Made by a program: the position numbers and the translations under genes | The notes under the pieces: generated by a model | Database searches by the model: none | The model's input: only the letters and a program-made list of their open reading frames with translations | What the model was told of the DNA's origin: nothing | In this document: positions 1 through 64,000 of the stretch, piece after piece | How positions within the stretch are numbered: the first letter of the stretch is position 1 | Layout of the letters: each line of letters opens with the position of its first letter | DNA from: Haloferula helveola | Lineage (GTDB): Bacteria > Verrucomicrobiota > Verrucomicrobiia > Verrucomicrobiales > Akkermansiaceae | DNA: 64,000 bases | Reading direction: 5' to 3' | Assembly: GCF_037076345.1 (NCBI RefSeq) | Contig: NZ_AP024702.1 | Location: 1,612,001 to 1,676,000, forward strand

Positions 1-115
1 AAACGGTTTCCCGTCCGGACCCACACGGCATGAATACCGAGCCGTCGCTGTGAAAGATCTCCTTCGAGGGGACTAAAAAGCCGATCAGACCGTCCGACCC
101 GTCCCGAAGGACCAC
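1..115 (-). CDS. Possible N-terminal fragment of a gene leaving the left edge
   Basis: On the minus strand one frame is open from an in-frame TAG at 178-176 to the window edge. From a GTG at 115 it reads like a soluble protein and includes SDGLIGFLVPSKEIFHSDGS. The only in-frame ATG is at 31. A promoter-like sequence lies about 60-85 bp upstream. No family can be named from some 38 residues. The reading could be chance, and the start codon is unresolved. Confidence 0.25.
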   Translation of the reverse strand, partial: MVLRDGSDGLIGFLVPSKEIFHSDGSVFMPCGSGRETV

Positions 116-172
116 TCGAAGCTCCGATCGACTTCCGTCTCTCGTGCCACCCCCGGAGGCGCGGCGGGGGGG

Positions 173-200
173 AAACTACACCCCAGCCCCCGACCGTCAA
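173..200 (-). promoter_or_regulatory. Possible sigma-70 promoter, reading left
   Basis: On the minus strand TTGACG (200-195) and TAGTTT (178-173) are separated by 16 bp. It would drive whatever gene leaves the left edge. The -10 box is a weak match, and the stretch 116-325 holds no other convincing gene. Confidence 0.3.
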
Positions 201-325
201 TACCTTTCGGAGAGATTTTTTCACACCTCCCAAACCAACGCTCAATGGGCGTCCAAACGCCATCAGGAGCCGGATCGAAAGGCGCTCCACCGGCAGGCAA
301 TTGGTCAGGAAACCCGAAACAAGCT

Positions 326-925
326 TCAGGCCTCGGATCGATGGATCGCGTAGCGGATGGCCAGCAACCGGATCGTCACCACCACCGCGGTCGTAACCGC
401 GAGCGCGAGCCCCTCCGGCGATCCGAGCGCGTCCAGGCCGATCAAAACCAGTCCACCGGCGATGCAGGCGGTCGCGTAGATCTCCCGGCGCAGCACCAGC
501 GGCACTTCATTTCGGATCACGTCGCGCAACAGTCCGCCGAAGGTCGCACTGATCACTCCCAGTGCCAGTGCCGCCCACGGGGCGAGCCCGTGCGCCTGCG
601 CGATGCGCATCCCGGTGACAACGAACAAGCCGAGCCCGAAAGCGTCGAGGACCGACACCGCCCGGCGGACCCGCTCCCACCAGCCTGCCCCGGCGACCGC
701 GATCACCGTCGCGAGTCCGGCAATTCCGAAATACAGCGGATCCCGTAGAAAGACCGGCGGCAGGTCTCCGATCAGGAAGCTGCGGAGCATGCCGCCGCCG
801 GTGCCGGTGATGAGTCCGACCACGAACATCCCGAACCAGTCCATGTCCTTGCCACGCGCGGCCACCGCTCCCGAGACGCAGAAGACGAACGTTCCTACAA
901 CCTCCCACCAGAAGAGGAGGTTCAT
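326..925 (-). CDS. TRIC/UPF0126 (YadS-like) family membrane protein
   Basis: This is a 199-residue integral membrane protein of the UPF0126/TRIC family, whose members form trimeric cation channels in the inner membrane. Two internally similar halves carry the family signature: TGTGGGMLRSFLIGDLPP near residue 45 and ATFGGLLRDVIRNEVP near residue 125. Each lies between hydrophobic helices, about seven in total. The start is placed at the ATG at 925 because it overlaps the stop of the upstream CNNM gene as ATGA, which implies translational coupling. An upstream in-frame start would lie inside that gene. The physiological ion is unknown. The family call is firm; the transport role is inferred from family knowledge. 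Confidence 0.85.
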   Translation of the reverse strand: MNLLFWWEVVGTFVFCVSGAVAARGKDMDWFGMFVVGLITGTGGGMLRSFLIGDLPPVFLRDPLYFGIAGLATVIAVAGAGWWERVRRAVSVLDAFGLGLFVVTGMRIAQAHGLAPWAALALGVISATFGGLLRDVIRNEVPLVLRREIYATACIAGGLVLIGLDALGSPEGLALAVTTAVVVTIRLLAIRYAIHRSEA

Positions 926-1983
926 CGGTCGGAGAACGAATCGGTATCGATACCCATCTTGTCGGCTCGGCGGGACCACAGGCTGCGGGCGAGCACCTGC
1001 AGGTCGGCCACCTGGTCGTGTTCATCCACGATCTCCACGCCAACAATGGTCTCGAGAACATCCTCAAGAGTCACCAGGCCGACGGTCGTGCCGAACTCGT
1101 CATGAACCAGCATCACATGATGGCCATCCGAGATCATCGTCTGGAACAGCGACTCGACGGAAATCTGTTTCGGGACGGCGTGAAGCTGTCGTTTCAACTG
1201 CTCGAGTGTTCCCTTCTCCCCTTTTACGCAGGCGAGCAACACCTCGGCACGGAGCACGAAGCCCTCAACGTGCTCGGGATCATCCCCGGTGATGGGAATC
1301 CGCGAGAATGGCTTGCCTTCGATGAGCGGCGCGAAGCCATCGATCGGAGTCGACGCCGGCAGCATGAAGATGACCGGCCGCGGCGTCATGATGTCGGCGA
1401 CCCGGACCTGGCTGAGCTGGAGGATGTTCCTCACCACCGCACTCTCGCTGGCCTTCAGGGCGCCTTCCTTCTCACCGAGGCGCGCCACCGCCAGCAGTTC
1501 TTCCCGGTGCATCGGCCTGTGACCCGTCCGGCCGAAGGTAATCAACCGGGTCACCTGCTGGCATAGCCAGACGAGCGGAGCGAGAATCCACTGGAGCTTG
1601 GGCAGGAACCACGCCGTCGGAGGAGCGAGCTGAAGCGCGTAGCGGGCGCCGAGCGTCTTCGGAATGATCTCGGTGAAGACGAGAATCGCCAGCGTCAGGA
1701 CACTTGCGAAGACCGCTTCGGTGCCGCTTCCGAAGGTCTTCGCATACTGCGCTCCCGCACCTGCCGCCCCCATCGTGTGGGCGATCGTGTTGAGCGTAAG
1801 AATGGCGGAGAGCGGACGGTCGATGTCCGACTTGAGCTTCTCCATCGTCTTCGCCCACTTCGCGCCTCCGCGTCGGGCTGTTTCAACCGAGGTGGGGGTC
1901 AGGGAAAGAAGCGTGGCTTCCAGAACCGAGCACAGGAATGAGAATCCGAGCGCGACCAATACATAGACGATGAGCAGGGTCAT
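922..1983 (-). CDS. CNNM/DUF21 domain protein with CBS pair (hemolysin C-like)
   Basis: This 353-residue membrane protein has an N-terminal CNNM (DUF21) transmembrane domain of about 170 residues with three or four helices, including the typical VFTEIIPKTLGARYA segment. Two CBS domains follow at about residues 195-320, with ADIMTPRPV and DEFGTTVGLVTLEDVLE. The family is linked to magnesium or cobalt efflux. The C-terminal CorC_HlyC domain of longer relatives appears to be missing, since the protein ends about 30 residues after the second CBS. It is first in a two-gene unit with the TRIC-like protein (ATGA overlap). Both being cation-related membrane proteins fits a shared ion-homeostasis role, which is inference. 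Confidence 0.85.
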   Translation of the reverse strand: MTLLIVYVLVALGFSFLCSVLEATLLSLTPTSVETARRGGAKWAKTMEKLKSDIDRPLSAILTLNTIAHTMGAAGAGAQYAKTFGSGTEAVFASVLTLAILVFTEIIPKTLGARYALQLAPPTAWFLPKLQWILAPLVWLCQQVTRLITFGRTGHRPMHREELLAVARLGEKEGALKASESAVVRNILQLSQVRVADIMTPRPVIFMLPASTPIDGFAPLIEGKPFSRIPITGDDPEHVEGFVLRAEVLLACVKGEKGTLEQLKRQLHAVPKQISVESLFQTMISDGHHVMLVHDEFGTTVGLVTLEDVLETIVGVEIVDEHDQVADLQVLARSLWSRRADKMGIDTDSFSDR

Positions 1984-2110
1984 CGGCGCGTTGTCGGGGT
2001 TGTGATTTCAATGTCGGATACTTCCTCCGAATCCCATCGGTTCATTGCCGCCGAAACTCACCTTCACCTTCGGTTGCCGCAATCAAAATCGGGACGAGTC
2101 GACGAAGAGC

Positions 2111-2479
2111 ATGCGCGCCAAAACTTCCAATCTCCGCTTCCCGTCGGCAAGCGCACCCGTTACGGTCATCGTGCCCATGCAAACCGTTGTTCAAAGTCCC
2201 GATGCCGACGCTTCACTGACCACCGTGAAGGAGGTCGTTTCCGCCCTGAAAAAAGAGAAGCTCGAACCCAGTCACGAAGCGAAGAACTGGGGTGACTGGA
2301 TCCACATCGAAGGCTGCGATACCGTGATCAGCATCGAGTCGCTCCGCGGCCTGACCGGAAGCGCCACCATCGAGCATGCCGAGGATGAACGGAACGATCC
2401 GACTCAAGCGATCCTCCGCGCTTTCCACCAACTCGGTTGGGAAGGTGTCGACGAGGACGGCCCCTACCCGTTGGGCTGA
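2111..2479 (+). CDS. Hypothetical protein
   Basis: A 122-residue protein of no recognised family. The start at 2111 (MRAKTSNLRF) is a guess. An in-frame ATG at 2045 and another at 2177 (MQTVVQSPDADAS) are also possible. From about residue 25 it looks like a compact alpha/beta domain with GDWIHIEGCDTVISIESLRG and a C-terminal IRRAFHQLGWEGV-like helix (actual residues AILRAFHQLGWEGV). No signal peptide or membrane segment is visible. It converges with the glycosyltransferase gene, leaving 8 bp between the stops. The composition and the acidic C-terminal half look like real coding sequence. Confidence 0.6.
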   Translation: MRAKTSNLRFPSASAPVTVIVPMQTVVQSPDADASLTTVKEVVSALKKEKLEPSHEAKNWGDWIHIEGCDTVISIESLRGLTGSATIEHAEDERNDPTQAILRAFHQLGWEGVDEDGPYPLG

Positions 2480-2487
2480 TCGGCAAC

Positions 2488-3813
2488 TCAGGCAGCCTGC
2501 ACCGTCTCGCTGGCGCGCTCGATCAGCTTGGAGAGGATGGCCATGCGGTCGAAACGCATCGCGAAGGTCCGGGCCTCGGTAGCAAGCGCCCGGCGCTCGG
2601 TTTCGGCCATCGCGCCCGCACGGTCCAAGCAGGCCCGAAGCCCTTCGACGTCGCCGGCTTCGTGCTCGAGACAGTGACCGCCACTGGCTTCGGGAATGCC
2701 TCCCGTGCGGGTGGTAATGACCGGCCCAAGACCGCCGGCGAGCATCTTCTCCGCGACCGCGATGCCAAAGGTTTCGATAAACTCCGGGCGCGGTTTGCTC
2801 GGCAAACACCACGCGAAGCAGCCGTTCATCAGCGCACCCTTCTCGCTGTCGCTGACGTCGTCGAGGACCTCGACGTCCCCAAGCTCCGCCGCCAATTCAC
2901 GAATCTGTTCCTTGGCAGGTCCGTTACCGCAGATGATCAGTTTCTTGCTGCCGCGCAGCGTGCATCCGCGCCATGCCTCGATGAGGTCGTCCACCCCCTT
3001 CGCCGGAGCGATCCGGGACAGGAACATGACGTAGCCGTCGCGCTCCAGACCGCGGCTCGCAAGAACCGCATCGACCTCCTCAGGTTGCGCTTCGAGGGCG
3101 AGATAGTCGCGGGTATCGATCGCCGGATAGCTGATGCCGACCCGACTTTCGAGCTGACCGGTAAAGCGGGTTCCGAGGGCCGCATCGACCCGTCGCCCGG
3201 CATCAACGATCAGTTCCTTGGTGTATCGGCTGACCGCGACCGGGTGATCATGCTCGAGGAAATTCGAAAGCACCATCTGGGCGGCACCGAGCCTGCCCTC
3301 GCGCAGCGCGTTGTTCACCACGTTGGTAATATCCGATCCGACCGCCTCGCCGACGGTGAAAACCGAAGCGCCGAGTCCGGACATCCGGAAGCTGCGGACC
3401 GCCTCCATCACCATCATGCCGTGGGGCACGAGGTAGAGGTCCATCAGAAGGGTGCGGCCCGGAAGACCGTGGAGCAGATCAACAATGTGCCCGCCGATGC
3501 CGAGAGTCAGCCTGCCGTCCAGCACCTTGTAGTCGCCAAGCGGCTCGGGGCGGTCGACCACGATTCCGTCAGAATAGACGCTGACCGTTTCGATCGGCTT
3601 CAGCGGAAGCCCACTGTTCTCGAGAATTTCGAGCGGATACGAGACGATGTGAACCTCTTCCAATCCCATGGCGATCGCCGCCTCGGCGAGATTGCGGGCT
3701 TCGGTCGAATGCCCGCAGATGATGGGATCGGCGCGGACGAGAAAAACTGCACTACGGATTTCTTGGGATTCCTGAGACAACTCCACGGGCTCTAAGCTAG
3801 GGTTCCTCGGCAC
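2488..3813 (-). CDS. GT-B fold glycosyltransferase (GT4-like)
   Basis: A protein of about 441 residues with the two Rossmann-like halves of GT-B enzymes. The C-terminal half has MFLSRIAPAKGVDDLIEAW, KKLIICGNGP and the EX7E donor-binding motif EFIETFGIAVAEKM, all typical of GT4-type retaining glycosyltransferases. The donor and acceptor cannot be told from sequence. No membrane helix is seen, so it is probably cytosolic or peripheral. The first codon is a GTG at 3813; a second GTG at 3786 is equally possible, and neither has a good Shine-Dalgarno sequence. It stands alone, so a role in glycogen, exopolysaccharide or glycolipid synthesis cannot be chosen. Confidence 0.8.
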   Translation of the reverse strand: MPRNPSLEPVELSQESQEIRSAVFLVRADPIICGHSTEARNLAEAAIAMGLEEVHIVSYPLEILENSGLPLKPIETVSVYSDGIVVDRPEPLGDYKVLDGRLTLGIGGHIVDLLHGLPGRTLLMDLYLVPHGMMVMEAVRSFRMSGLGASVFTVGEAVGSDITNVVNNALREGRLGAAQMVLSNFLEHDHPVAVSRYTKELIVDAGRRVDAALGTRFTGQLESRVGISYPAIDTRDYLALEAQPEEVDAVLASRGLERDGYVMFLSRIAPAKGVDDLIEAWRGCTLRGSKKLIICGNGPAKEQIRELAAELGDVEVLDDVSDSEKGALMNGCFAWCLPSKPRPEFIETFGIAVAEKMLAGGLGPVITTRTGGIPEASGGHCLEHEAGDVEGLRACLDRAGAMAETERRALATEARTFAMRFDRMAILSKLIERASETVQAA

Positions 3814-3830
3814 GGGGCAGATTCCGTGCC
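3809..3830. other. Short inverted repeat at the glycosyltransferase start
   Basis: GGCACGG (3809-3815) pairs with CCGTGCC (3824-3830) across an 8-base loop. It overlaps the proposed GTG start of the glycosyltransferase and lies downstream of no plus-strand gene. It could be an operator or a 5' mRNA hairpin, or it could favour the later start at 3786. Confidence 0.3.
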
Positions 3831-3879
3831 AGAAAGGTCCCAGGTTGGCGACGGAGCGGTCACCTAAGGGGCAAAACCC

Positions 3880-6144
3880 TCAGCCCGCAAAGCTTGGCGG
3901 CCGGATTTCGGACCCGAAGCCCGAAGCTTTCTCACCCATTTCCAGCCGCAGCTCTCCACCCCCGAGGAATTCGTCGATTTTCAACCAACTTCTTTGAATC
4001 TCCTCACCGTTCAGCCAAGCCCGCTGGATTTGGAAACGCTCGGGGCCATTCTGCTCGGCGATCACGGTGAAATCCCCGCCGGGCAAACGGTAGCGGGCAC
4101 GGCCAAACCACGGGCTGCCGATCAGCATCACCGGTTGACCGCAAACCGGGAAGAGTCCGGTCGCGCTCCAGACGAGCCATGACGAAAGCCCCCCGGAATC
4201 ATCATTCCCGGGCAGACCTCCCGGCCCGGTCGTGAACTGACAGTCGAGCACCCGGCGAACCACGTGGGCGGTGCGGTCCGGACGCCCGGCATAGATGTAG
4301 GCGTAGGGAGCCTCCATGTCCGGCTCGTTGTTGAGGCCCTCGAAGCGGAAAATCCGTTCGCCATGCGAGGGCTCCGAGAATCCGAAGAACTTGTCGAGCA
4401 GACCGACAAACGCCCGGTCGCCACCGGCCAGGTCGATCCGCGACCGCATGTCGTGCATGAACCGGAACGAGTAGTTCCAGTTCTCGCCTTCGTAGTAGGT
4501 CGAGTCCTCGCGCAGCAGCCCGGTCTTCTCGTCGAACGCGTTTCTCCAATGAGCCGAGAGCTCGGTAGCGCGATCGTGGATCACCTGATGCCCGACGCTG
4601 CGCGCCATCCTCGCCATGCAGAAATGCGCGTAGGAAATGTCGAGCGTGTGGGAGAGCGGATCGACGACGCCGGAGCGTCCATACTCGCCAAAGCGACTCT
4701 TGCGCCCCTTGCCACTCTGACTCGTCCGCCAGAGAAGCGAAAGAGCGCGGTCCCAGTCCGCCTCGACGCCGCGCAGCCGCGCGTCTTCGAGGATCGCGTG
4801 ACACAGACCGCTCGCCTGCTTGGTGAACCGGTCCGGAACGTTGTCCATCAGGTAGCTCACCGGGAATACCCCTTCCCGCTCGGCGACTTCGCACAGGAAC
4901 TCGACGAAGGCCGCGCCACGCTCGGGCCACAGACTCATCATCAGCGGCAGTTGGGTCTTGTAGAGATCCCAGAGCGTCGAGAGATCTAGGAAGAACGGGC
5001 CCGATTTCCGAGTGAAGGGATTCTCATCCCGGAAGTCCGCGGGCTTGAGCAATGAATGGTAAAGCGCGGTGGTGAAGACCTCACGGCTGGCCTCGTCGCC
5101 CCCCTCGACCTCGATCATCGCGAGCTGCGCCTCCCACGCGGAGGCCGCCTCCGAGGCGCTGCTTTCCAAGCTCTCTCCTAGGTCGGCCGCCACCCGCGCG
5201 GCCTCCGGCTCACGGAGCGAGAAGCCGAAGTACAATTCGATGATCCGACCCTTGCCTCTGAATCCGAATCCGAAAGTCGGCCTCAGCTTCTGCTTGTCGA
5301 GTGTCAGCTCGTAGTCAGACGCCTCTGTCGGCTCGTCGTCCTCCCAGAGATAGGCTTCGGCGTCTCCGGCGGAGCAACGGAAGTGGACCGGGATGCCCTC
5401 CATGACGACAAAACCCGCGACCGAGCCGTCCGGCTCAAGGTGCAGTTCGCCGCCTTGGGGGTAACTCTCCATGCCGTCGATCAGCAGACCTCCGGCGGAC
5501 GCGTCGACCGCCACGTGTGCGTCCGTGCCTTCCGGAAAGCGATAGCGGTGCACGACCCCGCGCGGACGCGCCACCACCTCGAACTCGATCTCGGTTTCCG
5601 AAAAACGGCCTCCGTAGTAGCCGGGCCAAGCTTGCTCGTCGAGAAGCGGGCGCCGCACGGTCCGCTCCTCCAGCCCACCCGGCCCGAGCGGGGTGGTCAG
5701 GAAGTAATTGTAGTAGCTGCGGATCCGGCCGGTGCCGCTCTGCTGGAAGTGCGCGATCCCGAGCGCTTCATGCTTGGCGAACTCCACAGGCGGCGGACCT
5801 CCATCCAGCGAAAGGCCGTAACGTCCGTAGCCGGTCACGTAGGCACCGGAGTAGGCACAGGCCGAGACCATGCCGAAGGGCAGCGAAGCTCCTGGATGCG
5901 TGTTGCCGACCGGCGGTTTCGGCCGCCACCAGGTCGCTGCGATGCCGACCGGCTTCGGGAGGTCGGAGGCGGCGGTGCCCAAAAACGGATCGACCCGAGC
6001 ATGCGTGGGGAACTCGGTCGGGCGCTCGATCATTCGTGACAGGGTTTCGGCATGGAAAAGCAATTCGCGGGCCAAGGACTGCAGTTTGCACATCCCGGAC
6101 GCTCTGTCATCCCTCCTTCGGGTAGTTGCCGTAACCCATTGCAT
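3880..6144 (-). CDS. GH92 family alpha-mannosidase-like glycoside hydrolase
   Basis: A 754-residue protein with hallmarks of GH92, the calcium-dependent exo-acting alpha-mannosidases. VDPFLGT and NTHPGASLPFGMVS open the domain. WDLYKTQLPLMMSLWPE marks the catalytic (alpha/alpha)6 part. GLPGNDDSGGLSSWLVWSA near residue 645 matches the conserved GNDD.G.xSAW segment. The length is normal for the family. No signal peptide is evident, although many relatives are exported. The start at 6144 is chosen because GGAAGGA lies 6 bp upstream; ATGs at 6093 and 6033 (MIERPTEF) are alternatives. The gene diverges from a GH128-like gene only 17 bp away. Substrate specificity is not proven. Confidence 0.85.
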   Translation of the reverse strand: MQWVTATTRRRDDRASGMCKLQSLARELLFHAETLSRMIERPTEFPTHARVDPFLGTAASDLPKPVGIAATWWRPKPPVGNTHPGASLPFGMVSACAYSGAYVTGYGRYGLSLDGGPPPVEFAKHEALGIAHFQQSGTGRIRSYYNYFLTTPLGPGGLEERTVRRPLLDEQAWPGYYGGRFSETEIEFEVVARPRGVVHRYRFPEGTDAHVAVDASAGGLLIDGMESYPQGGELHLEPDGSVAGFVVMEGIPVHFRCSAGDAEAYLWEDDEPTEASDYELTLDKQKLRPTFGFGFRGKGRIIELYFGFSLREPEAARVAADLGESLESSASEAASAWEAQLAMIEVEGGDEASREVFTTALYHSLLKPADFRDENPFTRKSGPFFLDLSTLWDLYKTQLPLMMSLWPERGAAFVEFLCEVAEREGVFPVSYLMDNVPDRFTKQASGLCHAILEDARLRGVEADWDRALSLLWRTSQSGKGRKSRFGEYGRSGVVDPLSHTLDISYAHFCMARMARSVGHQVIHDRATELSAHWRNAFDEKTGLLREDSTYYEGENWNYSFRFMHDMRSRIDLAGGDRAFVGLLDKFFGFSEPSHGERIFRFEGLNNEPDMEAPYAYIYAGRPDRTAHVVRRVLDCQFTTGPGGLPGNDDSGGLSSWLVWSATGLFPVCGQPVMLIGSPWFGRARYRLPGGDFTVIAEQNGPERFQIQRAWLNGEEIQRSWLKIDEFLGGGELRLEMGEKASGFGSEIRPPSFAG

Positions 6145-6161
6145 GACCCATCCTTCCAGTC

Positions 6162-6926
6162 ATGCCCAGTCGCCGACAATTCCTCTCGACTACCGCCGCC
6201 GCGCTTGTCTCCGGCCCCACATTCGCGCTCGGCGGAAAGGACTCGAAGAAGAAAGGGTGGGCTGGCGGCGACGGACGCATGCACAAGAAGTTCGGCGCGC
6301 ACTGGTACTACAATTGGACGCCCAACCGCGAAGCCGGAAATCCGGAGTTCGTGCCCATGATCAAAGGCTCATGGAACGTCAATGGAGGAACCTTCAACAA
6401 GATCAAGGGCTACCCGGGAATCACCCACCTGCTCGGCTACAACGAGCCGGAGCGCAAGGATCAGGCCAACATGCCGATGGAGAAGGCGCTCGAACTCTGG
6501 CCGCAATTGGTCCAGCTCGCCGAGGCCAAGAATCTCAAGCTCGGGTCACCGGCACCATCTTCGGACGACGGTGGCATGCGCTACCTCGACGAGTTCATGA
6601 AGCAGGCGAAGCGCAAGAAGCTGCGTGTCGACTTCGTGGCGGTGCACTGGTACCGCAGTCGGGATCCGGACGCGTTCGAGGACTTCGTCAAAGACCTCGC
6701 CAAGAAATACCGGCTGCCGATCTGGATCACCGAGTTCAACGGCTGGTCGGGTCCCGAGGACGAGAACTACGACTTCCTCAAGGACGCGCTGCGCTTCCTG
6801 GAACGTGATCGGAAGGTCGAGCGATACGCCTATTTCGAACCCGGAGCCGGCAAACCGCACAGCCTGCTCAAACCCGACGGATCGCTGACCCGCATGGGCG
6901 AGCTGTACCGGGACGCGGGAACGTGA
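6162..6926 (+). CDS. Tat-exported GH128-like (Asl1-type) glycosyl hydrolase
   Basis: A 254-residue exported protein. The N-terminus SRRQFLSTTAAALVSG is a twin-arginine signal with a hydrophobic core and a likely cleavage near residue 23. The mature part is a small TIM barrel of the GH128 family (Glyco_hydro_cc), endo-beta-1,3-glucanases. GAHWYYNW opens it, LLGYNEPE has the probable acid/base Glu95, VDFVAVHWY lies mid-barrel, and WITEFNGW has the probable nucleophile Glu191. The pairing with the divergent GH92 gene suggests use of external polysaccharide. Substrate is inferred from the family. A strong hairpin follows the stop codon. Confidence 0.85.
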   Translation: MPSRRQFLSTTAAALVSGPTFALGGKDSKKKGWAGGDGRMHKKFGAHWYYNWTPNREAGNPEFVPMIKGSWNVNGGTFNKIKGYPGITHLLGYNEPERKDQANMPMEKALELWPQLVQLAEAKNLKLGSPAPSSDDGGMRYLDEFMKQAKRKKLRVDFVAVHWYRSRDPDAFEDFVKDLAKKYRLPIWITEFNGWSGPEDENYDFLKDALRFLERDRKVERYAYFEPGAGKPHSLLKPDGSLTRMGELYRDAGT

Positions 6927-6928
6927 AA

Positions 6929-6957
6929 ACCCCGCCCGCGGGAATCGCGGACGGGGT
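6929..6957. terminator. Bidirectional terminator-like hairpin
   Basis: ACCCCGCCCGCG (6929-6940) pairs with CGCGGACGGGGT (6946-6957), 11 of 12 positions, around a 5-base loop. It lies between the convergent GH128-like and VWA genes. It has short A/T runs (AAA before, TCTT after) rather than a long U tract. Confidence 0.6.
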
Positions 6958-6977
6958 CTTCCTGGGGGATCTCCGGC

Positions 6978-9212
6978 TTACTTGAGCTGCTTGACCAGTC
7001 CGAGGAACTCGGCGCGGCGCTCGTTCAGATCGTCCGCGAGGGCCGGCTCGGCGATTTCCTCGACCTTGTCCCAAGGGACGTCGGCGACATCCGGCATCTG
7101 GCGGAGCTTCATTCCGAACAGAGCCACCGCGGATGCCATCCGATAGTCGGTGCCGGCTTCCTCCCAGGTGACCGGCTTCCCTTCGACCTGCGTCTTGATC
7201 TCGGTGCTCTTCTCGCCCTCGGGGTGCTTGTAGCGGAGCTTCAGGGTCAGCCACGCGGGGCTTTCCACCAACTCGCGGCGGTCGGCGGGCCGCTGGTATT
7301 CGAGCTCGTCGACATCACCGGTGCCCGGGGAGTCCACGCCAACCGGAACGATCTCATAGAACGCGGTCACCGTGTGACCCGCTCCGATGTCGCCGGCGTC
7401 GACCTTGTCGTTCTTGAAGTCCTCGTTGCGCAGCATCCGGTTGGCATAGCCGATCAGGCGGTAGGCCTTCACCTTGCCGGGGTTGAACTCGATCTGGATC
7501 TTCACGTCCTTGGCGATCGTGATCAGCGTGCCGGTCAGCTTCTGGAGGAAGATGCGCTGCGCCTCGCTGTCGCCATCGATGTAGAAGTAGTTGCCGTTAC
7601 CCTCGTTGGTGATGGCCTCGAGCATCGCGTCGTTGAGATTGCCCGTGCCGAAGCCGAGCACGCTCAGGCTGACGTTCTTCGCGGCGTTGCCCTTGACCAG
7701 TTCGACCAGTTGGCCCTGGCCGGTCGTGCCGACATTGAAGTCGCCGTCGGTCGCGAGGATCACGCGGTTCACTCCGCCATCGACCTTCTTCTGAAGCGCC
7801 ATCTGGTAGGCGCGGTAGAGCCCCGCACCACCGTTGGTCGAGCCGCCGGCTTCCAGTTTTCCGAGCGCCTCGACGGCCTTCTTCTTGCCGGCATCGTCGA
7901 GGGTCGTCGGCTCGAGGACCACGCCTTCGGTTCCGGCATACACGACCATTCCGACGCAGTCGCGCTCGTCGAGCGAGTCGATCAGCGTGCGCATCGAGCG
8001 CTTGAGCATCGGCAATTTGTCGGGCGACTGCATCGAACCCGAGACGTCGATGAGAAACACCAGGTTCGAGGCCGGTCGGGCGTTGTTGTGGATCTCGCGG
8101 CCCTTGATCGCCACCCGGGCCAGCAGGTGCTCGGGCTGCCACGGGCAGGTCGCCAGCATGCTTTGCACCGCGAACGGGCTGTCACCCTTCGGCGCCGGAT
8201 ACTTGTAGTCGAAGTAGTTGATGCACTCCTCGATGCGCACGGCGTCGGGTTGGATCGACTGGCCGTTGCGGATCATACGGCGCAGGTTCGTGTAGGACGC
8301 CGTGTCAACGTCGGTCGAGAAGGTCGAGAGCGGATCGTTCCACGGCGACTTCCACGGCTGGTCGGTCAGACGGCCGTAGTTCTCGCGGTCGAGTTGCTGT
8401 GGCTTGTTCGGCCGCGGGAGGATCTCCTCCTGGAGCCTTTTCGGAACCGGTGCTCCGTCCGCGGGACGGGCAGGAACCGATCGATGAAGCCCGCCACGAC
8501 TGCCTTGGTCCAAAGGTTCGCTGGGCGCAGCGGGCACCTCTCGCCGGATGACTTTCTCCTTCGAGGTCGTATGTCCTTGGATATTTACCCGCCCCCGCAA
8601 GTGCGTGTCAGCGTCAGACGAGGTGGGATCCTGACGGAGCTGATCCGCAGCGGGTGCCGGCTTGGGTGAAACCTCGAGCGTCGCGATCTCTCCGTCCACC
8701 ACGGCGTCACCCACCTCACGCCCGGCCCCGCCGGTCGCGTCGAGGTCCCGCCCCATCGTCGCACTCTTCGCCGCCCGCTCCATCGATTCATCCATCAATG
8801 CATTGCCGGGTTGTGCGGGTGTCGCAGCGGCAGGAGCCTCCATGAGAGACGTTTCCCCTCCTTGCGCGGCCGATTCGGCTTCCATCTTTGCCTCGGCCAG
8901 CGGCATGGCAGTGGGGCGCATCCTTTCGTGCTCCGGTGATTCGTGGGCCGGGGCCGCGCCGGCCTCGGCCGCATCGTACTGGGCCAGCTCGGGCGCGAAG
9001 TTTCCGCGCTTGTGGTAAATGAACGCCCCCCCGATCGCGACGGCGGCGGCTAGGGAAAGCGGCAACGCGCCCTTCCACCGGGAGGTTCGGCGGGACGGCT
9101 GGCCGTCGTCATCCAGCGCCTCCTCGATCGAGGACAGCAGGGATTCGTCGGCTTCGCGTTTGCGGGCCTGCTCCTTGAGCAGGGCGTCGATGAGTTGATC
9201 TTCGTGATTCAT
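6978..9212 (-). CDS. VWA domain protein with DUF3520 C-terminus (YfbK-like)
   Basis: A 744-residue membrane-anchored protein. Residues 1-50 are an acidic cytosolic segment followed by one hydrophobic segment (ALPLSLAAAVAIGGAFIY). A long low-complexity Ala/Glu/Pro linker follows. A VWF_bact N-domain (SFSTDVDTASYTNLRRMI) leads into a von Willebrand A domain with MIDAS residues in FLIDVSGSM (Asp389), and a C-terminal DUF3520 domain. This layout is that of YfbK-type proteins. The ATG at 9212 is used because earlier in-frame codons lie inside the sigma factor gene. It follows that gene by 23 bp, so the N-terminal cytosolic tail plus one TM may act as the partner anti-sigma region. That role is inference. 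Confidence 0.85.
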   Translation of the reverse strand: MNHEDQLIDALLKEQARKREADESLLSSIEEALDDDGQPSRRTSRWKGALPLSLAAAVAIGGAFIYHKRGNFAPELAQYDAAEAGAAPAHESPEHERMRPTAMPLAEAKMEAESAAQGGETSLMEAPAAATPAQPGNALMDESMERAAKSATMGRDLDATGGAGREVGDAVVDGEIATLEVSPKPAPAADQLRQDPTSSDADTHLRGRVNIQGHTTSKEKVIRREVPAAPSEPLDQGSRGGLHRSVPARPADGAPVPKRLQEEILPRPNKPQQLDRENYGRLTDQPWKSPWNDPLSTFSTDVDTASYTNLRRMIRNGQSIQPDAVRIEECINYFDYKYPAPKGDSPFAVQSMLATCPWQPEHLLARVAIKGREIHNNARPASNLVFLIDVSGSMQSPDKLPMLKRSMRTLIDSLDERDCVGMVVYAGTEGVVLEPTTLDDAGKKKAVEALGKLEAGGSTNGGAGLYRAYQMALQKKVDGGVNRVILATDGDFNVGTTGQGQLVELVKGNAAKNVSLSVLGFGTGNLNDAMLEAITNEGNGNYFYIDGDSEAQRIFLQKLTGTLITIAKDVKIQIEFNPGKVKAYRLIGYANRMLRNEDFKNDKVDAGDIGAGHTVTAFYEIVPVGVDSPGTGDVDELEYQRPADRRELVESPAWLTLKLRYKHPEGEKSTEIKTQVEGKPVTWEEAGTDYRMASAVALFGMKLRQMPDVADVPWDKVEEIAEPALADDLNERRAEFLGLVKQLK

Positions 9213-9235
9213 GGCTGGGAAAAAGGTCGGGAGTT

Positions 9236-9760
9236 TCAGGAATGGGCGGACATGCAGCGGCGCAGGGCATCGCGCGCCCGCTCGAGGCGTTTGCGCAGCG
9301 CCGTGGCGGTGGTGGACAGGACCTCGGCGGCCTCGTCGGACGTACGACCTTCGTCGTAGGTCACACGGATCGCGTCGGCCATCGGTTCGGGGAGCTTGCC
9401 GCGGCACTCGGCGAGCCGGGCGAACAGCGCCGAGTCGTCCGGCGAGCGTTCGTAGGGCTCCTCGAGCCTCGACAGCGTCTCTTCGTCGAGCGCGACCTCC
9501 CGCGAATGCTTGCGGCAGTACTCGCGCCACTTGTTGCGGACGATCCCGCGCATCCAGGTTCCGAAATCGCGGGAGACGTCGAACTTCGACAAGCTCTGCC
9601 ACGCCGCGACGCAGGAATCCTGCACCAGGTCGCGGGCGGCGGCTTCTGACTTCACGAGGGCGGTGGCGTAAGCCACGAGCCCGCGGTGATGACCGCGGAT
9701 CAGATCGGTGAATCGGGCGCGGTCCATGACGGGAAACTCAATGACAGTGGCTGCTTGCAT
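9236..9760 (-). CDS. ECF-type RNA polymerase sigma factor
   Basis: A 174-residue sigma-70 family protein of the extracytoplasmic function type. Region 2 covers about residues 14-80 (GLVAYATALVKSEAAARDLV, then FGTWMRGIVRNKWREYCRK). Region 4 is at about 115-165, with an HTH in TSDEAAEVLSTTATALRKRL. It is the first gene of an operon with the VWA protein, an arrangement common in PVC bacteria in which the membrane protein often regulates the sigma factor. The divergent intergenic region upstream holds three ATTGTGA boxes. The target regulon is unknown. Confidence 0.9.
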   Translation of the reverse strand: MQAATVIEFPVMDRARFTDLIRGHHRGLVAYATALVKSEAAARDLVQDSCVAAWQSLSKFDVSRDFGTWMRGIVRNKWREYCRKHSREVALDEETLSRLEEPYERSPDDSALFARLAECRGKLPEPMADAIRVTYDEGRTSDEAAEVLSTTATALRKRLERARDALRRCMSAHS

Positions 9761-9794
9761 GGCTCTTCATGGTCCGTTGACCCGAGCCGGGGAC

Positions 9795-9858
9795 ATTGTG
9801 ACAAGAAAATGGAAGGGAAGGAGCGCCGATTGTGAAAGCACCGGCGCATCCTCACAAT
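9795..9858. promoter_or_regulatory. Cluster of three ATTGTGA boxes, possible operator
   Basis: ATTGTGA occurs at 9795-9801 and 9829-9835, and its complement TCACAAT at 9852-9858. The last two form a perfect inverted repeat with 16 bp between the arms. All lie in the 140-bp divergent region between the sigma factor gene and the secretin-like gene. Three copies of a 7-mer in 64 bp of GC-rich DNA suggests a regulator site. The binding protein is unknown. Confidence 0.4.
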
Positions 9859-9900
9859 TTATGGCTGTCCCGATGCCCTCGGCTTGGCGATGATTCCGGG

Positions 9901-11139
9901 ATGAGGGGAAAGGTCACCACGCTCGCGATTCTTGTCGTTGCCGCCCTAATCTTCCTGTTGAGCAGGAATCGTCAGGACGGCGATTCGTCGGGAAACCAAG
10001 TCGCTGCAAAGGCCGACGGGCAGTTCGATCCGACCGCCGCTCAAACCGCCACCGAGCCGGCCCGACCGGCGAAACTCTCCGTGCGCGAGGATTCCGGTCC
10101 GCGCCCGACTCACGCGCCTCACCAGTTGGTGGATTTCTTCCTTCCTCCCATCGAGATCGACGACCTGATCCTCAGCGCGGCATTGGAGAAGGTCCGGGAA
10201 GCGTATCTCTCGGCCTGCGAGGTCAGTGGTGAGAGACCACTGAACCTCGTTTTCAGCATACCCCCGCAGGTCGATCACAGGATCAACCGAAAGCTGCCCG
10301 GGAGGAGAATGGACGGATCGATCCGATTGCTCGGCTCCCTGTGTGGTCTCGAGGTCCGCCGCCGTGGGTCGGAGTATATCTTCGAGGTGCCCGCGGATCT
10401 GGGGACTCCGGTGGAGAAGAAGATTCCGGTCCCACCGGATTTCCTGACCCGCTTGGCCAACGGCGCTTCCGAGCTCGATACCCGGAGCCTGCTTGCCATT
10501 GCCGGGTTGGACCTCGATCCGTCGACGTCAGTCCGTTTCAACCCTGCCGACAGCACCCTGACGCTCGGGACATCAAGCAGCTCCGATCTGGTCGCGGTCC
10601 AAGGTTTGGCATCATCCTTCGGGGAACCGCCGACCCTGCAGAAACTCAACGCCAAGGTCATCGAACTCCCGGCCGACAGTCCGTGGAATCAGGAGACGCT
10701 CGGTCAACTTGACGACGCCGGACTGCAGGGGCTGATGCGTGACTTGAGCCAGGCCGAGGGGGTCAGCCTGAGAGCCGTCCCCTCCGTAACATCGCTCAAT
10801 GGCGATGAGGCGAAGGTTGAAGTCATCCGCGAAGTGATCTTCCCGTCGTCCGAGCGTCCGGACGAGTTCGAGACCCGGAACGTCGGACTCGAGATGGCGG
10901 TCCAACCCACCGCACTCGCCTTCGGTCATCAACTGAAGGTCAACCTCACCGACACCCGTGTGGTCGAGATGCAACCGACTCCCCGTTTTGAGGAACGGAG
11001 CCGGTTCGAAGCGGAAAGCTACTCGGACGATGGCGCGTCCCGAATTCTCGAACAGGTCCGCCCCGACGGCACCCGGGCGTTATTGGTCGTGACCCCCCAA
11101 CTGATCGACGCGACCGGACGACCGGTGAACGGGCCTTGA
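9901..11139 (+). CDS. Secretin-domain-like exported protein
   Basis: A 412-residue protein with one N-terminal membrane or signal segment (VTTLAILVVAALIFLLS). The rest is probably periplasmic. The C-terminal third resembles the core of type II/III secretins: RAVPSVTSLNGDEAKVEVI followed by REVIFPSSE and later LLVVTPQLID. The middle (residues about 70-200) looks like two small N-type alpha/beta domains, one containing LNLVFSIPPQVDHRI. It is shorter than real outer-membrane secretins (over 550 residues) and no other secretion gene is nearby. It may be a secretin-derived protein of unknown function. The start at 9901 is the ATG next to the hydrophobic segment; an earlier in-frame start at 9832 would add 23 residues. 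Confidence 0.65.
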   Translation: MRGKVTTLAILVVAALIFLLSRNRQDGDSSGNQVAAKADGQFDPTAAQTATEPARPAKLSVREDSGPRPTHAPHQLVDFFLPPIEIDDLILSAALEKVREAYLSACEVSGERPLNLVFSIPPQVDHRINRKLPGRRMDGSIRLLGSLCGLEVRRRGSEYIFEVPADLGTPVEKKIPVPPDFLTRLANGASELDTRSLLAIAGLDLDPSTSVRFNPADSTLTLGTSSSSDLVAVQGLASSFGEPPTLQKLNAKVIELPADSPWNQETLGQLDDAGLQGLMRDLSQAEGVSLRAVPSVTSLNGDEAKVEVIREVIFPSSERPDEFETRNVGLEMAVQPTALAFGHQLKVNLTDTRVVEMQPTPRFEERSRFEAESYSDDGASRILEQVRPDGTRALLVVTPQLIDATGRPVNGP

Positions 11140-11176
11140 GCGGGACGCAGGGTGTCGGCCTGGAATGCCTGACTCC

Positions 11177-12088
11177 CTACCTGACCTCCCAGTCCTCCTC
11201 GTGATGCTCCGCCGAGCGGGGCTCGAGGTGGGTGATCACACGGCCGTCGGGCTCAAGCATGGCGGCGATGCGCGCTTCGATCTCAGTGGCGATCTCATGG
11301 GCCTGCCGGACGCTCTCGAGATCGGGAAAGACGAGATGCAGTTCGACCCAGTGGGTCCGTCCGGAGTGCCGGTGCCGGAGGTTGTGGTAGGACAGGCCCC
11401 GCGATGTGCATTCACTCCGCAATAGCTCCCTCAGCCTCGCTTCCACGTCCGGGTCGGCTTCGTCCATCAGGCCGGCGAAGCTCTTTTTCATCAGCCGGAC
11501 GCCCGTCCAGAGGAGCTTTGCCGCCGCCAGCGCGGCGAAAAGCGGATCCCACCAGCCGTGCCCGGTCCATTTGACCAAAAACAGCGCCGCCAGCACCCCA
11601 ACACTGGTCCACACGTCGGCAAGCACGTGCTCGCCATTGGCTTCGAGCAGGCTGGAGTGGCGTTTTTTGCCCACCCGCACCAGCGACACGCCGAGCACCG
11701 TATTGACCACCGCCGCGCCCGCGGTCAGCCACAGACCCGTTTCGATCGCCTCGACGGGCGACCCGGAGAGATACTGGGTGAAGGCCTGATAGACGATCAA
11801 CACAGCCGCCGCGCTGATCATCGCGCCTTCAAGAGCCGCGGAAAAGTAAGCCACCTTGTCGTGACCGAAGTGGTGGGTCTCGTCGGACGGCTTGTGGGAA
11901 AAGCGCAAGGCCCATGCCGCGAAGGCTACCGCCAGCACGTGCGTCACCGACTCGGCGGCGTCGGAGTAGATCGCGGCGGACCCCGTCAGGATCGCTGCCG
12001 TGACCTTGGCGACCAGCAACAGCACCGCCACTGCAAGCGATCCGTTCATCACCCGCCTTTCGTCACTCGTCGGCCCCGCCCCGCTCAT
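11177..12088 (-). CDS. Cation diffusion facilitator (CDF) transporter
   Basis: A 303-residue inner-membrane metal/proton antiporter of the CDF family. It has six predicted helices, with metal-site-type residues in SAAIYSDAAESVTHV (TM2) and the loop HHFGHDKVAYFSA. TM5 appears around SVGVLAALFLVKW. The cytosolic C-terminal domain has HNLRHRHSGRTHWVELHLVF and a final His/Glu-rich tail. Zn2+, Fe2+ or Co2+ are likely substrates, but selectivity cannot be read with confidence. Start choice among 12127 (TTG), 12103 and 12088 is open; 12088 (MSGAGPTSDERR) was used. Confidence 0.88.
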   Translation of the reverse strand: MSGAGPTSDERRVMNGSLAVAVLLLVAKVTAAILTGSAAIYSDAAESVTHVLAVAFAAWALRFSHKPSDETHHFGHDKVAYFSAALEGAMISAAAVLIVYQAFTQYLSGSPVEAIETGLWLTAGAAVVNTVLGVSLVRVGKKRHSSLLEANGEHVLADVWTSVGVLAALFLVKWTGHGWWDPLFAALAAAKLLWTGVRLMKKSFAGLMDEADPDVEARLRELLRSECTSRGLSYHNLRHRHSGRTHWVELHLVFPDLESVRQAHEIATEIEARIAAMLEPDGRVITHLEPRSAEHHEEDWEVR

Positions 12089-12171
12089 AAAGGCGGGAAG
12101 CATCGTGCGCCCGCAGGCCGCCCGCAACCTTGATCTGTTGCGTCGTCATGGATTCGTGCGAGGTTGCCGCC

Positions 12172-12519
12172 ATGACAGCATTGCCGCCCACCCCCGAAGT
12201 CTGCGAGCGACTCAAAGACCGTCTTCAAGAGGCGGAAGCCCACGTGAAGGATGCTTTGGCAAAAGCGCCCGATGGCGATCCGCTCGCCGGCCCGACTCAA
12301 GAACTCCTCGCAATTCACACGGAGATCCGCGACATGCTTCTCGATGCCTTTGACGAACCGGCCGACGAGCCCCCCACGGAGGAAGCTCCGGAAGTGGTGA
12401 GCGCGGCGATCGAGATCGAACGCGAGGCGCACACCCTGAAGGCCGACTTCAAGGATGTGCTCAAGGCGCTCTTCATGTGGAAGGACGACCCGGTGGAACG
12501 GGTCAAGGGAGGCAGCTGA
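12172..12519 (+). CDS. Small acidic hypothetical protein
   Basis: A 115-residue, strongly acidic, probably all-helical soluble protein (VCERLKDRLQEAEAHVKDAL, then IEIEREAHTLKADFKDVLK). It has no signal peptide, Cys motif or recognised domain. The start at 12172 is preceded by GAGG at suitable distance; an in-frame ATG at 12148 would add eight residues. It diverges from the CDF transporter and converges, 3 bp apart, with the dehydrogenase-like gene. Function unknown. Confidence 0.55.
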   Translation: MTALPPTPEVCERLKDRLQEAEAHVKDALAKAPDGDPLAGPTQELLAIHTEIRDMLLDAFDEPADEPPTEEAPEVVSAAIEIEREAHTLKADFKDVLKALFMWKDDPVERVKGGS

Positions 12520-12522
12520 CCG

Positions 12523-13977
12523 TCACTCGGATTTCGGAATCCGGTTGGCCGTGTAGTAGGCAACCCGATTCCGGATCTCCTCTCCGTCCTTCGATTTGAT
12601 CTTCGGCAGCTCGATCGAGTAAACGCGGCCCGGATCGAAATCGGCGACCTTGATCACCAGTTTGCCGTCCGCTCCGGCAACCGACGCCTCGTGCTTCCGC
12701 TTGTCCATCTGCGGGGCTCCGTAGGTCCACTTCGACTGATAGCGGAACGACTCGACCTTGACGCCATCGCCCGAAGATTCGGGCGATTCGGTGAATGAAA
12801 CTTCGAACCCGTCCGGCCGGATGCTCACGCGGTCGATATCGAAGGGCGTCTCTTCAGAAACCGGAGTGATCCGCTGGAGGCCTTCCGCTAGCTTGCCCCA
12901 GCCGCGGACCGTCTGGCCGACATAGAGTTGCTTGCCGTCCGGAGTGAACCGCACGCGGTTGTTGCCCGAGCGCAGGCCTTGGCCGTCGATGAAGTGGGTG
13001 CAGGCTCCCTGATACTCGCCATCGACCTTTTCCAGCATGATCCGGGTGATTCGCCGACCATTGTTGTCGAGCAGGAGCATCTGTCCCGGAAAGTGCGGGA
13101 AGTTGTCCGGGATTACCATCGGCTCCGACGCGGAGCGGTTGACCTCACCATAGGGAACCTGAACCGCAGGATGGGTCCGGTCGCGATTGTAGGCGTCCAT
13201 GTCGTCCCGATAGAACGCCAACGGATCCTTGCCCTCCCACTTCGGATCCCACACCAAACTACTGGGGTGGCCGTAGAAGTTGCCCTTCTCGACATGATAC
13301 AGCGGAGTCGTAGCTTTCCAGTCGCCTTGGTTGTCGCCGCACCAGACGTCGCCATTGGCATCGACATGGATCCCGTTGTGCATCCGGAACCCGGACGCGA
13401 AAGGAGTGAGCTTGCCTTCGGAATCGCAATGAAGAACCCAGCCGCGCCACTTCACTCCCGAGAAGTTCCGCCCGCGGCGGCCCGCCTTGGAATAGTCCGC
13501 CAGCGTGTGCTCGAAGGTCGGCCCGTTGAAGGACGCCGTCCCGATCGCGAGGTAGTAGCCTCCCTTGCCATCTTCGGCGAGGGCGTTGGTTTCGTGGTAG
13601 TTCCCGGACAAACCCCAGCCCGATGCGAAAGCACGGTAACGGTCGGCGGTGCCGTCGCCGTCGGTGTCCTCGGCCTCGGTGAACTCCGCCATCTGGCTGA
13701 CGCGGATCTTGTCGGGCGTCACCGCATCGATGCCGCAGCCATTGTGGAAGCCGGTCGCGAAGAGCTTCCACTCGAAGTCCGTGGAGTCCGGCTTGGGCGT
13801 CGTCTTGAACACATCGCCGCGGCGCAGCACGACAAACAGCGAACCGTCGGAAGCGATGTCGATACCGCCGACTTCCGGCGGAATCCCTCCGGGAATCGGG
13901 ATGTTTTCGATCCGGTAGTCCGAGGCGGCCAGGGCAGGCAGCCCGGACGCGAGAAGAATGAGAAGGGTCGTTTTCAT
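12523..13977 (-). CDS. Exported sorbosone-dehydrogenase-like beta-propeller protein
   Basis: A 484-residue exported protein. A Sec signal (KTTLLILLASGLPALAAS) is followed by a six-bladed propeller typical of the PVC membrane-bound dehydrogenase/glucose-sorbosone dehydrogenase family. Blade motifs include GGIDIASDGSLFVVLRRGDV, FRMHNGIHVDANGDVWCGDN and RVRFTPDGKQLYVGQTVRGW. There is no CxxCH in this protein; the cytochrome is the separate gene just upstream. The ATG at 13977 follows that gene's stop by 4 bp, so they form one operon. Likely role: periplasmic oxidation of a sugar or polyol with electrons passed to the cytochrome. That is inferred from gene order. Confidence 0.75.
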   Translation of the reverse strand: MKTTLLILLASGLPALAASDYRIENIPIPGGIPPEVGGIDIASDGSLFVVLRRGDVFKTTPKPDSTDFEWKLFATGFHNGCGIDAVTPDKIRVSQMAEFTEAEDTDGDGTADRYRAFASGWGLSGNYHETNALAEDGKGGYYLAIGTASFNGPTFEHTLADYSKAGRRGRNFSGVKWRGWVLHCDSEGKLTPFASGFRMHNGIHVDANGDVWCGDNQGDWKATTPLYHVEKGNFYGHPSSLVWDPKWEGKDPLAFYRDDMDAYNRDRTHPAVQVPYGEVNRSASEPMVIPDNFPHFPGQMLLLDNNGRRITRIMLEKVDGEYQGACTHFIDGQGLRSGNNRVRFTPDGKQLYVGQTVRGWGKLAEGLQRITPVSEETPFDIDRVSIRPDGFEVSFTESPESSGDGVKVESFRYQSKWTYGAPQMDKRKHEASVAGADGKLVIKVADFDPGRVYSIELPKIKSKDGEEIRNRVAYYTANRIPKSE

Positions 13978-13981
13978 GGCG

Positions 13982-15031
13982 TTACTCGTTGACCAGGGAA
14001 CGGATGAAGAGGACGAGCGAATCGACTTCGATGTCCTTGAGCGGATAGGGCGGCATGTAGTTGGGCGGGAAGCCTTTGGCGGTCTTGGCATTCGGCTTGA
14101 GGATCGATTCACGGATGTAGGCTTCGTCGGCGACGATCGGCTCCTTCATCCCTTCGATCTCGTGCTTGGAACCGAACAGGCCCTTGAGCGAGGGACCGTG
14201 ACCGAGCGAACCGTCGGTCGAATGGCAGGCGATGCAGCCGTAGTTCACGAACACGTCCTCTCCGGCCGCCGCGCTTGCGGTCTTGATCTTCAGGTTGCGC
14301 TCGAAACCGTTGTGCTTCGACAGGGCGGAACCGGTGACGGTGACCACCAGCGACTTGCCGTCCCCCGCCACCTTTTCACCCTCCGCTGCCCGATACTCGA
14401 GCGGAGCTTCACTGGCGATCCGGATGGAGCACGAAAGCGGAGTGTCGGTCACCGGCTCGATCCGCTGGGTGACTTCGTGACCGTTCGCCTTGAAGCGGAA
14501 CGTCGGCACACCGTTTCCATCGAGGTCGTAGCCGACGAACTTCAGGTCCTTGCCGACCGGCTTTCCTCCGACCGACAAGGGATGGGATCCGCTCGCCATC
14601 GTGAAGACCGTTCCGACGAGGCGCGGGACGTAGTCGAACGACCGGCGATTGCCGCCTTTCTCGTCGCCCCAATAAGGGAACATGTCGAGGAAGCCGCCCT
14701 GCCACGCGTAGAGCATCCGGCACTCGGTGGTGTCGAAGACATAGGATAGCGCAGGCCCGTGGTTGATCGCGATCGCGGCCGGGATGCCCTCGATTGGCTT
14801 GAACGGCTTGCCACCCGTATCCTTGCCGTCGTTCACCGAGTATCTTGGAGACTCGGCTCCGGTTCCATGGTGCACGAACACCTCATCATCGAGGCCGGGA
14901 TCCGGGACGTAGGTCCTCAGCAGCAGCGGTTTCTCAATCTCGCCGAGAGGCAGAACGTCGTAGGTCAGAGGCTCACCGCCCAACGCGACCGCGAGGGTCA
15001 GAGGGGCGATGGACAGAGGAAGACGGAGCAT
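13982..15031 (-). CDS. Exported mono-heme cytochrome c protein
   Basis: A 349-residue protein with a signal peptide (LRLPLSIAPLTLAVALGG). A beta-rich domain of about 230 residues is followed by a C-terminal class I cytochrome c domain. CIACH at residues 266-270 binds heme, and NYMPPYPL supplies the likely axial Met. The final helix is DSLVLFIRSLV. It is the first gene of a two-gene operon with the propeller protein 4 bp downstream. Upstream, 15032-15167 has a CCCCGATTCCTCGGGG-type hairpin (minus strand) but no clear promoter. The function of the N-terminal domain is not recognised. Confidence 0.8.
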   Translation of the reverse strand: MLRLPLSIAPLTLAVALGGEPLTYDVLPLGEIEKPLLLRTYVPDPGLDDEVFVHHGTGAESPRYSVNDGKDTGGKPFKPIEGIPAAIAINHGPALSYVFDTTECRMLYAWQGGFLDMFPYWGDEKGGNRRSFDYVPRLVGTVFTMASGSHPLSVGGKPVGKDLKFVGYDLDGNGVPTFRFKANGHEVTQRIEPVTDTPLSCSIRIASEAPLEYRAAEGEKVAGDGKSLVVTVTGSALSKHNGFERNLKIKTASAAAGEDVFVNYGCIACHSTDGSLGHGPSLKGLFGSKHEIEGMKEPIVADEAYIRESILKPNAKTAKGFPPNYMPPYPLKDIEVDSLVLFIRSLVNE

Positions 15032-15167
15032 TCCCAGCCTACGGCGGCGACCGGGGTTGTCATACAGATGGGGACGAGGCGATGACACAACGTCCCCCGA
15101 GGAATCGGGGTTTCTCACGGCCGGCGAGTCTAGCGACTGGCAGATCGGTGCAAATACCTCAAAAAGG

Positions 15168-16835
15168 CTACGCCTCCTGCGCGGCAGGCAATGCCAGCAC
15201 GAAGATGGCGCCGTCGCTTCCCCCGCGGCACTCGAGTTCGCCGTGCATGCCACGGGCGAGCCTCCGCGACAGCGCCAGCCCGAGACCCACACCCGGCTGC
15301 GACTCCGCCGCCGCCTGCGCGGACTTGTGGAAGGCGCGGAAGACACCGTTGCGCTCGCGGGCGGGAATTCCCGGGCCATGGTCGGCCACCGCGAGTTCGA
15401 TCTGGTCGCCCGCCTGCTTGGCCGAAAGGTCAATCCGTGCGGGGTCGCTGCCGGCGGCGTATTTGGCGGCGTTGTCGATCAGATTGAAAAGCACGTGCTC
15501 GATGGCGGTCGCATCACCGACAAGACGGGTTCCCGGCTCACAGTCGATCGCGAGTTTCATCCCGGCGCCGGCGAGGCGCTCCTCGAAACGTTCGCGCATT
15601 CCGTCCAGGAGCGGACCGGCTTCGAGTTCGACCAACTCGCGCTTCGCGCTGCGCCGCTCGATGCGCGAGAACGCGAGGACATTCTCGACGAGGTGCGACA
15701 GCCGGTCGGCCTCCCGGCGCAAGGTCCGGAAATAGCCCGAGCGTTTGGTTTCATCCGTCACCGCCCCACTCTCAAGCATGTCGGAGTAGAGCCGGAAGGT
15801 CGTCAGGGGAGTGCGCAACTCGTGGGTAACCGCCGAAACAAACGAAGCGCGGCGTTCGCTGAGGCGCATCACGCCACGGACGAGGGCGAAGCCGGCGAGC
15901 AGCGCGACGACAACCGCCAGCCAGCCGACGGTCAACGACGCCTGAACCGGACCTCGCAGGGACGGATTGGCGACCGCCGTTTCACCCGGCACGAGGCGCC
16001 ACGGAAAGGAAGCAAGCGCCATCGCCGCACCACGGTCGTTCTCCGAAACGAACGGCTCAAGGGTCGCGTGGGGAAGAAGGTCCTCCTCGACTTCCTTCAG
16101 CAGCGTCCTGCGGAAGGCTTCCACATCGATCCAAACTCCTTCGATCGACATCAGCAATCCGGCGCTCCGGACTTGCCGGAGGAGGAAGGGCTCGCCGCCA
16201 ACCCATGCCGGCTGGAACGCTCCGGTCGAAGCTTCGAGGGCCGCGGTCGCCTCCGGCACCGCCACCTGCTGGGCCAGTCCCGCTTTCGAAACCGCGTTGT
16301 TGAAGACCTGCCCGCGAACCGCCCGCTCCTTGACGTTGAGTTCCTGCTGGTAGCCATAGCTCTGGCGCGGCCCTTCGGGGTTCTTGGCGTTTTTCGCCAG
16401 GTCCTGGTTGGCGCCCCAAAAGTCGTTCCCGGCATGAACCGCCTGACAAAGCATCTGGAACTCGCTGCCGAACTGCTGGGTCGAAGCAAGGATCGGTGTG
16501 AGTTCCTTGAGCGCCTCGACATCCGGATCCCCGACCGGCGTCGCGTTGCCGTCAGCTCCGATGCGGAACCTCAGCCGGATCAGCGGATTCTCGAGCACCG
16601 TCGGCTCCGGCGAGATCACCCGTTGGTTCTCCTCGATGGTCAGCGCAGCGGCGACCGTGTCCATGCGCCAAAGCGAAAGACGGATGCGTTCCTCAAGATC
16701 GGCCCGGGATTCCGCGAGCGAGCGTTCGGCCTCGGCTGCCATCACGCTGCGGGTCAACCACGCCATCGCGCCGATGATCAGCGCGGCGCAGACCAACATC
16801 GCCACCCAAACACCTATGGACGACCGGTTGTTCAT
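15168..16835 (-). CDS. Sensor histidine kinase
   Basis: A 555-residue membrane sensor kinase. TM1 is at about residues 7-30. A large periplasmic sensor region of some 270 residues follows, then TM2 near LTVGWLAVVVALLAGFALV. The HisKA domain has SAVTHELRTPLTTFRLYSDM with phospho-acceptor His338. The HATPase domain has HVLFNLIDNAAKYA (N box), ADHGPGIP (G1) and GVGLGLALSRRLA (G2). The start at 16835 overlaps the response regulator stop as ATGA, so the two are co-translated. The sensor region is not a PAS or Cache domain that I recognise, so the stimulus is unknown. Confidence 0.93.
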   Translation of the reverse strand: MNNRSSIGVWVAMLVCAALIIGAMAWLTRSVMAAEAERSLAESRADLEERIRLSLWRMDTVAAALTIEENQRVISPEPTVLENPLIRLRFRIGADGNATPVGDPDVEALKELTPILASTQQFGSEFQMLCQAVHAGNDFWGANQDLAKNAKNPEGPRQSYGYQQELNVKERAVRGQVFNNAVSKAGLAQQVAVPEATAALEASTGAFQPAWVGGEPFLLRQVRSAGLLMSIEGVWIDVEAFRRTLLKEVEEDLLPHATLEPFVSENDRGAAMALASFPWRLVPGETAVANPSLRGPVQASLTVGWLAVVVALLAGFALVRGVMRLSERRASFVSAVTHELRTPLTTFRLYSDMLESGAVTDETKRSGYFRTLRREADRLSHLVENVLAFSRIERRSAKRELVELEAGPLLDGMRERFEERLAGAGMKLAIDCEPGTRLVGDATAIEHVLFNLIDNAAKYAAGSDPARIDLSAKQAGDQIELAVADHGPGIPARERNGVFRAFHKSAQAAAESQPGVGLGLALSRRLARGMHGELECRGGSDGAIFVLALPAAQEA

Positions 16836-17524
16836 CGCTTCACCTTCCATCCTTTGCCGCGAACCGTCATCAGGAATTCCTGGCTGCGGTCGCGGAGCTT
16901 CGTCCGCAAGTGCATCATGTGCATGTCGAGCGTGCGTGTCTCGACCCTCGCCGGATCGAGTCCCCAGACATGGCGCAGGATTTCGTCGCGCGAAACCACC
17001 CGGCCACCGGCATCGAGCAGATAACGCAGTAGCCCGGACTCACGTTCGGACAGTTCGGCGGTCTCGCCGTCTTCGAACGCCACGCTGCCGTCCGAGAAGT
17101 CAATGATCGCACCGGGCACCTTGCGGCGGTCTTCCGGCGCGGCGCGCTCGCAGGTCCTCCGCAGCACCGCCTCGACGCGGGCCAACAGCTCGCGGACGCT
17201 GAACGGTTTCATCACGTAGTCATCGGCCCCGAGTTCCAAACCGCGTACCCGGTCGTTTTCCTCACCGCGGGCGGAAAGGATGATCACCGGTTGGCCCGCC
17301 CGTTTGCTCTTCAGCTCCTGCAGGATCGAAAATCCGTCGCGCCCCGGCAGCACGAGGTCGAGCAGCAGCAGCCGGTAGTTCGCCTGAAGCGCGAGCTCCA
17401 TGCCCGACACCCCGTCGCCGGCCTCCAACGTCCGGTAGCCGGCAAACTCGAGCGAGTCGACGACCCCACGGCGAACCGCGGCGTCGTCTTCGATCACAAG
17501 GAGCGTGGTGTCTTCCACAACCAT
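16832..17524 (-). CDS. OmpR/PhoB-type response regulator
   Basis: A 230-residue two-domain transcription regulator. In the receiver domain, Asp12/Asp13-like acidic residues in LLVIEDDAAVRRG and phospho-acceptor Asp56 in LLLLDLVLPGRDGF are present, with the conserved Lys in DDYVMKPFSV. The C-terminal winged helix has GRVVSRDEILRHVW and the recognition helix ETRTLDMHMMHLRTKL. It is the partner of the downstream histidine kinase (ATGA overlap). It begins 8 bp before the rhodanese gene's stop, so the three may share a transcript. Targets unknown. Confidence 0.93.
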   Translation of the reverse strand: MVVEDTTLLVIEDDAAVRRGVVDSLEFAGYRTLEAGDGVSGMELALQANYRLLLLDLVLPGRDGFSILQELKSKRAGQPVIILSARGEENDRVRGLELGADDYVMKPFSVRELLARVEAVLRRTCERAAPEDRRKVPGAIIDFSDGSVAFEDGETAELSERESGLLRYLLDAGGRVVSRDEILRHVWGLDPARVETRTLDMHMMHLRTKLRDRSQEFLMTVRGKGWKVKR

Positions 17525-17532
17525 ATCCGACG

Positions 17533-18066
17533 TTACTTTTCGTCCGGCTTCAAGACATCGGTTCCCTCGAAGGGGATCTTGGTCTCACCCATCTTCAGAT
17601 AGGGCGCCAGTTCGTAGAGGTTCTCATACCCGTAGCCATACAGGTTGATGAAGGTCGGAATGTTCAGTGCGAGGGGCTTGGACTTGAGCAGCATCGCCTC
17701 GCCCGCGTCCTCGAAGTTGTTGTTGCAGTAGATCAGGATCCGCGTGGTTTTGTCCGGGATCGCGGCGGCCAGCGTTTCCTTGGTGAAGTCGGAGAAATTC
17801 AGGTGGATCGCTCCCTTCACGTGAAGTTTCTCGAAATTCGCCCGGCTCCGGGTGTCGAGAATCACGGTTCCTTCTTCGGCCGCCATCCGCAGGAATTCAT
17901 CTTCGCTGATCCGGCGTTTCTCGCGGATCTTCGCCACTTCAGAGCTCAGGGCGATGAAGGCGGGATAGTCGATTTTCGGGTTCGCGTCCGCGACTTTCGG
18001 CTCGGGCTCTTGGGCCTGAATCCCGAAAGCCGTGACCATCAGCAGGGAAAACACCGTCGTTCTCAT
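17533..18066 (-). CDS. Exported rhodanese-like domain protein
   Basis: A 177-residue periplasmic protein with a signal peptide (RTTVFSLLMVTAFGIQAQ). One rhodanese domain has the CH2A-like DTRSRANFEKLHVKGAIHLN and the active-site loop ILIYCNNNFEDAGEA with a catalytic Cys. The loop is longer than CRxGxR and lacks the usual arginines, so sulfurtransferase activity is uncertain. The ATG at 18066 is preferred; 18072 is two codons upstream. It lies just upstream of the two-component system on the same strand, with an 8-bp gap. Confidence 0.8.
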   Translation of the reverse strand: MRTTVFSLLMVTAFGIQAQEPEPKVADANPKIDYPAFIALSSEVAKIREKRRISEDEFLRMAAEEGTVILDTRSRANFEKLHVKGAIHLNFSDFTKETLAAAIPDKTTRILIYCNNNFEDAGEAMLLKSKPLALNIPTFINLYGYGYENLYELAPYLKMGETKIPFEGTDVLKPDEK

Positions 18067-18121
18067 GCCCAAAGGCCTAACCGAGACACGTCACACCGTC
18101 CGTAAACGCTGCGTAAATCCG

Positions 18122-18637
18122 TCAGCGGCCGTCGAAGATCCGCGCCACGACATCGCCCACCGGACCGACGTTTTCGATGACCCGCACGTCCTCCCCGACC
18201 TCGAGATCCGTCAGTTGGGAATCCAGCAAGCTCGCCGGCATGAAATGATCGCGGCGCTCCATCCGATGCTCGAGTTCGGTGCGCGGCACGCTCAAGACGA
18301 CAAAATCCAAATCCGCCACCGCCGATCTCAGTCGATCACGATACCCCCGTTTCAGCGCGGAGCATGCCAGCACGACGCGGTCCCGTTTCGCCAACTCCAC
18401 TCCCAGCTTTTCCAGCCACGGCCACCGGTCGGCATCCGTCAGCGGCATGCCCGATTCCATCTTCCGGCGGTTCTCCGGAGGATGGAAATCGTCCGCATCG
18501 AGAAACTCGCATCCCATCCGCTCCGCCAACGCCGAGCCGACCGTCGACTTGCCGCAGCCGCTGACGCCGGCAACCACCAAACGGTCCGACAAAGACGGGC
18601 CGCGATCTTCAGCTCGCCCCTGAATCTCGGCCGCCAT
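18122..18637 (-). CDS. gntK: Gluconokinase
   Basis: A 171-residue cytosolic P-loop kinase that phosphorylates gluconate to 6-phosphogluconate. The Walker A VVAGVSGCGKSTVGSALA, the family segment FLDADDFHPPENRRKMESG, PLTDADRWPWL and CSALKRGYRD are all diagnostic of thermoresistant gluconokinases, and length is normal. The start at 18637 shares bases with the stop of the upstream gene (TGATG), so translation is coupled. No gluconate transporter is nearby. Confidence 0.92.
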   Translation of the reverse strand: MAAEIQGRAEDRGPSLSDRLVVAGVSGCGKSTVGSALAERMGCEFLDADDFHPPENRRKMESGMPLTDADRWPWLEKLGVELAKRDRVVLACSALKRGYRDRLRSAVADLDFVVLSVPRTELEHRMERRDHFMPASLLDSQLTDLEVGEDVRVIENVGPVGDVVARIFDGR

Positions 18638-19230
18638 CACTCCTTCAATTCGATCCGGATCCGCCCCGACTCGACCTTCATCGACTTCACACCCGGCAGC
18701 CCGCCGCCTTGACCACCGACCGTCTCAGCGATCAAGTCCCGCCCCTTCAATCCGCCCAGCCAGTCGTTCGGCAGCGAGATTCCCCACACCGTGACATCAT
18801 CGATCACGAAGTGCGGCCCGGCTTCGTCCTGCGTCACAAGAAACCTAGCCTTCGCCTTCAGCCTTTTGCCGCCGACAACCGGCAGGTCCGGGTCGAGATC
18901 GGTCTCGACCCGCGCGTGGATCGCATCGGTCACCAGTTCGAAGCGCACCTTGTCGCCCAAGGTCGTCCGCTCGTTGAGCAAGCCGTTCAGCTCCCGCTCG
19001 GTCAGAACGATCTCGCTGGCTCCTTTCTGGTACTCCGGATCGGGCGTCTGGATGGCCTCGACCTTCTGCACCACTTCCACCTTCTCCTCTTCGGAAAGAA
19101 CGACCGGCTTGATCGGGCGGTTGTTCCACCACCAGACGCCACCGATCACCACGACCAGCAGCGCGAGGACCACCAGCCCCTTGACCAGGCACGAGCCCTT
19201 CTTCCTCACCGGCGCATCGGATTCGTTCAT
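18637..19230 (-). CDS. Hypothetical single-pass membrane protein
   Basis: A 197-residue protein with a short basic N-terminus, one membrane helix (LVVLALLVVVIGGVWWW) and an extracytoplasmic domain of about 160 residues. The domain has EIVLTERELNGLLNERT, alternating beta strands such as RLKAKARFLVT and HFVIDDVTVWGISLPNDWLG. This pattern, an inner-leaflet 'nonzero helix, then lipid-binding-like beta' arrangement, recalls DUF2993/tubular lipid-binding proteins, but the match is weak. It is coupled to gluconokinase by TGATG overlap, though no functional link is obvious. Confidence 0.6.
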   Translation of the reverse strand: MNESDAPVRKKGSCLVKGLVVLALLVVVIGGVWWWNNRPIKPVVLSEEEKVEVVQKVEAIQTPDPEYQKGASEIVLTERELNGLLNERTTLGDKVRFELVTDAIHARVETDLDPDLPVVGGKRLKAKARFLVTQDEAGPHFVIDDVTVWGISLPNDWLGGLKGRDLIAETVGGQGGGLPGVKSMKVESGRIRIELKE

Positions 19231-19285
19231 TCGGGATGTTTAGCCTCAAACCGGCGACCGGGCAAATCGACGGTCAGATTTCGGA

Positions 19286-20650
19286 TCACTCCCCCACCAG
19301 CTTCGGATCGTCCAGATCGAGGCGGTACAGGATCTGGTTGTAGTCGTAGCGTGGCCACGCGTCCTTGCTGCCGGAAAACTCGCGCGTGAAGGTTCCTTCG
19401 AACAGGAGGACCGGCGAGTCCGGATCCGTGAGCTCCGGATGCAGCCTCGGATTGTAGAAGGTGTAGTTCGAATGCGTCACCACCTTGACCGCCGACCCCC
19501 ATGGCCCGGTCGGCTGTTCGCTCTCGGCATACCAGATCTCGCCCAGTGGCGACGGCTTTCCATGATGCTGGGTGAAGACCGCGACCCACTTCTTGCGAAA
19601 CCCGTTCCATGCGATCGAACCCCGATGCGGAACCACCTCGTCGCCACCCGATCGCGAGGGCACGGTCTTCTGCGGATCCATCGGAGTCCATTGCCCGGGA
19701 TCGCTCCATGCCTCGAAGGTCGGCTCCATCCGGATCCGCGGAAACGGATCACCGAACATCAGCCAGCGCTTTCCCGAGGGATCCGTCCAGAACGCCGGAT
19801 GACCATCGGGAACGAGCGGAAGCCCGGGTTGATCCTCCGACTTGCTCCACAGCACCCGCTGCCGGTCGAATCGCTCTTCGGACTCGTTCCAAACACACAG
19901 CCCCGCCTCGTAGGCCTCGAGCTTGCCCCGGATCTTCACATAGGTCGCCACGAGGCGTGGCTCACCTCCTTCATCCGGCAGACTGACATAGCCGCTGATC
20001 CACGTCGGCCCGGATCCGGGCATCTCGGCGACATTGCGAACGCGACCTTCCGGATCCCGGAAGTAATCGTAGCGAACGCGAAGCGGCGGTTCGAAAGAGG
20101 AAACCGGACGCAACCCGGTGGTCGCACTGGTCGTCTGGAACAATCCCAACGGGTAGCGCGCGACACTTGTGTCGCCCCACGCCCAGAACAACTTCCCACG
20201 GTGAGGCGCGATCTGCACCGTGTCACAGCCGACGATGCCAGACTCCTTCCAGTCAGGTTCCAACCCGAAGCGTTGGCTCTCGCCGAACAGCCCCGCCCCT
20301 GTCAAACGGCCCAACCGTTTCCCCGGAAGGGACCTTTCGACCTCGACCATCGCCTCTCCCCCGGACGTCGGCGTCAGGCGGACGCCACGGAAACCGAAGC
20401 CATCGGCCGCAACGCCGTAGCCGTGCCCTTCGATCGAAAACCAACACTCCTCGCCCATCATCTCCGGGAGATCGAAGGCGATGACACCCGCATTGTCGGA
20501 AATGAACCGCGCGTGATGGGTCGTTCGCAGTTCCACCATCGGCACCGGCCAGCCGGTCCCTTTTTCCACCACCTTGATCCGGAACGGTTCGACTGCAGCA
20601 AGTTGCCCGGAAAGCGCTATTGTTAGAATACCGAGGAGAAGGAATTTCAT
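19286..20650 (-). CDS. Exported DUF4185-like propeller protein
   Basis: A 454-residue exported protein with the signal KFLLLGILTIALSGQLAAV. Residues 25-110 form a beta-sandwich-like part (VVEKGTGWPVPMVELRTTHH). The rest resembles five-bladed propellers of the DUF4185/GH43-like group, with KLFWAWGDTSVARYPLG, DGHPAFWTDPSGKRWLMFGD and EIWYAESEQPTGPWGSAVKV. The last is typical of GH43/GH32-fold glycosidases and relatives. Catalytic acids cannot be assigned. Carbohydrate binding or hydrolysis is likely but unproven. The start at 20650 is the ATG at the signal peptide; 20674 would add eight residues. Confidence 0.65.
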   Translation of the reverse strand: MKFLLLGILTIALSGQLAAVEPFRIKVVEKGTGWPVPMVELRTTHHARFISDNAGVIAFDLPEMMGEECWFSIEGHGYGVAADGFGFRGVRLTPTSGGEAMVEVERSLPGKRLGRLTGAGLFGESQRFGLEPDWKESGIVGCDTVQIAPHRGKLFWAWGDTSVARYPLGLFQTTSATTGLRPVSSFEPPLRVRYDYFRDPEGRVRNVAEMPGSGPTWISGYVSLPDEGGEPRLVATYVKIRGKLEAYEAGLCVWNESEERFDRQRVLWSKSEDQPGLPLVPDGHPAFWTDPSGKRWLMFGDPFPRIRMEPTFEAWSDPGQWTPMDPQKTVPSRSGGDEVVPHRGSIAWNGFRKKWVAVFTQHHGKPSPLGEIWYAESEQPTGPWGSAVKVVTHSNYTFYNPRLHPELTDPDSPVLLFEGTFTREFSGSKDAWPRYDYNQILYRLDLDDPKLVGE

Positions 20651-20837
20651 GCCGTCAGGAGTCGCGACAACCACTACGCTGTATCGCGCCCGGTTCGCTC
20701 GGGATGACGGAAATAACCGTTACACGAAATGTCCCGATGGGCCGAACCCGCCGGCCTCTACTCAAGTTTTCCTTAGGAGTTTAGGTCTGGCCTCGCGAGA
20801 ACGGGGTCGTTAGAACGCGAAACCCATCCCCCCGGGA

Positions 20838-22091
20838 ATGACCATCGAGGAACAGCTGAAAGAGGCTCTGCGGAGCGTCCAGCGGGACAACATCCACCGG
20901 ATGAACCGGCTCCGGGTGTTCGGCGTCGCGGGATTCGCGGTGATTTCCGCCATCGCCGCCTACCTCCTCGACTCCAGGGACCTCCAATGGAAAACCGGAT
21001 GGACCACGATGCTGATGGGTACCTCTGCCTACGCGTTGATGGCGATGATCCTCTACCTGGGCTCACGGCTCTACCGCGGGTTTCGCCAAGTCAGCCGATG
21101 GGCGGTGCCACTGGTCGACATCCCGATCATCGTCGCCCTCCAATACATTCAGATCGAGGACTCAACCAACAAGGAGGCGATCGCCCAGTTCACGCTCTCC
21201 GTTCTCGTCTGCTGCTCCCTGCTTTCAGCGTTCACTCTCGACCTGCGGCAACTCGGAATCGCCATCGGGGTCGCGGCCGCCGGGCAGATGTTCGTCGGCT
21301 TCGCCGGCGGCGTCTCGATGGCGGGACAAATGGCGGCCCTCGTCGTGTTCGCGCTCGTCGGATGGATCTGCCTGTTCGCCGGACGCAACCGTGTCGAACT
21401 CCTGACCCGCATCACGCGCGCGAACGCGAGGAGGGCACGGCTCCAGCGCTACTTCTCACCCGGCGTCGCCGAGCTGTTGGAAAAACAGGAAGACGACATG
21501 CTGTGCGAAGGAAGCGAGTGCGAGCTGACCGTTGTCTTTACCGACATCCGCGGCTTCACCCGGCTGTCGGAAGCACTCGAAAGCCGGGACATCATCCACT
21601 TCCTCAATCTCTACCATGCCCGCATGGTGCAAGCGGTATTCGAACACGGCGGGACCCTCGACAAGTACCTCGGTGATGGCCTAATGATCTACTTCAACGC
21701 GCCCGTCCAACAGAACGACCACGCGCTGCGCGCGGTCAAATGCGCCATGGCGATGAAGCGCGAGATTGCGGCGATCAACACCGAGCGTTCGTGGCACGGC
21801 GAGGACCAGCTCCGGATCGGGATCGGCATCCATAGCGGGCAGGCCGTCCTCGGCGACATCGGCGCGCCCCACCGCCGCGAGTTCACCGCCATCGGCGACA
21901 CGGTCAACCTCGCCAGCCGCATCGAGGAACTGACCAAGGAAGTCGGGCATGACGTGCTCGTTTCCCAAGCGACCTTCGAGCAGGTGCGCGACGACTTCGC
22001 GTGGACCTCCATCGGGTCGGTTCCGGTGCCCGGCCGCAAGGAGCCGGTCGAAGTCTACGCGCCGGGCATCTCGTTCCAGCCGGAACGCTGA
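20838..22091 (+). CDS. Class III adenylate/guanylate cyclase with membrane N-domain
   Basis: A 417-residue membrane protein. About six hydrophobic segments lie in residues 25-185, followed by a short linker (RARLQRYFSPGVAELL) and one class III cyclase domain. The metal-binding Asp residues are Asp236 in VVFTDIRGFT and Asp280 in DKYLGDGLMIYF. FTAIGDTVNLASRIEEL carries the transition-state Asn and Arg. It should act as a homodimer making cAMP, although nucleotide preference is not certain. The N-domain may be a sensor. The upstream gap 20651-20837 shows no clear promoter. A cAMP receptor is not in the window. Confidence 0.9.
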   Translation: MTIEEQLKEALRSVQRDNIHRMNRLRVFGVAGFAVISAIAAYLLDSRDLQWKTGWTTMLMGTSAYALMAMILYLGSRLYRGFRQVSRWAVPLVDIPIIVALQYIQIEDSTNKEAIAQFTLSVLVCCSLLSAFTLDLRQLGIAIGVAAAGQMFVGFAGGVSMAGQMAALVVFALVGWICLFAGRNRVELLTRITRANARRARLQRYFSPGVAELLEKQEDDMLCEGSECELTVVFTDIRGFTRLSEALESRDIIHFLNLYHARMVQAVFEHGGTLDKYLGDGLMIYFNAPVQQNDHALRAVKCAMAMKREIAAINTERSWHGEDQLRIGIGIHSGQAVLGDIGAPHRREFTAIGDTVNLASRIEELTKEVGHDVLVSQATFEQVRDDFAWTSIGSVPVPGRKEPVEVYAPGISFQPER

Positions 22092-22101
22092 CGACCCGCC
22101 A

Positions 22102-24027
22102 TCAACTCCCGCCTTCCTGGAGGTCGCCGTTTTCGTAGGCCTCGACCAGTTCTTCAAGCGCGCGGATCCGGGCGCGGATTCCGTCACCCTGCTCGGTATC
22201 GCCGACCTGACGTGGCCTTTCGTAGCCGCGCAGGAGCGTCATCTTTGGGATGAGGTCTCCTCCCTCCCGGACCGCCGCCACCGGGTCGGGAAAGGCATGG
22301 TGTTCGGCCAGCACCTCGCCCTCCGGGCCGAGGATCAGGGTGTAGCCGCGGTCGCCATACGCTTCGGAGAACGCTCCGTCGATCGTCACGGCGTTGCCCC
22401 CTCCCTTGAGCGGGCTCTCACCCTTCTCGACCCTTACGGGAACGTGGCCGTTGACGATGATCCCACCCTCCTCGACTCCCATCTGCTTGCAGATCCGGTT
22501 GCAGAATCCGAAGTCGTGAATCCAGCGGAACCACGGATTCTTCGTCTCCTTGTGCGTCGATTTGTCGGCGACAAAGTAGGTCTCGAAGGTCGCCATCCGG
22601 TCCTTGCCGAACAGCGGCGATTTCGGACCTGCCCAGAGATAGTAGAACCAGTCGAGGTCCTCCTCGGTCGCCTGCGCGCCGGCCCGGAAGGCCCTCTTGA
22701 TCAGCCGGTTCAAGGCCTCGAACTGCTCGGGTCCGCGGCACTCCTCGCCATCGATCTCCAACGGCAGATACCCGCCGTCCTCATCCACCGCGAGACAGGC
22801 ATGGAAGATCACGGCACGGTCCCGGACCATCGCCATGCAACCCCGCTCGGCCATCCACTTGGTGTGCTGCCACAGCCTCGGCGAGGTGGTGAACGACTCC
22901 TTCAGCCGGTCGATGCATTGCTGTTCCTCTTCCGACAGCCGGTTCGGGTCGGCTGGATCGATGGTCGGCAGGAATGAATCGCGCAGCGGATGAATCTCAC
23001 CTCCGAGATCCACCGTACTTTGTTCGAAATCGATCTTCCGCAGCAGATTGCGGTCGTCCATCTGCCACTCCGGATGCCGCTCGATCATCTGGCCCTCGAG
23101 CTTGAACTCGAGAATCGCCGCCGCCTTGTGCATGCGGGCGATCAGCAACGGGTCGCGCTCGCCCTCGCGCTTCGACATGAAATGCTCGGCCGGATCGTCG
23201 GCATAGGCCGTCTCCGCGAGCAGCTCGAGCGCCTTGGTTAGCAGCCCGTAGCCTTCCTCCAGTTGGTAGAGGCGCCGGTAGCGGAGCGAGATCCGCAGCA
23301 CCAGCGCGATCAGCGACTCATTGCCAAGGCAGGCGCCCATCCAGGCCACATCGTGGTTGCCCCAGATGAGCGAGACATTCGGCTGACGCTGCAGGTAGTC
23401 GACCACCCGGTCGAGCCGCGGTCCCCGATCGCCAAGGTCGCCGGCGACGATCGTTTCCTCCACCGTCAGATTGCGGATGAATCTCGACGCACTGCGGATC
23501 GCGGAAAAGGCGAGGCGGCGGCGGACCATTTCCTCAAGCTGCACCTCGAGAAAGACGGACGCATGCCCCCCCGCGGGATAGTTCAGCAGGACCTCGAACA
23601 GCTCGCGGTGCTCTTTCGGTGCCAGCAGCTTCACCGTCTTGCGGCGCCGCTCGCGGATCATCACGCGGATCAGTTCGAACTGCCGCGTCAGGGTCTTCAT
23701 GACCCATGCGTTGCGGGCCGCGTCGTCCTTCAGCTCGTCCTCCTTCAGTTGGAGGATCTCGGCGGGGTAGTAGAGGACGTTGAGGAACTCGCGAAACTCG
23801 TCGTCGCTCAGCTTTTCGGAAAACAGCTCCTCCACCAGCGGGCGCAGCCGGCCCGACGCGTTGTTGATCACATGGCGAAGCTTCTTCGCCTCGCCATGAA
23901 TGTCCGAGATCACGTGGATCACCCCTTTCGGCAGGACCAGCTGCGCCTTCAGCGCCGCGATCTCGGAAACCGCCGACTCAATCGTCGGGAAGCGCTCGGC
24001 AAGGACACGGTGGATCCACTCGGACAT
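22102..24027 (-). CDS. fbp: Class III fructose-1,6-bisphosphatase
   Basis: A 641-residue enzyme that hydrolyses fructose-1,6-bisphosphate to fructose-6-phosphate in gluconeogenesis. It is the Firmicutes/Bacteroidetes-type class III enzyme, of metallophosphatase fold. Metal-site motifs are VISDIHGEAKKLRHV, AGDLGDRGPRLDRV and LIWGNHDVAWMGA, followed further on by NGHVPVRVEKGESP. Length agrees with the family (about 640-670). It converges with the cyclase gene (10 bp between stops) and lies 58 bp upstream of the DUF1080 gene on the same strand. Confidence 0.95.
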   Translation of the reverse strand: MSEWIHRVLAERFPTIESAVSEIAALKAQLVLPKGVIHVISDIHGEAKKLRHVINNASGRLRPLVEELFSEKLSDDEFREFLNVLYYPAEILQLKEDELKDDAARNAWVMKTLTRQFELIRVMIRERRRKTVKLLAPKEHRELFEVLLNYPAGGHASVFLEVQLEEMVRRRLAFSAIRSASRFIRNLTVEETIVAGDLGDRGPRLDRVVDYLQRQPNVSLIWGNHDVAWMGACLGNESLIALVLRISLRYRRLYQLEEGYGLLTKALELLAETAYADDPAEHFMSKREGERDPLLIARMHKAAAILEFKLEGQMIERHPEWQMDDRNLLRKIDFEQSTVDLGGEIHPLRDSFLPTIDPADPNRLSEEEQQCIDRLKESFTTSPRLWQHTKWMAERGCMAMVRDRAVIFHACLAVDEDGGYLPLEIDGEECRGPEQFEALNRLIKRAFRAGAQATEEDLDWFYYLWAGPKSPLFGKDRMATFETYFVADKSTHKETKNPWFRWIHDFGFCNRICKQMGVEEGGIIVNGHVPVRVEKGESPLKGGGNAVTIDGAFSEAYGDRGYTLILGPEGEVLAEHHAFPDPVAAVREGGDLIPKMTLLRGYERPRQVGDTEQGDGIRARIRALEELVEAYENGDLQEGGS

Positions 24028-24085
24028 GAATCCATCCCAGAGCAGAAGCGGTGCCGGGCCAAGCGGCCAGCACGACAGCGGGACC

Positions 24086-24697
24086 TCAGTCCAGCGCTTT
24101 CACCCGGATGTTCTTGTAGAGCACCGTGCTGCCCGGGTCGTGGGCCTGCAGCGCGAAAGTTCCGCCGTCCTTGGCCAGCTTGTCCTGCTTGCCCTCGGGC
24201 TTGAAGTCCTTGACCAGCTGCTTGCCGTTGATCGTGACGTTGATGACACCGTCCTCGACGCGGACCACGTACTGCATCCAGGTGTCGTCCTCGAACGGCT
24301 CCTTGTTATCGACCACGGCGTAGAGCCCGCCCGACTTCCGCCAGTCCTTCTGGGTGTTGTTCACCTGCACCTCGTAGCCCTTGCCCGGCCAGCCCTGCTC
24401 CTGCCACTGGGTGTGGAAATACACGCCGCCGTTCGAGTTCGGCTTGGTCATCACCTCGAGCCGCAGTTCGAAGTCCTTGAACTTCGCGTCGCCCTCCTTG
24501 CCCATGTAGAAGCAGTGGGACGGTGTCCCGTTGGCAACGATCGCCCCGTCCTCGACTTTGAAGGCCTCCTGTTTTCCGGAGATCTTCCAGCCGTCGAAGG
24601 TCTTGCCATCGAAAATCGAAACGAAACCTTCCTCCGCAGCCGGGCAAAGGCCGGCGATGAGGAGTCCTGCAATGGCGAGCAAAGGGAGCTTGGTCAT
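24086..24697 (-). CDS. DUF1080 (3-keto-disaccharide hydrolase-like) exported protein
   Basis: A 203-residue secreted protein with a signal (KLPLLAIAGLLIAGLCPAAE) and one DUF1080 jelly-roll domain. GFVSIFDGKTFDGWKISG opens it, FELRLEVMTKPNSNGGVYFH is the core, and YEVQVNNTQKDWRKSGGLY and VLYKNIRVKAL end it. DUF1080 proteins are very abundant in PVC bacteria. Some act as 3-keto-glycoside hydrolases; many are uncharacterised. The start at 24697 is the ATG preceding the signal. It is divergent from the MFS gene. Confidence 0.85.
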   Translation of the reverse strand: MTKLPLLAIAGLLIAGLCPAAEEGFVSIFDGKTFDGWKISGKQEAFKVEDGAIVANGTPSHCFYMGKEGDAKFKDFELRLEVMTKPNSNGGVYFHTQWQEQGWPGKGYEVQVNNTQKDWRKSGGLYAVVDNKEPFEDDTWMQYVVRVEDGVINVTINGKQLVKDFKPEGKQDKLAKDGGTFALQAHDPGSTVLYKNIRVKALD

Positions 24698-24771
24698 GGT
24701 TCCGCCAATACTCCGCAAGATGGAGGAGATTTATCATTCGTCATTCGGCGATCGGCAATTACCTCTGTCAC

Positions 24772-26073
24772 GTGACCTCGCTGATCCGCCGCAGCGGCCC
24801 CTTCGCCCACCGCAACGCGCGGCTGTTCGTGCTTTTCCGGGTGCTCTACAACGCGCGGGCCTACTACCCGATCCTCGCGATCTTCTTCACCGACCTCGGT
24901 CTCACGCTCGACCAGTTCGTGATGCTGAACTTCATCTGGGCGGCGGCGATTTTCCTGCTCGAGGTTCCATCCGGCGCCCTCGCCGACACGCTCGGTCGCA
25001 AGCGGCTGCTGGTCATCTCGTCCGCGATCATGGTCGTGGAAATGGGCATCCTGCTTTTCGCTCCGAAGGACGGCGGCTGGCTGCTGCTCGCCTTGTGCGG
25101 GCTCAACCGCTTCCTTTCCGGCGCTTCGGAGGCGGCAGCGAGCGGAGCCGACGAGGCGATCGCCTACGACTCGATCCCCGAGGAAGGTCGGGAAAGCGCG
25201 TGGGACGAGGTGATGGCGACCACCATGCGCTGGCAGGCGGTGGGCTTCCTGATCGCGATGAGTATCGGCGGACTGATGTATGACCCGTCGTGGCTCCTGA
25301 ATCTGTTCCCCGGCTTTTCGTTCTCGGAGTCCGCCGCCCACCGATTGCCGGTCGCGCTCGTCTTTTGCCAGGCGATCCTGTGCCTCGTCATTACGCTGCG
25401 ATTGGAGGAGCAAGGGCACGGTGACGACAAGGTCGGCGAGAGCTGCAGCTCCGCGCTGCACCTGACGTTGCGAACCGCCAAGCACGCCTTCACCACGCCG
25501 AAGATCGCGATGGTGATCGTCGGCGGCCTGCTGGTCGACTCGGTCATCCGCAACTTCGCCACCATCAACAGCGAGTACTACCGGTTGATCGGCATCCCCG
25601 AGTGGACCTTCGGCTTCGTCGGCTCGGCGATCGCGGTCGGCAACTGGTTCGTTCCGGGCATCGCGAAACGCGTGAACCACCGCTTCCCGCCGCTTTCCGC
25701 CCTGGCGATCGCCGGCGGCGTGGCGATCGTCGCCCTCGCGGCGCTGGTTCCGGCATGGCCGTGGTTCGGACTGCTGCCGGCCATCCTGCTGATGTCGCTG
25801 CTCGGCTTCATCGGCTTCACGGTCAGCCGCTTCCTCCACGGGGTTGCGGATTCCTCCCAACGCGCCACGCTGCTCAGCGTGAAAGGGCTCGCGTTCAACC
25901 TCGGCTACGGACTGTGGTCGCTCGCCTTCTCGCTGCTGCTCGCCGGAATGCGCGACCGCGGAGATGACGCGGGCGCGTTCCAAGCCGCGCTGCTTTGGCA
26001 GGTCGGGATCGTCGCCGCCCTCGTCATCCCCTACTTTGCTTGGGCGAAATGGAAGGAAAGGAGGGCCGCGTGA
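24772..26073 (+). CDS. MFS transporter
   Basis: A 433-residue membrane protein starting at GTG, with about 12 hydrophobic segments. It has the MFS loop 2-3 motif in GALADTLGRKRLLVISS. Other family signs are AIFFTDLGLTLDQFVMLNF (TM1-2) and a long cytosolic loop in the middle (residues about 215-240). The start GTG at 24772 is supported by the placement of TM1. The substrate is unknown. A same-strand esterase gene follows after 47 bp and may be co-transcribed. Confidence 0.85.
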   Translation: MTSLIRRSGPFAHRNARLFVLFRVLYNARAYYPILAIFFTDLGLTLDQFVMLNFIWAAAIFLLEVPSGALADTLGRKRLLVISSAIMVVEMGILLFAPKDGGWLLLALCGLNRFLSGASEAAASGADEAIAYDSIPEEGRESAWDEVMATTMRWQAVGFLIAMSIGGLMYDPSWLLNLFPGFSFSESAAHRLPVALVFCQAILCLVITLRLEEQGHGDDKVGESCSSALHLTLRTAKHAFTTPKIAMVIVGGLLVDSVIRNFATINSEYYRLIGIPEWTFGFVGSAIAVGNWFVPGIAKRVNHRFPPLSALAIAGGVAIVALAALVPAWPWFGLLPAILLMSLLGFIGFTVSRFLHGVADSSQRATLLSVKGLAFNLGYGLWSLAFSLLLAGMRDRGDDAGAFQAALLWQVGIVAALVIPYFAWAKWKERRAA

Positions 26074-26120
26074 TCCGATCCGTCCGCAACCATCCCCGAC
26101 GTCGTGGGGTTGGCCTGATC

Positions 26121-26957
26121 ATGAAACCGATTCTCCTCCTGTTCGCCGCGGCGCTGGTTTCATGCGCCGCGACCATCGAGGACGTGCCCTACGTCGAGAA
26201 CGGCCACGAGTTGCAGAAGCTCGACATTCACGCCCCGTTGCGGAAATCGGAGAGCCCGCGGCCCGTGGTCGTGGCCATCCACGGCGGCGGCTGGGCCTTC
26301 GGCGACAAGTCGAACAGCGGTTTCCTGCGGCCGAAGACCGGCTGGTTCAAACGGCATGGATTCGTCGTCGTCTCCGTGAACTACCGGCTCTCCCCGGAAG
26401 TCACCCACCCCGGCCACATCGAGGATGTTTGCAAGGCGATCGCGTGGGTGGAAAAGAACATCGCGAAACACGGCGGAGACCCGCAGCAGATCTACCTGAT
26501 CGGTCACTCGGCAGGTGCCCACCTCGCGGCTCTGGCGGCGGTCGACCAGACACGCCTGAAGAAAGCCGGAGGCGACCCGGCCGCCATCCGCGGAGTCATC
26601 CTCATCGACGGTGCTTGCTACGACGTCCCTCGCCAGATGCGCAGCGGCACGCCCTTTGCCAAGGACGACGGGATGTATGCCAAGGCGTTCACCACCGATA
26701 CCAAGGTCCAGCGCGACGCGTCGCCGGCTTCAAAGGTGACGGCCAAGCCGCCGCCCTTCCTCATCCTGCATGTGAAGAACCGCCGCGATTCGACCGAGCA
26801 ATCCGAGATCCTCGCCCGCGCCTTGCGCAAGAAGGGCGGCAAGGTCGTGGTCGAGGGGATCTACGGCAAGAACCACATGACCATCAACAGCAGCTTCGGG
26901 CTCCCCGACGACGCCACCACCAAGGCCGCTGCCCAGTTCCTCGGGCTGGACGAGTGA
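26121..26957 (+). CDS. Alpha/beta hydrolase lipoprotein (esterase/lipase-like)
   Basis: A 278-residue alpha/beta hydrolase of the BD-FAE/HSL-like type. The N-terminus KPILLLFAAALVSC has a lipobox-like LVSC, so it is probably a lipoprotein. The oxyanion motif is VAIHGGGWAFGDKS, the nucleophile elbow is GHSAGAHLAAL and the likely His is in YGKNHMTIN. The mature domain starts early, leaving little linker. Substrates may be acetylated or feruloylated sugars; this is inference from the family. It is downstream of the MFS gene. Confidence 0.85.
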   Translation: MKPILLLFAAALVSCAATIEDVPYVENGHELQKLDIHAPLRKSESPRPVVVAIHGGGWAFGDKSNSGFLRPKTGWFKRHGFVVVSVNYRLSPEVTHPGHIEDVCKAIAWVEKNIAKHGGDPQQIYLIGHSAGAHLAALAAVDQTRLKKAGGDPAAIRGVILIDGACYDVPRQMRSGTPFAKDDGMYAKAFTTDTKVQRDASPASKVTAKPPPFLILHVKNRRDSTEQSEILARALRKKGGKVVVEGIYGKNHMTINSSFGLPDDATTKAAAQFLGLDE

Positions 26958-27073
26958 GTGGCTGCGGATGATGACGATGTCGCAAGAATCGAAGCTGCTT
27001 GGAGGGTATTTCAGAGTGAACCCTAGAACGCCAGCGACCGCCGGCTCGTGACGTCGCCAGCGAACCTTCACTC

Positions 27074-27892
27074 ATGAGAATCTCACTCACACTGGCGATC
27101 GTCGCCTGCCTCCCGCTTCTAAGTCACGCGGCCGAGCCGCTGATCGTGGCGCATCGTGGGGCCTCAAAGGCCGCTCCGGAAAACACGCTTCCTGCCTTCC
27201 GGCTGGCGTGGAAGCTCGGAGCCGACGCGATCGAGGGAGACTTTCACCTCACCAAGGACAAGCGGATCGTGTGCATCCACGATGCCGACACCAAGAAGGT
27301 CTCGTCCAGGAACCTCGTGGTCAGCCGCTCGACTCTGGCGGAGCTGAAGGAACTGGATGTCGGCTCATTTCACGGAGAGAAGTTCAAGGGAACCAGAGTC
27401 CCCACCCTGTCCGAGGTCGTCGCGACGGTTCCCGACGGGAAGCAGATCTTCATCGAAATCAAGTGCGGCCCCGAGATCGTGCCGTTCCTGCTGAAGCAGC
27501 TCGAAGCCTCATCCCTCAGGCACGAACAGATCGTCATCATCTCATTCAAAGAGGAGGTGATCCGACAGGTGAAAAGCCAATCGCCCGAATACGAAGCCTT
27601 CTGGCTGTGTGCGTTCAAGACCGACAAGGAGGGGGCGGTCAAACCCGGCGTTGATGAGGTACTTCAGAAGTTGGCAGCCATCGGGGCCGACGGCCTCAGT
27701 TCGAACTCACGTATCGCCGAGTCCTTCATCGAAGCCGTGAAAGCGAAGGGCTACCAGTGGCACGTCTGGACCGTGGATGATCCGGACGAAGCACGACGGA
27801 TGGAGAGTCTCGGCGTCGAATCCATCACCACCAACGTCCCCGGGCTCATCCGCCAGTCCTTGACCGAAGCGGCAGGCGCGTCCGGACGCTAG
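27074..27892 (+). CDS. Exported glycerophosphodiester phosphodiesterase
   Basis: A 272-residue protein with a signal peptide (RISLTLAIVACLPLLSHAA) and a GDPD TIM barrel. LIVAHRGASKAAPENTLPAF carries the catalytic His-Arg and Glu. GADAIEGDFHLTKDKRIVC and IHDADTKK carry the metal site and second His. FIEIKCGPEIVPFLL and YQWHVWTVDDPDEARRM complete the barrel. It hydrolyses glycerophosphodiesters to glycerol-3-phosphate and an alcohol. It is probably periplasmic and helps phosphate or carbon scavenging. Confidence 0.92.
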   Translation: MRISLTLAIVACLPLLSHAAEPLIVAHRGASKAAPENTLPAFRLAWKLGADAIEGDFHLTKDKRIVCIHDADTKKVSSRNLVVSRSTLAELKELDVGSFHGEKFKGTRVPTLSEVVATVPDGKQIFIEIKCGPEIVPFLLKQLEASSLRHEQIVIISFKEEVIRQVKSQSPEYEAFWLCAFKTDKEGAVKPGVDEVLQKLAAIGADGLSSNSRIAESFIEAVKAKGYQWHVWTVDDPDEARRMESLGVESITTNVPGLIRQSLTEAAGASGR

Positions 27893-27895
27893 GAG

Positions 27896-28249
27896 TCACT
27901 CGAAGTAAGTGTCCTCGTGCCGGTACGGCGGAGCGCAGCAGCAGAGGAAACGCAGATCGCTCGCCGCCTTGATCTGATGCCAGGCGCCAGCGGGAATGAG
28001 GATGCCGTCTCCCTCGCCGACCTCACGGGTTTCGCCGTCGATCTCCATGCTGCCGGTGCCGCTGAGGATGAAATAGAACTCCTCGCTGTCCTTGTGCCAG
28101 TGACGCTCGGTCTCACCACCCGCGGGGATCGTCGCCTCGGCCAAGCTCTGCTTATCGACCGGCGCGTTCGACAGATCGAGAATGCTGCGGATCGTCGATC
28201 CGTCCTTGGTCGTGAACGGCGGCTGCTCGGCAAGGGCGCGGACTTCCAT
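27896..28249 (-). CDS. Small cupin-domain protein
   Basis: A 117-residue single-domain cupin. Metal-binding histidines and Glu lie in ETERHWHKDSEEFYFILSG (cupin motif 1), and motif 2 is DGILIPAGAWHQIKA. The start at 28249 is chosen since earlier in-frame codons would lie in the next gene. It is downstream of the hypothetical gene 28270-28941 (20-bp gap). Function is unspecified: mannose-6-phosphate isomerase-like, dioxygenase-like or regulatory cupins all look alike at this size. Confidence 0.85.
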   Translation of the reverse strand: MEVRALAEQPPFTTKDGSTIRSILDLSNAPVDKQSLAEATIPAGGETERHWHKDSEEFYFILSGTGSMEIDGETREVGEGDGILIPAGAWHQIKAASDLRFLCCCAPPYRHEDTYFE

Positions 28250-28269
28250 GCCGAAAGCGTGGCCCGCGC

Positions 28270-28941
28270 TCAGTCGCCGAGGAAGACATATTCCTCCGCC
28301 ACCCGGTTCAGCGACCGGCGCGCCTCGGGAAGACACTCGGAAAGTTCACCGAACATCCGGCGAGGCGTCTCGCGCGGTGCGTTTAGATTGTCGGCAACGT
28401 CCCGGTAGACGCGTCGCGCGAACGATTCGTAGAACTCGATACCCGGCGCACCCGAACGCTGGCAGCGGTGGGCAATGAAGCCCGGGAACAGGCCCGTCAA
28501 GACGAGGAACTGGTTGCCCGCGGCGAGTTGGAGATGGAAGCGCAGGCGACCATGGGCATTCTCAATGATCGAAACGAAATCCGCGGCGTGGGTCATGCCG
28601 TTCGGCACGCCTTTCAGCACATCCGATGGATCGGTCCCCACCCTCTCGGTCAGGACACCCGCGACGAAGTCCGCCATGCCCGGGTCCTCGATGCCGACTT
28701 CGAGGAACGCGTGGCGGACGAGCACGTAGAAATAGAACGACGGCGAAACGCACAGCGGCCCGGTCGAATCGATCAGACCACGGAGCACGTCCTTGAGGTC
28801 GAGCATTTCGCGGAGGGCCTCGGGGTCTTCCCAGAGCGTCCACATGTGGCTCCTTGTGTCTCCGGGGGCGAGATGTTGGGAGAGGAAGGTGAAGTCCGCC
28901 GGAGTGAAGCGGTCCCGGGCCGAGGAAATCCACGTCGCCAT
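28270..28941 (-). CDS. Conserved-looking hypothetical protein
   Basis: A 223-residue protein when started at the ATG at 28941 (MATWISSARDR). A longer reading from 29046 would cover AT-rich upstream DNA that looks like a promoter. It has no signal or membrane segment. Notable segments are RSHMWTLWEDPEALREMLD, FYFYVLVRHAFLEVGI and LAAGNQFLVLTGLFPGFIAH, and it looks mostly helical. I do not recognise the family. It is followed by the cupin gene and is divergent from rlpA. Confidence 0.65.
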   Translation of the reverse strand: MATWISSARDRFTPADFTFLSQHLAPGDTRSHMWTLWEDPEALREMLDLKDVLRGLIDSTGPLCVSPSFYFYVLVRHAFLEVGIEDPGMADFVAGVLTERVGTDPSDVLKGVPNGMTHAADFVSIIENAHGRLRFHLQLAAGNQFLVLTGLFPGFIAHRCQRSGAPGIEFYESFARRVYRDVADNLNAPRETPRRMFGELSECLPEARRSLNRVAEEYVFLGD

Positions 28942-29068
28942 ATTAGGGAGCCGGATAGCAAAAGAAGGGCCAATCTGGCCACCCCAAAACTTAAGTTTTC
29001 TGAAATAAGCCGCTGAAGGGCTTTGAAAATGCTTGTTTTCGGACAATTCGGGAAAGATCTAGTTTTGC

Positions 29069-29097
29069 TTGCCCATTGATATCCAACGCACTATGGC
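29069..29097 (+). promoter_or_regulatory. Possible promoter for the RlpA gene
   Basis: TTGCCC (29069-29074) and TATGGC (29092-29097) are 17 bp apart, about 45 bp upstream of the start codon. They end a locally AT-rich stretch (28960-29070) between divergent genes. Confidence 0.35.
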
Positions 29098-29141
29098 GCC
29101 GCCAACGTTCCCTCTGGAACGGCAACCTCAGACGACCAGAC

Positions 29142-29588
29142 ATGACCCGGAACACCATCCCCGCCATGCTCGCCCTCGTGGGAGCCCTGCTTACGACCTC
29201 GTGCGCCACCCAGGCGAACGTCTCGAAGAAGAACACCACCGGTCGCACCGAGTGGAAAGTGAAGGCCATCCAGCAAGGCAAGGCCTCTTGGTACGGTATC
29301 CGTTGCAACGGCGGCACCGCGACCGCCAGCGGCGAACGCCTCTCGAACAGCGCCGCCACTGCCGCCCACAAGACCCTGCCGATGGGCACCAAGGTCCGCG
29401 TGATCAACCTCGACAACGGCAAGTCCGAGATCGTGAAGATCAACGACCGCGGCCCCTACATCCACGGCCGCATCATCGACGTCACCGAAGGCGTTGCCAA
29501 GCGCCTCGGTTTCTACAGCCGCGGCATCGTCCACGTGAAGGTGGAGGTGCTCGAAAAGCCGCAGATCGAGGACGGCGCGAACGGCTGA
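29142..29588 (+). CDS. rlpA: RlpA-like lipoprotein (septal ring lytic transglycosylase family)
   Basis: A 148-residue lipoprotein. The signal [18 protein letters not shown] has a lipobox ending at Cys. The mature part is a double-psi beta-barrel: [55 protein letters not shown] and [12 protein letters not shown]. It retains the conserved Asp of the RlpA motif (NDRGP). It has no SPOR domain, unlike E. coli RlpA, so septal targeting, if any, must differ. The family cleaves naked peptidoglycan glycan strands. Confidence 0.88.
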
Positions 29589-29616
29589 CGCCGGGTCCTT
29601 CCGGACGAATTCTCAG

Positions 29617-29648
29617 AGGCCGCGATCCTTCGGATTCGCGGCCTTTTT
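29617..29648 (+). terminator. Rho-independent terminator after rlpA
   Basis: AGGCCGCG-ATCC pairs with GGAT-CGCGGCCT across a TTC loop with one bulged T, followed by a T run (29644-29648). It ends the rlpA transcript ahead of the pyrophosphatase gene. Confidence 0.8.
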
Positions 29649-29727
29649 CATAGGGCCGATTCAGCTTGTCACCCCGACGGGATCCGCCAAGGTTTCGCGC
29701 TCAACACCCCGACACAACCCAGAACCC

Positions 29728-31788
<2,061 letters not shown>

Positions 31789-31792
31789 GGCG

Positions 31793-31832
31793 TTGACACC
31801 AAGCTGGCTGAAAGCCTGTAACAGAGGTGTCA
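31793..31832 (+). promoter_or_regulatory. Promoter with overlapping inverted repeat
   Basis: TTGACA (31793-31798) and TGTAAC (31817-31822) are 18 bp apart, 35 bp upstream of the next gene. TGACACC (31794-31800) and GGTGTCA (31826-31832) form an inverted repeat that spans the promoter, with an inner GGCT-GAA-AGCC hairpin. It may be an operator, or a weak terminator hairpin of hppA. Confidence 0.5.
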
Positions 31833-31856
31833 CCGGAACAATTCCGGCCCGGTTCC

Positions 31857-32294
31857 ATGTCCCGCAGCAAGGCCAGCCACGGTGCCCGCTCCGTTCCGCA
31901 CAAGGGACCGTACGTGGCATCGATGGCCTTCGCGTTCCTGCACTACCTCTCCATTGTCGCCGGGGCGACTCTTGGCTACATCCTGATCCGCACCGGCGAA
32001 CCGGATGTCGCCAACTGGCTGATCCTCTCGATGTGCGCGATCGCGCTGACATGGCTGCTCAACTACGCCAGCCGCCGGACGGCCCGTTGCCCGCTCTGCA
32101 CCGGCACCCCGCTGCTCGACAACCGGGCCGCCAAACACCGCAAGGCGGTGCGCCTGAAGCCCCTGAACTATGGCGTCACCGCACAGCTCAGCCTGCTGAT
32201 CATCCAACGCTTCCGCTGCATGTACTGCGGCACCCCCTTCGACCTCCACCGTGAGCCAAACCGGATGAACGGAGAGCAAGACGGGGAATTCTAG
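31857..32294 (+). CDS. Small membrane protein with two CxxC pairs
   Basis: A 145-residue protein. Two membrane helices (ASMAFAFLHYLSIVAGATLG and ANWLILSMCAIALTWLL) precede a basic cytosolic part with CPLC and CMYC pairs, about 45 residues apart, that could form a zinc-binding site. Function unknown; it matches no family I can name. The start at 31857 (MSRSKASHG) was preferred over a GTG-type start at 31827. Its stop overlaps the stop of the convergent gene in CTAG. Confidence 0.6.
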   Translation: MSRSKASHGARSVPHKGPYVASMAFAFLHYLSIVAGATLGYILIRTGEPDVANWLILSMCAIALTWLLNYASRRTARCPLCTGTPLLDNRAAKHRKAVRLKPLNYGVTAQLSLLIIQRFRCMYCGTPFDLHREPNRMNGEQDGEF

Positions 32295-33700
32295 GCCTCC
32301 GAGAGGCGCGCCCCGACCTGCAGATGAAGCGCCGCGCGGTGGGCGACCTCCGGGACGTACGACTTCCACTCCGGATCGCCCTCGCGGATCAGCCGCTGGA
32401 TGTCGCGTCCCGTGTATTTCAGGAGATCGAGATCGCGATAGGGAATGCTGCGGATCCGTTGGGTCTCCATGAAATGCCGGTAGAGGTGGCTGGCATCCTC
32501 GGGAGCCCGGAAGGAATCGGCGGTCACAACCTCGCCGGTGACGCGGTTGCGCCACGGGTAGACGTACAGCGAGACTTGATTGCGGAACAGCCGGCCGAAC
32601 GACTCGAGCAAACCACCCGGGAGATTCTCCGACCACTTCGGTTTGAAGAGTTCGTTGAGCAGGCCGATGCTGAGCACGATCCCGACCGGGCAGGTCGTGT
32701 AGCGGCTCAAGTAGGCGGCGATGCGGTGGAACTCGGCGCAGCGCGAGACCAGCACCGTCTTGCCCAGCGCCTGCAGCGCGTCGGCGCGGTCGATGAAGTC
32801 GACATGATCGATGCTCCCGCCGCGCAGAAGATTGGTCATCGAGATCTCGCAAAGCTCGAGCGTCCGGTCCAGCTCGTCCTTCTGCAGCGACCCGTTGAAG
32901 GAGCCCCGGGCCTGCTCGAGCATCTCGAGATGGAGTTTCGTCACCGGGTCGAAGCTCCCGCGCAGCAGCAGGATCGGTCGCTTGTAGAGCGCGTCGGCCG
33001 CCTGCTCGACCTCGCCATTGGGGCGGAACAGCGTGGCGTCCGTCAGCCCGCTTTCGACCAACTGCAGGGCGCACAGGCGGTTGTCGAAGAAGTCGTAGCC
33101 GTGCCCGGCGAACTTCAGCATGTCCACCTCGACCCTGCCGGCGGCGAGGTTCTCGGTCAGCGAGGTCGCGAAGCGCTCGAGGTGCTGGCGGTGCCGGAAG
33201 GCGGCATGGATGAAATTCACACCCACCACGCCGAGGGCCTCCATCTGGTCGACGTTCTCGTCGTCGAGCAACCGGACGTGGATGAAGATCTCCGACGGCG
33301 GATCACCGGGACGGAGCTGGAACCTCAGGCCCAGCCAGCCGTGGCATTCACCGCTGTCGCGGTAGCCGCGGGCCCGCACGGTGTTGCAGAAGGAAAAGAA
33401 GGTGGTCTCCTTCTCACGCGCCGAGCCGAGACGTTCCACCAGCAGTGAGAACTCGTGATCGAGCATCTGGCCGAGACGCTGGCGGGAGACATAACGCGCG
33501 CTCTTGCCGTAGATGGCGTCGCTCATCGTCATGTCGTAGGCCGAGATCGACTTCGCGACCGTGCCCGCCGTGCCCGAGGCCCGGAAGAACCAGTTGGCGG
33601 TCTCCTGTCCCGCACCGATCTCGGCGAAAGTCCCGTAAATCGCCGGATCCAGATTGAGCTCCAGAACCTTGTCGTAGGTGTTTTGTTTCGCCCGGTTCAT
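32291..33700 (-). CDS. Conserved-looking protein with nucleotidyltransferase-like motif
   Basis: A 469-residue soluble protein. Gly248-Ser-Phe-Asp-Pro-Val-Thr254-Lys-Leu-His257 in LLLRGSFDPVTKLHLEML closely resembles the HxGH-type nucleotide-binding motif of adenylyltransferases such as phosphopantetheine adenylyltransferase. The rest (residues 1-235 and 270-469) is not recognised. LNLDPAIYGTFAEIGAGQET near the start and YTGRDIQRLIREGDPEWKSY near the end are distinctive. The start at 33700 overlaps the zinc-ribbon gene's stop as ATGA. A function in cofactor or nucleotide activation is possible but unproven. Confidence 0.6.
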   Translation of the reverse strand: MNRAKQNTYDKVLELNLDPAIYGTFAEIGAGQETANWFFRASGTAGTVAKSISAYDMTMSDAIYGKSARYVSRQRLGQMLDHEFSLLVERLGSAREKETTFFSFCNTVRARGYRDSGECHGWLGLRFQLRPGDPPSEIFIHVRLLDDENVDQMEALGVVGVNFIHAAFRHRQHLERFATSLTENLAAGRVEVDMLKFAGHGYDFFDNRLCALQLVESGLTDATLFRPNGEVEQAADALYKRPILLLRGSFDPVTKLHLEMLEQARGSFNGSLQKDELDRTLELCEISMTNLLRGGSIDHVDFIDRADALQALGKTVLVSRCAEFHRIAAYLSRYTTCPVGIVLSIGLLNELFKPKWSENLPGGLLESFGRLFRNQVSLYVYPWRNRVTGEVVTADSFRAPEDASHLYRHFMETQRIRSIPYRDLDLLKYTGRDIQRLIREGDPEWKSYVPEVAHRAALHLQVGARLSEA

Positions 33701-34824
33701 GATCCATCTTCCAGGTCCAGCCAACCCTCGCAAACCACCCGGTCGATCAGCACCTGATTGTCCGAGGCGGAGTTGTCGGGATAGCGGACCTCCAGCAACA
33801 TCCGGCTGCCCCTGACGGTGTCAACCGCTCCGAGCGAGGAGTGAACCTCCCCGCCACGCGGGGCGTAACCGTAAATCGTCGACTCGCCGTCCGGGCTCGC
33901 CAGCGCATAGCAGGCCCACTCGGTCTCGTTTTTGAAACGGAAGTTGTAGTAGATCACCGGGCTGACGGTTGCCCGCAGCTTGAACGGCCCGGTCGGCCGA
34001 CGTTCCCGGATCTTCTCCCAGGATGTCGGTGACCAGCCGACCCAGCTCTCCCAGTCGACCTTCCATCCGTCATCCTTCACCAGCCACATCGGCACCCGTG
34101 TGAAATCCTCGACCTCCACAAGGATCTTCGCCCAGTCGTCGCCACGCGGAAAGACCTCGGCCAAGGAAACGGAGCGGAAGCCTTTCGAACGGAAACGTCC
34201 TTCGTGGAAGGTCTCCATCCGCTTCCGTGTCTTCTCCGGATGCCGCACCCACTTCAGGGCCTCTTCCGGATCCTTTGCCCTGAGAAACGCCTTCGCCACC
34301 GGTTCAAGGTCGTCGCGGATCGTCTCCGGGGTCACGAGTTCCAGCTTCTCTTCAGGCACCTGCGGGACCGGTTCGACATTGCTCGGCGGCTCTGCCCCCG
34401 CCCCCGGACCCGCATCCGCGGGCGGCTTGTCATCGCGCGGCCAGAAGATCCCGACCAAAAGCAGGACGATGACCGTGATGACCGAAGCGGCCACCATGCG
34501 GCCCACGGTCGTGTCGGCCCCCTGCTTGTGAGCAAAGGTCTCGTCAAAGACCTTCTCCGCCCTTCGGTCCTCGGCGCTCTTCGACGGCTCCGACCGGCGA
34601 CGACGCCGACTCCCGGAGGTCACCAACGGTGGCGTCTCCTCGCCTGCTTCGGGCAACCGCAGCATGCGCCGGCATGCCGGGCAAACGACTCCGCGCCCGT
34701 CGTGATCGGCCGGCACCCGGAAAACCTTTCGGCACGCCGGGCACACGAATCCGTTCCACTTTCGGGATTTCACGGGAGCGTCCGCCACGGCGTGAAGATG
34801 CTCCACTTGGGGTGGCCGACGCAA
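33697..34824 (-). CDS. Zinc-ribbon membrane protein of unknown function
   Basis: A 375-residue protein. Two CPAC pairs in FVCPACRKVFRVP and VVCPACRRMLRLP (residues about 27-51) form a likely zinc ribbon. A basic linker RRRRRSEPSK follows, then one membrane helix (VGRMVAASVITVIVLLLVGI, about 108-127), a Pro-rich stretch and a C-terminal domain of some 220 residues with YYNFRFKNETEWACYAL. The order fits a cytosolic zinc ribbon and an external domain. It lies between the PBP gene (12 bp upstream) and the nucleotidyltransferase-like gene (ATGA overlap), so all three are probably one operon. Confidence 0.65.
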   Translation of the reverse strand: MRRPPQVEHLHAVADAPVKSRKWNGFVCPACRKVFRVPADHDGRGVVCPACRRMLRLPEAGEETPPLVTSGSRRRRRSEPSKSAEDRRAEKVFDETFAHKQGADTTVGRMVAASVITVIVLLLVGIFWPRDDKPPADAGPGAGAEPPSNVEPVPQVPEEKLELVTPETIRDDLEPVAKAFLRAKDPEEALKWVRHPEKTRKRMETFHEGRFRSKGFRSVSLAEVFPRGDDWAKILVEVEDFTRVPMWLVKDDGWKVDWESWVGWSPTSWEKIRERRPTGPFKLRATVSPVIYYNFRFKNETEWACYALASPDGESTIYGYAPRGGEVHSSLGAVDTVRGSRMLLEVRYPDNSASDNQVLIDRVVCEGWLDLEDGS

Positions 34825-34836
34825 GGCGGGTCCCGA

Positions 34837-37269
34837 CTATTCCGGGGAAATCTCCAGCCTCCTCGGGGGAGGCAGGGTGACGCCGTCGAGGGCGTCATTG
34901 AGGTCGAACGAATCCAGCACGTTCGTGCTGCCACCGCGGATCCGCCCCTTCGGCGCGTTCTCCGCATTGATGTGCACGCTGTGGTACGGGTCGTCGCCGA
35001 TCAGGGTCGGTTCCTTCGGCCGGACCGGTGAGGTGTCGATCACCGCCAGCGTCGTCAGATCGACCGCACCACGGCCCGGGTTGACCGGTGCGGAGCCCGA
35101 GTGGACCGAGCAGAAAGGCAGCTTCTCGGTGCCCTTCCGGAAGTATTCACGGATGCCGGCCGGACGGGAACGCAGCTGGCCGGTGCCGGGTTCCTCGACC
35201 GACTCATAGCAATACGGAGTCGAGAGCTCGCCCGACACCCGGCAGACCTCGGCCTCCACCACGCTGATCGGCTGCGGGATGCTGCGGCCCCCGAAGTCCT
35301 TGCCGGCCGCATTCATCGTCGCCGCCCACACCGGCATCGCGAGGTCGCGGGCGAAAGCCCCCTCGTAGATCGAACGGCCGGCGTCGAGGAAGCCGACCCA
35401 AACCCCGCAAGTGACGCGGCCGTTGTAGCCGAGAAACCAGTTGTCCGAGAAATCGTGCGTCGTGCCCGGCTTGCCGGCGCCGTTGAACGGGACTTCATCA
35501 AGGGTCTCGAGCAGACCGGCCGCGCTTCCGCGCTGCATCCCGCCCTGCAGGATGCTGTGGACTTGGAAGGCCGTCGCGTCGGACACCGCGCGTGCGGTCT
35601 CCGCCTTCAGGGGCGGACGTTCGAATCGCACCGTCCCGTCGGCATCGCGGATGCTGTCGACATACCAAACCCGGTTCGGACCGGTCGTCCCTCCGCGGGC
35701 GAAGGCGGCATAGGCACGCACCGCTTGCTTCAGGGAAGCCGATTCCCAGCCGAGCGCCAAGCGTGGCAGGAGTTCGACATCCTCGGGCATCGGCAGGCCG
35801 AAGGCGCGGGACTGCTCGACCACCTTGCCGAGACCGACCTCGTTGGCAACACGGACCGATGCAGCAATCTTCGACGCCTCAAGCGCGCGCCGCAGTGTGA
35901 CGTTCCCTTCATATCGGGGCGTCGTGGTCTCCATCCCCCACTCGCCGAGGATGCCCTCGCGTCCGCCGACCATCACGGCCCGGTTGTCCATGGGTTCGTC
36001 CTCGACCGGGGTCGCCGGAGTCATCCCGGCTTCAAGGGCCGCCGAGTAGAGAATCGGGTGAAATGCCGTGCCCAGAGGCCGCCGGCCCAGCTCGATCACG
36101 TCGAAGGGCACCTCCGCATAGTCCCGGCCGCCGACATGGGCGATCACCCCACCGGTGTTGTGATCCACCATCAGCACCGCGCCTTGCAGATACTCCTTCG
36201 CCGCCTCGCTACCCTTCGCCACCTCACCGTGCTTCGGATGCTTGTAGCCCGGATGCGCCTCGGCCTTCTTGAGCGCCGTCTCCAGCTTCGACTCGGCGGT
36301 CCGCTGGATGCGCGAGTCGATCGACGTCCGGATCACCAAGCCGCCTGCCGCGAGTCCTTCCTCGCCCAGCAGTTTCCGGATCTCGTCGGCGATCCGCTCG
36401 TAGACATGGGTAGTACCTCGGCGCAGCGGCTTCGGATTGAGCTCGATCGGTTTCGCCGCGAGCCGTGCCGCTTCGGCTTCCGAAATCGCGCCGAGATTGG
36501 CCATCCGCTTCACCACCATGTTGCGGGCGACGAGGCAGGCGTCCTTGTCATTGAGCGGCGACAGACCCGTCGGATTCTTGATCAGCCCGACAATCGTCGC
36601 GCACTCGAGATCGCTGAGATCCTTCGGTTCCTTTCCGAAGTATCCGAGGGAGGCCGACCGGATCCCGTAGTAGCCGCTCCCGAAGTAGATCCGGTTGAGG
36701 TAGAATTCGAGGATCTCCGGCTTGGAGTAGCGCTTCTCGATCCGCATCGCCAGGAAGGCCTCGACCAGCTTTCGCTCGATGCCGGACTCGCCGCGCTCGT
36801 GGCGCTCCGCCTCAAGGGCGTAAGCACCCCGGGCAAGCTGCTGCGTGATCGTGGATGCGCCCGAAACGGCTTCACGTTCCGACACCCAATCCTTCGCCGC
36901 ACGGATGATCCCGATGTAGTCGAGACCTTCATGCTTGTAGAATCGCTTGTCCTCGCCGGCCCTCAGGGCGTCGATGAAGTTCTCCGGGATCTCGGCCACG
37001 GTGATGACGCTGCGGTTCTGGACGAAGATCCGCCCGATCTCACCGCCGTCGCGACCGAGGATGATGCTCGGCACCTCGACCTCGTTGATCTTGTCGAGGT
37101 CGTAGGTTTCGGCCCGCTCCCGATACTCGCGGGTGTAGCGTTCCGCGGCCACATAGGCGATCCCGCCCGTGATCAACCCCAGCAGCAGGAGCGTGAGCCA
37201 GAAGCGTTTGAACTTGTAGAAGCGCTTCTTCTTCCGCTTGTTCCGCCTGGATTGTTCGCCTTTGACCAT
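34837..37269 (-). CDS. Class A PBP-like glycosyltransferase with degenerate transpeptidase domain
   Basis: An 810-residue bitopic membrane protein. A basic tail (KRKKKRFYKFKRF) is followed by one TM and then a complete GT51 glycosyltransferase domain: Glu106 in GEDKRFYKHEGLD, GASTITQQLARG, and RIEKRYSKPEILEFYLNRIY. The transpeptidase domain keeps its outline, but the catalytic motifs are changed. The SxxK position reads TAFH (residues 401-404), SxN reads SKI (466-468) and KTGT reads KPGT (600-603). It should polymerise glycan strands yet be unable to cross-link them. ATG 37269 is placed ahead of the TM. It heads a probable three-gene operon. Confidence 0.85.
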   Translation of the reverse strand: MVKGEQSRRNKRKKKRFYKFKRFWLTLLLLGLITGGIAYVAAERYTREYRERAETYDLDKINEVEVPSIILGRDGGEIGRIFVQNRSVITVAEIPENFIDALRAGEDKRFYKHEGLDYIGIIRAAKDWVSEREAVSGASTITQQLARGAYALEAERHERGESGIERKLVEAFLAMRIEKRYSKPEILEFYLNRIYFGSGYYGIRSASLGYFGKEPKDLSDLECATIVGLIKNPTGLSPLNDKDACLVARNMVVKRMANLGAISEAEAARLAAKPIELNPKPLRRGTTHVYERIADEIRKLLGEEGLAAGGLVIRTSIDSRIQRTAESKLETALKKAEAHPGYKHPKHGEVAKGSEAAKEYLQGAVLMVDHNTGGVIAHVGGRDYAEVPFDVIELGRRPLGTAFHPILYSAALEAGMTPATPVEDEPMDNRAVMVGGREGILGEWGMETTTPRYEGNVTLRRALEASKIAASVRVANEVGLGKVVEQSRAFGLPMPEDVELLPRLALGWESASLKQAVRAYAAFARGGTTGPNRVWYVDSIRDADGTVRFERPPLKAETARAVSDATAFQVHSILQGGMQRGSAAGLLETLDEVPFNGAGKPGTTHDFSDNWFLGYNGRVTCGVWVGFLDAGRSIYEGAFARDLAMPVWAATMNAAGKDFGGRSIPQPISVVEAEVCRVSGELSTPYCYESVEEPGTGQLRSRPAGIREYFRKGTEKLPFCSVHSGSAPVNPGRGAVDLTTLAVIDTSPVRPKEPTLIGDDPYHSVHINAENAPKGRIRGGSTNVLDSFDLNDALDGVTLPPPRRLEISPE

Positions 37270-37270
37270 G

Positions 37271-38407
37271 ATGGAGAATGAAAGCGGCGCCTGCGGCACC
37301 GGCCGGTCAGGGGAATACCGGGAAGCCGCTTCCGAAGCAATAGCGGGCTTGGCGGCGAGGATTGCTGAGGAAATCCGGGAAAACGGCCCGATCGGCTTCG
37401 ACCGGTTCATGGGGTTGGCGCTCTACGACCCGGCGGGCGGCTATTACGCGCGCCGCACCGGCCAGGTCGGCCGCGAGGGCGACTTTTTCACCAGCGTCAG
37501 CGCCGGGCCCCTGTTCGGCCTCCTGATCGCCCGCCACCTGACGCAATTCTGGGAAGACTGCGGCCGGCCGGACCGCTGGCGGGTCCTCGAACTCGGCGCC
37601 CACGACGGCCGATTGGCGGAGGATATTCTCGATCATCTGCCGGAAGACGCTCTGGCGGCGCTCGAATACGCGATCCTCGAGCCGCTGCCGAAGCTCGCCG
37701 CCGCCCAGGCCGAGCGGCTTGGCGACCGGGTCCGGATCGCGGGCGACGCCGGCGACCTCGAACCACTCCCCGGCATGCTTGTGGCCAATGAGGTCCTCGA
37801 CGCCCTCCCCTGCCGGCTCGTCGAGTCCGACGGCTCGGAATGGAACGAGCTCGGTGTCGCCTGCGAGATGGTGCGCGGACTTCGGTCCGCATCCGAGGAG
37901 GCATCCCGCTTCACCTACCAATCGCTCGGTCCGGCGGCCCCCCTCACCGAATCCCTGCCACTCCGTCCTGCGGGCTACCGCACCGAAGTGCGCGACAATT
38001 TCGAATCCTTCCTCAAGCCACTCTCGGGCCTCGTGCAGCGAATGTTGTGGTTCGACTACGGATTCGAGCGCGACGACTACTACGCCGACTCCCGTGCCGA
38101 GGGCACCCTCCGCACCTTTCACAAGCACCGCGCCGACGATAACCCTCTCCAGTCACCCGGGGAGTTGGACATCACTGCCCATGTCGACTTCACCGCATTT
38201 CGCGAAGCCGTTGAAGCCTGTGGAGGCCAGGTGATCCGCTTCGAGAACCAGTCGCGCTTTCTGACCGAAGTCGGGCGCGAGTGGCTGCTGTCGCTCGAAG
38301 GCCGCACCGATCCCGACGCGCTCAAGCTGGTCCGGAATTTCCAGACCCTCACGCACCCCGGCCAACTCGGCAGCCGCTTCCATGTGATGGAAGCACGCTT
38401 CGATTGA
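37271..38407 (+). CDS. MidA-family SAM-dependent methyltransferase
   Basis: A protein of about 378 residues of the Methyltransf_28/MidA (NDUFAF7-like) family, arginine methyltransferases in mitochondria. ALYDPAGGYYARRTGQVGRE and GDFFTSVSAGPLFGLLIARH are the family opening. VLELGAHDGRLAEDIL is the SAM-binding motif I; usually GxGxG, here GAHDG. ANEVLDALPCRLVE and MLWFDYGF follow. The bacterial substrate is unknown. Start codon choice is open (37268 or 37271). Its start touches that of the PBP gene on the other strand, so any promoter must lie within the PBP coding region. Confidence 0.85.
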   Translation: MENESGACGTGRSGEYREAASEAIAGLAARIAEEIRENGPIGFDRFMGLALYDPAGGYYARRTGQVGREGDFFTSVSAGPLFGLLIARHLTQFWEDCGRPDRWRVLELGAHDGRLAEDILDHLPEDALAALEYAILEPLPKLAAAQAERLGDRVRIAGDAGDLEPLPGMLVANEVLDALPCRLVESDGSEWNELGVACEMVRGLRSASEEASRFTYQSLGPAAPLTESLPLRPAGYRTEVRDNFESFLKPLSGLVQRMLWFDYGFERDDYYADSRAEGTLRTFHKHRADDNPLQSPGELDITAHVDFTAFREAVEACGGQVIRFENQSRFLTEVGREWLLSLEGRTDPDALKLVRNFQTLTHPGQLGSRFHVMEARFD

Positions 38408-38429
38408 TGCTAGCGGGCACTGCCACCAC

Positions 38430-41400
38430 TCAATCGACAACGAAGCGGAAGAATCGCGGTGAGTCGGTGAGCATGGCTTCCGGTATGATTGACTGAAGCG
38501 GGATGGGCACCCCGTTGTTACCGCCACTCGTCAGGGCATCACCCACGTCCTGCCACTCGCCGGATTGGAGAGTAGTGGAGGATTGGAGTTGGTAGGAGTG
38601 TCCGGCGTAGCCCGGTACGGTGATCGTGCCCTCTTCCCCATCAAGTCTGATCGAGGCGGTGAGATCGGCGTTATCCCGGTTCAGAACCGAGCCGTTGTTC
38701 ACAAAGCCCGCAGGCAGGCTTCCGGTGTAGTTCAGAAGGTCGAGGAATCCATCGTTGGTGAAGGTCCCGGCAACTTCGAGGTCGGCCGTTCCCTTGATCA
38801 CCAGAGACCCGGCGTTGAGGATCGACGCATAGGGACCGGAGTCGGAAGGCAAGGTCAGTTGCGCTCCCGCGTCGACCTCAAGGACCGGCAGCACGCGGGC
38901 CACTCCGATGCCGTCATAGACGGTGCGCTGGGCGCCCGCGACCGCGCTGCCATCGAAGTCGTCGAGGTAAACATCGATCACCGACCCTGCGCTGACACTG
39001 CGGCGGCCGACATAGGCGCGATAGAGGGCCTGTTGCGAATCGAGAACGGCTACGGGCGAATCGAACTGCGAAGGCTCCGCCTGCTGGCATGAGTAACGGC
39101 GGAAAACGAGCAGCTCTGAAGTCGTGAATCCGGCGCGGATCCGCCAGTCCTCCCCGGGGCGGGACCAGAAGTAGGCATAAACATCGTAGGTTCCTTCCTC
39201 GAGACCGGTGACGGTGGTCTTGAGAGCGCGAGCGGATTCGCTTCCGGCTTCGTTCACGGTGAAAGCGCTGTCACCATTTCCGAGACCGGTGTGCAGGTGC
39301 CACTGACCATCTGCCGCACCGTCGGTGGCGGTTGGACCGGTCGTCACCAACGGCGAGCCGTCGGCGAGGCTGGTGTTGGCCAGGGTTGCGTCGAAGTAGG
39401 TTACCGGGGCGGCTTCCTCATCGGAACGTTCGATGATCCCGACCGGTGATTGGTCGTAGTCGCGCTGGTACGGGTAGTCACCCCGCAACCAGAGCAAGGC
39501 GGTGCTCCCTTGCCGCCATTTCGGGATCATCGGACGCAGGTTGTCGACGGTTGAATTCTCCGTCACCGGTGTCCAGGTCCAGGTGGCCCCCTGATCATCG
39601 GTGACACCCTTGAAGATCTCGTGTTTCGGCAGTGCGGTATCGTCGCGCGGATCGTGTTCGGCCGAGATGTAGATCAGCGACGGGTCGTTGGGATGGATGG
39701 AGCCGAGACCGGTATAGTCGCGCTGCCCGGTGTGCAGGCCGTCGCCCATGCGGCAGAGCTCGTGGGTGTGCCAGATCGAGCCGTCGCATCTCGCGTAGAA
39801 AAGCCGATGGTCGGCATCTCCGGACTGACCCTGGGTGCTTGCCGTTCCGTAGCGGGTGGTGAAGAGACCGTAGATACCGCCGTCGATCACCTCGATCTCC
39901 ATCGTCCAGCCGTGATGGTAGGAAGTGGAGGTCACCGCCGAAGTCGTCCAGACAGGCGTGAAGTCCGCCGGGGCCGGAGCAACCCCGTCAAAGATGTCTC
40001 CGTCGATCACGTTGCCGAACGAGTCGTATGACTTTCCGGCCCGGATGTAGCCATGGTAGATGCTATTGTTGAAATCGTGCGGGTGACGCTCGGTGCACAT
40101 GAAGTCGATGCGGTCGACCCCGTTTCCGGAAAAGACGAAGTAACCGTTCGAGTAGGTGCTGGTGCTGGTGGTGGTGGAGAGGCGGCCACCGTAGTTCCAG
40201 GTGGCACCGAGGTCGTCTGACCAGGCGATGTGCGGGGTGCGGTCGTCGGCGCGAGCGATGTTGTAGAGCCGGCCCTGGCCGCTGCCCTCGGCCGACATGT
40301 AATGGAGATTGGTGTAGGTGACGTCGTCCTCGAAGGTACCGTTTTCCGGCCAGGTGAAGGCCTGCTCGGCATCCCAAGCCGAGCCGTCATTGGGCAACGT
40401 GGTGGTGCGGTAGAAGCTGCGCGGCACGTTGTCCGCACCCCAATCCGCGGTGACGTTGTAGCCGGCACCGTAGTTGTGGCCGGTGTGCTTGGCGAAGTAG
40501 CGCCCGTCGGGGCGCTGCCAAAGGGCCGCGACGTTGTGGTCGTCGCCCTTGTTGAGGGTCGGCACGGTTCCGAGGGTCACCAGCGTCCGCTTGCCGGTGG
40601 AGGGATTGAAGGTGGTGACATCCATGTCGCCGTCGCGCGGCTCGCCACCATAGCCGAGATAGTTGGCTACCGAGGCCACGACGATGTCGTCGGTGTCGCG
40701 GTCGACGAGAACCCGCTCGTCCTGGTACCAGCACCATCCTCCATTATCGTTGAAAAGGATCAGGTCACCGGCCACCTGATCAGCCGGGTTGATCGGGGGT
40801 GTTGGCGGAATGATCGGCCCGGGGTCGGTGACGTCACCGGTCTGAGCGCTGATCCGGTCGAGGTGGAGCTGCGAGCCGGTGCCGTCTCCGGCCATGGTGT
40901 TGGCGAGGACGAGCCAGTAGTCGCCGCCGGGGTGTGCCGTCTGGGCGGCGGCGTTGTCGAGATCCAACCCGAAGGCGAGCTCGGCAATCGAGCCGGGGTC
41001 GCCTTCGTTGAGGTTGGCCAGGTTGGTGTCGACCACGGTGGAATCGACCAGCGTGCCGCCGGTCCAGTCGGGAGCGCCGGCCGCAACCGCATAGAGGGAA
41101 GCGGTGACGTGCACGGTGGTGCTTTCGTTGAGCCGCCGGCTGGCGATGCCGTGCACCCAGAGTTTCGGCTTGGCCGGGTCGTCGAACACCGTGCCGTCCA
41201 AGGCACCGATGTTCTGGCCGATGCGCGGTGGATCGGCCGCCGCGCCAGGATCGCTGCCGTTGGTCTGGAGGTGGACCCAAGCGATGCCATACGGAGTATC
41301 CCTCACCTGTGATCGGGCCTCGCCAATCACGCCGACCGTCCGGCTCGCTGGAACTATCCGCACCCAGCCGGCCGGCGCCGCGTTGAGAAAATCGCCGCTT

Positions 41401-41525
41401 CCAATGCCATCGTCCTCAAAACTGGCGTTTGCGAGCGGCAGCGTCTCGCCGCCAGCTTGGAAAGCCAACGACGCCAATATGAAGGCTGTCAGGACAGATG
41501 GCCGCCAAAAGGTGCGAAGGGGCAT
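38430..41525 (-). CDS. Large exported BNR-repeat (BNR_4-like) protein
   Basis: A 1031-residue exported protein. A signal (FWRPSVLTAFILASLAFQAG) precedes a beta-sandwich module at about 30-240 (LPLANASFEDDGIGSGDF) that resembles a C-terminal-type carbohydrate-binding domain. A BNR_4-like propeller at about 255-690 starts with GGWCWYQDERVLVDRDTDDI and has HIAWSDDLGATW and YGLFTTRYGTAS. A further beta-sandwich and a short C-terminal YQLQSSTTLQSGEWQDVG domain, of a type common in Verrucomicrobia, follow. It probably acts on or binds extracellular polysaccharide. No catalytic residues can be named. It converges with the MidA gene. Confidence 0.7.
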   Translation of the reverse strand: MPLRTFWRPSVLTAFILASLAFQAGGETLPLANASFEDDGIGSGDFLNAAPAGWVRIVPASRTVGVIGEARSQVRDTPYGIAWVHLQTNGSDPGAAADPPRIGQNIGALDGTVFDDPAKPKLWVHGIASRRLNESTTVHVTASLYAVAAGAPDWTGGTLVDSTVVDTNLANLNEGDPGSIAELAFGLDLDNAAAQTAHPGGDYWLVLANTMAGDGTGSQLHLDRISAQTGDVTDPGPIIPPTPPINPADQVAGDLILFNDNGGWCWYQDERVLVDRDTDDIVVASVANYLGYGGEPRDGDMDVTTFNPSTGKRTLVTLGTVPTLNKGDDHNVAALWQRPDGRYFAKHTGHNYGAGYNVTADWGADNVPRSFYRTTTLPNDGSAWDAEQAFTWPENGTFEDDVTYTNLHYMSAEGSGQGRLYNIARADDRTPHIAWSDDLGATWNYGGRLSTTTSTSTYSNGYFVFSGNGVDRIDFMCTERHPHDFNNSIYHGYIRAGKSYDSFGNVIDGDIFDGVAPAPADFTPVWTTSAVTSTSYHHGWTMEIEVIDGGIYGLFTTRYGTASTQGQSGDADHRLFYARCDGSIWHTHELCRMGDGLHTGQRDYTGLGSIHPNDPSLIYISAEHDPRDDTALPKHEIFKGVTDDQGATWTWTPVTENSTVDNLRPMIPKWRQGSTALLWLRGDYPYQRDYDQSPVGIIERSDEEAAPVTYFDATLANTSLADGSPLVTTGPTATDGAADGQWHLHTGLGNGDSAFTVNEAGSESARALKTTVTGLEEGTYDVYAYFWSRPGEDWRIRAGFTTSELLVFRRYSCQQAEPSQFDSPVAVLDSQQALYRAYVGRRSVSAGSVIDVYLDDFDGSAVAGAQRTVYDGIGVARVLPVLEVDAGAQLTLPSDSGPYASILNAGSLVIKGTADLEVAGTFTNDGFLDLLNYTGSLPAGFVNNGSVLNRDNADLTASIRLDGEEGTITVPGYAGHSYQLQSSTTLQSGEWQDVGDALTSGGNNGVPIPLQSIIPEAMLTDSPRFFRFVVD

Positions 41526-41623
41526 GATCAGGTGGATGGAAGGACGATATCAGGTGCGGGGAATCGGAACTGAGCCATGCTGCCAGAACCCGAATCACGC
41601 CGGGTCCGGCAGCCATTGCCGTC

Positions 41624-42259
41624 TCATTGTCGCCGACGACACAGAAGGGTCAAACCGGCGAGCGCAACCAGAACGGCCGAAGCCGGCTCGGGCACGACCG
41701 TCACCGCGAACCCGAGATCATCGTTCCCACCTGGAAACAGCGATCCCGACAGCGTGCCACCGGCGTAGACGTCGTTGTTCAACGAATACATCGGCGCGAA
41801 TGCCCAGCTCGTGCCCGTGTCGGCGGTGGCCGTCATGCTGAAGTTGTTCGAGCCGGCAGTTACCGGAACACTCTCGGTGGAGAGGTCGAACTTCATCCAA
41901 TATTTCGGACTCGCGTTTCCATCGCTGCCGGAGTCTCCGCTGAAGTTGTTACCGTCGAGCAGAATCCCGGATGCGATCAAGTTACCGTTGACGGACAAAT
42001 CGAGCGTCAGCGTTTCGCCATCATCGAAACCGTTGTAGGCAATGTAGATCGCGTCGATGAACCCGGCACTGGGGACCGTGAACGACTGCGTCAAACTCTC
42101 GCCCGCATCCCAGCCGAAGCGGTTTGCCGTGGCTCCGGTGTAGCCGGTGTCGTTGAGGCCAATTGTTGGTGTCACTGACGCGTTGTCCGTCACGACGACC
42201 GCGGCCCCGAGCCCACCCGTAGCAAGAACGGATGCGAGGAGTGCATGGAATGTTCTCAT
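41624..42259 (-). CDS. PEP-CTERM anchored exported protein
   Basis: A 211-residue protein. The signal RTFHALLASVLATGGLGAA is followed by a beta-rich domain of about 160 residues and a classic PEP-CTERM tail: VPEPASAVLVALAGLTLLCR then basic residues. The tail targets it to exosortase/archaeosortase processing. No exosortase gene is in this window. The domain contains GLNDTGYTGATANRFGWDAG and AIYIAYNGFDDGETLTLD, which recur in the next upstream gene. The start at 42259 gives the signal peptide; longer frames lack one. Confidence 0.8.
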   Translation of the reverse strand: MRTFHALLASVLATGGLGAAVVVTDNASVTPTIGLNDTGYTGATANRFGWDAGESLTQSFTVPSAGFIDAIYIAYNGFDDGETLTLDLSVNGNLIASGILLDGNNFSGDSGSDGNASPKYWMKFDLSTESVPVTAGSNNFSMTATADTGTSWAFAPMYSLNNDVYAGGTLSGSLFPGGNDDLGFAVTVVPEPASAVLVALAGLTLLCRRRQ

Positions 42260-42297
42260 GGATGCTTGAAGCAGTGGGTATGGATCACGACCGGCGT

Positions 42298-44613
42298 TCA
42301 GGGAACCTCCTCCACCTGATAGAAGGCGGCTCCCGCCGGAGCCGGATCGTCGGAAACCACCTGCGTCGTGCCCGCAGGGGTGAAGGCGCTCCCAACCCCG
42401 GTGAAAGTCACAAGGTCGGTCGAACGCTTCAGGACGTACATCTTGCTGGTGTCGAAGCCGGTCACCGTCATCTCGAAGGCAGTCCCGTTGAAGCCTGTAT
42501 CGGTAATGCTCAGGACGGAGGTGACGGGAACGATGATCGGATTCAGCGAGACAAGCATGTTGTCGACCGCCACGTCCCACGAGTCCTGCACCGGCGGCTG
42601 GAAGCCGACGGTGAAGTAGAGCGGGTCCGCATTGGGATCAGAAGTCGGCCGGGTCGGCACTCCGGTGATCGAGCCGACCAGCGTGCCGGCCGCGCGGTCA
42701 TACACGCGGGCGGCCCAGGTGCCCCCGAGCACATCATGATCGATCTGGGCGGTGTAGGTGGTGCTCTCGGCAATCCCTCCGGCCGGGACGACGGACAGGA
42801 AGGCGCTACCATCGTAGGCCTGCACCGATCCGTCATCGAAGAGTCGCAAGATGCAGTGGGTGCCTGCGTCGCTGAGAATCGAAGGGATGCCGGCCGAGAG
42901 GATGTTGAACCCCCCGGCTCCGGCGACTCCAAGGGCGCCCTCAACGCGCAGGTCCACCGAGCAGTAGAAAGGGGCGGCAGGGTTGCCGTGCTCGATCCGC
43001 AGTCCGTTGCCGGTGGTGCTGGCGTCGATCAGCGCATACTGCCCAGTCCCGGGCAGCAGTTCGGTGGTTGATTCGAGGGTAGTGCCGCCGGCGCTCTGCC
43101 AGCCGCCGCCGGTGCCGGAGAAATCGACGCTGCGGAACGGAATCCCCGTGGGAACCGAGGTGTCGAGATTCGGGTCAGTACCGGCGGCGACCTCGTCGCC
43201 GTCGCCGTAGAGGTCACCGTCGGTGTCGAAGACATTCGGATCGCACCAAGCCGGGGTAACGCCCGCGCCTTGGAAGCTGCCGAGGTCGAGGTTCTCATCG
43301 CCGTCCAGCAGGCCATCGCCGTCGCTGTCGGGATCGACCGGGCTGGTGCCGGTGGCGGTTGCGTTGAGCCATGAGCCGAAGCTGTCTTCGGCGGGGTCGT
43401 CGTAGCCGTCCCCGTCGGTGTCCGCCTTGTCGGCGCGGGTCTGGGGCGTGGCGTCGTGCTCCTCCAGGTTATCGATCCCGTCGCCATCGAGGTCCATGCC
43501 AAGCCCGCCGTCGGTGACATCGTTCGGATCCAGGCCACCAAGCAGGTTATTGGTCACTTCATAGAGATCGTTCATCAGGTCACTGTCGGTGTCCTCGTCG
43601 TTCGGGTCGGTCGACTCGTTCAAATGGGCGGTGTTCAGGGCGCCGATGACTTCGTCATTGTCGCCGATGCCGTCGTCGTCCGAGTCGTCGTCGTTCGGAT
43701 TGGTCGCACCGTAGCCGTGAGATGCATCGCCATTGTCGGTTCCGGCCACCTCGGGGCCGTCCTCGAGACCGTCGCCGTCGGTGTCGGCGAGGATCGCCTG
43801 AGTCTGGCCGAATCCATGCTCCGCCCCCAAGGCGTCCTGACCGAGGAACTCCTGCTCGTTGCTCAGCCCGTCGCCATCGTCGTCGAGGGCGGGGACCAGT
43901 GCCGTGGTCGAGGGCGGGTTGGTGTTGGCCAGTTCGTAGTCGTCGGGTAGGCCGTCACTGTCCGCGTCGGGCACCTGTGCCGTGACCGCAAACAGCGCGT
44001 CGTTGCCGGAGGCACCCCCGGACAGTCCCAGAGTTCGTCCACCGGCGTAAGGATTCCCGTTGTTATAGAGCGGCGCCAGCAACCACCCCGACCCCGGGTT
44101 GCCCTCGCTGTCGAGGCTGATCAGAAAGCTGCTGGTTCCCGCCGGCAGGGTCAGGTTGTGGGTGGAGAGATCCCACCGCATCCAGTAGATCGGACCGGAG
44201 TTTGCATCGCCCTGGTCGACGCCACTGAAGTCCGCACTGTCGAGAGTGATTCCGGTCTCGCTGATCTCATTGCTCCCGTCATCGCCGGCGTCCACCGTGA
44301 TCGTGAAACTACCGCTGTCGGCCCCGAAGCCGTTGTAGGCGATGTAGATCGAATCGAGAGTGATGCTGTTGGCCAATGTGAAGCGCTGCCCATGGAGCTC
44401 GCCTTCGTCCCAGCCGAAACGCCCGTTCGAGGCCGTGATGTAGCCGGTATCGCTCAAACCCAGTGTCGGCGCGGTCGAGCCGTCATTCGTCACGGTGACC
44501 TGTGCCGCCGCGTTTCCGGCAAGCAGCAGGGCCAGCGGGAGCGAGATTCCACCTAAGTGGACAATCCTTCGCAGGGCATGGGCGGAGAGCGGATGGAGGG
44601 TTCGTTTTCTCAT
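42298..44613 (-). CDS. Exported calcium-binding repeat (TSP3-like) protein
   Basis: A 771-residue exported protein. The signal VHLGGISLPLALLLAGNAAA precedes an N-terminal domain paralogous to the PEP-CTERM protein downstream (GLSDTGYITASNGRFGWDEG, SIYIAYNGF). About nine thrombospondin-3-like acidic repeats follow (for example DADSDGLPDDYE, DDDGDGLSNEQE, DTDGDGLEDGPE), which should bind Ca2+. A C-terminal concanavalin-like part (FRSVDFSGTGGGWQSAGG) and a YVLKRSTDLVTF-type tail end it. A start at 44817 is rejected as lacking a signal. It is upstream of the PEP-CTERM gene by 38 bp, so they are likely one operon. Confidence 0.75.
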   Translation of the reverse strand: MRKRTLHPLSAHALRRIVHLGGISLPLALLLAGNAAAQVTVTNDGSTAPTLGLSDTGYITASNGRFGWDEGELHGQRFTLANSITLDSIYIAYNGFGADSGSFTITVDAGDDGSNEISETGITLDSADFSGVDQGDANSGPIYWMRWDLSTHNLTLPAGTSSFLISLDSEGNPGSGWLLAPLYNNGNPYAGGRTLGLSGGASGNDALFAVTAQVPDADSDGLPDDYELANTNPPSTTALVPALDDDGDGLSNEQEFLGQDALGAEHGFGQTQAILADTDGDGLEDGPEVAGTDNGDASHGYGATNPNDDDSDDDGIGDNDEVIGALNTAHLNESTDPNDEDTDSDLMNDLYEVTNNLLGGLDPNDVTDGGLGMDLDGDGIDNLEEHDATPQTRADKADTDGDGYDDPAEDSFGSWLNATATGTSPVDPDSDGDGLLDGDENLDLGSFQGAGVTPAWCDPNVFDTDGDLYGDGDEVAAGTDPNLDTSVPTGIPFRSVDFSGTGGGWQSAGGTTLESTTELLPGTGQYALIDASTTGNGLRIEHGNPAAPFYCSVDLRVEGALGVAGAGGFNILSAGIPSILSDAGTHCILRLFDDGSVQAYDGSAFLSVVPAGGIAESTTYTAQIDHDVLGGTWAARVYDRAAGTLVGSITGVPTRPTSDPNADPLYFTVGFQPPVQDSWDVAVDNMLVSLNPIIVPVTSVLSITDTGFNGTAFEMTVTGFDTSKMYVLKRSTDLVTFTGVGSAFTPAGTTQVVSDDPAPAGAAFYQVEEVP

Positions 44614-44974
44614 GATTCTGGATTTTCGGGATCGGGTATCGTTGGCTCCAGAGGAGCCCGGAACGGGATCCTGCCGATGAGCCGGGTGGTGAAATGGGCA
44701 CCTGCAGCGTCTGCCGGCCGGTTGTGCACCTGGGGGCATAGGAGAATCCCCAGCGAGACCGGTTCGGAACAAAGGCGCATCTCTGGGGATTTCCGCCGCG
44801 AAGGCGGTTGGTTGCACAAAATCTTGAGAAACTTCACGCGGGAGGCGCCGAGCGCCGGGTCACCGGGCAGCTGCGAAGATTTTCCGCTACCAATGGCGGT
44901 AGATATGGAAATACCCCGTGGTAAGAGGTGTCTCCGTCCGCCTTGCCGCTCGGCTCCACGAATCTCCGACGACC
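44614..44974. other. Divergent intergenic region without a gene
   Basis: The 361 bp between the TSP3-like gene and the sigma factor gene. No reading frame looks coding. It must hold both promoters, but no clear -10/-35 pair stands out. An AT-richer stretch at 44810-44840 and another near 44895-44925, with TATGGA at about 44914, are the best sites. Confidence 0.4.
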
Positions 44975-45484
44975 ATGAAAAGCAATCAGACCCGCTTTGT
45001 GGAGGCCCTGACGGAATGCCAGGAGGCACTCCGCGGTTACTGCTATGCCCAACTCTCCTCTTGGCCTGACGCCGAAGAGGTCGTGCAGGCGACGAACGTG
45101 AAGCTGTGGGAGAAGGAGGCCGACTGGGACCGGGCGCGGCCGTTCCTGCCCTGGGCTCTCGGCGTGGCGCGAATCACCATCCTCTCCCACTTTCGCGACC
45201 GGCAACGCGACCGGCTGGTATTTGACGAGGACGTGATGACGATCATGGAGAGACACCTGCTCGCCGCTGCGGAGGAAACCCCGGACCGGGTCCAAGCCCT
45301 GCGCCACTGCATGGGCAAGATGGCGGACGAGCCGCGCGAGATCCTCAAAGCGCACTATGTCGAAGGCTGGAACCTCGCGGCGATCGCGGAATCGGTGAAC
45401 CGCAGCGTGAGCGGCATCAAGTCGCTGCTGTTCCGGTTGCGGCGCGAATTGGCTGGATGCATCAACCGGGAGCTGCGGACATGA
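44975..45484 (+). CDS. ECF sigma factor (Rhodopirellula/Verrucomicrobium type)
   Basis: A 169-residue sigma-70 family protein. Region 2 has CYAQLSSWPDAEEVVQATNV and PFLPWALGVARITILSHFRD. Region 4 has MADEPREILKAHYVEGWNLA and an HTH in AIAESVNRSVSGIKSLLFRL. The sequence fits the PVC-specific group often encoded before a FecR-like gene. The ATG at 44975 was chosen (MKSNQTRF). It overlaps the downstream gene's start as ATGA. It may control the neighbouring exported proteins, as an inference from position. Confidence 0.88.
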   Translation: MKSNQTRFVEALTECQEALRGYCYAQLSSWPDAEEVVQATNVKLWEKEADWDRARPFLPWALGVARITILSHFRDRQRDRLVFDEDVMTIMERHLLAAAEETPDRVQALRHCMGKMADEPREILKAHYVEGWNLAAIAESVNRSVSGIKSLLFRLRRELAGCINRELRT

Positions 45485-47142
45485 CCGGGATGAGCCCAGA
45501 TGGGGATGAGCTGGAGGCACGGATCAGGGCACTCGTCTTCGAGGGCGCGGCGCGCCGGGACGAACTGAATGATCTGTTGCGGTCCAACGAGAAGGCGCGG
45601 CCCATCGCCGCCAAGGTGTTGTTCGAAGAGGCGGCGCTGATCTCGGAGCTCCGGCTGCACAACGCCCGGCACTGGGCAGCGGTGCTCGAGCCTCCGAACG
45701 CCACACCGGCGAGGGAATCCGCAACTTCCAAGGTGCGGCCGCGACGCAACATGTTCGTCACGCTGGCCGGGCTCGCCGCCGCGATCGCTCTGGCGGTGCT
45801 GTGGATCGATCGTGATCCGCAGCAAGATGCTCCCCCGATCGAACCCACGGTTTCCAATGAGGAATTGCCGATCGGGGTGATGCGACTGCTGGAAGGAGAT
45901 GGTCTGTCGGCTCAGGCAATCCCGGTGATGAAGGGGCGGGAAATCGAACTCGAGTCAGAACGTGCACGGATCGATCTGAACAGCGGGGTCGTGCTTTCCC
46001 TATCCGGTCCGGTCCGCATGAAGGTGGAACACCAGCGGGCGAAGCTGTGGAGCGGCCAAGTCGTGGTGGAAGTACCGCACGACCGCGAGGCGTTCACGAT
46101 CGAAACGGATCAAGGACGCTTCACGGAGCGGGCAACGGTTTTCAGCGTGTCTGAGGAACCGGATCAGCGATCCGAGCTGGCTGTGCTCAGCGGGCAGGTA
46201 AGGGCGGAGTTGACCACGGCGGAGGGTGATGTTCTCGGCTGGCGATGGGTGAAACGTGCGGAAGGTGCCATCATCGAGAGCGACCACGTTGGTATCAGGG
46301 TGCTTCGCGCAACTGAGCTACAACACGACGGCCCCATTCCTCCCGGCGATGCCGCCCTGAAGGTCTCAGCAGCCTATCGTGCTGCCGTCGATGCCTCGAA
46401 ACCCATGCTTCTGTGGAATTTCGAAGAGCCTCCGACGAACGGAACTCTTCCCAATCCGTCGGATCCGGACTTGGCGGGACTCATTCGTGGAGAATGCGAA
46501 TTCATGAACGAAGCGGGAGCCCGGTCCCTTCGGCTCGGGAGAGGAGACCGGAGCGGATGGATCGATGGGAATGGCCCATGGCGGAAGCAGGATCCGGAAC
46601 CTTTCACCGTCGAACTCTGGGCACGACCCGATCACATCCAATGGGGCCACCTTTTCCAACTGCGGGTCGAGACGGATAAGGACCCGTTGACGGGTGCTCC
46701 CCCGCGGGGCCAGGTCGTCTATTTCTGCATGGAATTCACGGATTCCGGGGTCTTCGGTGCAACCCCGGGCAACCCGGCGGTTCGCGCCGTTTTCAGGTCT
46801 CCTGCCACCGAGAGAGCGGACATGCTTTTTCCTGGAGGTGTGAACGCCGCGCTCACTTCCCCCGACCGATATGCTCCCGGCCGTTGGTATCATCTGGTGG
46901 CGCGCGTCGGCACCCAGGACATCACGCTGTTCATCAACGGGGATGTTGCCGCGCGGCAGACCATCAGTCGACCGGACCACGGTGAGCAGGAATTGCACCT
47001 CAGGTTGGGTCGCCTGTTCGATGGCAAGAACAAGAGTCGGCAGTTCGCGGGCGGGATCGACGAAGTCGCTCTCTACGACCGGGCACTGAGCGACGAGGAG
47101 GTGCTGAAGCACTATCTGGCCGCATCGGAGAACGGCGATTGA
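45481..47142 (+). CDS. FecR-like membrane protein fused to a LamG domain
   Basis: A 553-residue protein. The cytosolic N-terminus (residues 1-90) contains LEARIRALVFEGAARRDELN and is probably an anti-sigma-type segment. A single TM follows (MFVTLAGLAAAIALAVLWI). An external FecR-like domain at about 150-290 contains RIDLNSGVVLSLSGPVRMKV and GQVVVEVPHDREAF. A LamG/concanavalin domain at about 330-545 contains FTVELWARPDHIQWGHLFQL and WYHLVARVGTQDITLFINGD. ATGA overlap with the sigma factor gene implies that it senses something outside and controls that factor. Confidence 0.8.
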   Translation: MTGMSPDGDELEARIRALVFEGAARRDELNDLLRSNEKARPIAAKVLFEEAALISELRLHNARHWAAVLEPPNATPARESATSKVRPRRNMFVTLAGLAAAIALAVLWIDRDPQQDAPPIEPTVSNEELPIGVMRLLEGDGLSAQAIPVMKGREIELESERARIDLNSGVVLSLSGPVRMKVEHQRAKLWSGQVVVEVPHDREAFTIETDQGRFTERATVFSVSEEPDQRSELAVLSGQVRAELTTAEGDVLGWRWVKRAEGAIIESDHVGIRVLRATELQHDGPIPPGDAALKVSAAYRAAVDASKPMLLWNFEEPPTNGTLPNPSDPDLAGLIRGECEFMNEAGARSLRLGRGDRSGWIDGNGPWRKQDPEPFTVELWARPDHIQWGHLFQLRVETDKDPLTGAPPRGQVVYFCMEFTDSGVFGATPGNPAVRAVFRSPATERADMLFPGGVNAALTSPDRYAPGRWYHLVARVGTQDITLFINGDVAARQTISRPDHGEQELHLRLGRLFDGKNKSRQFAGGIDEVALYDRALSDEEVLKHYLAASENGD

Positions 47143-47205
47143 TTGGCGCGTTGCGAGACTGATCGAGGCCCTTGCAAAAGCTCACCCACGCATGCCGACC
47201 CGGCA

Positions 47206-47230
47206 GCCGCTTCCACCTCTTGGAGGCGGC
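47206..47230. terminator. Terminator-like hairpin
   Basis: GCCGCTTCCA (47206-47215) pairs with TGGAGGCGGC (47221-47230) around a 5-base loop, with one G-T pair. It lies between convergent genes. The flank TTGG is a poor U tract, so termination is likely but not certain. Confidence 0.5.
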
Positions 47231-47249
47231 TTGGTGAGGCACGTCCGAC

Positions 47250-47597
47250 CTAGCCCGCGACCAGCTCGAAGAACGCCTCCCTCACCCCACCCCAGCCGAA
47301 GAATCCGGCGACGAGGTAGAGCAGTGCGAAGCCGAAGGAGAAAACCCGCAAGCCGCGAAATTCAGGCGGAAGTTTGATCCCCGCAAAGACGGCGGCTCCG
47401 GCAAGCACCCAAGTCAGCACCCATGCCAGGAGGATCGGGATGAACACCCACTGGTCGACACGTGCCGCGTGCACCCGGTGGCCGTAGAGAGGAAAAACAG
47501 CGACCGAGATGCCGATCGCGACGGACGGAATCCACCATCGCAAGACCGGCCGAATGTCCGACCTGGACTCCGACGGCAACGGAGGCGGACCCGACAT
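47250..47597 (-). CDS. Small membrane protein
   Basis: A 115-residue protein with three hydrophobic segments: RWWIPSVAIGISVAVFPLYG, WVFIPILLAWVLTWVLAGAA and VFSFGFALLYLVAGFFGWGG. The N-terminus is Pro- and Ser-rich. No family recognised. It lies 16 bp downstream of the repeat protein gene on the same strand and is likely co-transcribed with it. Its coding look (hydrophobic blocks, clean start) supports it as real. Confidence 0.6.
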   Translation of the reverse strand: MSGPPPLPSESRSDIRPVLRWWIPSVAIGISVAVFPLYGHRVHAARVDQWVFIPILLAWVLTWVLAGAAVFAGIKLPPEFRGLRVFSFGFALLYLVAGFFGWGGVREAFFELVAG

Positions 47598-47613
47598 CGG
47601 AACAAGAGTTCGC

Positions 47614-48873
47614 TCAGCGCAGGTAGCGCTTCACCACACCCGACGGTAGGCTCTGGGCATTTGATTCGGTCCACGCCTTGGCGGATGCCTCGTCGCGACG
47701 CATCCACTCGCCGATGTAGCGGTAATACGACTTCGTGCGACTCCGCTCGTCGGCGATGTTCGCCACGAAGTTCATCGAGACTTCCGGCGCGTTTCGGAAA
47801 GCCTCGTCGACAAAGATCCGCTTGGCTCCGTCGAGGTCCGGATTGTTGCCGAGGCTCGCAAGCCACACCGCGGCTTCGGCGGGATCCTGGCGGGCGTAAT
47901 GCCGGGCTACACCCTCTGCGGCCTCGGTGCGGGTGTCCTCGGGGAGGGAATTCACCCACGCCTTGGCACTGTCGAGATCCTGCCTCGCCCAGCGGTCGGA
48001 TACGGTCTCGGAGACATCACGGCGCGTATTGGTATCGGCGATCATCGCGTTCCAGTCGCCGGCCCGCACCGGATCCAGTTCGGCAAGCTCGTCCGCAAAT
48101 CGGCGGGACGCTTCGTTGCGCATCCCCTCATCACTCACTCCGGCGATCCAGCCCTCGGCGTAGTCGTAGCCGAAGCGGGTCACGTGCTCCTCGATATTGC
48201 GCAGCGCGTTGCGCCGCGTCTCGCTGCTCTCGATCTGGCCGAGCAGGTCGCGGGCAATCATCGGGTCGGTTGCGGCTGCGCCGCGGATGGCACCGACCAC
48301 CCAGTTGTTGACGTCGCCGCCGTCGGGAGCATCGAGCGCCCATGCGAATGCAGCCTGAGGATCCGCCGCCGCCCAGGAACCGAGCACGTTTTCCCGCTCC
48401 CAGTCCTCCGCTCCATTCTCCTGCAGGTAGGACGTGACCGCATAAGGATCGCGCTCCGCCCATGCCTGAAGAAGGAGCGACCGCTCGGACCTCAGAAGGT
48501 TGCTGCCCGGATCGTCTCGGAGCTTCTCGTAAACCGAAGCGAACTCTCCGTCCGGCAACCGGTCGAGAAAAGCAAGCAGCCGCTGGGTGCGATCGATTCG
48601 GCTGGCGGAATCGAGGATTGACTGCAAACCCGCGGCACTCGTGCGTCTGCCGGACACCACCGAATCGGAGTCGCGCTCTCGCCGTGTCGCGGAAACACCA
48701 TCGCCCAAAGCGCCGCCAGCTTCCGCCCGGGACCCGGGGCGCGGAGGAACGCCGTCATTCCCGGAAGCCGCATCGGCCTGCGATCCTCCTCCGGTGCCTC
48801 GTCCGATCATCACCCCGGCGACCAGCGCCAGAGCCAATCCACCCGCATTCCAGCTCCAGCTTGGCAGTTTCAT
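47614..48873 (-). CDS. Exported or anchored helical-repeat protein
   Basis: A 419-residue protein. A signal-anchor (WNAGGLALALVAGVMIGRG) is followed by a low-complexity stretch and then, from about residue 85, a series of degenerate helical repeats of about 30 residues. These have the pattern W..(R/A)DP..A..W: for example AWAERDPYAVTSYLQ, SWAAADPQAAFAWALDAP, DRWARQDLDSAKAWVNSL and HYARQDPAEAAVWLASLG. This resembles HEAT/TPR-like alpha-solenoids seen widely in Verrucomicrobia, with no known function. Protein binding is a reasonable guess. It is convergent with no gene and precedes the small membrane protein. Confidence 0.7.
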   Translation of the reverse strand: MKLPSWSWNAGGLALALVAGVMIGRGTGGGSQADAASGNDGVPPRPGSRAEAGGALGDGVSATRRERDSDSVVSGRRTSAAGLQSILDSASRIDRTQRLLAFLDRLPDGEFASVYEKLRDDPGSNLLRSERSLLLQAWAERDPYAVTSYLQENGAEDWERENVLGSWAAADPQAAFAWALDAPDGGDVNNWVVGAIRGAAATDPMIARDLLGQIESSETRRNALRNIEEHVTRFGYDYAEGWIAGVSDEGMRNEASRRFADELAELDPVRAGDWNAMIADTNTRRDVSETVSDRWARQDLDSAKAWVNSLPEDTRTEAAEGVARHYARQDPAEAAVWLASLGNNPDLDGAKRIFVDEAFRNAPEVSMNFVANIADERSRTKSYYRYIGEWMRRDEASAKAWTESNAQSLPSGVVKRYLR

Positions 48874-48990
48874 GACGTTTCAAAACGTCTGACAGCCAGC
48901 CGATGTTTCATATCCCCCTTTCGGGTAAAAGCGTCAGGGCCACCCGGCGGAAGATCTTCCAAGCCGCGGCGATTCGGTCATGCTTGCCGA

Positions 48991-51900
48991 ATGCGACGAC
49001 TCCTCATTCTCCCCCTCATCGTGCTGATCGCCTGCCCCGGATTGTCGGACGAGTTCCGTTCGATCGCCGTCAAGGACCTCGGTCTTCAAATCGACCCGGC
49101 CGATCGTGAAGAGTTGCTGGCCCAGCAGATCGCCACGTGGTCGCACAGGGAAATCGAGGTCCGGATGATCACGGAGGCCTATCTCTGGATCGCCGAGGAT
49201 GACACACGGGTCCAGATTCCCCAAGGCGACGCGAGAGTCATCTTCAGGGACGACGGCAAGACACCGCTCTCCGGAGTGATCGATCTGCGGCCGGCAAGCG
49301 GGGAGCGGATCGTGACCGGCCTGCGTTTCGAAGTGGATCGCAAGAAAGCCGAAGAGAGCGACGAGGCGGAGTTCCTCGGCGCCCGCAAGGTTTGGGCGGA
49401 CCGCCGGGCCAACGAACACCTCCCGGGCACCGCTTGGTTCAAGCACTTGGCAGGCGAGGATGATGAGGAGAACCGACCGATGCGCGGTGACATCGGAAGC
49501 AGCTTCGCCGTCTTCGGCGGAGGTCGCGCCATTTCGGAAAACCTCGCTCTCGATCGGGATCTCATCCTCGGTCAGGATCCCGACAAAGCCGGAGAACCGG
49601 TGGCGATCGCCGACATCAAGGGCGTCACCGTTTCACCGATCAACTGGAAGGAACGGCTACCGGAGGGTGAAGTCGCGATGGACCCGCTTGCCAAGTTCAT
49701 CCCCGAAGATCAGCACGCGGTGTTCGCACCTTCGCTGCCCGGATTTCTCGAACTCCTCGACCGGCTCGACCGCGAAGCGGAACCGCTCGGCCAATCGGTC
49801 AGCGTGCGGAATCCGTATCGCGGTCTGGCGCTCCGCTACAAACGCCAGCTCGGCCTCGACCTCCCTGCTGTCGCCGCCCGGCTGCTGCCGGTGAACCGTA
49901 TCGCCGTTACCGGCGGTGACCCTTACTTCGCCACCGGCACCGACGTCGCGATTCTGTTCGAAACCGGCAAGCCCGCCGACCTCTTCGACGCGCTTTCCAA
50001 GACGATCCGCGTTTGGGCGGGAACGGAAGGCGACGAGCTCAAGGTCGAAGGCGGCAAGGGCAGGGTCTTCCTGAAGCCCGACCGCACGCTCTCAAGCTAT
50101 CTCATCGAGGTGAACGGGCTGGTGGCACTGACGAATTCCGAGTCCCAGGTCCGCCGACTCACGGAAGTCTCGAGCGGCAATACCACCGCCCTCGGGTCGA
50201 CCGACGAGTTCCGCTTCTTCCGCCATCGCTATCCGATGGCTGCCGGAGAGAGTGTATTCCTGTTCCTCTCCGACGCGGCCATCCGCCGGTGGGCGGGACC
50301 CGAGGTGCGCATCGGCACCTCCCGCCGCAACCGCGCCCTCGCCGCCCTGAACGAGCTGACCGCCCGCGAAATCTCCGGCGAGAAGGACGGGCCGGACTAC
50401 GGCCCGCTGCTCGGCAAGACGAGCATCGTCAAAGGGCAGGCCCGCAGTGAGAAATTCGGCTCGGCGGATTTCCTGACTCCGATTTCCGAACTCGGAATCA
50501 CCGAGGTAACCGCCGCCGAAAAGGACGCTTACGAACGCTGGCGCCGCGGCTATGAAAATGGATGGGCTCAGGTGTTCGATCCGATCGCGATCCAACTCCG
50601 GGCTTCGAAAGAAGAATACCAAGTCGACCTCACCGTGCTGCCTCTCACCGTCGGCAGTGACTACCAGGAGATCATGGAGTTCGCCGGTGATACGGAACTT
50701 CCAACCGCCGCCCGGCTGCGCACCGACCGCTCGCTTCTGCATCTTGCGATCGCGGTCGACAACAAGAGCGAAGCGTTCAGCTCGTTGGACAAGGAGCTGG
50801 TTCCGCTGATTCCCGGCCTGAAGATCAACCCGCTCTCGTGGGTTGGCGACTCGATCTCGGTCGACTTCGAACGCAGCCTCTTCTGGGAAGCGCTCGGCGA
50901 TGACCTCGAATTCGAGCAGTTCGCCAAGCTCCCGGTGTCGGTCCGTGTTTCATCGAAGAGCCGGCTCAATCTCGGGCTCTTCCTGACCGGACTTCGCGGC
51001 ATGATCGAGAGTTCGGCACCGGACTCGATGCAGTGGGAAACCCGCAAGCACGGCGAACGCTCGTATGTGGTCATTTCCGAGAAGGAGGAATCCGAGTTCC
51101 TCGACCTGAAAATCTGCTACGCGGTCCTCCCCAAGGCACTGCTGGTCGCCCTCGACGAGCAGGTTCTGAAACGGGCGATCGACCGCGAAGACATGGAGTT
51201 GACGGAGCGGCAGACCGCCGCCGTTCCGAAGGCCCGTAGCCTTCTGCTCGATATGGACCCCGGCTTCCTCGCCAACGCCGGACCGCTGTGGATGTTCGAC
51301 AGCGACGTGACCACACGGCGTGCGTCCGAAAGCTGGAAGGCCATCCCCATCCTCAACGAATGGCACCGCCTCTTCCCTGACCGCGACCCGGTCGATGTCC
51401 ACCGCGAGCGATTCGGCGCCACCATCGCCTGCCCCGGCCAGAAAGGCTACCGGTGGAATGCCGAGGCGCTGACTATGGAGTCGGTCGCTTACGGCCACCC
51501 GGCCGCACCTCGCGAGGATGCGGAACCGATGGACATCGCCTCCCGCTTCGGCCGCCTGACCTCGGGAATTGATTTTGAAGACGACGGACTGAGGCTCCGG
51601 CTCCACGCCGGCCCCGCTACCGACCTGCCCGGTCCCAAAGCTCCTCCTGCAGGCGAGCTACTCGCCAAAGCCACCGACCTGATGGTGCTCAAGCCGGGAC
51701 GGGTGATGCTCTATGCTGGCCGCGACGCCGACGGCAAACACACATGGTCCCATGAGATCACCGATGTCTCCGAGACCGACGATGGCACCGTTTTCACAAC
51801 CAAGGAGCCATGGTCCGGGGCCGGTGACTCGGGGGTCTATATCGGCAGGTATCTCGTCAACGACGGGATCCAGCTCCAGGCGTGGGAGGACAGCGGCTCC

Positions 51901-52260
51901 TCCGCGGTCTACATCGATCCGGATCTCGACCTACCCGCCGAACTTCGGAAGGGCGCAATCGTCCGGGACCGCAACCGCGGAACGATGGTCAGCGAAGAGG
52001 AAGGTGAAAAGACCACCGAGGAAGGAATCGCCGCGACGGAATTCCACATCCTCGGACTTGAGACCATCGAGGTTCCCGCCGGAACCTTCGAGGACTGCGT
52101 GAAGATCGAGTACTCGCAGGAAAGCGTGTGGGGTGGCTACTTCGACCGTGGCACCACCCTGCTGTGGTACCACCCGGGAACCGGGTTGATCCGCACCACC
52201 GACCTCAGCGGGTGGAGCCCGACGATGGAGCTCGAGAAGATCGAAGAACCCGGCGAGTAG
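48991..52260 (+). CDS. Large exported protein of unknown function
   Basis: A 1089-residue protein with a signal peptide (RRLLILPLIVLIACPGLSDE; the Cys could be a lipid site). No family is recognised. Segments of note are ESVFLFLSDAAIRRWAGPEV near residue 420 and EVPAGTFEDCVKIEYSQESV near 1025, the latter like the 'VPAGTFxxC.k' ending of small exported DUFs, followed by LLWYHPGTGLIRTT. Between them are alternating alpha/beta parts with an interior LLLDMDPGFLANAGPLWMFD. It may be a large DUF3352-like protein (repeated domain around 240-800 would fit). It has no neighbours on its strand. Confidence 0.65.
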   Translation: MRRLLILPLIVLIACPGLSDEFRSIAVKDLGLQIDPADREELLAQQIATWSHREIEVRMITEAYLWIAEDDTRVQIPQGDARVIFRDDGKTPLSGVIDLRPASGERIVTGLRFEVDRKKAEESDEAEFLGARKVWADRRANEHLPGTAWFKHLAGEDDEENRPMRGDIGSSFAVFGGGRAISENLALDRDLILGQDPDKAGEPVAIADIKGVTVSPINWKERLPEGEVAMDPLAKFIPEDQHAVFAPSLPGFLELLDRLDREAEPLGQSVSVRNPYRGLALRYKRQLGLDLPAVAARLLPVNRIAVTGGDPYFATGTDVAILFETGKPADLFDALSKTIRVWAGTEGDELKVEGGKGRVFLKPDRTLSSYLIEVNGLVALTNSESQVRRLTEVSSGNTTALGSTDEFRFFRHRYPMAAGESVFLFLSDAAIRRWAGPEVRIGTSRRNRALAALNELTAREISGEKDGPDYGPLLGKTSIVKGQARSEKFGSADFLTPISELGITEVTAAEKDAYERWRRGYENGWAQVFDPIAIQLRASKEEYQVDLTVLPLTVGSDYQEIMEFAGDTELPTAARLRTDRSLLHLAIAVDNKSEAFSSLDKELVPLIPGLKINPLSWVGDSISVDFERSLFWEALGDDLEFEQFAKLPVSVRVSSKSRLNLGLFLTGLRGMIESSAPDSMQWETRKHGERSYVVISEKEESEFLDLKICYAVLPKALLVALDEQVLKRAIDREDMELTERQTAAVPKARSLLLDMDPGFLANAGPLWMFDSDVTTRRASESWKAIPILNEWHRLFPDRDPVDVHRERFGATIACPGQKGYRWNAEALTMESVAYGHPAAPREDAEPMDIASRFGRLTSGIDFEDDGLRLRLHAGPATDLPGPKAPPAGELLAKATDLMVLKPGRVMLYAGRDADGKHTWSHEITDVSETDDGTVFTTKEPWSGAGDSGVYIGRYLVNDGIQLQAWEDSGSSAVYIDPDLDLPAELRKGAIVRDRNRGTMVSEEEGEKTTEEGIAATEFHILGLETIEVPAGTFEDCVKIEYSQESVWGGYFDRGTTLLWYHPGTGLIRTTDLSGWSPTMELEKIEEPGE

Positions 52261-52274
52261 TCCGGCCGAACCGA

Positions 52275-54149
52275 TCAGCCGCCGGTGCGGGGGCCGCGCG
52301 GCTTCTTCGGCTTGTCGTCGCCGCTTTCGACCACACGCCCGCGGGCCTGCTTCATTTTCTGCTGCTGCTCGGCGGCCTCGGCCATGCGTTCCATGAACGA
52401 CTTGCCCTTGCCACCGGCACGCTCCTTGAGCTCCGGCTCCGGCATGCGCTGGGTCAGCCACGTCTGGAAGATCGAGAACAAGTTCGAGGTCGTCCAATAA
52501 AGCGCGAGGGCAGCCGCGAAGTTGTAACAGAAGACGAGGAACATGATCGGCATCAGCTTCATGATCGTCTGCTGAGTCTTGTCGGCCGAGGTGTTCGGCA
52601 TCATGTGCATCTGCAGGAAGCTCGAAAGGCCCATCACGATCGGCAGCACGTTGATCGGGAATCCGGCGACGGTCGCGACCGTGTCGGGCATCGAGAGGTC
52701 ATCGACCCACAGGAATCCATGGCCGCGGAGTTCGACCGCGTACTGGAGCATCCGGTAGAAGCCGAAGAAGATCGGCATCTGCACCAGCATCGGCAGACAG
52801 CCGCCGAGCGGGTTGATGCCGAACTTGCGGTAGAGCCCCATGACTTCCTGCTGAACCTTGGTCGGGTCGTCGGGATACTTCTCCTTCAGCCTGTCCATCT
52901 CCGGCTTCAGCTTCGCCATCCGCTTCATCGTGCGGTTCGAGCGGGCGTAAAGCGGCCACATGAGGGAGCGCACCACCAGGGTGACGACCACGATCGCGAT
53001 GCCCCACGACCATGCTCCCGAGATCTTGTCGACGCCGTCGTGGATATAGACGAGCAGGTAGTTGAGCATCCAGCTGAAGACCCCGATGATCGCCCAGCCG
53101 TAGTTCATGATGTCGCCGAAACCGTCGCCCATCTTGCTGAGCATCCGGTTCTCCTTCGGTCCCATGAACAGTCGGTAATTGAGGGCGCGGCGGGCACCAG
53201 GCTCGAGCGGCCCACTCGGCAGAAGGGAGCCGACGCGCACGGCCAGCACCGGGTCGTCGACGCCTTCGATGCGAACTTCCGCCGACTTCGCCCAGATCCC
53301 TCCGGTCGTCACTTCGGCAGGCTTCAGCACGGTCGCGAAGAACTGGCTCGAGACGCCGGCGTACTCCATTTCCGCGGCCGTTTCGACCATGAGGGTTTTC
53401 GGATCGGAGAACCATCCGCCGCGGAACTTGTTCGACTTCGTCAGATGGAAATCACCGTCCTCACGCCAAAGGAATCCGGCAGGCGACAGGCGTGTTTCGC
53501 CGGCATGCAACGGTTGGGCCCTGCCGAGGTAGAGACTGAAACGGTCGAGCGGAATCTGCGCGTTCGAGTCCTTGGAGTTCTCGATGTCGAGTTGCAGGTC
53601 GAGCAGGTAGTCGGTGCCGGGCTCGTCGGTGGTGACGAGCGACCACGACTTCTTGATGATCAGACCGGCCGGGTGCCGCGCGGCGAAGACCACGCGCTTG
53701 CCGGGCTCCGACTCCTTTTCGAGGTAGGTGTAATTGACCCGCTCAAGTCCGTCCGGCCCGTCCGAGATGGAGCCGACCGCACTGTTGTCGCCGGCGTTGA
53801 GCACGACATTCTGATCGCCTTCGCCGACCGCCTTCTCGTTCTTGAACTCGGCCGTTTTGACACCGCCGCCGAGGGTCGTGAGCGTGAAGACGATCTCGGG
53901 GGTCTCGAGTGTGTGGAGCGTCGGCTCGACGACATCTTCCGGATCCGGGTCGACCTCCTCGAGAATGCCGGGCTTGTCGGGTTGCGAGGTATCGCCGGTC
54001 GAATCACCACCGCCTTGCTCAACCGCCTCCAGCCGCTCCTTTTCGGCCAGCGCCGCGCGCTCCTTGGACGTCTGGTGGTTGAAGTACAGATTGACGGCGA
54101 GCAGCACGCTGCAGATGCCGAGAACGATCCATGTCTTGCGGTCGTACAT
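52275..54149 (-). CDS. yidC: Membrane protein insertase YidC
   Basis: A 624-residue inner-membrane insertase of Gram-negative layout. TM1 (RKTWIVLGICSVLLAVNLYF) is followed by a large periplasmic P1 domain (residues about 75-365). A conserved 60KD_IMP domain with five TMs includes SWGIAIVVVTLVVRSLMWPL with the groove Arg, KEKYPDDPTKVQQEVMGLYR and FGINPLGGCLPMLVQMPIFF. A basic cytosolic tail ends it. It works alone or with SecYEG. The gene is the last of rpmH-rnpA-yidD-yidC on this strand. Confidence 0.97.
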   Translation of the reverse strand: MYDRKTWIVLGICSVLLAVNLYFNHQTSKERAALAEKERLEAVEQGGGDSTGDTSQPDKPGILEEVDPDPEDVVEPTLHTLETPEIVFTLTTLGGGVKTAEFKNEKAVGEGDQNVVLNAGDNSAVGSISDGPDGLERVNYTYLEKESEPGKRVVFAARHPAGLIIKKSWSLVTTDEPGTDYLLDLQLDIENSKDSNAQIPLDRFSLYLGRAQPLHAGETRLSPAGFLWREDGDFHLTKSNKFRGGWFSDPKTLMVETAAEMEYAGVSSQFFATVLKPAEVTTGGIWAKSAEVRIEGVDDPVLAVRVGSLLPSGPLEPGARRALNYRLFMGPKENRMLSKMGDGFGDIMNYGWAIIGVFSWMLNYLLVYIHDGVDKISGAWSWGIAIVVVTLVVRSLMWPLYARSNRTMKRMAKLKPEMDRLKEKYPDDPTKVQQEVMGLYRKFGINPLGGCLPMLVQMPIFFGFYRMLQYAVELRGHGFLWVDDLSMPDTVATVAGFPINVLPIVMGLSSFLQMHMMPNTSADKTQQTIMKLMPIMFLVFCYNFAAALALYWTTSNLFSIFQTWLTQRMPEPELKERAGGKGKSFMERMAEAAEQQQKMKQARGRVVESGDDKPKKPRGPRTGG

Positions 54150-54170
54150 GATGAAATAGGTAGGCCTGCC

Positions 54171-54434
54171 TCAGTCGGATGTCGGCGGATTGCCGTGCCC
54201 CCGCGGCGGCGGGACGGGGTCATAACCATGGCCACCCCACGGATGACAGCGGAAAATCCGGCAGATCCCGAGCCATGATCCTTTCCATGGTCCGTGGATC
54301 TCGACCGCCTGCAGGAAGTAGTTCGAGCAGGTCGGCTGGTAGCGGCACCCCGCCATCGGCCCGGCGAGCGCTTTCAGCACCGGGTTGAGGAACCGCTGGT
54401 AGAAGCGGATCAGCAGGCGGATCAGGAAGGTCAT
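54171..54434 (-). CDS. yidD: Membrane protein insertion efficiency factor YidD
   Basis: An 87-residue YidD/haemolytic family protein. [18 protein letters not shown] is an amphipathic helix. [20 protein letters not shown] and [15 protein letters not shown] are the family signature, with two conserved Cys. It aids YidC insertion at the inner face of the membrane. The start at 54434 (MTFLIRLL) is usual; 54461 would add nine residues. It lies 21 bp before yidC. Confidence 0.93.
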
Positions 54435-54509
54435 CGGGTTGGCGGGAGCAAAAGGGGCCACAATCCGGGGCTCCGCGCCGCAACAATCGCGCGGAGGTTT
54501 TGGAACGCT

Positions 54510-54866
54510 TCAGGGGGTCCGCTCGATGACAGCCAGCCGCTGCGCCTGCTTCAGCCAGTCCTTTTCCAGCTCCTCGAAGGTCGCGGAGGCCGCGCCGGGG
54601 CGCGGGATCGTGACCAGATAGCGGGCCGGATTGGCGATCCGCTCGCCATTTCGCTGGAGGATCGACCGGACCCGCCGGCGGATCCGGTTGCGGTCATGGG
54701 CCTTGCCGACCTTGCGGGTCGTGATGATCCCGATCATCAGGCGCTCCAGCTCCGGGTCCTCCAGAGTGCTCAAAACGACAAAACGGCCGGCTTTCGCTCG
54801 ACCGTTCGTGCGGACCTTGGAGAACTCGGCCCGCGTCGTCATGCTGTGCTTCCGCGAAAGGCGCAT
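54510..54866 (-). CDS. rnpA: Ribonuclease P protein component
   Basis: A 118-residue basic protein, partner of the RNase P RNA in 5' maturation of tRNA. LSRKHSMTTRAEFSKVRTNG at the start and the RNR signature GKAHDRNRIRRRVRSIL are typical. The ATG at 54866 is 20 bp after the rpmH stop; a longer open frame reaching 55304 runs through rpmH and is not used. The C-terminus FEELEKDWLKQAQRL is normal for the family. Confidence 0.95.
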   Translation of the reverse strand: MRLSRKHSMTTRAEFSKVRTNGRAKAGRFVVLSTLEDPELERLMIGIITTRKVGKAHDRNRIRRRVRSILQRNGERIANPARYLVTIPRPGAASATFEELEKDWLKQAQRLAVIERTP

Positions 54867-54886
54867 CGCCCGGAAGCATGCGGGAA

Positions 54887-55069
54887 TCACACCCCGTGCT
54901 GGGTGGTGTGGCGATCGTACTTGATCTCCGCACCCTTCGGCAGGAGGCGCTTGCGGCCCTTCTGACGGCGCTTGCGCAGGATGTCGCGGCCGGCCTTGGT
55001 CGCCATGCGGGCGCGGAAGCCGTGCTGACGCTTGCGGGTACGCTTGGAAGGTTGGAAGGTGCGTTTCAT
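54887..55069 (-). CDS. rpmH: Ribosomal protein L34
   Basis: A 60-residue 50S subunit protein. [20 protein letters not shown] and [17 protein letters not shown] are the L34 signature. Most L34 proteins end about there (44-47 residues). This one has an extra C-terminal stretch of about 18 residues ([18 protein letters not shown]). A good promoter lies 46 bp upstream. dnaA, often next to rpmH, is absent here, as is any DnaA-box cluster. Confidence 0.96.
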
Positions 55070-55114
55070 GGCTGGAATCGGGAAAAATCACGCGCCTCCC
55101 TGGCGCGGGCGGGC

Positions 55115-55142
55115 ACTCTAGGCATCGGCCTACCCTTGTCAA
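55115..55142 (-). promoter_or_regulatory. Sigma-70-like promoter of rpmH
   Basis: On the minus strand TTGACA (55142-55137) and TAGAGT (55120-55115) are 16 bp apart, about 45 bp upstream of the rpmH start. It fits a strong housekeeping promoter for the rpmH-rnpA-yidD-yidC unit. Confidence 0.55.
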
Positions 55143-55198
55143 TGCACCAATTCGGGTCCGGGTTACAAAAAATCCGCGGGCCGATGCCGTGAAATTCC

Positions 55199-55738
55199 GT
55201 GTCTCCCGGCACCTCCCGTGCAACGCTCCCTGCCGTGATCGAGTCCGCTTCCTCCCTCCCGGCCAGCCCCTCCCTCGGAAATGCCCCGAAGATCGAGCCG
55301 GCAACCATCGAGGACCTGCCGGAACTGGTGGAAATGGTGATGGAGCTGTTCCGGCTGCAGGGCGACTTCATGCCCGACGCCACCGCGCAGGAGCGCGGCC
55401 TCGCCCTGATTCTCGAGCAACCGTCGCGCGGACGGATCTTCGTCATGCGCAACGACCACCAGATCATCGGCATGGTGAACCTGCTGTTCACCATCTCGAC
55501 CGCGATGGGCGGTTTCGTGATCCAGATGGAAGACGTCATCATCCATCCCGATCACCGGGGCCAGGGCTTCGGCAGCCAGCTCCTCGAGCACGTGATCGAC
55601 TTTGCGCGCAGCAAGGATTTCAAACGGATCACGCTGCTCACCGACAAGATCTCGGCCGAATCGCAAAACTTCTTCCGGAAGTACAACTTCGAGTATTCGA
55701 ACATGATCCCGATGCGCCGGATCATGGATCCCGAGTAA
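55199..55738 (+). CDS. GNAT family N-acetyltransferase
   Basis: A 179-residue protein when started at the GTG at 55199. A GTG at 55235 would give 167 residues and may be better, as the GNAT domain starts near KIEPATIEDLPELVEMVMEL. Acetyl-CoA-binding motif A is VIIHPDHRGQGFGSQLLEHV, followed by RITLLTDKISAESQNFFRKY. Substrate unknown. It diverges from rpmH. Confidence 0.85.
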   Translation: MSPGTSRATLPAVIESASSLPASPSLGNAPKIEPATIEDLPELVEMVMELFRLQGDFMPDATAQERGLALILEQPSRGRIFVMRNDHQIIGMVNLLFTISTAMGGFVIQMEDVIIHPDHRGQGFGSQLLEHVIDFARSKDFKRITLLTDKISAESQNFFRKYNFEYSNMIPMRRIMDPE

Positions 55739-55750
55739 AGCCCGCCCGCC

Positions 55751-55999
55751 ATGCACATCGCCATCACCCAGGCCGACGGCTTCGCGCTCGCGATGCTTGC
55801 CATGCTGGCGGTCAGCTTCGGATGCGTGCTGATTCTCCTCATGGCGATTTTCCGGGGCGGCAAACGCGGCGACCCGGAGGTGGAGAAGCTGATCGACGAG
55901 GTCAGCGACGAGCCGAAAAAACCGGAGAAAGCCGGTGCGCCCGAAGCCCCGAAGCGCGAGCCATGGGAACGCGACTCCGATTGGTGGCAGAAGGAATAA
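55751..55999 (+). CDS. Small single-pass membrane protein
   Basis: An 82-residue protein with one hydrophobic segment (AMLAMLAVSFGCVLILLMAI) followed by a basic GGKRGD and an acidic-basic charged tail (KLIDEVSDEPKKPEKAGAPE). It begins 12 bp after the GNAT stop and is probably co-transcribed. No family recognised. Membrane topology with cytosolic tail is likely. Confidence 0.6.
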   Translation: MHIAITQADGFALAMLAMLAVSFGCVLILLMAIFRGGKRGDPEVEKLIDEVSDEPKKPEKAGAPEAPKREPWERDSDWWQKE

Positions 56000-56042
56000 C
56001 GTTCCTTCCCACGACCTGAACCGAGAGCAGGATAAGGAGGTT

Positions 56043-56429
56043 GAACCGCCAAGACGCAAAGGTCGCCAAGGCCGGACCGACGCAGGTTGAAATTGTGCTC
56101 TACTTTGCGCCTTAGCGTCTTTGCGGTTCCAAGACCCGCAGCCCCGAAGAGCCCCGCTCAAACCGACCTCTGAGAAGCCCCGAAAGGGCGCAGGCACTTA
56201 GCCACGGGGCTTGCCCCGTGGCACCGAATATCTTGGATATCCGAGCCCCGCGAGGGGCGCAGGTGAAGCACTACCATCCTGTCGGCTGCGCGCCGCCGTT
56301 ACGCATCTTCGGCGATCGGGAAATCATCGTAGTACGAACCAAGGGGTAAACCCAGCGGCTCACTGCCTCCGTCCTCCCGAGACCGGAAATGGTGTCCCCC
56401 GACTTCGCGCTTTGGCGTCTTTGCGGTTC
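56043..56429. repeat. Cluster of intergenic repeats and palindromes
   Basis: The 464 bp between 56000 and 56463 hold no convincing gene. An element of about 27 bp occurs three times: + strand 56043-56071 (GAACCGCCAAGACGCAAAGG start) and inverted at 56103-56130 and 56403-56429. Between them are a 9-bp perfect hairpin CCACGGGGC/GCCCCGTGG at 56202-56221, ATATC/GATAT at 56228-56240, and GCCCC/GGGGC at 56245-56258. GAACCGCAAAGACGC-type sequences recur in many bacterial genomes, to my knowledge. Mobile REP-like elements or RNA hairpins are likely. Confidence 0.65.
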
Positions 56430-56463
56430 AAAAATCCCTCAAGTGTCGAAGCGACGACCCGGC

Positions 56464-57657
56464 TCAACCGAGCAGGTACTTCGCCGCCTGCTCGACGTCC
56501 TTGTCGCCACGGCCGGAGAGGTTCGCGATGATCACGCTCTCCTTCGGCAAGCTGCCCGCGATCTTCGACACATAGGCCATCGCGTGGGAGCTCTCGAGCG
56601 CCGGCAGAATCCCTTCGCAGTTCGCGAGCTCCTTGAAGGCGGCCAGCGCTTCGTCGTCGGTGGCGTAGGTATACTCGACGCGGCCGATGTTCTGCAGATA
56701 TGCATGCTCCGGACCCACGGCGGCGTAGTCGAGACCAGCACTGACCGAGTGGGTCAGTTCGATCTGGCCGTCGTCATTCGCCAGCAACCAGGTCTTGGTT
56801 CCCTGCAGGACACCCAGCTTGCCGCCTTGGAATCTCGCCGCATGGCGCTCCGGGATGATGCCGTCGCCGCCGGCTTCCACGCCGACCATTCTCACGGCCT
56901 CATCGTTGAGGAACGGATGGAACAGCCCGATCGCGTTCGATCCGCCGCCGACGCAAGCCACGAGCAAGTCGGGGAGCCGGCCTTCCTTCTCAAGAATCTG
57001 TTCGCGGGCCTCCAGGCCGATCACCCGATGGAAGTCGCGGACCATCATCGGGAACGGGTGGGAACCCAACGCCGAGCCGAGAATGTAGTGGGTGGTGTCG
57101 ACCGATGCGACCCAGTCACGCATCGCTTCGTTGACCGCCTCCTTGAGCGTCGCCTGGCCGGCGGTCACCGCGCGGACCTCGGCACCCATCAGCCGCATGC
57201 GGGCGACATTGAGAGCCTGACGTTCCATGTCCACCTGGCCCATGTAAACCACGCACTCCATACCGAAGCGGGCGCAGACCGTCGCGGTGGCCACGCCATG
57301 CTGGCCGGCACCCGTTTCGGCGATGATGCGCTTCTTGCCGAGGCGCTTCGCCAGCAGGATCTGGCCGATGGCGTTGTTGATCTTGTGGGCGCCGGTGTGG
57401 AGCAGGTCCTCGCGCTTCAGGTAGATCTTCGCGCCGCCAAGCTTCTCGGTCCAGCGGTCGGCGAAGTAGAGCGGCGTCGGCCGGCCGCAGTAGTCGCGCA
57501 GCAGGTGGTCGAGTTCCTTTTGGAATGCCGGATCCTGCTTGGCTTCCGCGTAGGCCTTCGACAGCTCTTCAAGCGGTGCCATCAGGGTTTCGGGCACGAA
57601 CATGCCGCCGAACTTGCCGAAGTGTCCGGTGGCGTCTGGAAGGGTCGTGGCGGCCAT
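56464..57657 (-). CDS. trpB: Tryptophan synthase beta subunit
   Basis: A 397-residue PLP enzyme that makes tryptophan from indole and serine. [20 protein letters not shown] is the family N-terminus. [20 protein letters not shown] carries the PLP Lys. [16 protein letters not shown] and [17 protein letters not shown] (phosphate loop) follow. It is the standard TrpB1 type, which needs TrpA. No trpA or other trp gene is adjacent, so the pathway genes are dispersed or elsewhere. The start at 57657 fits the normal length. Confidence 0.97.
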
Positions 57658-57776
57658 GGGCGGGCAAGAAAGCACAGCGGAAGCCCGACGACAGCCGAAA
57701 AAATCCGCCACACGGCTGCCGCAGCTGCCGCATTTCCCCGGTAACGCTTTCGCCGGGCGCCGCATTTCCCTGCTGA

Positions 57777-58076
57777 ATGAAAACCCATCCCATCCCCGCC
57801 GCCGTCGCGGCACTGGCGGCCTCGACCCTCATTTCCCAAGCCATCCCGGTCGGAGGCGAGGCGATCCTGAAGGAATACGACTCCAACCGGAACCGCCAGA
57901 TCGACCAAGCGGAACTCGATACCCTCGAGCCTTCGGTGAAAAAGACGCTGATGAAGCGCTACGACAAGGACCTCGACGGCACCATCACCAAGCAGGAACT
58001 CGGCGTCAGCGACCGACCCGAAAAACCGAAGAAGAAGGGTGGCGGCGGCAAGAAGAAGAAAAAGAAGAAGCGCTGA
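57777..58076 (+). CDS. Small exported EF-hand protein with Lys-rich tail
   Basis: A 99-residue protein. A signal ([19 protein letters not shown]) is followed by two EF-hand loops: [14 protein letters not shown] and [13 protein letters not shown]. Both keep the Asp at positions 1 and 3 and Glu or Asp at 12, so calcium binding is plausible. A very basic Lys/Gly C-terminus (residues 80-99, over half Lys) ends it. Such EF-hand proteins are abundant in Verrucomicrobia and Planctomycetes. Function unknown. Confidence 0.75.
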
Positions 58077-58144
58077 ACGCCCGGCCGTTCTCGGGATCCC
58101 AAAATCACCTTCCGGAGAGTGCCCCAATCTGCGAGAATTCATGG

Positions 58145-58936
58145 ATGCTTAGTTGCGGTCGTCCCCGCTCCTCACGGCCAGCGGCCCACCGCTTGAGGTC
58201 GGGGCACACCCGCACGAGTCCACCTCGTGCTCCGCTGCCCACCCAAGAGACCCAGCCCCAGCCAAACCCCGAGCGGCGAAGACCGACCCAACCCCGCCTC
58301 AACACCGTATTCAATGAATACGGCTTCCGATACTACCACCCCGAACTCGGACGGTGGGCCTCACGGGACCCGATTGAGGAGGCTGGCGGGATCAATCTGT
58401 ATGGGTTTGTGGGCAATGCGACCAGAAGGCGGGACACACTGGGCCTTACTGAGGATATTGCAGATTGCGAGGAGGCTATGAAGCGTCTCGATTTTGCACT
58501 ATTTTTGTATCACCCGCCTGAGTATGACAATTCGGACCATATCGAAGAATTGCGCTCTGTAGTTCGCAACCTTTGTGGCGATGTGCAAACCTTTGAGTGC
58601 GAGCGCCAAGAAGGAACTTCCGGGTCGGGCGTCAGCACTGATTTCCGCTGCTCCGACGACAATGCATGCGGCAAGACATGCTGGTACGATTGCGTGGTTA
58701 CCAGCGGGCCTGATCTAGGAAAACTGTTCGAGATTCTGGTCGAATTCACGGTCGACAACTCTGATCGAAGATCACACGAAGTGCTGTGTCCTGACTTTAG
58801 AGCGAAAGGCTATCTTGATGAAGGCTTTACGCCCAATGGTAGTTACATAGCAACCTTTGCGGTCTTTGGTTTTGAGGTATGTAGACCGCCGGTGGAATGG
58901 GATGTAGAAAAATACAGAGAGAACAATAGCCGATGA
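58145..58936 (+). CDS. Orphan RHS core tip with variable C-terminus, module 1
   Basis: A protein of up to 263 residues. The RHS-associated core signature [20 protein letters not shown] then [20 protein letters not shown] lies at residues about 58-97. The part before it is Pro/Arg-rich and may not be coding, so the true start is uncertain. The tail after LGL (about 165 residues) is unlike any toxin I can name and holds about nine Cys, with [16 protein letters not shown]. No YD repeats precede it, so it is only the end of an RHS protein. Its stop overlaps the next gene as ATGA. Confidence 0.65.
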
Positions 58937-59502
58937 AACACGACTACTTAGTGGCTGCAATTTTTGGTGTGATCTTTGCGCTTTATTCAAGGCTGCCAGC
59001 CGACGAATTGAAAAATGAATCGATTCAGGTCCTCGGTAGGCTCGGTAAGGTTGGATCGGAAAAGAACTATAACAAAGTTGTATCCGAGGATGCCAAATCG
59101 TCGGTTCGAGTTGCGCGGAGAGGAGAGCGGACCGAAGTGACTGCTGACCTTCTGGGGGTCGAGAGGCATCTTACGCTAAATGGACTTCTGGAAATGCGAG
59201 AATTTTTCTTCTTCCAGGGAGGGGTTTGGATATTGTTTTCACGCCGAGATCCCGTCCTTGCGAAACCGGTGTTGCTTGCATGCATCCACCAAAACCAAGC
59301 TCACGACAAATTCTATGATGCTCAACTGAAAGAGAAAGAAGTCATGATTCGAGACGTCTTTGGGCGAGAGGGCGAGTTCTTGATACTCGGGATCTCTTTG
59401 CCTGTACCAGATCCAAAGACAGGTAGATCCTTAGTCAAAGCAAAAGTTGACATTGCACTGCTTTCAAAGGCTAACGTCGATGATTGGGTGACTTCAAAAT
59501 AG
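58933..59502 (+). CDS. Partner of RHS module 1, exported or anchored protein
   Basis: A 189-residue protein. The N-terminus [20 protein letters not shown] is a hydrophobic signal or anchor. The rest is a mixed alpha/beta domain with [39 protein letters not shown] and [16 protein letters not shown]. No family recognised. It is translationally coupled to the RHS tip (ATGA), as expected for an immunity-type partner. Codon use is lower in GC than the core genes. Confidence 0.65.
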
Positions 59503-59836
59503 CTCCGCACAACCACGTCGGACATCGGTCCGTAATAGTTGCAGCCAACCGCAATGGGCTTGCCAACCGGTAATGATGCCAAGTTTCGGATCAAAGCTTC
59601 TCGTGCGCAGTGGCCCTGCGGGTGCTTGCAATCTTATCGTTTTGAACGCTTCAACACCCGGCCCCTCTCCCAATCCTGTGCTGTCCCGACCAGTCCGAAC
59701 CCGCGCCTTGAATTCCATCTTTCAGGCAGCGCATCAGTTCTTCACGTCGGTAAGAAACGCGACTTATCCGATGATGTCGTTGACAGCTTGGAGCCTTTGG
59801 ACAAATGCCGCAACTGCCGGGGATCAGAAAAGCAAT
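59503..59836. other. Intergenic stretch without a supported gene
   Basis: The 334 bp between the module 1 partner and the opposite-strand HTH gene. Frames on both strands are open over short stretches only (for example minus 59494-59718), and their translations do not look like proteins. It may hold decayed sequence from an older module. Confidence 0.4.
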
Positions 59837-60355
59837 TCAGCTGGCGAAGATGCTCGGCACGGAGTGTTCATGGCAAAACGCCTCGATTTTCCGCCGACCA
59901 CTTCCGCTTGGAAGGCGACGAAGGTTTTCCCAATCAAGAAGTGTAACGGCTCCAACTCCCATCTGTTTCGCCATTTCCCATTGCGCGAGGCCAAGCCGCT
60001 TCCTGATTGCGCGGAGGCGGTGACCGGGCTCACTGCTTGAGCAATCCCATCCATCCCGATCCTTCCGGACAGTTCGTAGACGTGGTTGTAAAAAGTAGCT
60101 GTGAAGATGCTTGTGAAGGTACTCGAAGTACTGCTCCCGCTCCTCCTTCTTCAGCCGGTACCACACCGCGATGTTCAGAGTCCGCGTGACCTTCTGCATC
60201 ATGGCGAGGGTGAGCATCCGCCCCTTCCGCGCGCGCTGGACCTGCTTGTGGGTGAGCTGCTCCGGGGAGGCATCGACCATGTCGTGGTTGCTCAGGCCCC
60301 ACTGCTGCATCAGGGCGTCAACCGGCTGGGTTCCCAAATCTCGCGCTTCGCTCAT
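59837..60355 (-). CDS. Two-domain helix-turn-helix protein
   Basis: A 172-residue protein on the strand opposite to the RHS modules. The N-domain (about 1-85) reads MSEARDLGTQPVDALMQQWG and contains LTHKQVQRARKGRMLTLAMM, a DNA-binding-like type known to me from Verrucomicrobia as a stand-alone protein. A linker rich in Arg and Ser follows. The C-domain (about 115-172), GHRLRAIRKRLGLAQWEMAK then QMGVGAVTLLDWENLRRLPS, is an XRE-type HTH. A fusion of two normally separate HTHs is odd; a frameshift or read-through cannot be ruled out. It may regulate the flanking modules. Confidence 0.6.
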   Translation of the reverse strand: MSEARDLGTQPVDALMQQWGLSNHDMVDASPEQLTHKQVQRARKGRMLTLAMMQKVTRTLNIAVWYRLKKEEREQYFEYLHKHLHSYFLQPRLRTVRKDRDGWDCSSSEPGHRLRAIRKRLGLAQWEMAKQMGVGAVTLLDWENLRRLPSGSGRRKIEAFCHEHSVPSIFAS

Positions 60356-60683
60356 GGGCGGAGTCTGACTGGCGCCCGCCGGGCTGGCAACCGGCAAGCA
60401 AAGGACCCGCCAAACCCGGAATCAGATACCCGCAGGTCGGCTCTGGGAGAGCCTTTCATCGCTGGGGTACTTCCTCGCTGTCAGCGCTGGGATCCTCGAG
60501 TTTTCCATTCCGCCGCGCTGGCTGCTGGGTTCGTGCTCGCGTGGGGGCTCGCTCGACCACGCGTAGAAACTCGGAGAGTGGCGAGAGCCGACTGACGGGA
60601 GGTCCACTCCACCAAACTGATGGGGCCCAGGCTCCCAGATTTCACCTTTCAAAACAACCGCCGAGTCGCCACCATTCTCTGCC
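60356..60683. other. Intergenic stretch upstream of RHS module 2
   Basis: The 328 bp are GC-rich with no supported gene. CCTTTCAAAAC at 60645-60655 recurs at 62531-62541 in front of module 3, each exactly 100 bp before the RHS core. Any module 2 promoter should lie here, but none is clear. Confidence 0.4.
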
Positions 60684-61496
60684 GTGGCTTTCTGGTCCAA
60701 CGTCCGCCTTCACGATGACCCCGTACCCCCGGTCGGGCGGAGGAGGCTGAACATCTACGGCTTCCGATACTACCACCCCGAACTCGGGAGATGGGCCTCG
60801 CGGGATCCGATCGGGGAACGCGGCGGGATCAATCTGTATGGGTTCGTGAGGAATAGGGCGACCTACCGGGTTGATTTCTTCGGCTTGGCTGAGCCCGGAT
60901 CGAAGGCTCTTCCTGTTCCGCCCAAGCAAGGTCCATGGTTGCCTGGGGCTGGCTTTGTGACCCCCCGAGAAGGCCCCGATGACGCGCCGGACATTTTCCC
61001 GGATAGTCGTTTGGATAGCGCTTACATGGTGGACATGGTGCTCCACGAGCAAAGCTATGAGCGGCATTGTTGCTGTCTGTATCGAAACTCCAGAAACCTG
61101 GAGCCAATCGGGAGGGATCGCATCAACAAGCGTGGATCTTTGATGCCGAGTCACGAGACGAGTGTTTACATGTACGTAAAGGAGCCGGAAGGCGGCTGTG
61201 GGACACTACCGAGGAATATCAAGGTGCGCATACTCATAGTTAAGTCGGGCACCGCCGGACGGAGTCACCGGCTGCTTGAGGGCGCAGATGGAACTGTTCA
61301 CGCGGAGAACTTCAACTACCGGTATTTTGATCTGTGCGACAAGGATGCTTCAGGCTTGATGTCGAAGACCGCTCAAGAGGTTGAGCTGGATCGTATTCGA
61401 GAAGATTTGAACGAAGAGTACGAGAGGATTGAGAGTGAGCACAAGAACCCGGGGCCATTTGGAACAGGGGACGATTTCGACGAAGGCGATTGGTGA
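60684..61496 (+). CDS. Orphan RHS core tip with variable C-terminus, module 2
   Basis: A protein of about 270 residues starting at GTG. Core signature: [20 protein letters not shown], then [20 protein letters not shown] (residues about 25-66). The tail of about 200 residues is not recognised; it has [40 protein letters not shown] and a charged end [20 protein letters not shown]. The GTG lies 72 bp before the core, the same distance as in module 3. The partner gene starts 18 bp after the stop. It is likely an acquired tip, not a full RHS protein. Confidence 0.7.
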
Positions 61497-61514
61497 AGTG
61501 TGCATCTAAGAGCT

Positions 61515-62240
61515 ATGAATCCAAGATGCTTCCGACTGATGGCGAGAAGCGCACCCTCGATGATCGTGGCTGCGCTTCTTCTCGGATGCGCGGCTTCGAC
61601 CTGCGAAGCGGAAGATCCGGGGCGAAGATCGGTTCGACTATTGTGTGAAGGCGATGCGATCCTTCGCGATGCGCTGCAGGTTGCCGAGCCGCAGGCAGGG
61701 CGCAATTCCAAACGAGTCGCCTTCTCAATGCTGGCTACTTCCCTTTCCTTTGCGCAACACGGTGGTGCTGTATTCGAGTTTCATGCGAAAAAGGAGCTGG
61801 GTGACGAAGCCGCCAAGCTGAAATGCTCCAAGCTGGATGTGGCCAACCGCACGATCACGTTTTCAGTTGACTATGGCCCTTCGGTTGGGCTGGGAAACCG
61901 CTACTTCTCGATTGTTTACCAGGTTCAAATTGCTCGCGCGATGTCACTCGAATTGCTGGGGGATGAAGCTAATATGGAGATTTCGTATGAGGACTTCCTG
62001 AAGTCCTACAAGCTCTGGTGCCACCAAGCGGCACGTGTGGTTTCACGACAGAGAGCGAAGGACTTGGCTGACTGGGTTAGCGAACACGAATCAGAGCCCA
62101 TCAAGCAATGGCTGACGGTTGATGAGGGGAAGGAACTCCCTGAGTTCTGGGCACGTAACGAGGACATTTATGACCGGAGTGCGCGGACGCTTTATCGGTC
62201 GTTTGTCGAGGCGAAGGAGATTGCCTTGGGTGATCGATAG
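61515..62240 (+). CDS. Partner of RHS module 2, putative lipoprotein
   Basis: A 241-residue protein. The signal APSMIVAALLLGCAASTCEA has a lipobox LLGC, so it is probably a lipoprotein. The mature part looks helical, with VAFSMLATSLSFAQHGGAVF, FSVDYGPSVGLGNRYFSIVY and YEDFLKSYKLWCHQAARVVS. No family is recognised. An alternative GTG start is at 61500. Coupled after module 2, it would be the cognate partner, possibly an immunity or chaperone-like protein. Confidence 0.65.
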   Translation: MNPRCFRLMARSAPSMIVAALLLGCAASTCEAEDPGRRSVRLLCEGDAILRDALQVAEPQAGRNSKRVAFSMLATSLSFAQHGGAVFEFHAKKELGDEAAKLKCSKLDVANRTITFSVDYGPSVGLGNRYFSIVYQVQIARAMSLELLGDEANMEISYEDFLKSYKLWCHQAARVVSRQRAKDLADWVSEHESEPIKQWLTVDEGKELPEFWARNEDIYDRSARTLYRSFVEAKEIALGDR

Positions 62241-62569
62241 TGCATCACGGCCCGCAGCATTTCTTGGACTTCCCGCCGCTGCCGCTGAGGCATGGTTCGT
62301 TGCGGCCGACGCCGACCGGTGTCCTTCGGCGGGGTCTGTTCAACGGGGTCGGTCCTCGCCTTTAGCATTTGCGACGGGTTCCATGGTAGTATCGAGCAGG
62401 CGGTTTGAGGCGGTGCGGGTGGGCGGAGTCCGTGGCGTCTTGCGCTCCAGTCGGCGGCGCGGCGGGTGGCATGGAATCCCCTTTCCGGTGAGGACGATCT
62501 CCAGTTCGTCGGAGTGACTGCTTCGAATCCCCTTTCAAAACGACGATCATCCGGTCACTATAGTGCGTC
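62241..62569. other. Intergenic stretch upstream of RHS module 3
   Basis: 329 bp with no supported gene. The first half is G/C-rich with repetitive GGCGG and GGCGGG words. CCTTTCAAAAC is at 62531-62541. The last 60 bp are AT-richer and could hold the module 3 promoter. Confidence 0.4.
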
Positions 62570-63298
62570 GTGGGTTCCTGCTCATCTGCTGCAATTTTTG
62601 ACCAAGCGCTTCAAAACAGAAGCGCCTTCGCGCTCTTCTACTACGGCTTCCGGTACTACCACCCGGAACTCGGGAGGTGGATCTCGCGGGACCCCATCGA
62701 AGAAGAGGGTGGCGTAAGCCTTTACGGATTCGTTGGAAATGACGGGCTTAACGGATGGGATCTATTGGGGCTGTTACTAGATGCGACCAATATCAAAGAT
62801 GGGGAACCATGCTCTGAATGTTGCAAGACCTGCGAAATTGATGGCTCTAAACCGAAGATTGCAAACAACGGCACCAAGGGCCATTTGGTGAAGGCCAAGG
62901 TAGTCAGACCAACCTTCAAGGATATTTGCTTATCCGATAAGTGCGAGGGGGAGTGTTGCGCGGCGACTTTCACTTGGTGGACCTGCTACTACAAGTTCTG
63001 CAAACAGAATACAGGGCAATATTTTGAGTTGACGGTGAAACCGGAGCGTGAAGCGGACGGCTGGAGAGCTGTTACTGTAATGGTTAAAGCTTGGCGTTAT
63101 TGTAAGTGCAACAGCGGCAAGTGGGAGTGCAAGAACAGCGAAGAAAAGCAAGAGAAGGAAGATTATCTTAGGAACAAATGGGGAGGCGAAAAGGTATATT
63201 ATGGAGAGTCAAACAGACTCAGTTTCATACTGGATGACGACAAACGCCCGGAAAGCGCCAATTGGATTCTGAGCACCAATAGGAATACAATACAATAA
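62570..63298 (+). CDS. Orphan RHS core tip with Cys-rich C-terminus, module 3
   Basis: A 242-residue protein starting at GTG. Core signature: [20 protein letters not shown], then [20 protein letters not shown] (residues about 25-66). The tail of about 170 residues is very rich in Cys: [33 protein letters not shown] and [11 protein letters not shown]. That is about 15 Cys, suggesting disulfides or metal binding. Low GC and AT-rich codons mark the tail as foreign to the genome. The stop overlaps the partner start (TAATG). Confidence 0.7.
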
Positions 63299-63780
63299 TG
63301 AGATGTGCTTTTTCTATAGTGGTGGCGCTCGCTATGCCTTCGTGCGATAACCACAAAAGTGGTGCGGGAGAAGCGCTATCTGGGTCGGTCGAGGCTCATG
63401 ACGGCATCCAGCATGACCTGAAGATTCCAGAAAGTGGGGCGCAGAAAGACATTATTATCTCGAATTGGTATCTGGACCAATATAGAGCGTTCGACACCCT
63501 TAACAAGATCGAAGGAGTAAATTTGGAGTCTGGCACCAAAATAAGCGAATCCCCGGATAGCCTGCTCAACAAGCAGCTTACTTGCTTGAAGACGCTCGCG
63601 CCTGATGCTTTTGAATCAAGTCCGGTCATGAGCTGGTTCGAGGATCAGGAGTTGGTTGTTAAGGGGCTCTATTCCCAATTGGGAGTAGAACTGGAAATGA
63701 AGGATGCTGGATCCACGACTTTGAAATGGGCCGGTGATATAGTCGAGCTCCAGAAGCGCGCTCTTGAAGAGCTGAGATAA
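63298..63780 (+). CDS. Partner of RHS module 3, putative lipoprotein
   Basis: A 160-residue protein. The N-terminus [16 protein letters not shown] resembles a lipoprotein signal, though MPSC is only a loose lipobox. The mature part is helical and acidic: IIISNWYLDQYRAFDTLNKI, LNKQLTCLKTLAPDAFESSP and VELQKRALEELR. No family recognised. It is coupled to module 3 by TAATG overlap. By analogy with modules 1 and 2 it is probably the partner of that tail. Confidence 0.6.
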   Translation: MRCAFSIVVALAMPSCDNHKSGAGEALSGSVEAHDGIQHDLKIPESGAQKDIIISNWYLDQYRAFDTLNKIEGVNLESGTKISESPDSLLNKQLTCLKTLAPDAFESSPVMSWFEDQELVVKGLYSQLGVELEMKDAGSTTLKWAGDIVELQKRALEELR

Positions 63781-63794
63781 ATAGAAGCCGATGC

Positions 63795-63991
63795 AGGCTT
63801 CCCCTGTTCTGCGATATCTGCTCGACCGCGACGAGCCGATCATCATTCTCTATCCGGACCTTTGCCAAAGTGTAAGCTTCACCTCGCGTGGGACTGTAGG
63901 CTTCCCCTGTTCTGAGGCCACGGGAAATGGGAGAGTACCGCTCGGCAGTCACCGATCCGATTCCTCTCATTTCAATTTGTCCCACGCGAGG
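63795..63991. repeat. Direct and inverted repeats at the right edge
   Basis: A 17-bp direct repeat (AGGCTTCCCCTGTTCTG) is at 63795-63811 and 63898-63914. A perfect 13-bp inverted repeat pairs CCTCGCGTGGGAC (63882-63894) with GTCCCACGCGAGG (63979-63991). The stretch 63781-64000 holds no supported gene. It may be the end of a mobile element or a repeat block continuing past the window. Confidence 0.55.
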
Positions 63992-64000
63992 GGAGACTTA

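What the first reader, a model, noticed from the sequence alone, without database searches (positions are those of the whole stretch)
58145..63780. Array of three orphan RHS tips, each with its own downstream partner gene
Three consecutive modules share a near-identical core ([26 protein letters not shown]) followed by three unrelated tails and three unrelated partner genes. Each pair is coupled: ATGA overlap, 18-bp gap, TAATG overlap. There are no YD repeats, so these are tips only. Core DNA of modules 1 and 2 contains stretches of identity over 30 bp, a natural site for recombination. This looks like a store of exchangeable tail/partner cassettes.
Basis: partly seen in the sequence, partly recalled or inferred. 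Interest (0 to 1): 0.8.

Follow-up and report, generated by a model that had tools for sequence, protein, structure and literature searches.

The report
Recombinase-served store of toxin tips
A bacterium keeps five swappable toxin-tip and partner-gene pairs beside a DNA-recombining enzyme whose relatives in sister species sit next to, or are fused to, the same kind of tip, which suggests a dedicated machine for changing the business end of a weapon.

Summary
It has five RHS-core tips (three on +, two on -), each with an exported-looking partner, and ends at a tyrosine recombinase gene just past the window. That recombinase belongs to a clade apart from XerC/XerD-type enzymes. In 57 genomes an RHS core lies within 3 kb of 11 of 14 close relatives of it and of 0 of 136 other tyrosine recombinases. 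In sister species it is often fused in frame to an RHS core and tail. In 10 of 10 contigs of relatives holding both nearby, a full-length RHS gene is inverted to the recombinase. Cores sharing a contig show excess synonymous identity only over the first 36-48 nt. In three assemblies contigs end where a branch inside the core would put them. My reading: crossing-over at a short site inside the core exchanges tail and immunity pairs, shufflon-like. In this genome no RHS body is at the locus; the two full-length RHS genes lie about 1.65-1.67 Mb away, so the array is probably a detached store. No rearrangement was observed.

The parts
58145..58936 (+). Tip 1: short leader, RHS core (58319-58420), Cys-containing tail
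58933..59502 (+). Partner 1, candidate immunity protein with N-terminal hydrophobic segment
   Evidence: ATGA overlap; hydrophobic N-terminus; no Pfam family above cut-off
59837..60397 (-). HTH protein gene lying between modules 1 and 2 (role unknown, perhaps a passenger)
   Evidence: Pfam HTH_3 27.7 bits (cut-off 23)
60684..61496 (+). Tip 2: leader, RHS core (60756-60857), tail
   Evidence: Rhs_assc_core 46.2 bits; core DNA 86% identical to tip 1; tail not searched for homologues
61515..62240 (+). Partner 2, lipobox-like N-terminus
   Evidence: 18-bp gap; lipobox pattern found
62570..63298 (+). Tip 3: 23-codon leader that resembles that of tip 4, RHS core (62642-62743), Cys-rich tail
   Evidence: Rhs_assc_core 50.2 bits; tail homologues (40-43%) behind RHS-body sequence in 3 other genomes of 189; conserved cysteines
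63298..63780 (+). Partner 3, lipoprotein-like by eye
   Evidence: TAATG overlap; hydrophobic N-terminus; weak similarity to the gene after the matching tail in G165 (23% over 92 aa, E 3e-4 for one comparison)
63870..64000 (.). 25-nt imperfect inverted repeat between the converging modules 3 and 4 (second arm ends 3 nt past the window). The array continues past the window: partner 4 (L009:6531-6941 -), tip 4 (L009:6928-7566 -), partner 5 (L009:7605-8081 -), tip 5 (L009:8059-8943 -, M76-like), recombinase (L009:8989-10005 +)
   Evidence: I8, arms 84% complementary; for the genes beyond the window

Best explanation
The array is a recombinase-served store of RHS toxin tips. Each cassette begins with DNA coding for the RHS core, followed by a unique tail (candidate toxin) and an exported partner (candidate immunity protein). 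A tyrosine recombinase of a lineage tied to such tips sits at the array's end. I infer that it crosses over at a site of about 40 nt at the start of the core-coding DNA, so that tail and partner are exchanged as a unit while the left flank (RHS body, recombinase linker or short leader) stays in place. In sister species the same kind of recombinase stands in inverted orientation to a full-length RHS gene; crossing-over there would invert a segment (in 9 of 10 cases one carrying RHS body and recombinase), put the other tail on the RHS protein and park the spare tail in frame behind the recombinase. Shown: the array, the lineage, the association, the fusions, the inverted layout, the limited identity footprint and the contig ends. 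Inferred: that the recombinase acts on the core, that inversion is the main reaction, that tails are toxins and partners immunities. In this genome no RHS body is at the locus, so the array is probably a detached or residual store whose tips stay silent unless moved.
For: RHS core within 3 kb of 11 of 14 close relatives of the recombinase (10 of 14 within 1 kb) against 0 of 136 other tyrosine recombinases, on lists cut short by the tool. The window recombinase lies in a clade of 34 rows (support 100/99): 27 labelled RHS-associated, its own 3-member subgroup (also next to tips) and 4 without a core; 8 XerC/D-type rows form a separate clade (98/94). In 11 contigs recombinase and core share one reading frame, and in 4 more the frame is open to a contig end 9-26 nt into the core. 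For one pair dN/dS is 0.14 in the recombinase and 0.53 in the linker, against 1.14 and 1.32 in the linker's other frames. Full RHS and recombinase are inverted in 10 of 10 contigs of relatives holding both nearby. Synonymous-codon identity of same-contig cores is .82 .72 .59 .49 in the first four 4-codon bins against .49 .50 .28 .38 between genomes, and near background after codon 16. In 5 of 6 loci the RHS core matches the recombinase-borne core of its own locus best. Contigs G029:C87, G437:C263 and G453:C299 start in the RHS core region and end in the recombinase core; their RHS ends lie 119, 141 and 117 (+2 shared) nt from the core start, as predicted if RHS body and recombinase linker both lead into the same core and tail.
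Against: No rearrangement was observed: no reads, no strain pairs. The window's own array has no RHS body; in its chromosome recombinase and RHS genes are on the same strand, 1.65 Mb apart, and the one RHS core aligned differs (32 of 45 nt). In 1 of 6 loci (G017) the RHS core matches another species' recombinase core better (49 of 60) than its own (46). Six of the 10 contigs run through both cores without a break. In another phylum (L246) a full RHS gene and a distant recombinase are in direct orientation. Shuffling contigs within genomes gives only modest support for locus-level matching (60 of 2000 as high); a small genome-wide codon effect exists too (13 of 2000 in the control codons). 10 of 47 recombinase contigs show no core, several of them cut by contig ends. 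On the whole 72-row tree the RHS label needs 11 changes, so it is not one simple origin. Only one linker pair was tested for selection. Structure models of two tails were unusable.
Confidence: 0.65

Rival explanations
1. Ordinary orphan rhs tips displaced by homologous recombination (RecA), as in Salmonella; the recombinase is a bystander from an old mobile element.
For: Orphan rhs-CT/rhsI modules are known and in Salmonella LT2 are proposed to be activated by homologous recombination over 522 bp at 95% identity (PMC3967940, passages read). Cores in the window array share runs over 30 bp. G443:C1 has two further tips in frames of 708 and 720 aa downstream of the full gene.
Against: Excess identity is confined to about 36-48 nt, short for RecA exchange (general knowledge). 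The recombinase association is 11 of 14 against 0 of 136, and many recombinases are fused to the tip.
Confidence: 0.16
2. The recombinase is the integrase of a small mobile element that inserts into RHS-type genes and brings a tail and immunity pair; the arrays are stacks of integrated or decayed elements, and reversible inversion is not the point.
For: In other phyla, relatives at about 40-47% identity occur as co-oriented copies about 7-9 kb apart in 6 of 78 loci (L233, L235, L239, L240, L243, L253; L239 and L240 overlap on one contig). In 7 of the 13 loci listed gene by gene an ORF of 943-1154 aa precedes the recombinase; the one tested is DnaG-like (189 bits, below the cut-off of 283.6), and two downstream ORFs of nine tested have weak RHS-core hits below cut-off. 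L246 has a full RHS gene and recombinase in direct orientation.
Against: Orientation to the full RHS gene is inverted in 10 of 10 Verrucomicrobiota contigs, whereas insertion would give direct repeats. No repeat common to module 3' ends was found in the window array. No primase-like ORF was noticed by eye beside the recombinase in the Verrucomicrobiota loci listed; it was not searched for.
Confidence: 0.19

Closest known systems
Shufflon of plasmid R64 (Rci recombinase, pilV)
   Same: Tyrosine recombinase with several alternative C-terminal segments separated by recombination sites, joined to a constant N-terminal part (PMC3414803, passages read)
   Different: Cargo is an RHS tail plus partner, not a pilus adhesin tip; the recombinase is XerC-like (nearest NF002331, below cut-off) and in sister species often fused to a tail; the constant gene is missing from the window locus; inversion not shown
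Orphan rhs-CT/rhsI modules of Enterobacteriaceae
   Same: Fragment of the conserved part, variable tail and linked downstream gene (PMC3967940, passages read)
   Different: Those lie downstream of a main rhs gene, with 522 bp of 95% identity in LT2, and are proposed to recombine homologously; no site-specific recombinase partner appears in the passages read
rAID systems of Bacteroidales and recombinase-adjacent polyimmunity loci
   Same: A tyrosine recombinase next to an array of polymorphic-toxin-related small genes (PMC12247911 and PMC3482391, passages read)
   Different: Those hold immunity genes without toxins and, in rAID, co-oriented with conserved intergenic motifs; here each cassette is a tip plus partner, in both orientations, and the shared site lies inside coding DNA

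Membership tests
Orphan RHS tips | RHS core fragment followed by a variable tail, no RHS repeats | tested here: met
   5 of 5 tips pass the Rhs_assc_core cut-off; 0 of 5 have a Pfam RHS repeat, three of them scanned from the core on
Orphan RHS tips | Located downstream of a full-length rhs gene sharing a long near-identical stretch | tested here: not met
   nearest full RHS cores at G000:C1:3334115 and 3348730; the second matches module 1 at 32 of the first 45 nt, the first was not aligned
Orphan RHS tips | Tail is toxic and partner neutralises it | not testable with these tools
   indirect only: tail 5 just reaches the Pfam M76 peptidase cut-off (25.2 of 25.2 bits); partners mostly have an export-like N-terminus (89 of 110 rows against 226 of 798 control ORFs)
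Shufflon | Tyrosine recombinase gene adjoining alternative C-terminal segments in both orientations | tested here: met
   three + and two - tips; recombinase start codon 45 bp from the predicted start of tip 5
Shufflon | Short shared recombination site at the start of every segment | tested here: inconclusive
   identity footprint of 36-48 nt with a sharp left edge; no binding site defined
Shufflon | Constant N-terminal gene in the same locus | tested here: not met
   absent from the window locus; present in inverted orientation in 10 contigs of relatives
Shufflon | Recombinase of the Rci family | not tested
   best NCBIfam match is NF002331 XerC subfamily, 247 bits, below its cut-off of 371; no Rci sequence was compared
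Shufflon | Inversion demonstrated | not testable with these tools
   only circumstantial contig-end evidence in relatives
Integron | IntI-type integrase | tested here: not met
   TIGR02249 92.6 bits, cut-off 265
Integron | attC-like repeat at the 3' end of each cassette, cassettes co-oriented | tested here: not met
   repeat search finds the core, some upstream leader DNA and short pairs shared between modules, nothing common to module 3' ends; orientations mixed
rAID | Array of co-oriented orphan immunity genes without toxins | tested here: not met
   every partner follows a tip; both orientations occur

The most novel reading that the evidence does not exclude
A new class of DNA-rearranging weapon locus: a dedicated XerC-like tyrosine recombinase, itself fused to an RHS core and the spare toxin tail, flips a segment carrying the RHS delivery body and the recombinase between two or more tail-immunity modules, using a crossover site of about 40 nt hidden inside the coding DNA of the RHS core. 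The window array is a detached outpost of such a system.
Probability: 0.48. Interest if true: 0.9.

Novelty: new variant of a known kind. Interest (0 to 1): 0.8.

Why it matters
In the case studied in Salmonella, tip change in an RHS toxin gene is put down to homologous recombination after gene duplication (PMC3967940, passages). A recombinase lineage tied to RHS tips would make tip exchange a programmed, testable reaction, would explain tip arrays and recombinase-tip fusions in Verrucomicrobiota, and would give a marker gene for finding toxin and immunity pairs.

Tried and rejected
Considered and set aside: an integron (IntI score far below cut-off, no attC-like repeats); a rAID array (tips present); an anti-phage defence system (PADLOC, 0 of 9 proteins; partners 4 and 5 not scanned); pure decay of an RHS gene (tips and partners have intact frames, and tail 3 recurs in other genomes); RecA-only exchange (rival 1).

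Led nowhere: structure models of tails 1 and 3 from single sequences, mean pLDDT 47.6 and 40.0, not used for any fold search. Tails 1 and 5: only the query's own genome hit among 189. Tails 2 and 4 were not searched. A 330-aa gene beside the second full RHS gene gave no match in the nine recombinase-linked loci compared. No shared DNA stood out between recombinase and tip when the window genome was compared with two relatives holding the same recombinase subtype (scores 20 and 21, within the shuffle range); those two relatives share a stretch of about 39 nt with each other next to the recombinase start (score 32 against a shuffle maximum of 28). In the genus of the tail-3 homologues (59 genomes) a search with the subtype B recombinase gave only matches of 1e-46 to 1e-49, not examined further. 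Literature: ten searches, of each only the listed rows were seen (2 to 20 titles and abstract starts; some searches had hundreds of further papers); none of the listed ones describes such a system by title or abstract start. Most subscription journals are not in that library.

Limits: the lists used were typed from tool listings that were cut short (150 core rows, 150 recombinase rows). In one search cores were taken by a pattern, so divergent cores were missed; two window-genome cores were added by coordinate. One search counts same-contig pairs without a distance limit (42 pairs), only those under 40 kb (36 pairs). The 47 contigs are part of the recombinase matches; the others were not looked at. 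In one search partners were picked automatically, one tip was counted twice, 3 tips without a partner ORF were left out, and the control ORFs are any-frame ORFs, a weak control. One search stopped with an error after the values quoted.
Full report
What is there. The window is G000:C1:1612001-1676000 of a 5.68 Mb single-contig genome, and the array continues past its right end. In all there are five tips: three on the + strand (core starts at window 58319, 60756, 62642) and two on the - strand (L009:6928-7566 and 8059-8943), each followed by its own partner gene. All five pass the NCBIfam Rhs_assc_core cut-off. Tip 5 starts 45 bp from a divergent gene for a 338-aa tyrosine recombinase, L009:8989-10005 (Pfam Phage_integrase, 132.6 bits). 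Repeat analysis finds the core DNA shared by the modules, a longer shared leader between tips 3 and 4 (inside a 192-nt inverted pair, 74%) and a shared palindromic stretch at the core start of tips 1 and 5; nothing is common to the module 3' ends.

Full-length RHS genes exist in the genome, with cores at G000:C1:3334115 and 3348730, about 1.65-1.67 Mb from the array and on the same strand as the recombinase. The core of the second matches module 1 at 32 of the first 45 nt, while modules 2 and 4 match it at 41 and 43; the first was not aligned. So the array looks like its own pool, not a set of pieces of that gene. A 955-aa gene upstream of the second RHS gene has relatives in five recombinase-linked RHS loci of other species (G017, G443:C1, G420, G437, G491) out of nine compared; the 330-aa gene between gave none. 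This suggests that body and array were once linked and have come apart here; that last step is inference.

The recombinase belongs to a distinct lineage. In 57 genomes (its own and 56 relatives), 14 recombinases matched the window one at about 1e-48 or better; an RHS core lay within 3 kb of 11 of the 14 and within 1 kb of 10, against 0 of 136 weaker tyrosine recombinase matches (both lists were cut short by the tool). Two of the three exceptions are cut by a contig end inside an RHS core (G005:C48, G029:C87); the third, G043:C65, falls among the XerC/D-type rows in the tree. A tree of 72 rows puts the 8 XerC/D-type rows in one clade (98/94) and the window recombinase with G017:C225 and G010:C145 (100/100) inside a clade of 34 rows (100/99) of which 27 are labelled RHS-associated, 3 are this subgroup (also beside tips) and 4 have no core in the stretch held. 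Over the whole tree the RHS label needs 11 changes, so association is not one simple origin. Of 47 contigs with such recombinases (46 chosen by recombinase matches, 1 by its core), 37 carry an RHS core; several of the other 10 are cut by contig ends. Among 78 named loci found with an alignment of the recombinase, 23 of the 30 best matches carry a core, and 4 of the other 48 do.

In one subclade (15 rows, 100/100) the recombinase is fused to a tip, or open to a contig end inside the core, in 14 of 15 (G013 is the exception). Over, recombinase and core share one open frame in 11 contigs (plus a recombinase remnant in G443:C2), and in 4 more the frame stays open until the contig ends 9-26 nt into the core. 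The linker is 64-156 aa in the eight cases printed. For the pair G010:C62 and G005:C48 dN/dS is 0.14 in the recombinase and 0.53 in the linker frame, but 1.14 and 1.32 in the linker's other two frames, so the linker looks translated (one pair only).

Layout with the RHS body. [quoted passage not shown] In 10 of 10 the two are in inverted orientation, nine divergent and one (G491) convergent. In six the recombinase-borne tip is seen whole, in three the contig ends in its core, in one (G481) before it. These loci are related, so they are not ten independent trials, but the genes between the two differ among lineages. A distant locus in another phylum, L246, has a full RHS gene and recombinase in direct orientation. 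Recombination between two inverted cores would invert the segment between them and swap the tails.

A footprint inside coding DNA. In 36 same-contig pairs of cores, identity at synonymous codons is .82.72.59 and .49 in the first four 4-codon bins from the Tyr-Gly, against .49.50.28 and .38 in 2469 between-genome pairs; from codon 17 on the two are close (.62 .45 .43 .48 against .62 .41 .47 .47), and nucleotide identity rises abruptly at the left edge of the core (.45 to .92). Shuffling genome labels never reaches the observed value for codons 1-12 (0 of 2000); for codons 17-34 it does so 13 times, so a small codon-usage effect exists. Shuffling contigs within genomes gives 60 of 2000 for codons 1-12 and 991 of 2000 for codons 17-34. 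Over the first 60 nt the full RHS core matches the recombinase-borne core of its own locus best in 5 of 6 loci (51-54 of 60, others 36-49 in the table); in the sixth, G017, its own gives 46 and another species' 49. In one genome, G443, two loci have different core types and each RHS core matches its own: 54 against 39 and 51 against 38. I read this as exchange at a site of about 40 nt.

Contig ends as a population signal. Of the ten contigs, six run through both cores, and three start in the RHS core region and end in the recombinase core (G029:C87, G437:C263, G453:C299). If the same core and tail are reached from both the RHS body and the recombinase linker in the sequenced sample, a de Bruijn assembler breaks the contig one word length past the point where the two left flanks diverge. 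The RHS ends are 119 and 141 nt from the core start in G029 and G437, where the flanks share no base before the core, and 117 nt in G453, where they share two, again 119 in all. In G453 a second contig, C205, begins with exactly these 119 nt and continues with tail, partner and further genes. In G437 the overlaps are 141 nt on both sides, with C266 and C330. In G029 no matching contig is held. That 119 and 141 are usual word lengths of a common metagenome assembler is recalled, not from a call. This is circumstantial: a repeat of another origin at the core could do the same, and in G437 the recombinase-side break needs a further tail that I did not identify.

Tails and partners. Of 110 tip rows with a partner ORF, 89 partners have a hydrophobic or lipobox-like N-terminus, against 226 of 798 control ORFs; all five window partners do. 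Tail 3 is cysteine-rich; its homologues (40-43% identity) in G079, G165 and G167, 3 of 188 other genomes searched and of a different genus of the same family, sit on open frames of 289-502 aa with RHS-body sequence upstream of the core, keep all 13 of its cysteines by my count, and are followed by a lipoprotein-like gene; the one compared has weak similarity to partner 3. Tail 5 matches Pfam Peptidase_M76 exactly at the cut-off and resembles a tail in G437 (E 9.9e-08); by eye its motif reads EELFH instead of HExxH, so activity is uncertain. Partner export and Cys-rich tails would fit action outside the cytoplasm; that is inference.

Mechanism. Shown: array, lineage, association, fusions, inverted layout, limited identity footprint, contig-end pattern, recurrence of tail 3. 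Inferred: that the recombinase acts on the core, that inversion is the chief reaction in loci with a body, that spare tails are parked behind the recombinase or in arrays, and that the window array is a detached store. Toxicity and immunity are inferred from the RHS context.

Comparison. It works like a shufflon as described in PMC3414803 (passages), but the constant gene is absent from the window locus and inversion is not shown, so I do not file the window array as a shufflon. It matches orphan rhs tips (PMC3967940, passages) in gene content, but lacks the adjacent full gene with long identity. It recalls rAID arrays (PMC12247911, passages) and recombinase-adjacent polyimmunity loci (PMC3482391, passages), but carries tips. 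In other phyla more distant recombinases were seen with a large upstream ORF (one tested, DnaG-like, below cut-off) and some weak RHS-core tips; an integrating element is therefore a serious rival origin. Ten literature searches (named in Tried and rejected) listed no report of this system.

Noticed in passing
L233, L235, L239/L240, L243, L253 (other phyla): Relatives of the recombinase occur as co-oriented copies about 7-9 kb apart; an ORF of 943-1154 aa precedes the recombinase (L253's is DnaG-like, below cut-off) and small variable genes follow. It looks like a mobile element stacking toxin-like cargo.
   Followed up: partly
L045:711-2054 (G001:C51): An ORF that looks by eye like a group II intron reverse transcriptase lies between two RHS tips whose cores look incomplete.
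   Followed up: no
window 63870-64003: A 25-nt inverted repeat with an 84-nt loop between converging modules 3 and 4; a 20-nt direct repeat (95% alike, 103 nt apart) overlaps the area at window 63792; function unknown.
   Followed up: no
window 58305-58323 and L009:8783-8801: A palindrome CCGTATTCAATGAATACGG overlaps the core start of tip 1; nearly the same stretch lies at the core start of tip 5 in opposite orientation; a possible binding site, untested.
   Followed up: no
L010, L011 (G000:C1:3325000-3356000): The two full-length RHS genes of the genome lie about 15 kb apart with different partners; the 955-aa gene upstream of the second has relatives in five recombinase-linked RHS loci.
   Followed up: partly
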